From: Daphnia pulex
Lineage: Eukaryota; Arthropoda; Branchiopoda; Diplostraca; Daphniidae
Length of the DNA stretch: 64,000 bases
Assembly: GCF_021134715.1 (NCBI RefSeq)
Contig: NC_060026.1
Location: forward strand, 13,693,001 to 13,757,000
Direction of reading: 5' to 3'
Every line of letters begins with the position of its first letter. Position 1 is the stretch's first letter. Positions 1 to 64,000 of this stretch are shown here, piece by piece. Both the position numbers and the translations under genes were made by a program. The notes below the pieces were generated by a model that was not told where the DNA came from, did not search any database, and was given only the letters and a program-made list of their open reading frames with translations.

Positions 1-3000
1 AAAAATTATTTTTTGGTAGAAAAGATAAAAAAATTCTGTGCTACACATATGTGGGCTGTAGGAAAAAAAAAGGTGCTATAATAAAAAAAGATATAAATGA
101 CCACTGGTTTTTTTCGAAAAAATATAAAAATTAGATTTAAAAAAGTTTAGTTGAGAAAAACAAAATTAGATTTAGACAATACGGTAATGTGGAATTGATG
201 AAATGTTCATTCGCCGCCGCTCGACTAGAGCCAACAAATGAATTATGGCCGAAAAGTCACGCACTCTGCTTCAATAGGAACATTGGAGTTGGGGTGGATT
301 AGAGAAATGTATTTCTGCGGGTCCAGCGCTTTTTTCTCTCTCTATCCCGCCCGGTTTGAGCTTGGCCGCTGCAGCCGCTTCTGTGCTCGGCAGAGAGAAA
401 AAGTGGGCGGCATTGGGTAAAAATATATCTACATCTAGGTTGGCTGAGTTAGTCCAAGCGCATACAAGAGACCCACCACCACCACCCCCTTTCTCCCGAA
501 TGAGACACACAAGAGCCACGTGACCCGACAGAGCGCGTCTCTCTCTACCACCACCAGAAACTTTTTTAGGATTTTTTACTTTTTTGAACGGATAGATGTA
601 CTATTTTTATTCTTCCATTTTATTTCATTTTATTTTTCTAAAGGCAACGGTGGGTACACCCCGTGTGCCGCGGTCTAACAATTGCGTTCAACCGGAATGA
701 ACATCGAACATTGCACAAATGCCTATAATTACATACAGACCACGGCGGGCGGACGGACTGGGAGAGAGAAAAGCTCCCGGCTTCTCTATCTTGGAAAAAA
801 GAATAAAAATATATCTTTCCTAGCTCGATCGTGTGTATTTACAATATTTATTTTCCTTTTTTTCTTTGTCCTATAAAATGTTTTGGCTGCTGTATTTACT
901 TTTAAATAAATTTAGATTTATTTGGCGGAATACTTTTTATTTTGCTGGCCATCGATTTTTTTCGTGTTCCCGTTTTATGTATTCGGGTACTTGCGTGAAG
1001 AAAAGAGAAGAAAGGAAACTGTGAACCAAGTCGAGATGTTCTTGTTCGAGAGCTTTTGTTGTCGTCAAAGTCAATCAACGACGCCATTGAAACGAATAGA
1101 ATAAGAAAGAACTTGAATCAAAATCGATAAAATTCATTTTTTTCTGGGGGTTTGAATTTAGCGCCTCGATTGGAACTAAAGCGAATGAATCATCGTGTGA
1201 TTTGTGTATGTGTGTGTGGGATATAAACGTAGAAATAAAAAACCGCAAAACAAGAAATTAAAATACTTTGGGAATGACGTAATCCATCATCTTTCACTCA
1301 TCGCATTGACACATCCTTTTAGAAACCCCCCAAAAAATTACCGGGAATTTTGAATTTGTTTCAAAAAATTATTTGCGCAAATTTTTTCAATTTTTTTTCT
1401 TCTAAATAATATTTAAAAAAAATTAAAATTTTTTTTTTTTTTTTAAAGAATATTTTCTAGTTGCGTGTCGGAGTAGCATTGGGAATAAAAGAAAGAGGGG
1501 GGACCGGAGCGGAGCTATCCGAGTTGTTTTTTTTTCTTCTTTCTTTCTGTTTGGTTTGGTCATAAATCCGACCACTGGGCCTTGTTTCTTTTTTTCCATT
1601 TCTTCGTGCATGACCACACGGTGGTTCTTTTTTCTTAACTTGGGAGAGGAAAAAGAGAAGGAGGGAATGGAGTCCAAGGAAACAACCAGAAGAAGGCGGT
1701 AGCCAGAAGGTATGTTGTTGTTGTTGTTCTCTCTCTCTGCTGTGTGTGTGTGTGCCTTATATATACATGAAATACAGCTTTTGTGTGCCTGGCAGCGTTG
1801 CTGCTGTTTTCTGTCCTATTTTTTTTTCATTTCTAAAAAAAAAATTTTATGTCAGAACTTTGCAACCCTCTTTCCTGTTTCTTGATTTCTTTTCTTCTTT
1901 TTCATTTTTTAAAAAATTTATTTTTATTTATTTTTTTTTAGCTTTTTCCTATTCTTTTCATCCCTCCTTCTTCGTTCGTGCTGCTCCATCATGTCGGACA
2001 AGTCGCTTCCTCTCTCTCTCGTTCCCCCCTTTTATTCTTTTTCCTATCCGTTGCAAAGAAAATATCACGCAGCCCTGGCTGGTTCAATTCGATTCAATTT
2101 CAAGTCAAAAATGGCCATCGATTGACCCCGATGAAATTCACGAACTTGCTTACTCCGCCCTTTTTCACGGCCGGTATAGGAATAAGGTCAGAAGAAAAAA
2201 TATAAATCAGAAAGGGAAAAAAAAGACTAGGCCGGACAATAGACCGGATTTTCCGCCACTTTGCGACACCTTCTCGACACTTCTCGGTTTCTTTTTAAAG
2301 AGTGTTGGACACTTGATTCATTCATCATACAGTACAGCTAAGATGTCCAGCACTCTACAGACCAGCTTGTTGCTGCCGGACCTATTAGAGCTGGACAATA
2401 GTTGACGGGTGACTGGACTATATATTGTTGCTACTGCTGCTGGTGGTAGGGGGGAAATAATATTTTGTCAAGTTAATGGCTCTTAATTCTTCTTTAGACT
2501 GACGGAGAGGGGGTGGGCCATTGATCGGTCGACACACACACACGTGTGGAAAAAAGTCAAGCGACACGTTCCCATTCATCAGGCAGCACTTAGCCGGACA
2601 CATCCGACTGGGAAATTGGCGAGACTTTCTCATTCTCTCCTCACTTGTATCGACAGCAGTTGATAGGCCCAGCAAAGTGGCGAAATTGACTTTTGCGGTA
2701 GCGAAGCGGCGGGAAAAATAAAAAATTCAAATGATGATAGTCATTTGAATCCATCTTTTTTTTTATTATATTGACAACTCAACAAAACACTGTGCACACA
2801 CAATGTTGTTGTTTTTTATTCGTCCACCTGCGGTTTTACACCATCAGCCGCAATCTGAACAATTTTTTTGATTATTTGCTTCACGATCGATGGGTACATC
2901 ACGGGCGATCGTTACGATCGTTTGAGCATCCCGATGTCATTACCAGATTACACGGCCCCGCGAACACACGTATGTCCGATTTTCCCGCGCCGTTTCAAAA

Positions 3001-4900
3001 CGATCGAATCAATCGACCGAACGGCGCCAAATTTGAAATTCTTTTTGAAAAAAAAAAATATTTGCGCAGGAAAAACAACAAAAAAAAAGAAACGGTGAAA
3101 ATAATAACGTGAATTATTATTAGACGATTCAATGTAGTGTGAAAAGAAAAAAAAAGGAGCTAATGCGCTGCTGACCGCAACTGAAGATTCGCCCAATAAA
3201 ACACAAAATAGTCGGCCCGGCAATATATAGTGTCTAGGGTTTTCTTGTTTTCTATATATCCGACGACGACCCCATTCATGTCCGTTCAACTCGGCAAAAC
3301 GACACGCCTATTAACATTTTCTAAAATAACAAAAACTTGAATGAAACCAAAAAAAAAAAGCCCAAAAATTCTATCGACCTTCGTATTTTCCTACCCTTTT
3401 GTCTTTGAGGCATTTCCCCCCTCACTCAGTCAAACTTTTGAATTGTTTCATTCACATTTTCGTTTTTATTATTTGCCTTTCGCTGGCGATATGTCATGAT
3501 CGTCATCATCATATAAAAACTAAACCATAAAATGGTCGGATTTTTCTTTCTAGACCTTTTCGGACCCCATTCGCCGCCTTTTTGGTCATCGTGAGACTCC
3601 GGTCAAACATTTTCCACACCGGGTTCTCTATTTGAATTGTCTATCTCTTTTTTGACATTTCCCCTTCACCCGGTAAAAAAAGAAAAAGAAGATGGAAGGG
3701 AGAGAGGAGGAGGAGCTTCCGGTCGTACCTGGGGTAGAATAAAATTTATTTTTATTTTTTTTTACGATGTTTGAAGGTGGTTAGCGCGCATGTCACCCGC
3801 CTTTTTGCCCACCCCTCCTACTGCACGTCGCTATAGCTCCGCCACTCATCGACGAGAGAATCGTCATCGACCGTTGACCGTCAATAAAACACACAAAGGC
3901 TACCTGCTACTTCTTCTTCTTCTTCTTTCCTGTGTACTTTTAACTTGTGTCTTTTTATTTTACTGCACAGGAGATGACCCCGCTGCCAATTGGTGGCCAT
4001 TCATTTGTTTGTTTTCGCCGACAAAAAAAAAATGTAATTATTATTTTAATGCTGGAGGCTATTTTTGCGCTGATTATATTTTTCTGTACTTTTTTGGGAT
4101 AGAAAAATGTTATTTCTATTTTTTAATGGTTGATCGGTTTGTGTAATCGTCGAGGCCCCGATGATTTTCGATGCGCGGAGGTGGTCGCGCGGTTTTGGCG
4201 CGCAATTCAAACAGCTGGAAAATTGGCAGTTTTGTTGGTTTGGCCCTTTTTTTCTCTACACGAAAGAAGAAAAAAAAAGATGCGCCCACAAGAAGAAGAA
4301 GAATACCAAAAATGTATTTTTTTTTTTCGCTGTGACGGGCTCTGACCATCTCACCACTTCCGGGGGACACACAAAACTATATACACGCCGTTTTCTCTCT
4401 CTCTCTTTATATTTTTTTTTTTTTTTGGTGAAGGGGGGGTCTACTTGTGTCGAGTCGACTTTCGAGCCTCGAAAAGAAATTATCATAATTACACGGCGGC
4501 AATTGTTTTTTTTTTTTCTTGCGGCCCGACATACACCCAAAATGTTTTTCTATATTTTCTTTTTTTTTTGTTCAAAATTTAAGTTTTTTCAAATAAATGC
4601 AGGTACTAGTTGTCCAAACAAACGAAAAAAAAAAAAAAAATTAAAAAAAAAAATTGGCGGGAAATTTGAAAATTTGATTTTAAAAATGTAAAAGAAAAGA
4701 AAATGGTCGGTCTGAACTATAGCGGTGCGCGCCTGTGTTTATCATTGTAATGACGTCTCATTACCACCGAAAGGTGTATGATAATATTATGTACATACGG
4801 GAGAAAACGGCGGTCATCAGTAGTCCCAATACAGGCGCTTATACGGGACAGTCTTAACTTATTCAGAAGAAGAAGATGTGGCCAGAGAATAACAAAAAAT

Positions 4901-4935
4901 AGAAGAAGAAGAAGAAGAAGAAGAAAGAAAGAAAG
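4901..4935. repeat. GAA / GAAA microsatellite
   Basis: About eight tandem GAA triplets run straight into three GAAA units. Shorter GAA or CTT runs occur nearby, for example around 4289-4305 and 5325-5340. Confidence 0.9.
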
Positions 4936-7858
4936 TGAATTATTCAACAGATTTCATTTGCATAGACAAGAAGCCGACTGCTGCCGACCAACCAAACAAA
5001 AGAATCGGGAAAAGACCTCAAGATTATACACAGTAGTAGTAACTGTATACTAGACACAAAATAAACTTTTAAAAAATAAAAATAAAAATATGATTTTCTT
5101 TTTCAGGTGATAAAAAATAAAAAAAAAAGAGAAATTCATCGATCGACAGCTCACAGGAGGAACTCAACGTCTCCCGCAGAGAGATATAGCTGCTCCCATG
5201 GAAGAGAAAAATGATTTGTTCCCTGGACGGTGTGGACACCATCAGGCTTCTGGCTGGCTGGCTGGCTAACAGATATCTCCCATTTCTGGCGAGAGAGAGA
5301 AACGGCCCCCGCTGATTTGTTTTCTTCTTCTTCTTCTTTTTACAGCGGCCGTTTACACACAGCAGCGGACCGCGTGCCAAAACAAACTAATCATCATCTC
5401 CTTTCTTGCCCTTCTAGACCATCACCACCACCACTACCACCACTCACACACGGGGCGATATACAATCAATCAACAGACGAAATTAGATTTGACCGCTGTC
5501 GTAATCAATTTATTAATGACGAGTTTTATAACACAATCAGCGCCACATTTTTCATTCAAATTTCGCGGTCTTTTTTTTTTTTAAAAAAAAAGTTTAATTG
5601 CTATTTAATTTCTCTATTCCAGTACATCCCCCGTAAATTTCTCTTTTGTTTTTTTCGGCTTCAAATGAAAAGGTAAAACAAAAGTTTAAAAAAATATTCG
5701 TCTTGGTAGGTCGAAAAATATTTATTTTCTCGCACGCCCGTTTCCCGGCTGCTCATTGGTCCACGACCTTAATGACACACATACAAGAAAAGAAACTCAT
5801 CAACGACTTAAAAAAAAAAGTCGGCCCGCTATTTATTTACTCCCTTTATTCAAATACATCAGCGGCGGTGAAAAGACGATCACAGGTCATTTCGAAAGAA
5901 GAAACCAAAAGTTAAAAGAAAAGAGAGGCTCTACACACGCTATATACTTAGTAAGTACAACGACATGTGAGAAACTTAATAACAATCGATCGTCCTACCT
6001 AAGGAGTAGCTCATCAACACAAATTTTCGGCAGGTAAGAAAAAATAGAAAAGAAAAATTGTCCAATTTTGATTTTGGCGGTCAAAAATTTTCAAATCAAT
6101 TTCGAGCGGGAAATTTAAAATTCGTTTTTTATTTTCATAAACGGCTGATTGTTTTCCAACTCCTTTTGTTCAGATCATCTTTGAGTCAATAGAGTTTCAA
6201 AAGAGAGAGAGAGCACTATATGTACATGGCAAAAGGTGGGACCCGCCTACTCGGCTCGATTGTCCATCAGCGAGAGAGAGGGGGAAGATGGTGGTCAAGT
6301 CGGCGGTTCATGTCACAATCTTATTGTTCAAGTCTTGTACTTAGTTTGGTACCTCTCTACTCTCTTTCCAGTCCAGAGGTTCTCCTATCTCTACTACCTA
6401 CCTGGGCCAAAAAGAGAGGAGGTGTCCTCACCTCGAGGCGTGTCGTTTCCCACGTCCGATGCTCAAAAAGTCCCAACGTCAGACGGCGGCACCGGCCCCC
6501 GCCGGCCAAAAACTTTTTTCTATTTTTTTATTTTTAGATAAGACAATCCTCCTCAAGACCAACATCTCTTCTCCCCTCTCTCACCCGTTAAACCTGGAAA
6601 AGTAGAGCTCATCATCATCTCTCCTGAGCGGCACACACACACCGGTGTACATCATGTGTGTGTGTGTGTATAAAAGGACATGAAAAAGGATTTCTTATCT
6701 TCTTTGTGGTGTTTGTATGGACCCACCTCTTTTTCTTCTGGCGGTCTTTCGCTTCTTCTACCTCTCAGACTGTGCTGGCTCCTGCTGCACATATGCAAAT
6801 GACCTATACCTTTTTTCTTTTCGCTCTTTTTTATCGACCGACCGACCCCCCCCTTCTCCTCACCACCCAAAAAGTCTCGGGCACATCACCACTAGTCTGT
6901 GCGGCGCCGCCGAGAAAAAAAAATCTTCTTCAAATTTCAACAAAATTTTATTTCATTTTATTTTTAAAAATTTACTTTCACCCAATTTCCCGCTATATAA
7001 AGTAAAGAGAGAGAATCAAAATTCAAAGATGGTAATTCGGGATAGTCTGTAATTTGGGACAATCGAATGTCTGATTTTAGAAATGGCAATAAAATGATTG
7101 AATCGAAAATCTGAATAGGTAACAGCACAAATGGCTCAATTGATTCGATCCCTTTGACATTCAATTAAATTCTTTTTTTTGATCCGCGACGATTCCAATT
7201 GAATCGACAAATAACGTCATGAAAAAATCAAATCAAATCAAAGCCACGTGATCTTTTTCTTCTTCAATCAACAAATATAAACCCACCACCACCACCCACC
7301 CCGTCGCCCAGCCGCAAAATTCTTCCGACCCCTTTTTTATCCCGGTTCGATTCAACTCTCGTTAGATCCCTGATTGTGTCTAGAACCGCACGTGCCCTCT
7401 GAAGTAATTCCCCCTAGTCCCCAACAAATTATTTTTAAATCATTTCAAAGTATTTTGGGTATATCAAATTTACTTTTTGATTAAAACAAAAATTAGTTTT
7501 AGGTATCCGATACATTTAATTCGCCAATCTAATGACACCGGGACGATTACGTCATTGTTATTACATTGTACTTTCAATCAAATAGGCGTGGCATCGACTT
7601 ATCGACAACAACACCAACACAAATTTCGTTAAATCATTTAATCGTCGTAAAATTGTCGAAATCAAAATCTCTAGAATTAGGCACCAACAATCCGATTTAA
7701 GGATAGTGATGATAAATAATTGCTAGCAATAAAACAGGCGATAGAGAAAGAGTGATACCAAGAAAGTCATCATTCATTTGTTTCTTTTTATTATTTTTGG
7801 CGCTTTTTTTAAATAAAAATAAAAAAATGAAATTCAAATTTTCTTTTATTTTTGTTGT

Positions 7859-7870
7859 GGGGGGGGGGGG
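7859..7870. repeat. Poly-G tract (12 G)
   Basis: An uninterrupted run of 12 G is followed by AATAAAATAAAA. Similar runs lie at 10455-10466 (12), 13278-13289 (12), 19199-19212 (14) and 26883-26893 (11), all as G on the plus strand. C-runs in the same region reach only 8-9. Confidence 0.9.
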
Positions 7871-9420
7871 AATAAAATAAAAACTGATGAGCGTGTTGTT
7901 TTGTTGTGTCGTTCAATTGGAATGACGAATGGCGGCCCTTGACGGCGCGTCCGTCTGTCCGTCCGTTTCGTCCGGTTGTTGGCACACACACAGCACGGGC
8001 CTTTTGATATATTAAGTATACGCTTCACGTTACTTTTCTTTCTTTCTTTTTCTCTTTTTTTCCTTTTTCCCACATGGCGATGATGATGAATCCGCAGCAG
8101 CGGAACCAATCCATCCATCCATCCTCCTCCTCCTTCAAGGAGTAGAAAACCCGAGGGAATTTTTTGTTTCATTTTTTGAAAAAAAAAAAGAAATAAACAA
8201 CAACACCCTGGGAAGTACCTGGGCTATAACAAATCCGCCTTATTGGGTGAAAGAACAAACATGAAAAAGAGTAGGAAAATTTATAAAAATATTTTTTTAG
8301 TTAGTCAAACAGATTCGGGTTATTATTATTACTGTCTGGCGGATTTCATCCCCCCACCCGAAATTAGCATCTCTTTCACTGTGTATACAAGTCTGCGCTC
8401 ACATTATGTCATCATCATTTGAATCCGTTTATCATCCGCCAACGACGACGTCCATCAATTTGCCTGATTCGGATCTATTCTAATTCTACAGTCTACACAA
8501 ATAGCCTACAACTCCAATTTTTCACGGTATCATTTCATAACGAGGTTATATTATACAGCCCCCCTCCCGTCCTTTGATGTCGTTGTCATGGCAACCGCAC
8601 AGTTCAATTAGACATAGTCAGACTCGATTAATCAAGCTGCTATTGATACACGCACAAAAATAGGCGAATCAAAAATAGAAGCTCTCTTCTTTTAATTATA
8701 AAATTATTAATAACCAAGTACATCAAAGAGCATTACGCCATTTTTACACGGTCGTCTTTATGTGTGGGGGCTGCCTTTACGCATATATACCCAGTGCACT
8801 GTTATGTGTTGTCGTTGGGCAACGGCTGCGCGATGCGCACACAACAACACACGTCATAATTTACGAGCCGTAAGGAGAGAAAGAGAGAAAGATAAAAGGG
8901 TCAGTTTGACAGAGCGATTCGACTCGCTTTTATTTTGGGCTTCCACCCCCGATGCAGCAGCTCCCCCCCCGCACTTCATGTGTAACAGTAACGCACCAGT
9001 CCACTCGACAACCAACCACATACTCAAAAGAGAACTAAACAACAAAGAAATGTTGGAAAATATAATAATAATAAAAAAAACGGAGTCAAAAATTGCAAAT
9101 AAATCCGATGGACTCGCGTTCGTCCATCGATAGACCGGCCCTTAGTAGCCGTCGATAAGATACAAACGTGAATATTTCTTTTTATTCCCAAAAGAAGAAG
9201 AAGAACTGTACGGTGCAACGATTTTCTTTGACGGTTCCGTAACGACGACGTTCACACAGACAGAGAAAAGGAGAGACAAGAGCTCAACAAGAGAAACAAC
9301 AACAACAAGGTACCGTGGCAATACATTTCCTCTTGACTTGTCATGCGCTTCATCTGACAGTTCCCCCTCCGACGAAAGAACTTGGTAAAAAAAAACGCGT
9401 GAGTCAATCATCTTTTACTT

Positions 9421-9453
9421 AAAAAAATAAAATAAAATAAAATAAAATAAAAA
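9421..9453. repeat. AAAAT pentamer microsatellite
   Basis: Tandem AAAAT units are followed by a poly-T/ATTTT stretch that makes the locus partly self-complementary. The same unit recurs at 10833-10861 with about five copies, and in shorter form at many places in the desert. Confidence 0.85.
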
Positions 9454-10832
9454 CATTTTTTATTTTATTTTTTATTCTTTTGTTTATTTCACCTGAAAGA
9501 AGATGCGAGGACCTGTATGGATATCCTGGATTTTTTTTCTATTTTCTATTTTTATTTCTATCTGGTAGATGTACAAAAAAGATATAAGACTTTGTCTTGT
9601 TCAGTTTAGGCCGGAAGACAACCGAGAGAGAGAGAGGCTCGTGACGTTCACAATCTTTGACTTGTGCCTATTGTCAACTTCTCTCTATACATATTTGGTT
9701 ATGTGTTACACAATAGTCGTCGCCCTATTGTATAACCCCTTGAAAAATAAACAAAAAATCTTTTTCTTACATAAACTGGAAATCTCTTCTTCTGTCAGCT
9801 TCCTGTTTATTCAAAAAATAACATTTTTGTTTGTATTTTCTAAACTTCCCGGTATACATTTTCTGGGCCCCCGCATCACTTTCGATGAGATTTGATTGTG
9901 TCGCCACCGCAATAAAATGAAGATACATCACAGCACGATCAATTATATATAATATCGCCCAGCTGGCTGGCTAGCTCACAGCCGATTAAATTCAAAATCA
10001 AGATAAAATAAAAAAAAGGTGGCCGAGTAGAAAGAAAAAGAAATAGACTATTTACATTGCTGCGGTTTCAATTTGTTGTAGTCGTGTGTACATATAGGCC
10101 CGATCGCCGCCGCAAAAAAAATATTATTTATAAACACCTTTTGTTTTTCGTATTATAGATATATTCAGCGGTTTTCTATTCAGACCACCTACGAATTGTG
10201 AGCCCGGCTTCTTGTGTGTGTTGTAGGCCGTCGAGTACGCGCAAGACAATCACAAGTGTGGGAATATCGCGGGGAGATTACACGATAACAATTAAACGAC
10301 AAATGTTGTTTGGATTGTCTGTTTTTTGGGCCGTCATCAGAAAAACACCAAAAAACAACTGGGAAACTTATCGAAACATTTCGACTCGTGCCGTCGTTTT
10401 CGGGCGGGATTTTTGAAAAACAAATTTTAGGCCTAGAAAATGGCCAATTGTACTGGGGGGGGGGGGAAAGGTAAAAAATAAAATAAAATATAAAAATGTA
10501 GTCGTGAATATTTATTGGCAGTGCTGTTTTAGTTTCTTTTTAAAAGCCAACAATTAAGTCGTTTAGGTTAAAAACATATACGATTATGAGCAGACATTGC
10601 GCGCGCCCAAATGTTCCGTGTTATATTCCCTCTATACGCCAGCACACACAGTGTGTGTGTGTGGGTGGTGTCTGTGATGGCTCTGTAAATTGGAATGAAT
10701 ATAACACGGTCGATATCGATGAAAAAGAATTCAAAAAGTTGTAAAAAAAACGGACGTTATGTAGAACAGCAGCGGGTAAAAAGAAAAATCTTCCCTTCAA
10801 AAAGTTGGAATCCAATAAGGAAAACGTCCAGG

Positions 10833-10861
10833 AAATAAAATAAAATAAAATAAAATAAAAT
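10833..10861. repeat. AAAAT pentamer microsatellite, second array
   Basis: About five tandem AAAAT units with the same unit as the array near 9.4 kb. Confidence 0.85.
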
Positions 10862-13800
10862 ACCAAAACTGTTTTTCTTTTCTTTCTCTTGATTTCTATC
10901 CCGTCAACTTTTGTTATATGACCAGGAAAAAAAGGAAATTCTTTTTTTTGTTCTTTTCCTGAGGAAACCACAAAATTTAACTCTGGAAAAAATAAATTTG
11001 TATTTGCACACACATGAGGATGGGGGGATGTGCGTGGGAGTTAGGCGTAGCCCACCCCAACATAAAAATAAAAGAATTTTGTTGAAAGTGACAAACGATT
11101 TGGAACGATTAACCCCTTACATCATCAAACATGCAGACGGGAAAATGAAACTAAACTAAAAAAAGGAGAGGCTTGACGTGAACAACCGAAACAGGAAACG
11201 ATAGTAACCCCCTTTCAATTCCATTCCACCCACCGTGTGTGTGTACACGGCCAAGGGTGGAAGATCACGGAAAGCTCAACTTAGATATGTATTTCTCTCT
11301 TATCTATTTTTGTTTGAATGCTAATTCCAGTCACGTGGCCTATACACACGGGGTGAAAGGCAAGGGGGGGTTTGATTCATCATGAACAAAATAAAATCTA
11401 AAATAAAAAGGGTGGAATCGGTTCCAAACAAAACGAATTCGTGCGTGATCCTATTTGCTGGGATGTACATACAGGAGGAGGGTGGAAATATAAAAACATT
11501 TCCGTTGTGTGTACAATATTCTAGCTCCTATATTTTGCGCGTGTCACTATTTCATTCCCAATTTTTTTATTTTCCATCCTCTTTACACGATAGTGAAATC
11601 GATACAACTGTAAATTCTCATTCGGGGTTGAAAAATGTTTTTCAAAAAAACCAGTAGCTCGAAAAGTAAAATCCCAGGTGTGTCTACATGAATAATTCAT
11701 GGATCGAAAGAAACTAGAAAGATATCAATCCAAGATATTCTTCTTTTTTTAAATAAAATAAAAATTTTTTATTTTATTTTTGAAAAAACGACTCCGTCAT
11801 CTTGTCCATCGTTCGATAATGATACGGTACGCTCCTCAAAAATAAAAAAAAGCCAAAAGCCAAAAAATAAAATAAAATATAAAAAGGGGGCCATTGGAAG
11901 ATATATACCCCACCACCACCACCCGCTGGGAGTTTGATGCCCGCTTCCACACAACACGAAAGAGAAGAGAAACAGCTCCTGGTCTTTCTTTTTCTTCTTC
12001 TTTCTTAGCTTCATCTGTCCCGTGTGTACATGTCTAAAAATGTATTTTTTTCTTTTTCCATCATAAGGGCTGTGCTCCTTTACCTCCATCGGGAAAAAAA
12101 AAGAAAAAAAAAAGAGTCGAGGAAAGGCAAATGCCGTCTGATTATACACCAGAAACGTCTTTCTTCCATGTAGCAGCAGGAGCAGTCTCAGAGAGAACGG
12201 GGCAATTATTTCACAATTATTCAAGTCTCTCCTTTTCTCTGTTTCTTCTCACAACAGCCACACGAAAACAGAATCTCCCAAAAAATAAAAGTCTCTTCGT
12301 TTTATTATTCCAGCAGAAATTCTATAGCCAAACATCCGCGTTCACTTTTTTCTCCAAGTTGCAGTTGCGCAAAAATTGGTTTTTGACAACTTCGATGTTA
12401 ATCAAAGCGTTGGAAATGGCGGGAACCTGAATTTTTCAAAAAATCATTCGATCAAAATCAAAGATGATAAATGAAGCGCATCAAAGTGGGGCTCCATTTC
12501 AAACAAACCAAAAAAAAACAAAATCCAAACCAAAATAGAAAAAATAAAATAAAAGTGTAAAAAATAGTTTGCGTTAGGGGCGAATCGTGCAGAAGAAATA
12601 AAAAATAAAAAAATAAAAATTCCGGACCTATTCGGGACTTGGTCCGACCCGAAAAAAAAAATCGAAAGCGGGAGCAGCGAAAAATGTAGTATAACGTGTG
12701 TTTCTTTTTTTTTTCCTCCTCCTCCTCCTTCTTCGTGTAAATAAGAAAAAGTTGCTCGAGGCGTCGGTCGGTGGGGGCACTTGTTTAATAGCAAAGACCA
12801 GCAATTTCTTTCCTCTCTCTACGCCAGAAAATAAAAGGAGGAGTCTCAGATCTTATACAAAAGGCAACAAGGAGGAGGAGAGCCAGCCAGCGACGAACGA
12901 CGACGACTTGATGTGTGTTGTGTGTGCCGGTGCTTTAGGTGGCCCTTTCCCACGGCCCGGCAGCAGCCCCGGCTACCTTCTTTTTAAGGAGCTCTACTAC
13001 ACATCTCTCTCTCTCCTATATAAAGCTCATAACCCGAATATAATATAAAAGAAAAAACCTACAACAATATCTCGGGATGATCCAAACCTTTTTCTTTCTT
13101 TTTTTAAATCTTGGCGCCAATTTTTCAAACTTGGAAAACCGGACCTCATCTTTCAAGAAGAGTCTGCGATGTTTTGAAATAAAAATTGTCCCGCGGCCAT
13201 GTATCTTATATATACTTTACATTGTACTATAACCCCCGTATACCTCCCTCCCACTCCATCTCCCGTTTTTTGGGTGAGGGGGGGGGGGGAATATAATCAT
13301 CATCATGCGCAAGAGAGAATTCAAACACGCAGAGAAACTCTTTTTTCTTCTTCGTGTCAGGACGCACTTGTCTATTCCTCCTACACCAAAAGGGCCAGCC
13401 TCCTTTTTTAAAAAAATAACTTTTCGGGTTCTTCTGCTGTCCCAGAAATTTCGATTAGCTCCGGATGAAATGGAACACACAACAACAACAGCAAGAGTCT
13501 AGAGGAAGATACGGAGGAGGCGGGTATGAATTTAGAAGAAGAAAAAAAAGCAGCGGTTGCAGCAAGAAGCCCAACCACCCAAAAATTGTGTCCAATATAA
13601 TATTTTTCTTCCCTTTTTGTTTCTTATCACGCCAACACGTGGAATTCACGCCCATGAATCGAAAGAAAAATATATTTTTTCTCCACCAAACTATTAACGA
13701 AAACACAAAAAAATAGTTAGTAGTAGTCGTCGTGTTAATAGCCTCTTTCAACCGGATGTTCATTAACGAGGTCCTGCTGGTCTAGCTACCACCCTTCACA

Positions 13801-16800
13801 TATAGGAGGATCGATCCCCCCACCGTACCAACTTGCAACCGAAAAATGATTTACCCGGTCGCAAAGGTCAACACGAAAAAGAAAAAGAATTTTTATTTTT
13901 TCGGCTGGCGATCGACATGGAATCAACACGCAATCATTAAATAAAAAGAAGAAAAAAAGCTGTTCAATCATTCAAAAAGATGATTGGCGCGCCTGTTATA
14001 CATTTCAGTATGTGTGGGGGAGTTTGGTGGACGAGCTTCGGGGGTCATCACGACTCATCAATCTATGCACGTGGAAAACGAGAAACCTGTCGAGTCCCTC
14101 AACCAAAATGATACCGATCTCGATGGCCGTTTCGTTTTTTTTCCACTTGTAATAAAAAATACTCGGTGGGGTACCCTGAACAAAAAACACCTAATCAATT
14201 ATTATTACCAGCTAGAGAGAGAGATTCTTTTTCCAGTTCAGTTGGTAACTGTATTAACCCCGACCGACGATGATGATGATGATGAGTGTCTTGAATAATC
14301 TAACAATCACAAGATACGAACAGCAACACAAAAAAAGAAATTCCACCGACTATATTCGGGGTCGCTGTCCCAATTTTTTACTCAATTTTTAATTTTTTCC
14401 AGACCATTTTTTGGATAGGAAAATGTTTCCTTCATTGGAAATCAATATCAACAAATTGGTAGATTAGACATTCACCTGTAGATTATTGAACGCCAATCAA
14501 GTGTCATTACATCCAAAAAACATGGAGTCCACCATCCACCGACTAACAAACAAAAAACCCAAAATTAAAGTTAACTTTTTCTAGCGAAGGTTATACACAA
14601 GGAAATAAATATAACATTCTTGAGCAACAATGAAAAAAAAAAAAAGGACGACGAGTGTACCGGTGGATATAGAAAAGAGGCGGTATGAATATATACCAGG
14701 CTCTAGAGAGAAAAAAAAACCTTGCGTGTCGAGAAGCTGTTGAGGTTTTTTCCAGAGAAAAAAGAAAACCCTTCCGTGAGTGTTTCGGGTGTTTTTTTAT
14801 TCGGAAGAAGATGCCGAAGCGCCGGCTCACGAACGCTATATAGTAGTAGTACTAGTAGTAGTATATATATGTGTGTCTAAAGGTTACAATATAAGGAGGA
14901 AGCTCAAAAAAGAAAAGCAGCCGGCCAGCAGGAAAAGAGAAAAACAGCAGCCGGGCGCCCCCACGAAAGGTGAAGAAGAAAAAAGACAATAAATTGTGAA
15001 AAAGGAAAGAAAAAATAAAGAAAATGAAGGACGAGTTTGAATTTTGTTATTTTTTGAAATTTTTCAATTAAAAAAATAAAATGGGAGAAATTCGATTGAA
15101 TCATTTGGTGAGACGACGACAATTTCGAATAAATAAATAAATAACCCGTGATTGCCAAATTGAGAAACAAGGAAAATATAATTAGAAAAAAATGTTTTTT
15201 TTTTAAACACAAAAAAATAAAGTTGAGCAGATTGCCGTTGTTGTACAATAATATTATCATTAGATTTATTTATATGTAGAATCATGAATCAGAGCGAGAG
15301 GGTCTCTCGAAAAAAAATATATAAAAATACGAGAAAGGGGGGGTCTTTTTTTAACTTTTTACGAGACAGGCAGCCAGAGAAATGAATGTGCCACCTATAA
15401 AATATTAGAAGAAAAATCCTTAAAAATAGAAAAATGGTTTCGGTCATTTTCGCTTCTTTAACACAAGAAGTAGAAGAAAAAAAGGTCCATCGCAGGTGGT
15501 TTCCTAGTTAACCTTTTTCTTACTTTAGTTCCCCCTCATTCATTTAAGACAAACTTGATATCATAACGAGTTGCGCCTTGTTCTTTCCCCCCTTCCAAGA
15601 AGAAAAAAGTAACAAAACAAAAGGCAACCCAAAAGAAGAAGAAGAAGAAGATCAAAAGGACAGTTTTATGTGTGGCTGCACAAATGACGTTCATCATAAC
15701 CCCCTCGGCTTTTTTTTTTCTTTCTCTTTATGTGTGGATGTACGTATTTCTGGGATCCTTTTCTCTCTCGCTTTTTTTTGTCTCTTCCTCACAGCGGGAA
15801 TTAATTAAAAAAATTAAATAGAATTTCAGTTTACTAAAAAAGAATAAAAAAAAGTAAATTTAATATTGTGGGACTGACTGCTGCTGTTGTCTTTTAAATC
15901 TCGCGCCTATTTATTCGAATAAATGTTATTCGCCAAATTCAAAATCGACCATTTCCTATGACGTAAAATAAAAATTTGTGGAAAAATTATTTTTTCAATG
16001 GTCGAGATTTTAACGATTCTTATTTAGATTTCCCCCCACCAGTTTTCCGCTTTTGGAATCGTCGTTAAAAAAATAAAAAAAAGTTGGAGGTGATTACATG
16101 ATTTTCATCAACATTTTCTGTTTTGTTCCTTTTTTATTTAATTTTATTTATAAATGATAAGAAAGAAAAAAAAATATATGGAGAATAATAATAAAGCAGA
16201 GCAGAGTAGTATACAGGCAAAAGAATGGGGTCTCCCCTGCATATATGCCCCGCTGTTCATTCTCTTAATGCGGTCGTCAAAAACAGCGGGAGGGGACACC
16301 ACCACCATCGGTGGTGGTCTGCCACCTCTTTTTCCTTTTTTTTTTTAAATAAAATAAAAAAACATTTCTTCAATGAACTTTTTTCTTTCGATTTTTAATT
16401 CAAAAAAACCGAAATCATTAAAAAATAAAAAGAAGAGGGGGGTTTGAACATTGGCGCCAAAGTGATCCACTTTTCTTTTGTTTCCTATTTTTTTAAACCA
16501 AAATTCAAAATTCCGTGGTATTTTTCATTCAATTGTTATTCAATAATTTCACACACGCTATAATTAGCATTCTCTTTTCAATTAAGAAGCTCCAATTATT
16601 TTGAGAGACTCGAATGTCACCAGTGATACCGAGCTGTCAAATAGACAACAAACAAAAAAAGACGTGAAAATTGGAAGGGGGAATGATGACACACACATGG
16701 CGCGTTATTATATGCCCACCTCCCGATAATTGTCAAGAGGGGGGAAGACAAAAAAGAAAGAAAAAACATGTGTAATCCAAGCGACCGCAAGTTCTACACA

Positions 16801-17360
16801 TTATTTAGATGATGATGATGTAATTGGGTCCTATTAGATGTAATACGATTCAACCAGGTTCACATCGTATTCCTCACAGCCCGTGCCCGAGCTCCATCTA
16901 TTTAAAAACAAACCCCACACACACACACGTACATTTTATCCATCCACTTGTCTCCTCGGCCCGTTTAACTCGTCATCCCAAACCCCAATTCTACCCAAAC
17001 GGACGAGATAATCAACAATTTCGACACCTCGCTCAATTATTTTCGTTTTGAACCCCGCGTGAATGTGTTTAGCTGTGTAGACAATTTTGGGAAAGACAAA
17101 AAGAAGAAGAAAAATCAACCGTTTGAAATTGGCGCCAACGGCCAAAATCATTATCTAGTCCAGTAGATACACCGCAACATCACGAATTCGCTCCCATTTG
17201 AAAATGTACCAACTGAATCAAATTTTCAATTTCCCTCCCAAACTATTTTAAATGTCATCTGCTATTCACTTTTTAAAAATAAAAAGAATAGCGAGAAAAT
17301 GAAGACACTGTTGTCCAGCTATATAGGCTCCAGCTCCGATATATATAAATCTAATAAAGT

Positions 17361-17392
17361 AGCGACAGCAGCAGCAGCAGCAGCTGCTGCTA
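17361..17392. repeat. CAG run abutting CTG run (hairpin-capable)
   Basis: Six CAG triplets (17366-17383) run directly into CTGCTGC, making a perfect palindrome centred on CAGCTG. No reading frame across it looks coding. Confidence 0.8.
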
Positions 17393-20300
17393 CTCTCGGC
17401 GTAGACATGATGGAGAGGAGTGTATACCTCCTGGACCCACCAAGAAGTTGGAAACAAGTGGAGGCCATGTAACACACACACAGATAGAGCCAGAGTCGTA
17501 TACAACCAGACGACAGGTTGTTCTATTCTATTTTCTTGTTCGGGGGGTCTATCCGCCGCTCTTCTCAAATCCATAAACAACAAAAACAAAAAAAAAACGG
17601 TTCTAATTGTTCGGTAGTCGTAAATCGGTTGATGCACTTCTTTAGTAGGCCCAGGGTCGGAATCAAATTCAAAATGTTTTTTAACTTTTTTTTTTTATTT
17701 TTTTTTAACTTTCGCCCGTTAAAGAGAATAAGAAAATGGTGAAAATGGCAACAACTTTTTTACGGCGAGACCACACGGTTCTTTTTTTGCGGTGGCCAAT
17801 GTCGTGAAGAAAAGACAAAACAAGAAAAATCAGACGACGGATTTCCCTCCTGGTGGACAAAATGATTGACCCACTACAAAGGCCCGTATATGGGACACAC
17901 AAAAAAGAAAAGAAACTGGAACACAATTTTTGTTTGGCCAGCCAAAAATATAAGAAGGAAAAATAAAATAAAAACCACACGATATTGCTCCCGCGGTCGT
18001 CTGTTTTCCATGTCCGAGCTTTTCTTCTTTTATTTTATTTTACGCTTCTGCGGTCGCTGGCCTATCACGAGCGCAATCAACACAAGAGACACAGAACTCA
18101 GAAAAATGTTAACTTTTAGTTTTCAAAAAGAAAAGGATATTCGATCGGAGTGAACGATTACACGGATCGGTTAGTTTCAAACATTTTCCAATAAAATGGA
18201 AAAAAAAATAACATTTTACGAGAAATTCGAATGAATGAAAATTTGTCGACTTGAAAAGAAAAAAAATCAAGGGGGTGCTATAAAAATGGAACCCGGAGAA
18301 ATATCTAAAGAATAAACTCTTGTGTGTGTGTGTGTATAATAAAAAGAAGCAGTGTTATAATGACATTTCATAGCCGGCGGGCGAATGAAATAAATAAAGG
18401 TGTCGGGCGGTCATCCTTTTTTATTCTTTTTTCGGTCTTGGCTGCGCCATCCACATACACACAACCGGCCAGCACACAGACACACAAGGTAAAAAGGATG
18501 TGAGTCCTTCTCTGCTGGGGTCTATGTAGAGTAGCGCGGTCGCAGGAAATGCTGGGCCGTTGCGCTAGCGCGAATTTCCGATGGACATCAACACATTCGC
18601 CGCCTTTCTTCTTTATTTTTGTATTTTTTCCTGATTTATACGCATGTGAACTGGGCAGGAACAAGACGACCAAAGCCCATAAAACATTTTCTCTCAACCA
18701 AAAATGACCGTCATCGGATGGTGCAGGAAATCAATGAACCGAATCGCTTCTTCAACCCCCCCACAATCATCAACTTTTATTTTGAAAAAGGAAAAAAGGT
18801 ACTAGTATACAATTGCTAGGGAGACTATGTATAGGGGCGATCTCTGCTATTAAAATGATTATCAAAATCTAGCGCAGACATACACACACATTCGTGTAGG
18901 CGCGGTTGTACACTATGTGTGTAGCTGCTAATTTAGGCTCGCCGAGATGTGTAGAGAGGCGCCACACTTGGTCAACTCGGTTAGCTACACAAGTCCTATG
19001 ATTACTAACTTTTCTTTTTCTGGGCCAGACCTACTATCGCACCAATAATTTCAAACAATTCGATTTTGTCGGAGAGAAAAACATTTTTCAACCAAAAAGT
19101 TACATCAACTTTAAAAAAATATAATAATAATGGCATTTTACACTTGAATTTAGTTTTTCTTGGAACATTTCCACACTCCGCCAAAGGCCATCTGATGTGG
19201 GGGGGGGGGGGGAGCAAAGCCAAGAGAGGCACAGGTTGTACAGGTGTATATGTAGAATATAAGAACAGAAAGGGCCTTGTGTGTGTTTTTCTTTTGTCTA
19301 AAAAATAAAAAGAAAAAAATTCTTCGGTACGCGCCGGATGTGGGGCGGTCACGATGACACGACGCTCACTATACGTGCATGTCTGCATGGGGCTGCCCCC
19401 TTTTTCTCTTTTTTTTTTACCTTGGGATGGCTGCACTCTCCCGCCGGCCCCCAAACGCCGCCAGCCATTGAACATGAACACAAACAGACACACACACACG
19501 TTCAAAATAAAAAAAGAAATTTAAAAAAAGAGGAAAAAACAAGAGAGAAAGAAAAAGGGAGCTATATTATATAGCTGTTGGCTTCTTCTTCTTCTTTTTT
19601 TATTATTTTTTCTTAGCTCCTTTCGTTATATTTTATTAGATACATATATACGGCGCCTACATTCTTCTACCTTCACCCCTGGAAAAATAAAATAAAGTCT
19701 TAAATTTGTGTTTTTTTTCTTCTTTAATGATAATAAAAAAAAATAGTGTAGACCGACAATCACGAACGGGTGTCAGAAAATTCATCCAGTCGAAATTAAT
19801 TTCTTTTTTTTTTAAATTTACAATTTCTTTGGCGCGAATATGTAAACAATTTTTTGAAAAATAATCGATAAAATAGGAAGTCATCAATGTCAAATTTATG
19901 CACACACATTCACAATGGAGATTGGTGGTGGTTTGCTGGTGGTACCGCGAAAAACCTTCCAGCCTATGTACACCTCTGTGCGCCAATGTTTCATTTTTTT
20001 GTTTCGCCATGTGTGAAATGATTAGCCGAGCGGAACGACCTAGGCCCCAATCGTCCAGTAGTTTTTTTTTTTGAAAAATAAAATCAGGTATGTATAGATA
20101 CATCCATCGGGTGGCATCGGCAACCGCCGGAAGAAAAAGACAAAAAGCCGCAGTTTTCGATGGAAAGTCCCAAGAATAAAAATGGCAAAACTCCGCCGCA
20201 CGAACGACGCAACCTTCGCGGTTTACCATTCAAAAATTAAAAAAAAAAGAAATACATTTTATTTTTTATTTTTAAAGCGTAGAATATATATAAGCTCCGG

Positions 20301-23300
20301 CCTTGGATTATATAGCAGCTCCCAAAAAATAATACAATCGCTAAAAAAGAAAGAAAGAAAGAAAAGAAGTTTTTTTTTAAAGAATGATGTTGTCATTCGT
20401 TTAAAAAAATAGAGTCAAAAGGGCCCCGGAGAGTAGGTGGTAAATGGACTACCGTGAACTGTTTGTACATATATACCAACAGTGTCTCTCTCTCTTTGGG
20501 CTTATATTTTCCAAGAGCTTAGAATCTTATTATTACACATTTTCCCTTTTTTCTTCTTTCTATTGAGTCGTTTTTTCCTTTTAGCGCAACTACATAAATT
20601 TCGCCTGTCTTAACACACACACGGCCAGGAGAAAAGTCTTAACATCCAATGTGAGTCTAATAAATCAATCTGCAAACAAAAAAAGAGAACTCTGTAATTT
20701 AACTCTTTTTTTCTTTCTCCAGCAACAACAACAACAACAACATTGTACGTTGTTAAACGTGGACGTATATAAAAAAAGGGCCTCCACAAAACGGTTCCCG
20801 GGGATTGACCAGGATCTGAATTGATTCTGTGCAGGTTGTCAACTCAAGCTCCTCCCATCGCCATCTTTTTTTGATTCATTTCAAATTCGACAAATCCATT
20901 AAAAAATATATCTATAGGGAATAAATATTTGTTGAGAAAAAAGGGCCAGTGTGTGTGTGCCCAGTGAACATAAGAAGAAGAAAAAAAAAGGTTTTCCAGG
21001 AGAGAACCTGGAACGGTTGGATGGCCGAGTAATGAGAGGGCGGACCGGTCGGGGCTACGCCTCTTGTGGCGCCGTCACGACGACGCTACCTTATACACAA
21101 AAACGAAAAACCTTTTTTCCTATATTTTTTCGCCAAGGAAAAATATGAAACATCCCATACACACACATACTATATAACCCCGTGTGTTGGTAGTAGTAGC
21201 GGGTCCATGTTTTTCTTTACCTACAGTCCTCCTCCCCTCCCGTCTCAACACTGTTACTGACTAGCGCCGCCGCCGCCGCTTTTTTAGATTTTTACTCTAT
21301 ACTTAAAAAAATGCAGTCGAGGAACAGAAGAAAAACGGCGGCGGTCGGCAACCAAGGTTCTTTTTTTTTCTTATTTTCAGAGAAGAAGAAGCGGCCAGAC
21401 AGAAACACAGTGGGGCCCCGGCTACTAGTAGTCACATATATAAAGCGACCACCTCCGTGTTTGCTCTCGAGTCGACCTCGGGTTCAAACTTTCCCTCCTC
21501 CTCCTTCTACTATTCTGGCACATCCCGAAATAAAGAAAAAGAAAAAGAAAATTGGGAGAATAGAAAAACGGTCCGGACCAGACGACCTTTTTTTTAAAAA
21601 ATTGCGACGAATTTTGAATTTTTTTGGGGACTTTGTGTGGCGGAAATTCTGAAATAGCGACGCCCTTTTTTGCACGAAATCACGCCGACTGTGTTGATGG
21701 CGTTTGTGGACAGGTGGAAGCCCCCCGCCGCCAATCACCGTCATCATCATCAACTTTCCATCACGGCCAGTCCGAGAGACTCCCGACATTTTTTTTGTTT
21801 CTTTTTTGTATTTTAGTATTTTGGGGTTGACACGACGAAGCTCGTCACAATCTCATTTCCAAAAACATGTTGAACCATTTCTCTTTTGTTTGTTTGCTTT
21901 GCTCTAAAATTGGACGAGGACGACGACACTTTTATTTTATTATTTTAGTTTTTAAAAAATGGGGCTAAGCTGTCGCTGCCATCTAACGGCGAATTCCCAC
22001 ATTTTTTAAAAATTTTAAAACGAAAAAATTCAATCAATTGGCGACCGAAAAAGCCCCGCAAAATTTTCCGATGGTCATTAAAATTCAGAGAAATATTCGG
22101 GTGAAAGAGTACAAAAGATAACCGATAGCGTCATAAATATTTAGAGAATCAAAAATGAAATAAGAAAATAAAATAAAAAGCCCTTGAAACGTCACGCCAC
22201 GCTGCAAGTCCCAAAAAAGTGTGTTGCGATGGATGGACACACGTCACACAAGAAAGAAAGAAAGAAAAAAACGAACGGGAAAGGAACGGAAGTGGCCGCC
22301 AACAAAGCGACCGTGATGAAACAGTACAGACTTGTCTTGTGTGTTTGTACATGTACGTCCCATTCCGACTTTTGGAAACCTGAAACCTTCATTAAATAGT
22401 ATCAAGACTAAACTAAAAGAACACTCAGCGGGAACGACACCAGCGGAAGTGGTCCCACCTTTACTTACAATTTCTCAATCGAAACCCCAAAAAACAACAA
22501 CTTGATTTAAAATTTCAAAAAAATATTCCACCCCGCGATAAACTAAAAATTCAAAAATTTTTAATCAAGGCCCAGATTGTGAACCAAACGAATGAAAAAG
22601 GTGAAAATTTCGTTAGTAGCCGGTCGCTAATCACAGGCCCATAGAAAAATTACACAGCGCGAAGAATAGAAAAGAACCAAGCCAAGCGAAGCGAATGAAT
22701 AAACACTTGTGATAATCGACTGTAAAACGTCTCACGAAAACAACAACACCAACAAGCTTGACTCTTATTTTTGATGGTCGTAAGGATATCCGATAGGAAA
22801 CTTACGGCGTATATAAAATAAAGAGAGAGACCCCCCGTCGAAATGCTACACAACAAACATCCGGTTTTTACGACCATTGTGTGTGTGTCTATAATACACA
22901 CTATTAAATACACACACACAATCGAAAAATACAAGAGGGAGTATCTCTCTCCTGTTTGTTCTAAATCACTTGTCAAGTTGTTTTGCCAGGCGGCCATAAA
23001 TACGTCGAATAGGAAACTTTGGCGGCGTTCGTTTGCGCCATATGCACATCTACACGCACAGATGCTAGTCAATAATTAGGCGACACATTTATTTCACATT
23101 TTTTTCGTTCACAAATAATTCACGTAAGAATCAACACCATTTTTTTAACGAGGCCTATTCGATTAAATTTTAAAAAATAATATAAAATGAAACCCCCACT
23201 CGCCGCCAAAGGGGGAGGAGGAGGATCGGGTGATTTATTGATAACTTGCGCTAATGTAATGATGGGAAAGAAAAATGTTATTTCTGCGGTGGTAGTGGTG

Positions 23301-26300
23301 GTGGTGCTATTCACAAGACACGACAGGTTCTTTTTTCGCGTCGATTGAAAAATACAGTAGCCGCACCGCTTCGTCGTTTCTCAGCTGAAGACACTCAAAC
23401 GGGGGATGGTGATGATGATGGATGGACGGGACCGGGAGAGAGAGAGAGAAAACGACGACGGTAATATTACACAGACACACACACAAGGTAGAGAGCGTTT
23501 ATTAACTGTGAAACGGCGGCAATTTCGATTGCGTCAGAATAGCGAGAGAGAGAGAATGAACGAAAAAACAGACGACCGCACGTTTGTTATCCGCAGAGCC
23601 TATTATTGCGGTGTGTAGGCGACAATTACAGTCGAATTTTACCCATTTGTTTACCAGACGCCATACACAACAAACGAGAATGATAGGCCCATTCAATTTT
23701 CCCAGCAAAATAAAAAAATAAAAATTCAAAAAGAAATAAAAATTCAAAAATAAAATAAAATTCAAAAATACCCGCCAGAAAATGCCGAAAGGAAAAATTT
23801 TTACTGATGATGATATTTAGTCTACTATTATAGATTCAAGTATAGCACACACACAAACAACAATATCAGTCCAAATGATTATTATATCCCTTGGAACTTG
23901 AAATGAACTTGAAAAAATCTCTTGCCGAAAAAAGAAATCATCATCATCATCATCGGTGGTGGTGGAGCTGCTGCGGGGCAAGCGGCGGGGACCGAACGAC
24001 AAGCGACGACGCGTCAGTCTGGCGCCGAATGGGGCGTCTCCATATGTACCCCCCTCACTTCTTATAAGGGCGCCCCCTTCATCTCCATAGACACAAGCCC
24101 CGCCTATACCCCGACTAGCTCTTCTTTTGACTCTCTCTACCAATGTGTTTTCTACCGTGTCAAAGAAGAAGAGACCTTACACAGACACACACACACGTAT
24201 ATATGTAGATATGGCACTAGTTATATCAAGAACCCTGTACACCGGTCCGGCATCATTAGCGCCGGGGCCGCCACCTATACTCAGTAGCTGTAGAGAGAGC
24301 TCCGGCCCAGTCAATAATTACAGAGTACCTCACACAATCCCCCCCCTCTACCGACTGTATGGCCCCTTTAGATGGCGACAACCCCACACAAGGTTTCAGC
24401 AACAAGTTTTTTCCAACCCCGGCAATTTCAAATTCCCATTTTAAATTGAAAATAGAGAGGTCAAATGTGATTGAATTTTTTGGAGAGTTCAACCTAATGT
24501 TTGTTTTCCATGACGTGAAAAATAATAAAGAGAAAGTCTACAAGGGGGTTCGGTCAGTCGCTTAAGTCACGCCCTCTCTCAGATTTGTTTGAAACCTTTT
24601 TTTATTTTATTTTGCGGGCAGAGAAGGAAATTTTCACGCCAGATCAAAAAAAGAGAGATCTCTCGAATCTCATTGGCTGCCAACGCTCTCTCCCCCCATC
24701 CGTGTCCTTTCACCTTTCATCATCATCATATTCAAATCATCTCCAACGACAAGTCAGACACGCACGGAGAGAAATCGATACTAGCTCGTAGTCTAGGCAA
24801 CCAATCAAACAAGTCCCTCCGGTGTCTTCATCTATTAAACACCTGTGATGGCGACACCCATCGTGACACCTGGCCCGATGTGTCAAAGTCAAACAGAGAA
24901 AAGGGGATAAAGAATTACGGGACCAATTCGTGATGAAAAAACATTCCATCATTATTGACGCCAGCATTTCTTCTCAATTCTTTTTTATCAGCCGAAAAAG
25001 TTGAGCTCCATCCAATAGATAAACAAAATTCAAAAAATAAAAACCTTGCGTGTGTTAATTGGGTGCCAGATTTGTGTTACACAAGAGAGACATTCTTCCG
25101 GAATCGGAAAAATATTTATTTTATATAACCGACCGCTGTAAATGTGTCAAAAGTCTTTCAAGACGGGACCATCAGAGATAAGTTGGGTGCACATTATTAA
25201 CCATCTGATAATAAGTTTTCAAAAGAAAGAAGAAGAAGAAGGCGAGTCGATAGTGTCTTTCATCTATTGGACGATGATTGGCCAAAGCCGCCCACACAGT
25301 CACACAAACACGTCACTAAGAAAAAAGATAAAAACCGGAAGGATATGAAGCGTGCCAGAAACGGCCGCGCACCCCTACACACACAACACATGTGTGCGTT
25401 ATTTCTGCTGGCCAGACAATCTTTTAGGAGCAATTAACCCAAAGACATTTAAAGTGTAAAAATAAAATTCGGTAATAAAAATGGATGCTGGGCAAAGTTG
25501 ACGGAGCAGGCGACTAATTGGCTTCAACGAGCGCTGATACATTTCCAATTTTTCCTGATATTTATAGGAGGCAGTTATAATGCGTGAAATAAAAAGAAAT
25601 TTTTTCGGGAAAAAAAATAGAAAATGGTGCAGCGCGAGTTGGCCATTTCTCAGCTCATTGACAGGTCCCCAGAGGATTTTTACGGGTGACGGTCCCGAAG
25701 AAAACGATGATCGAACTGCGTGTGCCAGACCCCGCTCGACTCTCTGGGGCTAATAATGAACACGGAGAGGACCCCGCAGAGTCTCATCATCATCGTCCGT
25801 ATAAGAGCCCAATTATAACTTTTTTTCCTACAAACAAAAATGTTTTCAAATGGCTATGCATGTGCTGGTGATTGGAAACAGTCGCCAAAATAACGGCCAA
25901 GTCCAAAGCCAAAAAATAGTTCCCCCCCAAAAAAGAGAAAAAAATAAACTAAATCATTTTCAAGTTGAGCTAATACCACAGAGCCCGAGTGTCTATTGGT
26001 GTAATCATGGAGAAAGAAACTGGATGGCAAACCATCATTCTCTTGCAATAGGACCCGTTATTCTACCCCCCACACCACCCCAAATAGACAAGGACAAACG
26101 CTAACGAGCTTTGTCTGTGTAGAAAGAAAAAGAAAAAGTAGTCACGGACTTTAACGACGACCTACCATCCAGAGAAAATACAGTTTCATCTTTCAGAGAC
26201 TCTCTCGCCGGGGGTTTTAGCCATCCAAATCAAAACAGCTGTTTTCACGCACCATTGAGCTGCTACTGCACCAACCAAACGCCAAACTGTACGTTTTTTC

Positions 26301-28314
26301 TCGTGTTGCCATGGTGACAAAATTATAACAAAAAAAAATTGTCAAAAGAAGATTGGAATAAGACATTGAAATGCGGCCAGGAAAAACATTCCAGTTTAGT
26401 TTTTCTTGGCTTCCCAACGAAATTAAAAACAAAAAAAGAAAAAAAATCAAGTCAAAAAGGCGCCTGCGAAGATGACTGTCTGCTAGGTCGTTCATCATAA
26501 GACAAATATTATAAGAATATTCTCTCCCCCCTCCTTTCTAGTCATGTGGCACTTTGAGCTATTCACCTACGAGAGGAACGCGGGCTCACCTCCGTCTGTC
26601 GTGTGTGTCCCGTGGAACAATTATCTTATAATTAGTGCGCTCGTTCGTCTCTGTCGACTTCCTTCTTCTTCTTTTTTGGTTCCACATTTTTTTCCAACTT
26701 CCACAAAATGAAAAAATAAAACAAAATTATCCTGAAAAATATCAAACAGAGCAAATCAAATACTCTCTGACGTATTATTATTATTATATTATGCAAATTT
26801 CAGAATTTCCGAGAAAAAGACTTTGTAAAAAAGTCTGGACGTCACGAGGGAATTTACAAAAGTTGCCCAAAAACTTATCCTAGGGGGGGGGGGACACACA
26901 AGAAAGATTAGGTTGTTATTCTTGGCCGGGGCATCTGTCAACGTGATCGTTTTCTCTCTTTAAAAGAAAATTTTTTCCCGTTTTGGTGGAGTTCAAGTCG
27001 GTTTGTGTCCGTCCCAAAGTGTGTGCGAAGGCTGCTGGGACCCACACACACACACACTAGAGAAAGAAAGAACATCATGCTAATGAGGCCTACAACAACT
27101 TAATGACCTCTCACGAAACCGCGCCCGGTTCACAATGACACCAACCCATTTTCTCCAGTTTGTGCTGCCGATAAACCAAAACATTAGGCCCCCGCTCTCT
27201 TTCTCCATTCCACACAACCTTACCTAATGGTTCTTTACGTTTTTTTCTTTTTTAAAAAGAAGAAGAAGAAACATGAGCAGCAACACTACTTCCGGGCAGA
27301 GACGCTAAATGACGCAACGGCGCCCAGACACTTCTCTTCAATTGACATTCGAATTTTTGTAAATTTCAAAACCGATAAGAACCAAAAGATGGAAATGATT
27401 TAAAACAGACCAAACAATTGTGTACAAGTACAAGAAAACAACATTTTGGCAACAAGTCCGAAAGAAATGTGGGCCCTTCAACAAGCGAAAAATGAAAGAT
27501 GTTGAGCTATAATTAGGATAAATGAGTTTTTAACTCGTCAAGGGAGGTCGTCCAAAGAGTCAGGTGACTGCCCCCCCCCTCTACTACTAACCCCTTTCCA
27601 CACACAAGATCTTCTTCCGGGCAAGAGGTCAAAGGTTACGTATGTTCTTCATATCTCTCTCTACCCTCTTTCAAAAAAAGAAAGAAACAAAAATGTTGGC
27701 TGGGGCGCCAAAATTCAAACAATCGAATTATCATCAATGGGATACAGATGACCGGTTATATTCTCGAAAACCTTCTCTCACCCAACAAGTATACGCATAG
27801 TTCTACGTGTTATAATTGGGCTGACGATAGAGAGCAGTAGATAACTTTGGATAGCTCGAGAAATTATATGTGACACTCCCACTATATATACTGCGATACA
27901 CCCGGCGTCTGTTTGTAGCGACGTCGTCGACGCAATCCTAAAAATAAAACTTTTTCAGAGAAGTTATGTGTGTGTGTTGGAGGGGGGAGAGAGAGAAAAA
28001 GGGCTGGGCCAGTTTGGGTCGTGAACGTTACGAGTAAAGCGTCCCGTTGCCAATCAGCGACCAGTGACCGAGGGTTGGGGGGAGGTGGAAACATTCCGGA
28101 ACCCCAAAAACTGGTGGGGTGTGCGACACACATATAAGCGGATAATGTCAACGACAAGTGTCATTTTCTTGTATGTGTGTATAGTGAGATTCTTAGAGAG
28201 TAACCCTCAGTCAAGCGACGAAAGTGGATCAGAGTGAAACGGAAAGTTCAACTGGAAGGACCTGGAAGAAAGTGAGACACACCCGGAAGAGAAAAGAAAA
28301 TAATTCAATCAGGA

Positions 28315-31300
28315 ATGGACGGAAGATTCCAGCAACACCAGTCAGATTCTTTCTCCATCGCCAATTTATTATCGATGCAACCCAATCACCATCATCACCA
28401 CCATCATCCGCACAGAGTCATCCATCCGGATCCGCTTTCCCATCTACGCAAATTGACCAGCCTTCCGGATGCGCCAGACACCAACGCTCTGCTGGCCATC
28501 CACCATCAGCAACAACAACAACAACAACACTATCATCAACATCCACCTGGATCAGCCCCGCCGTTCTTTTGCAACAATCCAGCCATCCCATCCACTTCCG
28601 GCCATCCAACCATGATGACCTCCACAGCACCAGGAGCCTCGGAAAATTTCAACGTTAAACCCGAAGAATCCATGACACCCAACGGAGCGATGATGGAAGC
28701 CGCAGCTCCAAACGAATCGCTACAAACCGATCCAGCATCCATCGACTCTGCAGATTCCGGTAAGAATTACAAAAAAAAAAAATTCACGCCACATCATTTT
28801 CGTCTAACCGCGATCAAAAAAGTAAAGACATAAACGTTTAAAAAAGAGAGAAAAGAAGCTAAACCACTAATAACTGCATTAGTTTCACTTCATCATCCGC
28901 ACAGAAAAAGGGAAAAACTTTTCTATTTCAAAAAATAAACAAACAAGTCACTGTATAGGAGGTAGTAGCGGTTATAGCGGTGGGAAATGTTGTACGACAC
29001 ACATATCGTTTCGTGCAAAAAGCCGCTGGTGGTGTTTGCTATAGCTCAAAATGAGAGCGCTGATAAATGTGACAAGAATAATAAGCGGTCGGCCGAGTTA
29101 TTTAACGTAATCATCGAAGCGTTAATCCCAACGTTCAAATCAATCATCGAAACTAACCATCTTTTGTTTCTTTCAATAACATTTTCTTTTGAGGGGGGAA
29201 TGCTAGTTTCACACGTAAATCACTACACACACCCCGGTGTGTGTGTGTTACACACATGCCGGTTTGCGAGTAATAGAAACTAATGGGGTCATTTATTTAA
29301 CAACCGCGCGGTCAAACGTTTTCAATGGCGTCGTGTCACGGGATACACATACAACAAACGATAAAAGAGGACACACAACAACAATAACCAACAACATCAA
29401 AAGTAGTTATTCGCGTTACCTCAACCTATATGTACACGCACGTCGACTGACACCTTCCGGTTTTTACTAACCCTTCCCCCTTTTCAGTTATGTAAGAGAA
29501 AAATGGCGACTAAAGGGGATGATAGAAGTGGGGGCTTATTTTTTTATTGTGTTTGGCTGAGTGACACACTCGGCGTGATTGTGGGAGCGTGCCGTCGATT
29601 TGTATTCCCCCTAACCTAACCAAGTGCCACTTGATACGACTGTTTTTCAGAGAGGGGGGGGGAGGCCTATTGTACAATACCTTTTTTTTGAAAACTTTAT
29701 TACAGCCTTTGCTAGACACATTTCAAATATTTAGACTACTTTTACAACGGGTAACGCCCATTTCTGACATTTTTTAAATTTCCAAGTTGAGATCGTCAAA
29801 CGCTATAAAGTCACGTTATGGATGAATTTCCATAAAAGGTGGAAATAAAAAAGAGTAGAGCCTACCACGAAATTACCTATAATCTATCGCAGTTGTACCA
29901 CGTGTGCAATAAAATGGAAATCATTTCGACTTACTACTTTTAGCCACAGCACATCAGGGACGTCTCGTTGTCCTGTAAATGGTTTTAAAAAAATGTTTAG
30001 AATTTTCTTGTTACACGAACAATGATTTCAGTCACGCAGTATACTAGAGTCCACAGCCACGTGATTGCAATTGACAAAGTAGTTTTAATTGGCTTACCAG
30101 TCGACCGATCTCTCTCCCGAACGCCACGTGGTTGACGACGTAAATTTAACACTTCTTTTACAGTACAATTCTTCAATCACATTCACCACGAAAGTCTCAA
30201 GGTGAAAAGAAATTCTTCAGTGACATTGTCAACCAGCAAATAACGTTCAAGAAATCGGGTTTTCTAGCGGTCACCAAGGCCATTTTCGAGCTGGCACGCG
30301 ATGTCGTTCAACAAACGGAGTTAAATTGACACTTCAACTTGGTTTCTCACTTGTTAAAGAAGCACTGAAATTCATGCACTAGTGTTAACAAGTCTCATTT
30401 TATAAATGGAATGATGTGCTGTAGAACAATAAGAAACCACGAGATCGCAGGCGACCGATTAGCTTCGATGTCACACGTGAAATGACTATTTTGGCGCGCG
30501 AAATTAATGAACTGAATTCCGGTTGAAAGTTTTTGATGTTTAGAAATTGGAATCAATTTGTGCGTTTGATTTATAAATTTGAAACTAAAAATTTTTAATT
30601 ACTCAATTGATTGTAATTAATTATTTTCTAATTTTATCTAATTGTTTATTATAAATTCAGATGATGGACAGACTGGCAGCAGTGGAGAAGAGAGAAAGAA
30701 ACGACCTCGCACAGCTTTTTCAGCTGTACAGATCAAGGTCAATATTTGATTAAAACAATTATCTTTTATTTTAAATTAATTAAGTATAATTATACAACAG
30801 GCCTTGGAATCGGAATTTGAAAGAAACAAATATCTGTCAGTCTCCAAGCGAATGCAGCTGTCAAAACAACTCAAATTAACTGAAACTCAGGTTTGTGGTT
30901 GTATTTCATTTGTTTATCTCAGTAAATAAATTTTCTTTTCCCCCTTAAATAGATCAAAATATGGTTCCAAAATCGCAGGACCAAATGGAAACGCAAATAC
31001 ACCAACGATCTAGAAATGTTGGCACAACAGTATTATTCATCGTTGGGAATATTAGCCCCTAGGCCTTTATTTATTGGCGATCGACTCTGGTTAGTAGTTT
31101 ATTAATCACCGTCATTGACGAATAATAATAATGAAATCTAATGCTCAATTTCAGGTTTTTGAATCCGTCTGGTAACTACGTGGCAACTGCGGGACCACCA
31201 CCACCGCCCCCGAATCTCTACCATCCTCGTCCATCATCTATGATTGATCCGATGATTCACCTCGCCAATATGTCAGGATTGAACCATCCATCGCCGGCCT

Positions 31301-31500
31301 TTGAGCCACAGTCATTAGGTTCGAATAACGGGTCTGTATCAGGTCCCCAGTTCTCGCCCACTTGGACTCCACCCATGCTGCGCGTCGCGCCCCAACAACA
31401 ACAACAGCTAGGCAACGACAGCGCCGCTGGTAGCCCAGTGGATCCAATTAGTCTCAGTTTCACTCCCAGTCCCGAAGACCTCCAACCCAAAGATGTTTAG
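28315..31500 (+). CDS. lms: NK-like (ANTP-class) homeobox transcription factor, lms-like
   Basis: Five exons: 28315-28759, 30661-30737, 30801-30890, 30953-31089, 31155-31500 (1095 nt, 364 aa). An in-frame TGA lies upstream of the ATG. Residues 13-19 (FSIANLL) form an eh1-type motif, which in other homeoproteins recruits the Groucho co-repressor. Then come a His run (about 25-31), a 7-Gln run and low-complexity Ser/Pro/Ala sequence. The homeodomain spans about 161-220, with F at position 8, W at 48 and N at 51 (IWFQNRRTKWKRKY). A conserved tail follows (YYSSLGILAPRPLFIGDRLW). This combination of helix sequences and tail is what I remember of insect lateral muscles scarcer (lms) proteins, so the family is firm and the ortholog name is a recollection. 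It should be a nuclear sequence-specific regulator, probably repressive. The homeodomain is split by two introns. Confidence 0.9.
28760..30660 (+). other. Large first intron of the homeobox gene
   Basis: At 1.9 kb this intron is about 25 times longer than its neighbours. It holds several CACGTG or near-CACGTG words (about 29899, 30058, 30126), a (CA)n/(TG)n inverted pair near 29224-29262, a short G-run at 29654-29662, and a dense group of TAAT cores in the last 70 bases before the acceptor. Its size and site content suggest intronic enhancers, but no coding exon was seen. Confidence 0.55.
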
Positions 31501-31577
31501 TCCTTTTTTTTTTAATTATTCGGCACAATTTTAGTAATAAAAAAATAATAATTAATAAGGCCCCAGTTTACCTTCAC

Positions 31578-31583
31578 TTTATT
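31578..31583 (-). terminator. AATAAA poly(A) signal, epoxide hydrolase gene
   Basis: Plus-strand TTTATT reads AATAAA on the minus strand, 66 bp past the hydrolase stop. It lies just left of the plus-strand signal, so the two transcripts' ends would overlap if the distal plus-strand signal is used. Confidence 0.6.
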
Positions 31584-31593
31584 TGGCTTTGTA

Positions 31594-31599
31594 AATAAA
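31594..31599 (+). terminator. AATAAA poly(A) signal, homeobox gene (distal)
   Basis: AATAAA lies 94 bp after the stop. Another sits nearer, at 31536-31541, so either could be used. Confidence 0.55.
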
Positions 31600-31648
31600 A
31601 TGAAACAAAAAAAGATTTACAGTGTTGAATCAATCAATTTGATGTGCT

Positions 31649-33449
31649 TCACAGCTTTTCGACTTTCTGCACGAACTCGATCACTTCGTCGGCTAGTAGT
31701 TGCGGCTCCTCGTAAGCCGCAAAATGTCCTCCACGATCCATAATATTGTAACTGATTAAATTGGTGTACTTGAATTTCGCCAATGGACCTGGTTGAACGA
31801 AAAGTTCTTCGGGAAATACAGATGCTCCTGTCGGCACCACGCAAGCAATACTAGTAAACAAAATATCGAATTTTAATTCACCTGGCCAATTTAACAAATG
31901 AGGTAGATATTTTATTAGTAAGTACTTACTTGTCTAGATTGTATCCGAATTGTTTACTGCTGAGTGTCTCACTGTACATGCGCATCGACGTTGTGATGGA
32001 ATTAGTTGTCCAGTAAATCATGACATTGTTTAGCAGCTCATCCATGGTAAACTTTTCCAGCAAACCGCCATCTTGGAGCTGTTTTCCGCTAGCTTTGGTC
32101 CAAGTTGAGAACTTTTCCAAAAGGTAGGCGGCCAGTCCGATTGGAGAATCACTCAGCGCCATTCCTTTACAGTTAAAAATTATATTTAACAGGAATTTTA
32201 AAAAAGAAAAGTCAAATACGCTGTTAACTTACCAACAGTATCGGGTTTAGTAGCCTGAAGGTGGAGATATCCAGTCTCTTGGACGATATGCATGAACCTG
32301 GAGCTGAGGGGATATGTTAGAGGGACTTTATCAGCCGGCATCAGTAGAGACGGCCAAAGAGAACTGAGCATGAGACCGAGGTTGCTCCCAATGGTGTTAA
32401 CCGCTACCATGTTCAAGTGAAGGCCCTTAACCCTATAACAGTTTTAAAAGAATTTATTGAGATTTTCATGGATAAAAAATACTGATGTTAAATGATATTA
32501 CCTGTGAGGGAACAGGGTAGCCATATCCGAACCGATTAGAGAACCCCAATCCCCTCCCTGGATGTAATAGCGATCGTAACCGAGTCTCTTCATTAACCGA
32601 TCAAAAATGAATCCCATTTCAGCCGCTCCTAAACATAGACAGAATAATTTAATTAATTAATTGAAAAAGTTAATAATTTTGGTGTCTAAACTTATCTAAC
32701 CTAAACCAGGCTTCCTGGCTGCATCAGAGTATCCGTAACCAGGTAAAGACGGGACGACAAGCTCGAACACGAAATCATATTTGTCGGATTCTTGAGTCAG
32801 CAAAGGAATAATTTTGGTAAACTCGATAAACGATCCCGGCCATCCATGAAGTAAAAGTAATGGCAATACTTTTTTATTTTTGATTGCCTCCCCACTGGGT
32901 TTTGAGTGGATAAAATGAATGCCTTAAGTCAATCAAAAATCATTTAAATTAATCAATAAGTTTGATAATAAAATGCTAAAATAAAATAACCTAGTCCACC
33001 AATGTTGGTTTTAAAATGAGGAAAGGTATTCAAAAAAGCTTCCTGCTTTTTCCAGTCATAAGTGTTCATCCAGTAATCTTTAACAGTCTTCATGTATTGA
33101 GCATTAAATCCATATTGGAACCCAATGCCTTCCAATCCAGGTACAATTCGTGTTGATCTACTCAATCTGTCTTGTAAATCAGACAGGACCTAAATTTTCC
33201 AATTTGTAGATTGTACATGCAATTCAAATGTTTTAATGTTACAGTTGCATGACATTGACATACCTCATCAGAAACTTTAATTTTGAATGGTTTAATAGAT
33301 TCATCTTGTACTCTCGGTTGACCTTCACCCCACCACTGGTCCTTAAATTGGGGAATTGGAGGATTCTTCAAGAATAACTGTGAAATATACACAGCACTCA
33401 AAGCACTTCCAATTAACAGTAGCTTGTGTAGGAAACCCATTCTTGACAA
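31649..33449 (-). CDS. JHEH: Microsomal (juvenile-hormone type) epoxide hydrolase
   Basis: Seven exons in transcript order: 33449-33264, 33189-32991, 32922-32701, 32628-32502, 32432-32233, 32164-31930, 31850-31649 (1371 nt, 456 aa, normal for the family). An N-terminal hydrophobic anchor (about 7-26) precedes the WWG motif. The alpha/beta-hydrolase core shows HGWP at 154-157 (oxyanion hole), GGDWG with nucleophile Asp229, an acid at Glu404/405 and RGGHFAAYEEP with His432. Such enzymes open epoxides to diols at the ER membrane; arthropod members hydrolyse juvenile hormone or methyl farnesoate epoxide and also xenobiotics. Substrate cannot be decided from sequence. A second in-frame ATG three codons downstream (MGFL) is an alternative start. 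It is convergent with the homeobox gene. Confidence 0.95.
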
Positions 33450-34416
33450 CTGACTGGCATATACCCAAAGTGCTGAATATAAAAAATAAGATCAGCCAAA
33501 ATTAGCTCTGTTCCCTATCAGATAACAAAATAAGGTTCCAAGTTCCAACAACCTTTGACTTCAAGATTATCTCAAGGTACTATTTAGTTTGTCTCTATGC
33601 TGCTTTCGATTTGAACATCGATTACCTCGTCGAAGCAGTCACACACTATCTTGATTTTTTAAACATGTGGAATTCCATTTCCATTTTCCACGAATTGACA
33701 TTTTAAATAAAGCCCTTCAGCTTAAATGGAGCAGGATTGAAATTAAATGCGTTTGCGAAAAGTCCCGCATATCCGGCAAATTTGAATCTATTTCACAATT
33801 TATTAGATTTGAAATTTTAAAAGAAATCATTCCTCAAAGTGACGTTTGAAGATGCAGACGACGCTTCAAAAAAGATTCGCGATGGTTCGTTTGAAGATTA
33901 CATAAGTTTTTAAATTTTTATTCAATTGAGTATGCTACTGTGCCGAATCTGATTGAACGATCAAATTCAAATACGTATGAATCCAAATCAGGCATTACAG
34001 TACAATTTCTTCTGAACTGGCGGATGTTGGCGGCTTTTCTCGTTTGATCAACATTGACGTGACTGAAGCAGACGACGGTTGGAGCGATTTTCAACGTGAA
34101 GTGCTTTCAATGTGCATTTCCGTCGAATAATCAGCAATTCCACAAGTTATTAACTGATAAAGAAATTATTCGTGATAAAATTTAAACTATTTGGCCGCCC
34201 CAATAACGGGTAATTATATTTAAATTTGTCGTAAAGTACAGAAATTTTTTTCAATTAAAAATTTCCACTGCAATGCACCATCATCTATGCCTGTTTATAA
34301 CTCCTTTGTTTTGTCAAAATAGCTACTAAGATTTGACAATTATGACATTATACTACATTGTTGTAACTTAATTTGTGTAAATTTCTTTTACAGTTTTATT
34401 CTTCACATGCCGTGAA
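33450..34416. promoter_or_regulatory. Divergent intergenic region, epoxide hydrolase / ABHD13
   Basis: This stretch separates two head-to-head genes and should carry both promoters. A splice-acceptor-like CTTTTACAG at about 34385-34393 just upstream of the ABHD13 ATG suggests a non-coding first exon and a 5'UTR intron for that gene. No other feature was recognised. Confidence 0.45.
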
Positions 34417-35716
34417 ATGGCTTGCATCAACATTGATGAAGAAAAGCTTATCAATAATTCTGCCTCCTCACCAGAGACGAATCCAGATTTTCTAGTCATA
34501 CGTGTAATTGGCCGGATAGTTATTAGTGTTATCAAACAATGCTGGGCATTAAGTAGTGCTATGTTTATTACTATCTGTATTTTCTATTGGATATTTGGAG
34601 GTATTTCTGCATTTATACTTCTTTGCTTCTCTGCTGCAGGTAACATATGAAGTGCTATCCTTAACTTATTCATTAGAAGAAAGTGTGTAAAGCCTTTAAT
34701 CATTTACTATTCATTTAGGCATAGTTTATAGAGCTGGAGATCAGTTGTTGTACTACCCAGAAATCCCTCAAAATTCTAGAATATTTGTCCCTGCTCCAAA
34801 CACCTTGGATCTACCATTTGAAAATGTTTTTATCAAAAGTTTGGATTCAACCAAACTCCATGCATACTTCATCCCACAACCGCAAACGCAACAGTGCGCC
34901 ACGATTGTTTTCTTTCATGGAAACGCTGGAAACATCGGTCACAGGCTGCCAAATGTTAAAGGGCTCTTCAAACATCTTCAAGCTAATTTATTCCTGGTAG
35001 AGTACAGAGGCTATGGCATGTCTGAAGGGTCACCATCAGAATCTGGCCTGTATAGAGATGCTCAAGCTGCTTTGAATTATCTTACCAACAGAGAGGACAT
35101 CGATCAAAGAAAAATTATTGTTTTCGGAAGATCATTAGGTATTTTACTATTTCGTTTTCACTAATTTGTTATGCCAATTACATAACTTACTCTTATTTGC
35201 CGTATCAATCCAGGTGGAGCAGTAGCTATCGATCTAGCATCCCGAACGTGTAATTCGGAGAAAATAGCTTGTGTTGTGATAGAAAATTCGTTTACTTCCA
35301 TTCCTGACATGGCTATTCAAATCCTGCCATGGAAAGGATTGAGATATCTACCTCTTTGGTTCCATAAAAACAAGGTACCTAATCTTTCTTAAACTTTGAC
35401 TATGACATTTAGATTTATCATACCTTTTTTGTTCTTGCAGTTTCAAAGTAAGAAAAAAGTGACATCTATTCAATGTCCAATGGTTTTCATATCGGGTCTG
35501 TCTGATCAGTTGGTCCCGCCCTCTATGATGGTGGACCTATATACGCACTGCGGTAGCGAACGAAAACTACTGCTACAAATTCCAAATGGAGATCATAACG
35601 GTACCTGGACCAAACCTTTTTATTACAAGCAACTAGAAAAGGCTATTCAAGATGTTTGCAGCGATCGGCTTTTAAATCAGCAGCATTTGCAACTTTTACC
35701 CGTAAATACTGTGTAA
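34417..35716 (+). CDS. ABHD13: ABHD13-like alpha/beta hydrolase
   Basis: Four exons: 34417-34639, 34719-35138, 35214-35374, 35441-35716 (1080 nt, 359 aa; the human protein is slightly shorter). Two adjacent hydrophobic segments (about 26-72) anchor the N-terminus. The catalytic region has FFHGNAGNIGHR (oxyanion loop), GRSLGG with nucleophile Ser213, SDQLVPP with Asp290 and NGDHNGTW with His320, the complete triad in the order typical of the BEM46/ABHD13 group. The family is a single-pass membrane serine hydrolase; human ABHD13 has been linked to depalmitoylation-type activity, but the substrate is unsettled. It faces CHID1 tail-to-tail with only 196 bp between stops. Confidence 0.93.
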
Positions 35717-35912
35717 AAAGCCTGATAAAATCAAGTACTGCAGAAACTCCCCACCATCCTGTTCTAGCTAAAATTGTCTAAAATGTTTCTTTAAAAAGAA
35801 CGCAAATGTTTTTGTTTCTTGCGCCACCGGTTTTCCTAATACAAATTCTGACTATAGTTCACTACAGTGCCAAAAATAATGTATTAGGCAGCCACGGCGG
35901 TTTTATACGATA

Positions 35913-37654
35913 TTATAGTACATCGTAAAAGTAATCCAATCCTTGGCCCAACTCCCAGATGGATATGCCAGTACCTAGTTTAGCTGCAAGGCGGATTCGT
36001 TGTTCAATGGAATACAGGGTTGGATAGAATACTGTATGTCGACCTTGATTTCTAAATAAAAGGTTAATAAAATAAGCATATTCAAAATTTTAATGATCAA
36101 AGCATACTTGTACTCAAAGAAGTGTTCTTGCGATTTGTCGTCCCACTGGAATTTGACCGAAGTATGGTTTTTCAGAATGTCGATGTATTGCGATCCAACA
36201 ATGGGGCCTCCGCCATTTATACTGTAATCGTTACCATAAAAGTTCAGTCCCAGCAAAATCTGACTACGATGTGTCGATTCGGGATCTAGGATTTCGACGC
36301 ATTTTTTCACCCACTTGATGGGGCTGTTTGGTCCTAAAAAATAAACAAATAGATGATACGGGAATCCGAAAGGCCATACTTTAACTTGATGTTTTACCAG
36401 GGCGCTGTGAGCTAGAATAATCATACGTCATCAATGAAAAATAGTCGACTAAATCTACCAGTCGGATAAAATCTTCGTGACGGAACATTCCTGGTGCATT
36501 TCTAAAGCAAAAAGATAATTCGTTAAATCTCGGATTGAAATAGAACTGAATGAAGTAGTAGAAAATACCCGTGATAAAGAGGGGGAGGAATAACAAGAAC
36601 AAAAATGAACTTGGACTCCCTGAGGTGGTTGCTGAGATGGCCAATCATATTGATCATTTCGTTAGAGTGTTGGCCACCCAATTGACTCCAAGCTTCCATG
36701 ACTATGCCATCAAAGCCGTTTTCCTACGAATTAGTTTAAAATTAATATGATCTTATTTGATGTTTTTGTTCAAATACTTTGATTGACTTAGAAATGACTT
36801 GGCTAAGCTCCCACACTCGATCCTTTTCTTTGAATAAGCGTGCATAGTCCTGACCTGACCATCTATCAAACAGTAGGCGAGGAACCACTTAATGCCAAAG
36901 AAAAAATGTGTTATTACTTTTTCTCTTCAGTTAAAAAAAAATTGTTCTTACTTTTAACTTTAGACTGGGTGCTCTTATTTTTTACAGTAGTCATCCAATT
37001 TTTGTCAACATCATGCAAACCTTGATGGTAAAATTTCCATAAGAATGTTTTGGTTAATATGTTTACTAGATTAAAATAAAAAATAATTAATTAATTATTA
37101 CCTGTCATTACATAGCCTTTCCCTCCAGGTGTAGGTGTAACTTGCAACCAGACTGGAGAAATCAAATCAAATTTGTTGGCAAATAATTTGGCCACATCAT
37201 ACCCATGGCCATTCCACTGCAGTTGCAGGAGTAATTATTATAGATATCATACTAATATTTATTTCAAATTAATATCAGTGCACTTACAGGTGTGATGTAT
37301 CCTAGGACAGTTTTATCTACTCTTCTTATATTTGTCTTGGTACTGTATGCTTTGTAATCTGAAAGTATCTCTTTGGCCGATGTTTGTACCTTTGCCAGTT
37401 CTCGTTCAAACACAGTTTCTTCTTGGGGATCCTCCTGTAGAGCAAATAGACAATTGTTATTCCCAGCTATGATTATGGATACATCCCATAAAAATCTTAT
37501 TACTTAATGTAAGATACCTTACCCTTACCTTGATTATGACAGCAGGTTTACTTTTGGGTTTTTTGGGATCATTTTTGGACAAAGTACAATCGAGATTTTG
37601 CAAATGAACAAAAATTAGTAAGACGATCACTAGAAGATGTTCACGAAGCTCCAT
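35913..37654 (-). CDS. CHID1: Chitinase domain-containing protein 1 (CHID1)
   Basis: Nine exons in transcript order: 37654-37529, 37434-37288, 37216-37102, 37020-36952, 36887-36778, 36723-36569, 36501-36398, 36333-36108, 36051-35913 (1191 nt, 396 aa; human about 393). Residues 1-23 form a signal peptide if translation starts at 37654; an in-frame ATG 33 bp upstream would bury it, so the downstream start is preferred. The GH18 barrel shows [32 protein letters not shown] (Asp194, Glu199), [17 protein letters not shown] and the C-terminal [14 protein letters not shown]. The full DxxDxDxE chitinase motif is absent, as in CHID1 generally. CHID1 proteins are secreted or lysosomal saccharide binders, not classical chitinases. 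The gene is divergent from SEPSECS. Confidence 0.95.
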
Positions 37655-38408
37655 TTTGTCATGAATAGTGAAGGAAACAATGAACACTGTGAAACGTCAT
37701 GGATCTGTGGTTCAAAACAAAACCATGACAAAACACTTGTTCCAAATTTTGACACGATGAACCGGAGTGAAGGCGTTGCCAGAACAAGTCTGAAGGGATA
37801 AAATCATAAAATTAATTTTCAAAATAAGTCATATAAAATCAAATTTAGCATGCAAATTATTCTTATTTCAACATTATTTATAACGCAAAAGAAATAGTAC
37901 TTATAAAGCCTATTTATTTCTTGCGCTATAAATAAATTGGAATCCATTTTTCATTAATGAAATAAACAAAAATACCTTTTGGGGAAATGCAAGAAAGAAA
38001 CTAGAACTAATATGATTAGATAAACAAGCGAACATTGAGAACGCGAGATAACATTAAAGTTTTTAAGTCCGTGGCGTGGATCGTGAATGACGTCGTTCCG
38101 TGTCCGTGTTCCGTGTTTTTTATGAGTACACTGTGGGTGAAAATCTGACAACAGGGTCACATGTTGTAGTAACTAGTGATGAATTCATGAATTGGCGTAA
38201 TTGATTAAGTTAGAAAGTTACGTACTGACGTTTACTTACTGTGAAAGTTCGCTGAGTGAATTTCTAAACAACACGTCAACATGTCTTTATCGTATTACAT
38301 AGCCAGCTAGTTTTGTCAACGTTTCCTTCATTTGTAAAACGTAGTTCGCCCTGTGTCAGTCATCTCTTGCATTCCAATACAGAGCAGTTTGCCAAAAAAA
38401 TCCATAAA
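37655..38408. promoter_or_regulatory. Divergent intergenic region, CHID1 / SEPSECS
   Basis: These 754 bp separate two head-to-head start codons. They hold a CRE/ATF-like TGACGTCG (38088-38095), a second TGACGT-type site near 38226 and a short tandem CCGTGT array near 38098-38118. A shared bidirectional promoter is plausible but inferred. Confidence 0.45.
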
Positions 38409-40153
38409 ATGGATGACACAAGTTTTAAATTGCTTGCAAAATATCTACCGTCTACTTACGTCCAACAAGCCAAAGATGCCCGAAATTCTCAGAATTTCTT
38501 AATTAATCAGTTACTTGAAAAGGTAAATAGAAAAATTATTTTTCGTTTGATAAATTCTATTATTTCTGTTGATTAGAGAAAATGGCCAGAAGAAGGATGG
38601 AGTGATAGAAGTATTGAGATGCTGCTAGATGAACTAGCCTCCCTAGACAGCAATAATTTCTTGAAGAATCGTGGAGTTGGTGAAAGAGAGGCAAGAATAG
38701 CCTCCTCTCTCGTGGCAAAAAGAAATTTTCATTTAGGACATGGACTTGGACGTTCTGGAGACCTGACTGAAGTGCAGCCCAAGGCTGCTGGTTCTAGTGT
38801 CATGTATCAGTTAACAAATGATTTGGCTAAAGACGCTTTGCGGACACTTGGAGTTCCTGGAATTCAAGCTTGCTTTGTTGCCCCTTTGGCCACAGGCATG
38901 AGTTTAACTCTTTTATTCCTCACTCTACGTCAACAGAAACCAAAAGCTAAATACATCATTTGGTCTCGTATTGATCAAAAATCCTGCTTCAAATCGATCA
39001 TCACGGCTGGTTTTGAGCCAATAATTGTCCAAACTGTTTTGGATGGGGACGAGTTAGTAACGGACACGGGCAAAATTGAAGCAATTATAAAACAGACAGA
39101 CCCCGAGCTGATTGCTTGCGTGATGACCACAACGAGCTGTTTTGCTCCACGAGCATGTGATGACGTCGAATCAGTAGCAGTTATATGCAAAAACCACAAC
39201 ATCGCTCACGTTATCAATAACGCATATGGAGTTCAAAATACAAAGTGCATGCATGTGATTCAGCAAGCTAGCAAGTATAATATTTCATAGAAAATTTAAT
39301 CAATGGCAACTTTAAATTTACATTTGAATATTACTTTAACCAGGAAAGGCCGTGTGGATGCGTTTGTTCAGAGCACAGACAAGAATTTTATGGTTCCTGT
39401 TGGTGGTACAATTATCGCCGGCTTCGATAAACTGTTTATCAATAAAGTCAGTCAGAGCTATCCAGGTATTAAAATTCGTGCTATTTTCGTTGTCCAACGA
39501 ATAATTACCGAATATTTTTTTTATTTTACAGGCCGGGCTTCTTCTAGCCCAATTATAGATTTGTTCATCACACTACTCTCTTTAGGATCAAAAGAATATA
39601 TATCTTTGGTAAAAGAAAGAAAACAACTATATCAATCACTTAAAGAAGGTTTGGTCAAGGTGGCCTCCCAATTCGGACAGCGAATCCTGCACACCCCGGG
39701 CAACTCGATATCTATTGGTAACTTTATTTGAAATGAAGAAATCTTTTCAATTCATGTCAAAAAAATTAATTTTATTTAGGAATCTCATTGCCGCCCTTGC
39801 AAGATCCAAAGATACTGACTCAGTTGGGCTCCCAACTGTTCCTTCGTTGTGTTTCCGGTACGCGGGTCGTGTCAAATCTTGAGCATAAGGTTATCAATGA
39901 TCACGAGTTCCGTAGCTGGGGATCTCACCACAACAAATATCCTACAGCATATTTAACTGCTGCAGCCACAATTGGCATGACGCCCGTCGACGTTGAACAG
40001 TTCCTGCATCGATTAACCAAAGTTCTGGAATCGTGGAGCGCTAAGATCGCTCCTATTGCTTTCCCGTTGTTAACAAACGGACATGAGGTCTTTGCTCACG
40101 ATTTATTATTGACAGATGATTATCTAGTTGACCAGGAATCTAGTGTGATATAG
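38409..40153 (+). CDS. SEPSECS: O-phosphoseryl-tRNA(Sec) selenium transferase (SepSecS)
   Basis: Five exons: 38409-38522, 38577-39274, 39344-39465, 39532-39717, 39780-40153 (1494 nt, 497 aa; human 501). This PLP enzyme converts phosphoseryl-tRNA(Sec) to selenocysteinyl-tRNA(Sec) with selenophosphate, the last step of eukaryotic selenocysteine synthesis. Landmarks of the family are intact: [67 protein letters not shown] and [12 protein letters not shown], where Lys283 matches the PLP lysine of the human enzyme. It ends convergent with the DOMON gene. Confidence 0.97.
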
Positions 40154-40491
40154 TTTCCCTGTCGTTTAATTTCTTTTTAAAAGATTGAATTCATTTCCTA
40201 ACAACATTTGGATAGAAACAATTTTTTCTCATTTTTTCCCAGTCTGTATTTAATTTAATAATTAATCTCTTTGTAATTTTGAAAAGGTAGGATCTTGAAT
40301 AGAAACAAAACATTTCTAGTCTGAATTCTAAAGGAATTTCTCTTCTATTTTCTGTGGCCTTTTGTCAGATTAATTAAAACAAAAAATTCTTAAGTAGTTT
40401 ATTCGTTTCCCAATAAAGTCAAAGAATTTGATTGAAGCATGAAAAGAGTGAGTGAAAGATGGTTGATGTAAATGAATTTGAATAGTCTTAT
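40154..40491. other. Tail-to-tail intergenic region with paired poly(A) signals
   Basis: The SEPSECS and DOMON genes converge here. AATAAA on the plus strand at 40412-40417 serves SEPSECS; TTTATT at 40398-40403 reads AATAAA on the minus strand and serves the DOMON gene. The signals are 8 bp apart, so the two 3'UTRs should overlap by a few dozen bases. Confidence 0.6.
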
Positions 40492-41173
40492 TTAGGCGGG
40501 AATGAGGGCCAATGTAGCGAATCCGGCATTTGTATGGACGGCAGTGGAAGTGTCCTTGTCGCTAAACGACCAGCCGAGAAGTAGTGGTCCGGGCTACATT
40601 CAAATTCCATCAATTAAGTAATTTTTTTTTAAATGAACTCAGAAACACATTTCGAATAATTATGGATGGTTGCAACTTACACGAATAGCTACGTCATCCT
40701 TATCACCGGTGTAGATTGAACGTTTAACGGTCAACGTGGTGTAAGGTGCGGCGTATGTTGCGCTCTGGTAAATCAAATCGTTACTGGCATCATTTTCGGG
40801 CGCTGTATGGCTAGGTCCAGCAAGTAAATTGCAATGCATATCCTAAAATTCAATAGCAATTAATTGAGCGGAATTAGCAGAACATTTTAGAAATTGTATT
40901 GTGTCTTACGGTGTAGTAACCGTAGGTTGTTGCTTCGTTAAATCCACCAAAGATGACGTCAGCGTAGGATCCGTCTTCGGAAGCAATCAGCAAGCTCAAC
41001 CATCCGGTGGTGTTCACCACAAATTGCATTTCGATATCTCCCTGGGTAGGGCGAATGTCCCATTTCATCAAGAAATAGCCATCCGTGTCCAAATAAGCGC
41101 TGTACGGATAGTTAGTCGTCTGAGCTCCACAAAGGGCCAGCAAACCAGCCAAGGCAACGAGTAGCTTCATCAT
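40492..41173 (-). CDS. Secreted single-domain DOMON protein
   Basis: Three exons in transcript order: 41173-40910, 40842-40681, 40593-40492 (528 nt, 175 aa). Residues 1-17 (MMKLLVALAGLLALCGA) form a signal peptide. The rest is one DOMON fold, with WDIRPTQGDIEMQFVV, GWLSLLIASEDGSYADVIFGG, a Cys-containing middle, DVAIRPGPLLLGWSF and a closing ATLALIPA. It lacks the copper monooxygenase domains that follow DOMON in dopamine-beta-hydroxylase and MOXD1. DOMON domains bind heme or sugars; the ligand here is unknown. An upstream non-coding exon is likely: a donor-like AAGTGAGT lies near 41242 on the minus strand and an acceptor (GAATAG) lies 3 bp before the ATG. Confidence 0.88.
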
Positions 41174-43371
41174 TATCTATTCAAGTAAATAATTTATTCA
41201 TAAAATAAATAATGGATTTAATTAATATGCGCTAAGACTCACTTATGAGGTAGGTAGTGCAGCACTCGAAGAGCTAAAGTGATATAAAACTCGCTGGAAA
41301 CAGAACGCTAAATACGGTTGTATTTATCTCATTTCGGTCGGTAACATCGTTTATATAACACACCTGTGTGTGTAGACTAGAAAGATTTCGTTCTTTTGGA
41401 ACCAATGACTGACGATCATTTCTTTTTTGGCTGCTATAAAAGTCACGTGGCGGCGTGGTTATTCAACGTGATATAGGCTGCTGCCCCATCGTCTGGGCTA
41501 GGTAACACTCACTGGAGAAACGAGCAACAGTCTTATACTGTCAATCAAATATTAATATTTCACACCATATGCCATAGAAAACAAAATTACACGTTGGGTA
41601 ATAACCAATATGGAAAGCTCTAGCAGTCCACAGGTCACAAAATATCAATAAATTTAGAAACATACAGTACAAATTGATAGCATTGTATTTGAACGAGAGA
41701 TAAGCCACACGAGTTGCGTTAGGTATACTGTTTGTACATGAATGCATGTTTGTTCAATAATTGATTACAATCTCCACAAAAAAAAAAGAAAATGGGAATC
41801 ACGTGAAAGATCAATTAGATGACGGAGCAGATGACCATGCACATACTCAGCTCAAGAATTTTGTCGAAAATGATTAGGAATTGATTTGTTCCATAGATTG
41901 GGTGCTTCTTGTAATACCTGCGTGTCTGGAACGGTCGTAAGAGGCTAAACTTGTTCGATCGTCCAACTTCCCGATCAAAGCTGATCAGCTGGACGGCTAT
42001 ATTGTTTTTAGATATATAGGAAATCGTTAGCCAATGGCCAATCCAGACAGTCCAAATAAAATGGTCTTACCTTCTGATAACCCCTTCGTTAATGGGATAA
42101 TTAACAACAAAACGACGCCCAGCCACAGACACGTGTTTCGTTTCTGTGAATTAAAGTATAAAGTACATTAAGTACTCATCCGTTATTCGTTCATTTTTTC
42201 TTATTTAGGTTTTTCGTGTTTAGAAATTCAAGACGGATATAAAGGTCAGTCAACTTGAGGTAAGTTTGGTATAATAAATCAACTACTGGGCTACTTCCTC
42301 TTTTAAATGAGGTCAAATGCAGATAGTAGAGTAAAAGCAACAAAATGAATCCCGCTCAAGAAAAATTTTACGTAATCTCTAGACATTGACGCATGGCTGC
42401 TTCTACAATGCGATAAGATTCCCATTCGAAGCACCGTTACATAACGAAGTAGGGAAATTACAAACATTTAAATAGAGACAAATTTTCTTAGTTCCTACCA
42501 TTTTCCGGATATCACGATCTGATCATCGAGAATTCGATTTTATTTCTTTTTTATTTCGTATTCAATAAAAATTCACAATTTTTGAAGTCGAGAAAAAAGT
42601 AAAGATGCTTTCGAAGGTCTGCACCTCTGGCAACTAACTGGGGATAAAAGTAGGACAGAGACAACTGGATATTCTATGTAACCAACCATAGTGAAACTTG
42701 TTTTTCGTTGAAAACCGCAGAGAAGTCTACGGTTAAATTCAGTGTCCTAACTATAAATTCCTTTTACTCGATTACTGGGCGGTTGGTCGTCCTTAATAAA
42801 GAAGAAAGTATATCGAATCGACGAATGAAAGTGACCAAAGTCCGTGACAGAAGGATAAGCTAATTTAAACAACATGTCAAACTAATAAAAAATGCTACTT
42901 CAATACAGCTTGGACGGAGTAGTATAGTGGACGAGAAAATTTTGTTTTAGGTCAATGCCCTAGGGTTGGGTATATTCAAGTCTAACGGGACATAACGTAT
43001 AATTGAAGAAGAATGCGTAATAATGAACTCCACTTTTTCGTGAAAATTTCCAACATCGCTACCTTGGTCTGTCCATTAATAATGCATCCTTCAATTTCAA
43101 AGTCCTTTCAAAATAACGTCCATTGGTTCCGTAGTAGAAAAAAGAATATACCTGCTATCAACCAGATCGATAAGATGGAGAAATTTGAATATCACGTTTT
43201 TTTTTTGCTGGTATGAGATGGATTAGTTGTTAATTGTCTCACTAGATGACCTTGAATGAGCTTGTCACTTGTCAGCAGATCTGTCAAAAAACACAAGAAA
43301 AGACTAAACAGCATCCCAGGCTTGGACTTTCTTTAATTTTAATGGGTAAACCATGGGGTAAACTAAGCTGA
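41174..43371. other. Intergenic region upstream of the DOMON gene
   Basis: No credible gene was found. The first 300 bp should contain the DOMON promoter and 5'UTR intron. A tRNA A-box-like word TAGTATAGTGG (42920-42930) is followed about 60 bp later by a weak B-box-like TATTCAAGTC, but no acceptor stem forms. The rest is unremarkable AT-rich sequence. Confidence 0.6.
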
Positions 43372-43378
43372 ATTATAC

Positions 43379-43408
43379 CAGAGCTATAGAATGTATGGTC
43401 TAACCACT
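43379..43408 (+). repeat. Left terminal inverted repeat
   Basis: Thirty bp identical to the reverse complement of 45084-45113. Identity stops abruptly inside the element. Confidence 0.9.
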
Positions 43409-43809
43409 TATATGGAAAGGCCTTCCATTGCCTTTTCCCCCTGGAAGTGTTCTGGCCAGACCTTAGTTGCAGAGCCACAGCGGGTGTGTTGGGAAACACA
43501 ATTTTTTTTTTCTTTGTTTTTCAAGTACCAAAGTTGTCAGAAAAATATTGCTTTTTCGTCTGCACTAGGAAAAGTAAACAATAAAATTTTTAATTTGTAA
43601 GCCACTAAAGCCAGCCAACATCAAAATATTGCAAAATAACAGTAAGAAGAGTGAAAAGTTTTTAACTTGTGTTAATTTGTATTGCATTGCATTTTAATAC
43701 ATTTCCAGATAAGATAAAGACTGTTTTGATAGCAAAAAATTTCCTTTATTAAAGAATTCTTGGCAATTTTAAAGTTAGTTTGTACTTTAGTTTTCGACGG
43801 TAACAAGCT

Positions 43810-44787
43810 TCACAAGCAGTTAAATATTTCCTTCTCTTTACCATGTAACCACGATTGATAAGGGATAATAAGGATAATAAGGGGTGTAATAACAGTCTCT
43901 AATTGTGAAGGATCTTGCATATTCTCCTCCTGAAACTCAGTGTGGGATACGACAAACTCAACATTCTTCTTAGGTAGATGAGGTGGTAGATGTACTTTAG
44001 TAGAGGTGGTTGTCTCTGTTGGAGCGGGAAATTGCTTAGCCTCTTCATGGAACTCAGTTTGAGATAGGCACGGTGATAGGACAATCTCATCATGATTCTC
44101 AGCTAGATGTAGGACTTCAGGAGTGATGTAAGTTGCTGTTCGTAATGGATATTGCTCAGCATCCTCATGGAACTCAGTGTGTAATTGTACTACCTTACTG
44201 ATCTAATGAAATTTGTGGTAATAACATTAGTTGTGCATTCTATATTAATTGTTTATGATTAAATACCAATTCACTGTTGGTAGGACCAGAAATTGACGCA
44301 ACTTTCTTGTAGCAGTGTTGTTGCTCAGACAAATTACATTCATGTAAAAATGTATGAGGTTGAAAAGGAAGGTAAAGTGTATCTTCAAGTGCATTTGCCT
44401 TGTCAGGAAACTTTAGTTCTTCTGTACCTGATTCAGAAGACAAATATTAAAGGTGTAATCAAGATTAGCTTATCTTTAAGTTGTAAATAACAATTGTTGT
44501 ACGCTTCTACCTGACCAAGAGATGGAAAGGTTTTTGGAACCAAAAATGGATTTCGATCAGGTAATTCACAGAGGGATCAAGGTTTTCTTGAGTAGTGAAA
44601 GGTAGTCTAGATGTTGATTTCTTTCCAATGGAATTGTAGTTATGTTTCTTACTGAGCAATGTTTCCCCAACTGTATTTGTTTCTAATAAGGGAAAATTAA
44701 TAATTACATAGTTTTGATACAAGTATCAATATAACTCAAACCTGTCTGTTGATATTTGACTTTGACTATTTTCACTTGACTTTTCAT
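43810..44787 (-). CDS. Unknown spliced gene carried inside the TIR element
   Basis: A four-exon model in transcript order: 44787-44742, 44682-44653, 44427-44267, 44202-43810 (630 nt, 209 aa). Every junction is GT-AG and the phases fit without a stop. I do not recognise the protein. It has no signal peptide; it starts MKSQVKIVKVKYQQT and is Glu/Pro/His/Thr-rich. From about residue 90 it contains three diverged copies of a motif of type HTEFHEDAEQYP / QTEFHEEAKQFP / HTEFQEENMQDP spaced about 38-42 residues apart, each followed by a Thr-rich stretch. The end is hydrophobic (LIILII) then SWLHGKEKEIFNCL. It could be an accessory or regulatory element protein, or a captured host gene. The intron after exon 2 (about 225 bp) is the least certain; it uses the donor TCA/GTAAGA. 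Confidence 0.5.
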
Positions 44788-45083
44788 GTGCGACACGACA
44801 CTGACGAACAACACACCTTTTTGTGGACATTTCAAAATTTAGAGCATTTTTCAAAAGTTTTAAAACGTGAGTGAAATAATCAGTCGGAAACCAGTATAAC
44901 GTGTGGATAACAAAATGGCGTGAGAAAAACGAAAAACGAAAATTAACACAATTTCAGTAGATGGCCGCTGTTGGCGCTGAGAATAAGGTCTAATACATCG
45001 ATACTTAAGCACATTTTCGCACTTTCGATTGGTAATCGTTGCTGCAACTTTGGAAAAATTTCCGAGAGGAAAATTTAACAGGC

Positions 45084-45113
45084 AGTGGTTAGACCATACA
45101 TTCTATAGCTCTG
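45084..45113 (-). repeat. Right terminal inverted repeat
   Basis: Perfect reverse complement of 43379-43408, followed directly by the ATTATAC target duplication. Confidence 0.9.
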
Positions 45114-45120
45114 ATTATAC

Positions 45121-45384
45121 ATTTCAAATTACTCTATAAAAAGCAGAATGTTCTAAACAACGATAATCCTGAACATTTCTAAGATTAGATAAGTAATTCT
45201 ATGCTTAAATAATAAAAAACCCGCTTTCTACTATCCCCACAACGTTAAAAGGACCCGTTGGCGCACGATCCTAATTTAGCGGTTGTGCAACTCAGCATCC
45301 CGAACTTGTCTATAACCCCGCTCTTTTTTTTAAAGATAGATACGCCAATTTATGTTCAGCGGTGAAAGTCTATAGTAATAATGC
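45121..45384. other. Spacer between two mobile-element-like insertions
   Basis: No gene was seen. The last part (about 45320-45360: CCCGCTCT then a T/A-run then AGATACGCCAATTTAT) matches the segment at 49409-49446, showing that it belongs to the duplicated flank of the C1q gene. Confidence 0.6.
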
Positions 45385-45670
45385 TATGCGTAACTGGGTA
45401 GAGTGACGGAATCGCACTAGTAACAGTTGCCATAAATAACAGCTTTTTTTTTTGCTCATAATGATACAGTGTTAAAAGTAAAGTGTTCCATAAGTATATC
45501 ACTAATAATTTGATTGTTTAGTAACTCAAAAGTCAAAACAGTACCCATTAATAACTAGTTCTTTAAGTAAAATGTCTCATAAGAACGAAGTTCTTATGGT
45601 TCTTGTATCATAAGAACTTCGTTGCATTGATAAATTGTCTCACTAGTATTTCTGTTCACAAGTAACATCA

Positions 45671-45725
45671 GGTTAGGTTAGGTTAGGTTAGGTTTGGTTA
45701 GGTTTGGTTAGGTTAGGTTAGGTTA
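45671..45725 (+). repeat. Interstitial telomere-type repeat (TTAGG)n
   Basis: Eleven contiguous 5-bp units GGTTA, two of them GGTTT, cover 55 bp. TTAGG is the canonical telomere unit of most arthropods. No subtelomeric genes are near, so this is an internal tract. Confidence 0.9.
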
Positions 45726-45756
45726 TAAAGTTGGTAACTCCCGAATCACAATCACG

Positions 45757-45838
45757 GCGAAGCCGTGAACATCATATTATTATCATCCATGGCGAAGCCG
45801 TGAAATTTGCATTCGGGATCATCACGCGAAGCCGTGAA
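45757..45838 (+). repeat. Three spaced copies of GCGAAGCCGTGAA
   Basis: Identical 13-mers lie at 45757-45769, 45792-45804 and 45826-45838 with a period of 34-35 bp. The first is embedded in the hairpin CACGGC-GAA-GCCGTG. The sequence between copies differs, so the motif rather than the whole unit is conserved. Confidence 0.85.
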
Positions 45839-46179
45839 TATCAATCTGGATCATAAGGGGTGTTACTGTTGATGCCTGTTACTAACGAGACGTTGTCGTT
45901 ATACTACAAAATACTACTGTATCACTTTCCCTTTCCACACGAAATTTTGAAAAAGAATTATGAAACAATTTACTATTGACCATTTGTTTCTATGAAATAA
46001 ATAAATTAGTTTAGAAAATTTTAAATTTCTACCGAACGTTATTATTTGAGGTACGTTTTACTAATGATACACTGTAGCCAATTTCAATTTTACTAGTGAT
46101 ACAAATTACTATAGTACGATACTTAAGCGCCTTTTTACTACTGCGATTCCGTCATAGTGATACGCACCCTTGTAACTGT

Positions 46180-46660
46180 GAAAAGATTTTTGAAAAATTC
46201 CAATCCGTTAACGAATTTTAGGCGAATTAATTTTCTCCCATTTCTAGTCCGACCGCCTTTTTGGTCAATCTGGCAATTAAAATTGGTTTTTTGTTTGTAA
46301 CGTCTAGAGTTTTATGGATAGAAACTTCAAACTTGGCTTGTGTATTTAGTAAGTGTAATTACATCCACAGTTCAATTTTTGTAAAGAAATTTTTTCTGGA
46401 CGAGTGCACAACTGAAATGGTAATTCGTCGGTAAAAAAATTATTTGAAAATTCCGATCCGTAGTTGAATTAGGGACAAATGAATTTTCTCTCATTTCAAG
46501 GCCTCCCGTTTTTTGTCAATCTGGCAATCAAAATCGGTTTTTTGATGGTCACGTCTAGAGTTTTACAGATAGAATTTTGAAACTTGGTTAGTGTATTAAG
46601 TAAGTACAATTTCATCCACAGTTCAATTTTCGTAAAGAAATGGCTACCCCTTAATGAATT
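46180..46660. repeat. Diverged tandem repeat in the 3' flank of the C1q gene
   Basis: Two copies of about 230-260 bp lie side by side (about 46180-46400 and 46435-46645). They share blocks such as AATTTTCTCCCATTTC, GTCAATCTGGCAAT, CGTCTAGAGTTTTA and CATCCACAGTTCAATTTT. A third, single copy lies at about 49470-49640. Confidence 0.75.
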
Positions 46661-46760
46661 GGAAACGAATGAGTTTATTTCCCTTCCCCCTTAAAATTCC
46701 CTTCCCCAAATTTTCGCGTCGACGTTCATTTTGCGAATTTTGGATTTTGAACCCAAAACC

Positions 46761-48856
46761 TCAAAGTGACGCCGCAATTTCCTCCTCCAACAGGAAACCT
46801 GTGAAATGGGTGTAGTGGTAACTGCTGTCATACAAATACGAGGATGAACCACCAGAATAAGAAAACGTCACCCAGACTTGATCGCCTGTTTCCAAGTTCA
46901 GCGTCGACTGGAGGATAAACGGACTATCTTGATAAACGGGGCCGTTATTCTCGTAAACTTCACTCGACCCGATTACATTCCCGTTCAAAAAAAGACGAGA
47001 ATAAAAATCAACATAAGAAGATGAAGAATCAAGTTGCGCCACTCCCGTGAATGAGAAAAAATAAATTCCCGGTCGCGGGGCCGTGAATTTCCCCGATGTC
47101 AAATTCATGGCGTTTCCCTCGTTCACCCGCGCCAACTCGAACGGAATTGGAGTGTATTGGTTGTAAAATGAAGAATTTCTCTGGACGTAGAAATGGACGG
47201 GCGCCGATTTGACGTCGACGAATCCAATCCATTTCTGGAATCCTTTTCATCAATTATAGAATTAGATAATTGCTACTTAATAATTCGTGAAAATTTGAAA
47301 CATTTACCCGCATCGTCCGGTAGTTTAGTGAAATCGCAGTAAACGGATTCCATTTTGGCCGATCCCATGACGGAATAAAATCCGTTCAGGGTGTGGCCAA
47401 TTAACCACAAATCCTGGCACGACTTTGGCAGTCCAGTCAAAGTCACTAATCCGGTGCACACGAGTCGGCCAAGCGTGTGGACGCCGGATGAAGTTTCCAG
47501 TTGAGTTCGTCCGAAATTCAAACGAGTGACGGGCAGAACATTTTTGTCGGTAATTACACCTGCAAACAAAATTAATTTTATTCATTTTAATTCTGTACAA
47601 ACGTGGGAACCGTAACACACCGTCGTCGACTAATTGAAGTGGTGAAATCGTGTCACAGTTGCATTTCACCGCTAAATCGACACAGTTTCCATCAATTCCG
47701 CACTGGCAGGTGTGAACTCCGTCCGTGTTACTTCCGGCCCAAAAGTATTGCGGATTTTCTTCTCTGTCGTTCCACCAGGAATAGGCGACGCCATTTAACT
47801 CGAATGGGGCATAGTTGCAATCATACTAATAATAAAATTAAGAATTAAGAACGTTAAGAATTAAACTGATCAACTGAAACTAACTCTAATCGACTGATGG
47901 CATTCAGTGGATAATTCCATCAAAGCTTTGATTTGTCCCATTGACGAATTGTAGTTGATGGAACGTGAATAACATCCGGCATCGGCGCAGTGGCCAACAT
48001 TTAAAGAAGATTCACTATCGTGCAGAATTGAGGTCGATCCTGTTTTAATGGAAATATAATAAATCAGATTATATTTTTCTTTAATTGAAATTTTAACTAT
48101 TTAACCTGATGTCATATCGCAGTAAACGTAAATTGGGTCATTGCCAAAACCTTGTCCGTCCGGATCGATCCAGTGCATTCCGGATGAAAGTGAAGGATCG
48201 GCCGCACGAAGTTCACTGCATGTCCTTGGGATTCCGCTCCTTCCAGTTGATCGAATTGAAATTTCTTTATTAACTGGAAATAATTTTGAATCAGTGGAAA
48301 CCGGAAGTTCAGTCGCTTCCAACAGGGAAGTTAATTTTCTGTCTTGGTCCTTAATTTTGACTTCCAGTTGGACATTTTTTGCTTCTAGTTGAATTACTTT
48401 CAATGCCAAATCTTTTCTTAGTTCATTCTGTCATAGAAAAGTAAAAGTGTTTACCCACAGTGAAACTCTAAATCAAACTTAAAAGTATAGGATTTACATT
48501 TAGTTCAAGTTGCGCCTCCATTTGTGTCACTTTTCCCTGCTGTTCAATCGCTGTCGATTCCAAATTTTTCAATTGTTCAACTTTGGCCTCCAAACTTGTC
48601 ACGACTTGTTTCATTTGAATCTATTGGCAAATGAAATAACATTAAAATTAGACATGAAAACAAATTGAATCGGATGATCGACAACAGAAGTGTCATTTAA
48701 AAAAAAGAAATTTAAATTAATTCTTACATAATTTTCCTTCAGTTGTAGGAATTCATCCTCCAAGGAAAAGGCAGCGCAAGTCGAACTCGTCGTCCAGCAG
48801 ATGAAAACCAACAGCAAAACAACTTGGGTGAGTGAGGCTACAGAAAAATTGACCAT
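46761..48856 (-). CDS. Secreted coiled-coil / fibrinogen-like / C1q-domain protein
   Basis: Seven exons in transcript order: 48856-48728, 48620-48498, 48427-48106, 48039-47885, 47825-47621, 47559-47308, 47242-46761 (1668 nt, 555 aa). A signal peptide (about 1-29) is followed by a coiled coil (about 30-115). Next is a Cys-rich module (IPRTCSELRAADPSLSSGMH, DPIYVYCDM, INYNSSMGQIKALMELS, then WWNDREENPQYFWAG, CQCGIDGNC, VKCNCD). It resembles the fibrinogen-like region of neurexin-IV/CNTNAP proteins. A second short segment reads LPKSCQDLWLIGHTLNGFYS. The C-terminus (about 430-553) is a C1q beta-sandwich (FTAPRPGIYFFSFTGVAQLD). This points to an extracellular oligomeric recognition protein, perhaps in immunity or matrix, though ligands are unknown. 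Daphnia carries many related proteins, as I recall. Confidence 0.85.
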
Positions 48857-48905
48857 TCTTTTGTTATAGATGAGACTGTGTTTTCCAACTGGGCGTGCGT
48901 TTCAA

Positions 48906-48913
48906 TTTATATA
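48906..48913 (-). promoter_or_regulatory. TATA box of the C1q-domain gene
   Basis: Minus-strand TATATAAA lies 50 bp upstream of the ATG, with initiator-like CAGT words at about 48890 and 48877. The same TATA and its surroundings are preserved in the duplicated copy at 49789-49796. Confidence 0.65.
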
Positions 48914-49400
48914 GTTGGATCCTTTGTTGCATGTAACTGAAAGGTTACACTTGATAAATTGAGATAAACGGGTTTTTATGTTTATGTTTATATAATCCCT
49001 GTAAATAAGAAGACAAGTTTTCGATTAGAATTTTAAATGTCAGTCTCATGGTTTGATGTTATTTGTTTTGTACGTGGCTATAGACAATCTACCATTTATT
49101 GAAGTGGGAATTACCCTGCGGACTGGTCGAACGAGGAAAAGAGAAGAAAAATAAAACTAAATATAAATCAATATTGACTTGAATGCCCTGAAATTAGTTT
49201 AGGGTTGAAAATGATCATGACTCCACTTCAAGTTTTATCTTCGCACGTCAGCGACTAAAAAATAAAATACGCTGTACATTTTGATTAGGACAAAAGTTAC
49301 AATAAATCATTTCCATCTTCTTCAATCCTTTGACAGAAAAGATCCAGTTCCGCTCAGTTGATGTCCAATTCGCTAAAACTGGCAATCAAAATTAGTTTTT
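48914..49400. other. Upstream flank of the C1q gene
   Basis: No gene was seen. The part up to about 49190 is repeated, diverged, at about 49800-50030 (shared words include TTTGTTTTG, GTGGCTATRGACA, TTTATTGAAG and CCTGCGGACTG). Confidence 0.6.
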
Positions 49401-50030
49401 CAAGTCCCCCGCTCTTATTTAAAAAAATAGATACGCCAGTTTATATTCACCCATACACAGCAACCGTGAAAAGATTTTTGAAAAATTTCAATCCGTTAAC
49501 GAATTAGTTGTGAATGAATTTTCTCCCAATTCTAGTCCGACCCGCATTTTGTAAATTTGGCAATTGAAATTGTTTGTCTTTTTCTTGTCACGTCTACATG
49601 TTTACAGATAGAAAATTTGTTTGTGCGTCCTACTCCTTATTCCTTAATGAATTGGAGTCGAACGAATTATCTTCCCTCCCCTCCTTAAAATTCCCTTCCC
49701 CGAATGTCTGTGCCGACGTTCATTTGCAAGAATTTTTAATTTTTCGGAATTATAATGAAACTATTTTCCAACTCGACGTGCGTTTCAATTTATATAGTTC
49801 GACCCGCATTGTTGCGTTGTGTTTACTTAATATTCCTGTTGAAAGAAGATAAATTCAGCGATTAGAAATTTGACTGTCTGATGTAATTTGTTTTGCTCGT
49901 GGCTATGGACATTGGATTGGACAATCTAACGTTTATTGAAGCGAGGATTAACCTGCGGACTGCTCGAACGAGGAAAGGAAAAATAAAAACTAATACTGTA
50001 GATATAAATTATTGACTCAAATTAAATTTA
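49400..50030 (-). pseudogene. Ghost copy: flanks of a duplicated C1q gene without the gene
   Basis: Bases about 49409-49745 match the downstream flank of the C1q gene (45320-45360 plus 46180-46740). From about 49760 to 50030 the sequence matches its upstream flank (48870-49190), including the TATA box. In the intact locus these two blocks are separated by the 2.1-kb gene; here they abut. The simplest reading is a tandem duplication of the gene with both flanks, followed by deletion of the second gene body. No coding exon remains. Confidence 0.6.
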
Positions 50031-51015
50031 TTTTTCATCCTCGGGTTTTTACGTCATTTATATTCGAAAAAAAAAGAACTGAAAATTGTGTCCGAGATGG
50101 GATCTTCCATCTCTTTCGTCTTTTCCCCTATAGATTCTTATATAGACGGCCGGGATTTTATTCTCTGGCTCTCGCAGTGAATTTGCAACGATGTTGTTTC
50201 GGTTAAACTGCCAAAGGAAAAATTTAAGAATTTAAACTCGAGAAATTGATGGGACAAGGTGGCGAACTCTTCTCTCGCCAGCCTTTGGCGTCGTTATCAA
50301 TCCTATCGCGCATCTCCTCTGCCGAGTGTCGTTTAAAAACAAAAATTTAATTAAAAAGCTTTTTTCGTTCATTAGGGTTCGCCGTCTCTCTTACAGCAGT
50401 AGCCAACTTTCGAGTACTACGGCGTTCAACAATGTCCCATCCGTCTTACGATGATAATAATCGGTCTGACATGCCCCAACGAATTTATCTGTTTTTTTTT
50501 TTTAATTGTTAGTAGTTGGTGTGTTAGTAAGGGTTAGTACATCCATAGTTTATATTATTATACAGCTAGCAATTGTTGCTCTCCCCGAAAATGCATTAAG
50601 TTCGCCATTTGGTCGCTAGATGAGGCATTGACAGATTTTAATCTAGTCGTCTGCTTCAATTCACAACATAAACATTCGACGTGTTTAGCAATCACGGAAG
50701 TTATTTTGTGTTCATGCAAATTGTATAGTAAAATTTACAAGGTCTTGGCCATCATAATGGTCTTTCCGACGTTCGACGTGATCGCTTTAGGGGCCAGACG
50801 TTCCCATATTTACTTTCTTTATTATAGGTTATAATGTTGAGTCGGGAATACGTCCTGCAGAAACTTGGAGGGCATTACCCTTTTAGTCAAATTTGAACTT
50901 GAGATTACAATTTTGAAAGAACACAGGTTTGATTTACTGGAATAAAAAGACCCAATATTGGTATTTTAAAGGCTTGTTTTTTTCCCCCAGACGTGCAGTG
51001 TATCTTATATACAGG
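50031..51015. other. Intergenic region and probable 5'UTR of TMEM94
   Basis: No coding gene was recognised. A poly-pyrimidine acceptor (TTTTTTTCCCCCAG, ending at 50990) just before the TMEM94 start codon indicates a spliced 5'UTR. The promoter probably lies in 50200-50900, but no TATA box is evident. Confidence 0.45.
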
Positions 51016-54000
51016 ATGGAGAAGAGAGGGCTCAGCACATCAGAGGCTCTTCAGATATTATTGGATGACATGAATGATGTTATAGAACAGGATAAGTTGC
51101 AGGATGTCAAACAAAACAAGTAGCTTATTTTTTAAAATTATCAAATCAAATAAAGTAATTCCTATTGCTACATTTTTCAGATTTGCGAGCTGCAACATGC
51201 TCTTTCGTTTAATGAAAACATCCCTTCAAATCAGAGAGCCGTTGTGCACTTTCAACTGGATATCATTATCAGTCCTAAGTGCTGAAGTGATAGCTATGCT
51301 GGTTGCCTACGAGATTCACGATTATCAACAGTAATACTTTCAACAATAATGGCCAAATCCTGTATTATTAATTCCCATTTCAATATTAGATCACAGGCAT
51401 TATTGTGGGAAGCTGTCTTACTTTTATTATTGGCTGTGTTCAATTTTTCATTCGCTTGCTGTGATACACGCTTGCGTGTAACTGAAATGCGCACTCGAAC
51501 CGAGTGGCTCCGGAATTTTGTTAATGAATGGAAACACAAATGTGAATGGAGCCCAGAGAATTACCCTCACATCCATAGTCCACAGTCACCTAGCATAACT
51601 TTGCAACCCACCATAAGAGATGGAAATATAGTCAACCTACCTTGGGCTCTTCTAGTAAAGGGAGATGTAATAGTACTTCGACCCGGTCAACCTGCTCCTG
51701 GACGCTGTAGAAATGTAAAGGTATTACAAAAGTGCAAACTAAATTTTTCCAACCACGAATCTTAATAAGAATTTTATTTACAGACTTTAGGTAATGATGA
51801 ATCAAACTTTGTGTTGGAGGCGGACGAAATTTATACGCCACTGACCGACTCGGACAAAGCGGGTCCGTTTAACACGCCACTATTGCGCCGACCTTTACCT
51901 TGCACTTATTGCGTTCTCGAAGAAACCCCTTACGTCCATTCAATCCAAGTTGCTCTGAAAGAAGCTTTGAATCGGCCCACTGGCGTTCTTCATAAAGAAA
52001 AATTTTTGTGTTTTGCCGTCTGTTTGGAGCAGTTTATCGCCCCAATTTTTCTGGTGAGTTTATTATTGTGTTTCTTTGTTCACTAAGCTAATGAGTAACT
52101 TTGGTTTAAATAGGTCCTTTTACTAGTGTTCAATGCTGGGCGCTACTTTTACTTTTCAGATCACCTTAGTACCGGTCATTGGACAGAAATGTTTCTCGTC
52201 CAACCCTGCCTAGTGGTGCTTCCTCTTCTTCCAATTATTTTACCTGTCGCCTGGCTCTTAATCAATGTCTATGGCGTTGCCCTTATTCTTGCTCTCTTCT
52301 ACACAGCGCGTCATTACAAAGTAAGTTGATTGTCAGTTGTTTCAAATTTGACAAAGTCAATTAATTTTCATTTATGACGCTCAGGTTAGCAACGATCCGT
52401 TTGAGGATGCAGAAGTCACCGCCCCAACTCATTCTTCATTCTGGATCAAATGTAAAGAAATGAAACCTTATTTCCTAGACACATTAATGGGTAGGGGCAA
52501 GTCACCCTTCCGCACCGGAAACATTTTTCAAACACTATCTTCTGTCACGGTAATGAATTGAAACATTCAAAAAATTAATCATTCATTTAATTTTGCCTCT
52601 GATTGGGTTAAGGCACTTTGTTGTGTGGACAAGAAAGGGATTTTATCATGGCCCAATCCCACGGCGGAGAAAATCTTTTTCCTGCGAAATGGCTCATGGG
52701 GACATCAGCAAACTGATTTTAAAGAAGAAACAGTCACTCTCAAACCCAGCAGCACAGCGGTTGGGGCCATTTTAAAAAAGGGGAAAGATAGCGCTAAAAA
52801 GACGCGGAAGCGCTCGAATAAGCGGAATTATGCGGAACGTAATTATCATTTAATTACAGCCGTTTTCTTATATTTAGAACGCCTTCAAATCCTAAAGAAT
52901 TCAATGTAGATGTTCGAAGTAGCTACGAGACTAGAGCAGAAGTCCTGGACTTGAGTCACGACTGCACCGCACCTTTCCGTCTCCAGTTTGACGATCCTTC
53001 TTGGCAGCAGTACATGGGATCGTTGAAACCTCTAGGTCTGGCCATCCTGTTGAACACCTGTAACCCTTCTACTCAGGAGCGATACAGCCAGTTCTGTTCC
53101 CACCTTGCCTGTCTCAGCAAATTCCACGAAGATACTGTCCCGGTTACAAATCGACGGTATGACAGTTAGATCTCTTTGGCTTTTATAGGCTACGCAATGC
53201 ATCGTGCAACATATGCTTCTGCATGTTTGCCTATGATTTTTGTCATAGTTTTTTAGCATCTAGTATACTGGTGCCCAGGAACGGATGATAATAATAATTT
53301 AAATTATTTGTTCACGTGTGGTATTATTGTTTATTATTGTATATAGTATATAACTACATCGGAAGCTTGATTTTTTGGATCTGTAGAGAATGGGATGAAG
53401 TACGAGCTCACCTGAGCATGTGCGACAGTTCGCGTACCACCGTTGCGATGAATAACCTCTTAACACATGGGTTGGTTTTTTGTTATGTTTGCTATGATTC
53501 TGTGTGCCTTTCCGTTTGTGGCCTTAATTTTCTTGTCCTGTTTTTCTTTTAAGTTTAAAATCTCATTTTATTTTTAGATGATTTCTGTTGTTTGACATTA
53601 AATCTTACATGTTACAGTTGCCTGTGTGAATTGGCCAAACAAATTGGTTTCCAGAATACTGCCCGCAACATTTTTTCTTTAAAAGATCAACTTTTCATCT
53701 TTCGACATGTGAGTTTCTTTCTGGGAAATTACCGAAGACAATTTTTGTTAATGGAATTATTATATTTTTCTCCAGCAAGCGGATCCTTCCAGTCGCAAGG
53801 ACAGACTGGCTCGCAGCTTGTCTCTTCCGAAATTAAAATTTCCTTTCCCGAATATGGTCGGTGTCTGTGTTCAAGAATCCAACACGGGCCGGTTTCAATT
53901 ACTATCACAAGGTACAGGTGAAATTCTATTGGATGCCTGTGTCGACTACTGGAACGGTATTGACCTCTGCCCACTGACATTGGCCGATAGGTATTCTGAA

Positions 54001-57000
54001 TTAATTTTAAAATATTTTCTTTAATTTAAATTTAATTTCTTTGGGGGTTGGACAGGAAGAGGATCCTCGATTTCTACAATCGCAGTAGCTTGACGGCCTA
54101 TTGTACAGCTTTCTCTTACCGGCCGGTGGATGCTCGCTACCGTGAAACAACTGTGTGCGGAGGAGCCGAGTCACTGTTTCACAATTCCGGAGTCTATTTG
54201 GAGTTGCCTACGGATAGTTCTCACCTCTACCATCCACAGCGAAGCCCAACACCGGAAGGCAATGAATCGCTCTCGCGCATCCATTCAGACGGCAACCTTT
54301 ATTGCGCAACAACAACTGCCGGCTATTATTCGAGATCCAACGATTCCTCCATGGCCGAATCGCCAAACGAACCTAGTCCTAATTCCCCGGAAGGTGTTTT
54401 TCAACTCCAGTGCAACCAGACTTTTGTCGGCATGGTCACCATGCAATATCAAGCCAGGACTGATATGGTATAATTCGATTTTCTTATATCTTGAATTGAA
54501 TTGAATTGTACATTTTTATCCGCTCTAGGTTCAACTGATCGAACAGTTGGACAAGTCGTCGGTGCGTTTCGTTCATTTCAGCAAAGAAAACGAGCTGCGA
54601 TCGCGAGTCTTTTCAGAGAAAATGGGTTTGGAAAGCGGCTGGAACTGCCACATCAGTCTACTTAGCGAAAACGATGGCGAAATCAAAGAAGAAGGGAACG
54701 AGGAAATGACCAAGCGGCGCCAGAACAAATCGTCCATGAGCTTGTTGAACAAGGACGAGTTTGGTGCGCTGAACGTCTCTGCCAAGAACCCGCATTGCCT
54801 GAGCATTTCCGCTCCTAGCGCCATCAACATTGAAATGACTCAAGTCAAGTTTGAAGACGAGATATTTCTTCACAGCCTGACGGATGATGATTCCCAGTCG
54901 GAAAATTCGGATACTGATTTACTCAAAGATGAAGATCGAGACAGGTAAAGAATTGAATGAAAAAATAGTTCTATTTGTTTCTAGTTTTGTTTCTTTTAGA
55001 TTATTTCACTCTCAAAAGAGTCCGGTATCGGTGAAAACTCCGTCTCCGCAACGGCACAATTTGGTGAACTGTTCCAGTAATAGCAGTAGCCCATCTCTGG
55101 AGCGCTGTAACAGTCGGAGTAGAAGTAGCAGCAGCAGTAGCAGCAGTAGTAGTTCCAGCAGTAGTAGCAGTTCGAGTGTTTTACTCAACGTCGTTGGGGG
55201 TATGAAATGCTAATTAAATCATTAATTGTATCCCGAATTAATATGATTTGCTATCAGGAGTCGGTGGCAGTTGTTGGGATTTAAACTTGTCAAGATCACA
55301 GAGTCACGTTACGGAAAGTACAGAGCAGAGTGCTCCAGTAGCTTTTGACCTTACTAACCGGGTGAGTAAACATCTGATTAGTTTTATTTAAGGAATTTGT
55401 GATTATTTGCTATTTTTAAGGCTAAACTTCCAAGAGGAATTGAAGAGATCCGACCGCATATTGAAAATGTTGACAATGTTCCTCTTTTGGTGTCTTTGTT
55501 CACGGAGTCTACTCCCGCCGCTGCAAGAGAAATGGTAAAATAATTTTAAAAAAACTAAATCCAACGTTCCGTATTGACTGTTTGGGTTGAAATAGATCAA
55601 GATAATGCAGGAATATGGAGAAGTTGTGTGCATTGTCGGTTCCTCTGCATCCGCCTACAACTCCGCCATCTTCATGCAAGCCGATGCCAGGTATTTTAAT
55701 TTTAATTCGATGTTAATGCGACTAAATCATGTACTTTCCTTTATTACAGTTTGGCGGTGGAACCGCTGTACCCTCAAGTTTGCCAGCAAGTGCCCGTCTT
55801 CTCTTCTTTATCGCAGACAAATACTGTGTCTCCCGCCGAGTTGAGTCGCCGCCTCAATTCACTTCCCTGTGCGCTGTCTTTCCATCGGGATGAATTATCC
55901 TCGTTGCTCCATCTTGTCCTCGAGGCCCGTCACGTTGGCTTTTGCCTGCGCAATGTTCTTCAGTTATGGGCAGCCTCAATCGCCTCTCTGTCTACCGTCC
56001 AACTAGGAGCAGCTCTGCTCTTCCTTCCACCCATTTTCACGGCTGGCCAAATCCTTTGGTTTACTTGCGTCATCATTCCTCTATTGTCCATCAGTCTTAT
56101 TGGTGCTCCTACCGATCCTGGCGTTATGAACGTCGCTACCGGAAAAAATTCACGAAAAGTCGATAAAGGGGTAAATTTTGATTGAACTTTTATATCTTCT
56201 CGCGACTATTAATGAGCTTTGATTGCATCTGATAGACTTTCAAGTTCGTTTTGTGGAGCTATGGACTCAAATTCTTCCCATCGATGATCGTTCTCCTCAT
56301 CTTTTATGGCGCATCACTGCTATCCCTCTGCTCTTATGTCAGTCCCGACTGTCAAACGACATCCAACTGTTCGTGGGTTTATCCATCACGTAATGGAACT
56401 GTAGTGAAAGGGCTTTGGTCTGGCTGGGGAGAGCCGGCTCATCTGCCTCTTTTGTACACTATACAGCACAGCACCGCTTTGGCCTTTGTTATTTATCTAG
56501 GTATTCCGACTTAACTGATTTTTGATCAATTTCCGGCTTTTAACAATTTTTGTTTTTCATCTTTTTATAGTTTTTATATCCTTGTCGTTTGTTCATCGCC
56601 AATTCCACTTTTGGCAAGTCAATCCGTTTAGCAATCGATTGTGGATCGCTTGTTCCGGTGTCGTGTAAGCTTAAATATTTAATTTGATTATTTGATTCCC
56701 AAGTTAATGTTTTTGTGGATTACAAATACTGTAGGAGCATCTTGCAAATAATCTACTTTTCAATCGGCACCGGGGCGATTGGTGCCTATTCGACGACCGA
56801 TAATTCGTGCCCTTCGACCAGTTCGATATCCGGTTTTCCCCTTCCGGGATGGCTTCTCCTAGTATGGCCAATTCCCCTCATCGGGCTTAACGAATTGGTC
56901 AAACATTATGAGATCAAGTAAGCATAAGTCCTCATGTAACACCTAGAAATATGTTGTTTACTATGTATTTGTACTCTCTAAATTGCAGGGTCAATGTCCG

Positions 57001-57061
57001 GCTTCAGAAGAGAGCTCGCTTAGAGTTTGGAACAAAGCTCGGAATGAATTCCCCTTTTTGA
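51016..57061 (+). CDS. TMEM94: TMEM94-like P-type-ATPase-related membrane protein
   Basis: Twenty-two exons: 51016-51119, 51181-51330, 51390-51720, 51784-52053, 52114-52320, 52385-52549, 52613-52838, 52898-53156, 53387-53470, 53618-53708, 53776-53990, 54056-54467, 54529-54944, 55000-55199, 55258-55361, 55421-55534, 55596-55690, 55750-56170, 56236-56500, 56571-56664, 56735-56917, 56989-57061 (4479 nt, 1492 aa). Membrane segments occur near the N-terminus, around residues 250-345 and in the C-terminal quarter. GDVIVLRPGQ (about 176-185) recalls the A-domain of P-type ATPases, but no DKTGT phosphorylation motif is visible. Other marks are ALCCVDKKGILSWPNP, LDACVDYWNGID, EKMGLESGWNCHISL and the end LEFGTKLGMNSPF, as in vertebrate TMEM94. 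Human TMEM94 is an ER protein reported in Mg2+ handling; I recall this and cannot check it. A Ser-rich insert lies around 1010-1035. The exon 8 acceptor (AAG at 52897) is the weakest junction. Confidence 0.95.
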
Positions 57062-57180
57062 AAAGAAGAACAACATGACGTGATTTGTACGCTTGTGTAG
57101 TTTGCCAATTTGCTGATCTCTATATTACAAGACGAAAATGACATATATTTGTCAATGGCCTAATTTATTTTTTATTGATG

Positions 57181-57186
57181 AATAAA
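57181..57186 (+). terminator. AATAAA poly(A) signal of TMEM94
   Basis: AATAAA lies 120 bp after the TMEM94 stop and about 140 bp before the BLOC1S5 start. Confidence 0.7.
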
Positions 57187-57321
57187 AGTTCAACTTAAAT
57201 GTGTTTTCGTTTTTTTAAATAACCACGTAATCGTGGTGGCGCCACTGCAGTTTATTGGTACACTAGCAGACAGAATTTCTTCCAGAAAAAGCTGTCATGA
57301 TGACAGTCATGTGATGTTGAT

Positions 57322-57984
57322 ATGGAAAAAGACAAGCTGATTAATAAAGTTTCCCAAAGTATTTTCTGGTTTTGTTTTCGGATTTTGTCGAATTTTAATG
57401 TTGAGTTTACTTGTTTTAGATACCGGTGATATATTTTCAAGGTTGTTTGATCATAGACCGTTTCTCAACGGCGAAGTTCAACATTTCCTTCGGGAATTTG
57501 AAGTATTTTTGTAACTCTGAATTTGAAGTTAAAAATACTCGATTAATAAATTTCTCTTTGAAAAAGGAGAAGAAAAAATCTACAGACATTGGACTCTTGC
57601 TGAAAAACTGTGAGAAACTAACAGATTTGAATGACTTATTGAACACTGTTGTTAGTGACAATACAAAAGAAGCAATCTCAAATCTTGTGGAGAGTGTTTC
57701 AAAAACTACTGCATCTATTGAAGCAGCTTCTTCCCCGAAGCCAATTGAAGTAGGTTGTGTATTTAAAATTTAAATGTTCATTAATATAAACACAAATATT
57801 ATCTTATCCATAGGAAAACAGATATCTATTAGAAAACGAATTGTTGCGTCAGAAAAAGAGAGAATTTCATAAGGAAACCAATAAAGAAAAGTTGTCATCT
57901 CTTGATAGTCATTTGCAAGAAAAAGAACAAGAGTTAAGAAAACATTACCAACAGCTAGAAGAAAACTTAAAAATCAAGTTATAA
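57322..57984 (+). CDS. BLOC1S5: BLOC-1 subunit 5 (muted)
   Basis: Four exons: 57322-57358, 57420-57502, 57567-57749, 57814-57984 (474 nt, 157 aa; human 187). The signature block is [20 protein letters not shown] followed by LREFEEKKK, which parallels the SRLLDHRP...F.KEFEEKR block of vertebrate muted. The remainder is helical and coiled-coil (about 85-157). The 64-bp second intron happens to be open in another frame, which can mislead gene callers into a start at 57426. BLOC-1 is a cytosolic complex for sorting to lysosome-related organelles. The stop TAA (57982-57984) overlaps the ATG of TMEM199 by one base, and there is no room for a separate promoter unless it lies within this gene, so both are probably made from one mRNA. 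Confidence 0.88.
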
Positions 57985-58728
57985 TGGCGTTAACAATCAA
58001 CCCATCTAAAGCACTGAGTGAATTCATCAAATCACTGCCGGAAAAAGATGACTACCCACCAAATTTAAAAGAGTTACGGAATTCTGAAGAAAAAGTCTTG
58101 CTCACCAACTTAGACATGAGATGGATCGGGAATTACATCAGAAAGGTACTCACCAGATATCACTTCCATTGAACTTTTCTAATCAAACTTTTCTACTTTA
58201 ACAGATGGAGAGTCCAAAAGTATACCTTCATGAATTAATTAAAGGCTGTGACGTTGTGATACCGTCGCCTCCACCAGATCCTCCTAGAAATAAAGAACTT
58301 GAAGCTCGGATCGTGCGATTACGCAAAGAACAAGAGCAGCGAGTGTACAATAAAATGATTCAAAATGTTTCTCGCACACCCGAAGGCAAGGAGGAATCTT
58401 TTGCCGCCGAAAGTAAGTCCAATTGAACGATTTTCCAAACTATTTCCAGCTAATTAATTTGTTTTTCAATTTAATCACAGTGAAACTTATTAACTCGCAG
58501 CTGATTGAAGTGCTCGGATTTGCTGTTTCTTTGTTTGCTGCCTTTGCTTTCGGTTTCACCGGAATCAATTACATGATCGGACCACTAGACTTCGGCATTC
58601 GAGCTCTCTTGGGTGTTGTTTCCGCTTTGATTGTGGCCATCGCCGAACTGTATTTCCTCGCCAGAGTTCTCGGTGATTACGAGTTTTTCCACTTCCAAAA
58701 GCAAAAAGGCAAATTGAAAATTTCTTAG
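57984..58728 (+). CDS. TMEM199: TMEM199 / Vma12-like V-ATPase assembly factor
   Basis: Three exons: 57984-58145, 58205-58412, 58481-58728 (618 nt, 205 aa). The N-terminal half is cytosolic with [20 protein letters not shown] and a charged helix ([20 protein letters not shown]), the Vma12 family core. Two membrane spans follow (about 131-150 and 163-185). Vma12/TMEM199 acts at the ER and Golgi in assembling the Vo sector of the vacuolar proton pump. The ATG overlaps the BLOC1S5 stop (TAATG), consistent with translation by termination-reinitiation from a dicistronic mRNA. A variant AATACA poly(A) signal lies at 58762-58767. Confidence 0.93.
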
Positions 58729-59795
58729 TATTTTTTTTCCATCTGTATTTTTGCGTTTCGTAATACATTTTCTTTACATACTACACCACTCTTGAAACCA
58801 AAAGAGAACGGTTCTCCGCAGGTAGACTAGAGAATATTCGTTACGGATAATTTGCGCTTCCCATAACTGGGAAAAAGATTGTAACACGATTTGTAAGTTT
58901 ACAGTTTGGCAAGTGCTTTCCCTTTATGTGGAACTATAGCGCGATAAAAAATGGCTAGATACAAAGTAGGCTACTAGGTGAAAGTTTGACAATGACAAGA
59001 GTGAAAATCATTTTTTTTAACAAATTGCAAATTGCAAACAAATGGCGCGTGCTGTTCGCGGAATTTTCGTTATGGAACTTTTCTAGTCACGTCAAAGCTT
59101 AGGAATTGGTTCCCAGCGATTCTTGTTACTTAGCGGCGCTCCAATAACGTCGCATCACGAAAGGAAGTCAGAATGAGTTTGCGAAAACGGATTCAAGTGG
59201 TATCTGGACCACATTTAACTATAAGCAAATTCCAAATGTTGCTGGTACACGCCAGACAGGCTGTCTGCAATCGGTATTCGGGTATTTCCTTGTATTTTTA
59301 CAACAAGATTTTACAACATAGACAATGGAAAATCCACATAGTTGAAATAGTAAAATAATAACATTTTATCGAGCTTTTTGGTCGTATTCTCATAAACAAC
59401 ATGGCGATATCAAATTCATTGTTGGGCGGGGGCGTTAAATATTGCAGCAACAAACTCCGGGATAAGAAAATGTCGATTAAGAATATATCCATAAATAGAT
59501 CAAAATCCAGACGGGGAGAAATGGTTACCACCTACTGCGTGAATATAGGTGAAGTGATGCCATCTGCGGCGCACGATCTTATTGTAAAAACTGACAGAAT
59601 AACGTTAGACTTCATAACAGTCTGTTATTGGCAATTTTGCGCGATGGGAAGCAAAATAGACGTAGGAAAAAGCTGATATAGAAAGGAGAAAGAAGTAAGA
59701 AGTAAAAAACAACTTTCCACCGCAAAAATCATTCGTCCTTGCCGCCATATAGAAACGCCCGGCAATTGTTAAAAGCTCATCCCCAAACGGACGGA
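58729..59795. other. Intergenic region before the cuticle gene
   Basis: It contains the 3'UTR of the BLOC1S5-TMEM199 transcript and then about 900 bp in which I recognise no gene. Short open frames around 59173-59358 and 59401-59676 lack splice partners and family motifs. Confidence 0.55.
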
Positions 59796-59802
59796 TATAT
59801 AA
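59796..59802 (+). promoter_or_regulatory. TATA box of the cuticle gene with TCAGTT initiator
   Basis: TATATAA is followed by an arthropod-type initiator TCAGTT with its A at 59831, 35 bp downstream. The ATG is 33 bp further on. Confidence 0.7.
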
Positions 59803-59863
59803 GGCTGTGCGGATTGCTACCAAAAGCATCAGTTCTTCCAGCTCCATCCACTACTAAACAACA

Positions 59864-60391
59864 ATGCATCAGGTAAATGATTCGCTTATTCTCAATACCA
59901 AAAGAATTCGGCTGATTTAACTTTGATTCAATTATTTTTGAAACAATTTTAGTTTGTCGTCGTCGTCGTTTTCGCTGTTGCAGCTTTCGCAGCTGAGCTA
60001 CCGTACCCTAAACCACAAGCAGCTGGTTATCCCGCTCCCAGTTACAACCAGGAGGTAGTAATATGATTTTATAATTTAATTCGACTAAATGTTGTTAACA
60101 AGATTGATTTCTCCTTAGCCCCTGATGCCTTACAACTTTGGTTATGCAGTCAACGATGCTCCAACTTACAACAACTTTGCTCACCAGGAGACGGCCGACA
60201 CCAAAGCCGTGACCGGATCTTACCGTGTCGCTTTGCCCGATGGCCGCACCCAGATCGTCACTTATAAGGCCGACGAATACGGATACGTTGCCGACGTGAA
60301 ATACGAGGGTGAAGCCAAATATCCTGAATACAGTAAACCAGCTTACCAACAATCTTACCAACCGGCACCAGCCCCCAGCTACAAACCCTGA
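59864..60391 (+). CDS. RR-type cuticular protein (chitin_bind_4)
   Basis: Three exons: 59864-59872, 59953-60054, 60119-60391 (384 nt, 127 aa). A signal peptide (MHQFVVVVVFAVAAFAA) is interrupted after codon 3 by the first intron, a layout typical of arthropod cuticle genes. The Rebers-Riddiford domain covers about 45-105: YNFGYAVNDAPTYNNFAHQE, then GSYRVALPDGRTQIVTYKAD and EYGYVADVKYEGEAKYPEY. A Gln/Pro/Ala/Tyr-rich tail (QQSYQPAPAPSYKP) ends the protein. It would be secreted by epidermis and bind chitin. Expression is probably tied to the molt cycle, which is inference. Confidence 0.96.
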
Positions 60392-60596
60392 ACACTTAAG
60401 TCAGAGCGTTTGATCGTGTTTGATAACATCAACATATTAGCCCTCAACTTGTATACATAAATCCCAACTATAGATACCAAATAAGCTCTAGAGATAATCA
60501 TTCGGATAATACGCGAATCAAAGAGAATGTATTACCTGATTTCCCTGAACAGTTTTGAACCCCCAAAATGTGAAATTTGCATGCAGATGAATCAGA

Positions 60597-60602
60597 AATA
60601 AA
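60597..60602 (+). terminator. AATAAA poly(A) signal of the cuticle gene
   Basis: AATAAA lies 206 bp after the stop codon in AT-rich sequence. Confidence 0.6.
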
Positions 60603-63600
60603 ATTACAATTTTACCTCTAAATAATTTTATCTACTAATTAATTTTCATTCTTGCGTGTTAACACACGATTTTCCAAAACAAATTTGGTTGTTTGCAAAA
60701 TAACCCGAGAAGTTCATCGACAGATTAAGAATTAAACATTACTCATTACTGTGTTGAAATATTTTCGGTTAGCTTTCCAATTTGTTAAACTGATCTAATA
60801 AGAATTTTCGCAACAACTTGGCTTTCTGATGAAATGAGCGTAATGTTAACATGAGTGTAATATTACATATATTACGAAATGACCGCCATTCCCGCATTCC
60901 GGCTTCCGGCGGACCGTAACAACCGAAGAAGTCTAAAGTAAAACTGGCAACTTCGATCTTTAATTTATAATTAAATGTCAATTACACAATTCCATCAACT
61001 TGGCAAGTATTTCAAATAAGAGTAGTGTCAAATCAAATCCTCTCTCTACAGTGCTCATTGTTTAGACTTTGATGAGTGATCTAAAAGGCTTTCAAGGTAA
61101 GAAAAATAAATTGCTTGTGGGTTTATTGGTGCTCTGTTATTTAGGTTTTAGTTAAAAATTAGGAAATGTCTGTTGAATGGACATCTCAAATTATCTGTAG
61201 CTAAAAGTTTTGATTAGAAAATGGTTACCTAATTCAAGTTTAATTCCACATAGAATATAGTTTGCCATTGAATCAAGATTTATTCTGTACGTCCGTCATC
61301 AATCAGACCGTGATCAGGTGACATGTCACAGTTCTCGGTTTTTAATTTGATAGCTGCGTAGGAAACTTACATTTGCGTGAAAGTGTTGCAAATGAGAATA
61401 CTCTCTAGTCGTATAATGACGTGATACGGTGATAGTTATTCCTAATTAGGAGGCGAGGACGAAACATTGGTAAACTGGTTTATTGCCCCAACTATTGTGT
61501 GTTTTGCAAATTGACGCAATTAACCAAATTGCTGTGGTTTTCTTATCTACTGAAACAAGCTTAACGACATATAACCGAGACTTGATTCCTCTCATTAGTG
61601 TGTTTAATGAAGACAAGAAGTTGAGTGGTGGAATAATTACTGTTGGCTAACAAGTTTTTAACCGGAGATTTAAACAAATCAGCTGATAGTACACTAAATG
61701 ATAATGATGGCAAAACATGTAGACATTAACAATTGCAGCTTTGACATTAATAAAAAGAGAACCGTTTATGTAATCAAACGTTCCAAAAAGTGAAAGTAAA
61801 ATATTTCGTCAATAACAGTCGATGATTAAGTATTTTAGAAAAATAACAACCGAAGAATTGCGGTGCTCGAACGCGTTCGACTTTCATCGGGCCAATGAAG
61901 ACGAAAGCTTTCTTTTTATTTAAAAGCCATTTAACCTAGCTATATAGAGGTAGTACCGCGCTTCATAAACTATGTATCTTTCTCGATACAGTTCGGCTGA
62001 ATCTGCTGTACAGCTGGATTCCCGCGTGCGTGCTTGAATTTCGTTCCGCTGCTGAGCCGTGGCAATCTCCAAAGAAAACAAAACAGTCTGACGCACTTGA
62101 AACAATGTGAAACTTCCACTTCATCTTTGAGAAAAGATATTATATATAATATCCAGGCGAACACATTGTCCTTCTATCGTGGAAAATGTATATAACTTGA
62201 ATGGCTGACACTCGTTATTTGTGACCTGTCGGATTTTTTAAAAAATGTCTTGTACTATGATTGAAGTAACACAGTTTTGTTTGTGGTCTGTACCTATTTT
62301 TGCCAGGAAAGTTAAGAAAGCGCTTCTATATATTTGCAGTCAACCGCCGTTGAAAATGCTAGAAAATTGGGGAGGGATAATTGCATGTAGGCTCAGATGA
62401 TCTATTTGAGTTTTGCCACGTCTGCAATTTATATTTTAGCGGACGTCGTGCGGGGACAACATCTCATATTGACCGTGAAGGTGCCAAAATGTGTTATGCC
62501 ATACATGGCTTAAATTGCTATTTAGTATCACTCCCGACCATGAAATCTATCGACTAAAATTGTTGCTTGTTTTCTTAATGACATTTCATTAAAAATTGTA
62601 ATGAACATTTATCATTACAAATCATAGTTTATGTAGCGGCAATTAATGCGAATTTTATTGCGACCTTGTTCGAGATCCTTTTGACGCGAAATTCTCATCT
62701 AAATTTTCATAATTGGTTTCAAACGGTTAATTTTAGACTCTTGATTTTTATAGCCGGATATATATTCCGAGGGTAAAAGAGAAAACGATTATTCTAGGTG
62801 TGGTGTCTAGGGAAAATTGGCAAACGTAAGGGTTTGCGGAGGACGCCAATAAGAAAAGGGAAAATGTTGGGATTGAACGCATAGCTAATCAACCGATGCT
62901 CACGTCATCTGTGGGATGTACTCCTTAAAAAAACGCTCTTTGCCAAAATTAATTTCTCGTAAAGCTATAAAAGAAGCATCAACAAGATTTTGATCAAATA
63001 ATAATAGTCTTGATTGTTTTAATTGACAGCTCGACTTGTAACCGCACCGACAATTTGGATCGCTATAAAACAACAGGCTATAAAGAAATTTATGCCAGAA
63101 ACCAGCATCTGTTGCCGCCAAACGATGTCACTTTCCTTCGTGCAGCCATCCAATAATTTGTGTCGTTGCGCTTCTGCCCGCCGAGTCTATAAAAATACAA
63201 GTCCGGGAGATTGCGTATACAGACGACAGCGGGATGATGAGAACTGGGATAAGGACGCGGCCTAGACAGTCGTGCATGATGAAAATTCATTTGGTCACGC
63301 TTGAGATTTCGTCTCTGTCCAGCAGGCCGAAGAGCGGCATATCAGTATTTACGAGTATTTGCAGAGCTTGCTCCTGTGTAGTGCAACGAGAGAAAATGAC
63401 TAGACTATATAGTTACATGTATAGCTGCATTGTTATTTAGCTCAGATCTATAGGCAGGGTTGTATTTACGCAATTTTTCGTTTGCAATAAGCCCTTGTAC
63501 CAGATGACATTACGGTCGATTGGGATATACTATCACGTTTTACCTCTAGCGGCTGTTAATTGAGCCTGTTGTCAATAAAAAGTGGTTAACATTAAGGAAT

Positions 63601-63979
63601 AACGAAAGGCTGTTACGTCAGCGTTTTTGGGTATCAGTGTACGAATGAACGGGATTCATTCACGCGTGAGATATTCAATCATCATCAGCAATGAAAATGG
63701 AGAGTGGTCATAATTTTGGATAGGCGGAGCTTGGTCTGTGGCTTCTGCAAGTTTAAGACCCATCACGTTTCATCTTTAGCAATTCCCTTTTTTCTATCTT
63801 ATGGCTGAGTGTCCAATAACCAGCTAGGCCATGTCGACATTTTAAGTCTTTTAGGCCCATCAGACCACAAAATCCCCGCCCAAATGGCTCGAGCTGTGAG
63901 TCAACTCCCACATATGGAAAACAACCTTGAGGTAATCAGGTCTGTCAGCTTTTAACGTATAGCAGTTGGAATTGGCCGC
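60603..63979. other. Intergenic region downstream of the cuticle gene
   Basis: No credible coding exon was seen on either strand. It holds two clean palindromes, TCGAACGCGTTCGA (61867-61880) and GATATTATATATAATATC (62136-62153), and a possible TATAAAA at 63187-63193 without a recognisable gene behind it. Confidence 0.55.
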
Positions 63980-63988
63980 TATATAAAG
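63980..63988 (+). promoter_or_regulatory. TATA box at the window edge
   Basis: TATATAAAG in a GC-richer context lies 12 bp before the end of the window. It resembles the cuticle-gene promoter, so a further plus-strand gene probably starts just outside. Confidence 0.5.
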
Positions 63989-64000
63989 CCGAGCTGAATC

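Follow-up and report, generated by a model that had tools for sequence, protein, structure and literature searches.

A non-autonomous Daphnia pulex element with P-type ends and remnants of a P-type transposase gene

The element, its ends and its insertion site

The window, by which we mean the whole 64,000-nucleotide stretch of Daphnia pulex DNA that was analyzed (contig NC_060026.1, positions 13,693,001 to 13,757,000), carries at 43379 to 45113 an element of 1,735 bp bounded by terminal inverted repeats (TIRs). The left TIR, CAGAGCTATAGAATGTATGGTCTAACCACT (43379 to 43408, plus strand), and the right TIR (45084 to 45113, minus strand) match each other at 30 of 30 nucleotides, and ATTATAC stands immediately outside them as a 7-bp target duplication (43372 to 43378 and 45114 to 45120). 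The perfect termini and the duplication had both been listed in the first-pass annotation, and both held.

The element was inserted into an older repeat (43257 to 45314, composed of 43257 to 43378 plus 45114 to 45314). The two window flanks were joined at one target copy and searched against the genome, and at least 44 arms of this repeat, at 92 to 96% identity, were found to run through the junction (40 of 61 candidates scored). At nine loci (L057 to L065) a single arm was then aligned; all nine lacked the element and had a single target copy, which reads ATTATAC in eight of them and ATTAGAC in L064. The first-pass annotation had looked to empty orthologous sites as a sign of mobility; the empty sites obtained here, from a comparison within one genome, are paralogous and not orthologous.

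The host repeat has features of its own. Its arms, of about 270 to 300 bp, abut head to head in five of the nine loci (L058, L059, L061, L063 and L065), forming a palindrome of about 575 bp; they nearly abut in L062 and lie apart in L057, and the sequences of L060 and L064 are too short to tell. An exact 14-bp direct repeat, AATTGTCTCACTAG, flanks the host repeat on both sides (43232 to 43245 and 45633 to 45646) and may reflect either chance or an older insertion.

When the whole element was used as a query against its own genome, at least 72 matching stretches were recovered (40 of 54 first-look candidates scored). In at least 22 places the left part (within 43379 to 43510) directly adjoins the right part (within 44936 to 45113), giving a unit of about 300 bp that, judged by its sequence, is a short internally deleted copy. 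The long form with the interior seen in the window is present as a single copy. Scans for end patterns, in which up to three mismatches were allowed, recovered 70 ends of one related TIR type and 25 of a second type; ends with the TIR of the window element numbered three, of which two are its own. Reversed patterns, scanned in the same genome as a control, found none. Since the ends recur genome-wide, the control gave no matches and the paralogous empty sites hold a single target copy, the ends are beyond chance, and the termini, which could have been a peculiarity of this locus, are not confined to it. Within the subset of loci retrieved, both ends were found at eight distinct ones, of which seven have exact 7-bp duplications, all different (ATTATAC in the window, CTACTAC in L005, AACCGAT in L008, CCCGCGC in L013, GTATCAC in L020, CCTTGGG in L021 and GTCCTGC in L023), and in L022 six of the seven bases match. 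Four of the eight, L020 to L023, belong to a related end type, ATACTGGTA.

Transposase remnants and P-type relatives in the same genome

The first-pass annotation had found no recognizable transposase in the element. Against relatives fetched from the genome, however, three short remnants could be recognized. Together they show that the element keeps parts of a P-type transposase gene, all read from the minus strand and in their original order: the THAP start, reduced to about 20 codons, then 16 residues that lie close to the C-terminus, and last the C-terminal tail. The first, MSTKRCVVRQCRVAHEKSSE (44771 to 44830, minus strand), is the putative remnant of transposase exon 1 and is 68% identical over 22 residues to locus L009 (E 2.7e-6), whose THAP frame lies on the same strand and begins at the same ATG as the first exon predicted in the window. 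The second, GYMVKRRKYLTACEAC (43803 to 43850, minus strand), is 75% identical over 16 residues to L082 (E 1.7e-4), and its DNA, compared with the L082 locus alone, is 80% identical over 50 bp (E 9e-8). The third, the tail SKTKVQTNFKIAKNS (43753 to 43797, minus strand), matches L082 at 80% over 15 residues (E 0.004) and L010 at 82% over 22 residues (E 7.6e-6), the L010 copy having stops across this region.

The left 427 bp of the element (43379 to 43805), made up of the left end and the 3' portion of the former transposase gene, is shared with L010 at 90% identity. In L010, a broken transposase C-terminus with stops and frame changes, recognizable by its similarity to the full-length relative L067 described below (E 6.7e-14), runs into this common stretch; the C-terminal region of L082 is closer to the L010 remnant (67%) than is that of L067 (44%). 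The L009 domain reached E 2.2e-4 and 22.4 bits against the THAP profile PF05485, just below the cut-off of 23.9 and with one in-frame stop read as X, and it aligns to the THAP domain of L067 at E 1.7e-20. L011 and L012 hold only later, broken parts of the THAP frame and lack its start. The THAP remnant of the window, taken alone with its roughly 20 codons, had no Pfam match, and the window copy showed no trace of the RNase-H-like catalytic domain, in keeping with a non-autonomous element. The element thus has P ends and lacks most of a transposase gene, as an internally deleted P derivative does. In the searches made, pieces of this family's own transposase came from L009 to L012 and L082 only.

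A match between an exon-2 frame and the C-terminal region of L082 (TIPLERNQHLDY, E 0.021) does not fit the order of the gene and was discounted as probably due to chance. Beside the L010 element, a frame resembling a Ulp1-type peptidase and a long frame resembling a reverse transcriptase were noted by eye (L010:2-508 and 3005-4237).

A search by THAP domain led to a sister group of elements with the termini CAGAGCTATAGATACC or CAGAGCAATAGATACC. Its full-length member (L067, also L069) is 5,022 bp long (C7:3952755-3957776), has TIRs that match at 30 of 30 bp and start with CAGAGCAATAGATACC, and is flanked by the duplication TAAAAGG. It encodes a THAP domain (E 8.7e-14) and a TNP-like RNase H domain (PF21787, E 1e-20), the latter matched 77 times in the genome. 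In the gene of these cousins the THAP exon is followed by short exons, and these by one that contains in-frame repeats; L067 has four such repeats, placed after the THAP domain and before the catalytic part. Two 1,729-bp deletion derivatives of the L067 type, L050 and L051, keep the 5' part with the repeats and have lost the core; since they are 100% identical to each other and occupy different sites with different 7-bp duplications, they have moved recently. The first-pass annotation had expected a longer relative with the same termini to reveal the transposase; L067, which encodes one, has nearly the same TIR start.

At the blastn level the window element has no similarity to these cousins; what links them is the first bases of the TIRs and the protein remnants. 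The first 12 bases of the window TIR, CAGAGCTATAGA, are identical in a further cousin, L040, and match L067 at 11 of 12 positions, the TIRs diverging farther in. The window element accordingly has in common with a member encoding THAP and RNase-H domains the beginning of its TIR, and its duplication, at 7 bp, falls within the 7 bp, in some cases 8 bp, seen among the P-type cousins. The length of the duplication had been taken as foreign to the common superfamilies, a view contradicted by these cousins and by Galileo, a P-superfamily element with mostly 7-bp duplications (PMC4168063; this and the other papers cited are drawn on in part). A new superfamily, suggested by the 7-bp duplication together with an unfamiliar gene, is a reading to which we give practically no credence, given the THAP start, the C-terminal remnants, and the TIR start and duplication length held in common with an RNase-H-encoding cousin; it was rejected once relatives with THAP and RNase-H domains had been found. 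The hAT, Mutator, PIF and similar groups were likewise dropped after the THAP and transposase remnants turned up. What the first-pass annotation had proposed as a new non-autonomous family is thus a mobile, non-autonomous TIR element, but one within the P superfamily and not of a new class.

Two other loci were considered and rejected. L054 (C12:7206388), with an open THAP frame of 363 aa, was tried as an autonomous partner but has no such TIR pair and no RNase-H match nearby, and L066, a P-type gene at 3.51 Mb on C12, is adjoined only by a short copy of a related end type.

The interior and its possible origins

The 0.92 kb between the remnants (43853 to 44770, minus strand), which includes the possible exons, was found only here in the genome by DNA and protein searches: in the 133-Mb genome, positions 43806 to 44769 matched only themselves at the DNA level, as did the two largest interior open reading frame (ORF) pieces at the protein level. 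The interior gave no Pfam match above cut-off, a 251-aa model had no match in the PDB, and no relative of the 130-aa ORF was found among viral contigs.

The first-pass annotation had placed a four-exon open gene model here. When any GT-AG sites were allowed, the minus strand did hold a four-exon open path of 257 aa, a length also reached by 2 of 40 shuffled sequences; with strict sites, the best path was 149 aa and none of 100 shuffles reached it. In a further, laxer run, with a less strict rule for acceptors, the best minus-strand path was 251 aa in five exons when donors had to score at least 4 of 8 (3 of 200 shuffles), 224 aa for a threshold of 5 (also 3 of 200) and 149 aa for one of 6 (2 of 200). 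On the plus strand, paths of 121 aa with strict sites (6 of 100 shuffles) and 191 aa with loose sites (10 of 40) were obtained. The long paths from the THAP start rely on weak donors, with scores of 4 or 5 out of 8. When donors of at least 6 are required, the best path, that of 149 aa, excludes the THAP start. The donor CAG|GTTTGA at 44741 scores 5 of 8 and yielded no more than 77 aa with the eight acceptors tried; close to the THAP start, the top-scoring donor is AAG|GTGTGT at 44816 (7 of 8). The spliced-gene model is thus weakly supported, lying marginally above chance.

The longest single stop-free frame, of 130 aa (43810 to 44202, minus strand), was reached by 11 of 500 shuffles. Self-comparison showed that it contains a unit of about 40 codons repeated once at 72%, and its last 13 codons overlie the GYMVKRRKYLTACEAC transposase remnant in a different frame. 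The two copies of the repeat, each of about 120 bp, differ at 7, 11 and 11 of 29 sites at the three codon positions, and a supposed third unit had no match at the same spacing. As there is no third-position bias and the third unit is mismatched, the repeat carries no sign of coding selection. From its sequence, the interior may once have been a gene; that it encodes a working protein is doubtful.

The termini of P type, the insertion into an older repeat with a 7-bp duplication and the transposase scraps from both ends of the gene are observed directly. We consider it somewhat probable that the element is a non-autonomous DNA transposon of the P superfamily whose middle is a leftover transposase linker after deletions. 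A P-type transposase with THAP and RNase-H domains, made elsewhere in the genome, would have cut and pasted the element through its ends. With less certainty, the 0.92-kb middle could be the fast-evolving linker of this family between the THAP and catalytic parts, left behind by large deletions, and the "spliced gene" would then be the 5' part of the transposase gene in decay rather than a functional gene. In P elements, internal deletions arise when gaps at excision sites are repaired imperfectly. Deletion of this kind is touched on in part of PMC4168063. The linker reading is in line with the in-frame repeat in the window ORF, whose position corresponds to that of the repeat exon in the cousins, and with the 1.7-kb derivatives L050 and L051, which retain the segment from the THAP exon to the repeats; and since most of the family's own transposase seems to be missing from the genome, no separate lost parent is needed. 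Against it, the six-frame segments of the interior showed no similarity to any linker among 76 loci, where the search returned the end remnants and two weak tblastn matches (E 0.028 and 0.034), with blastn E values of 0.2 or more; it further requires two separate deletions, and the window copy has no Pfam THAP match.

Some relatives have acquired interiors of another kind, as seen in L040, an element of 1,849 bp (L040:1262-3110, at about 2.207 Mb on C5) with the 8-bp duplication GTCTACAA. L040 has in common with L051 433 bp of the THAP end (83%) and 265 bp of the other end (92%). Its middle aligns over 1.1 kb, exons and introns alike, at 90% identity with a NUDT9-like gene (L071, C10:9417385-9418554) whose exons match ADP-ribose pyrophosphatase 1q33 (E 1.4e-48); no such TIR was found in the 4.2-kb parent locus. 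The comparison of L040 with its parent shows, at the level of sequence, capture of a host NUDT9-like gene together with its introns. The L040 THAP frame ahead of the captured gene has in-frame stops.

A second group, typified by L068 (L068:218-3331, the same as L073; also L074 to L080), comprises THAP elements of 2.5 to 3.2 kb with a distinct 2.35-kb interior that is 97 to 100% identical to that of L068. Of the eight distinct loci examined, six have both ends together with a duplication of 7 or 8 bp, the exceptions being L076, with both ends and no duplication, and L079, without ends; this family looks recently active from the likeness of its copies. One ORF of the L068 interior had no PDB match, and its Pfam matches, Paralemmin being the best, were all below the cut-offs.

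A Pack-type capture, in which a host gene fragment with introns came to lie between P-type ends and used the transposase promoter and start codon, is therefore an origin with precedent in the same genome for the window interior as well, and we regard it as possible rather than probable. The window element has the same layout as L040, the L068-type elements bear another interior in six distinct complete copies, and the open multi-exon path of the window beats 197 of 200 shuffles; yet neither DNA nor protein searches of the 133-Mb genome turned up a parent locus, paths from the THAP start depend on the weak donors noted above, including that at 44741, and the interior lacks Pfam matches above cut-off and PDB matches. 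The broader proposal, that this P lineage repeatedly captures spliced host genes behind its own promoter and THAP start and that the window element is a third case whose parent was lost or has diverged, we think unlikely. The gene-capturing element of the first-pass annotation is thus borne out by the cousin L040, while capture by the window copy itself is a possibility.

It is also conceivable, though in our estimation quite improbable, that the middle is filler taken up during break repair, either a copy of an unrelated non-genic site or another degraded repeat, and that its frames arose by chance. The marginal ORF statistics would fit such filler, and the non-P interiors of Anopheles P-MITEs have been discussed in a similar way (PMC1562414). 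Its source would be expected in the genome unless lost, and none was found; moreover, all four tests of the laxer run fell at 1.0 to 2.2% of shuffles, leaning to a coding past.

Comparison with known systems

Among the matches listed in a term-based search of open-licence papers, no title or abstract beginning named gene capture by P-superfamily elements, nor did any name the window family in Daphnia; this silence counts only weakly towards absence. The main text of PMC8903248, the source used here for plant Pack-TYPE elements, contains neither the term "P element" nor the term "animal". Paralogous empty sites and a 7-bp duplication make the window element a clean example of the P superfamily, and L040, for which captured gene, introns and parent occur in one genome, makes the proposal that P-MITE interiors were copied from an ectopic site directly testable.

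The derivative KP of the Drosophila P element keeps the DNA-binding part of the P gene, whereas in the window copy no more than about 20 codons of it are left. The window element is otherwise like Drosophila P and derivatives such as KP, which have 31-bp TIRs, a spliced gene that begins with THAP and deleted copies of 0.5 to 2.8 kb, but their duplications are of 8 bp and not 7 (PMC7776569). Splicing joins four reading frames in the P gene of Drosophila (PMC7776569), so that introns, which the first-pass annotation had thought uncommon in an element of this kind, are no anomaly in a P-type gene. Duplications of 8 bp are likewise described for zebrafish Pdre2 (PMC10983969). Galileo of Drosophila resembles the window element in its mostly 7-bp duplications and its THAP-bearing transposase (PMC4168063) and differs in its long TIRs, which are internally repetitive, those of the window element measuring 30 bp.

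Plant Pack-TYPE elements have TIR ends around captured gene DNA, a likeness that holds here for the cousin L040 only; they belong to the MULE, CACTA, hAT, PIF and Mariner groups (PMC8903248), and the window interior differs from theirs in that it could be traced to no identifiable host gene, no second copy having been found in the genome. The P-MITEs of Anopheles gambiae, of 205 to 2,450 bp, a range that includes the window element, are also non-autonomous and have P-type ends and subterminal parts around unrelated, non-P interiors, the origin of which is called controversial, with P masters in the same genome; they differ in having 8-bp duplications and forming repeated families, whereas the window element has a 7-bp duplication and a long form present in a single copy (PMC1562414).
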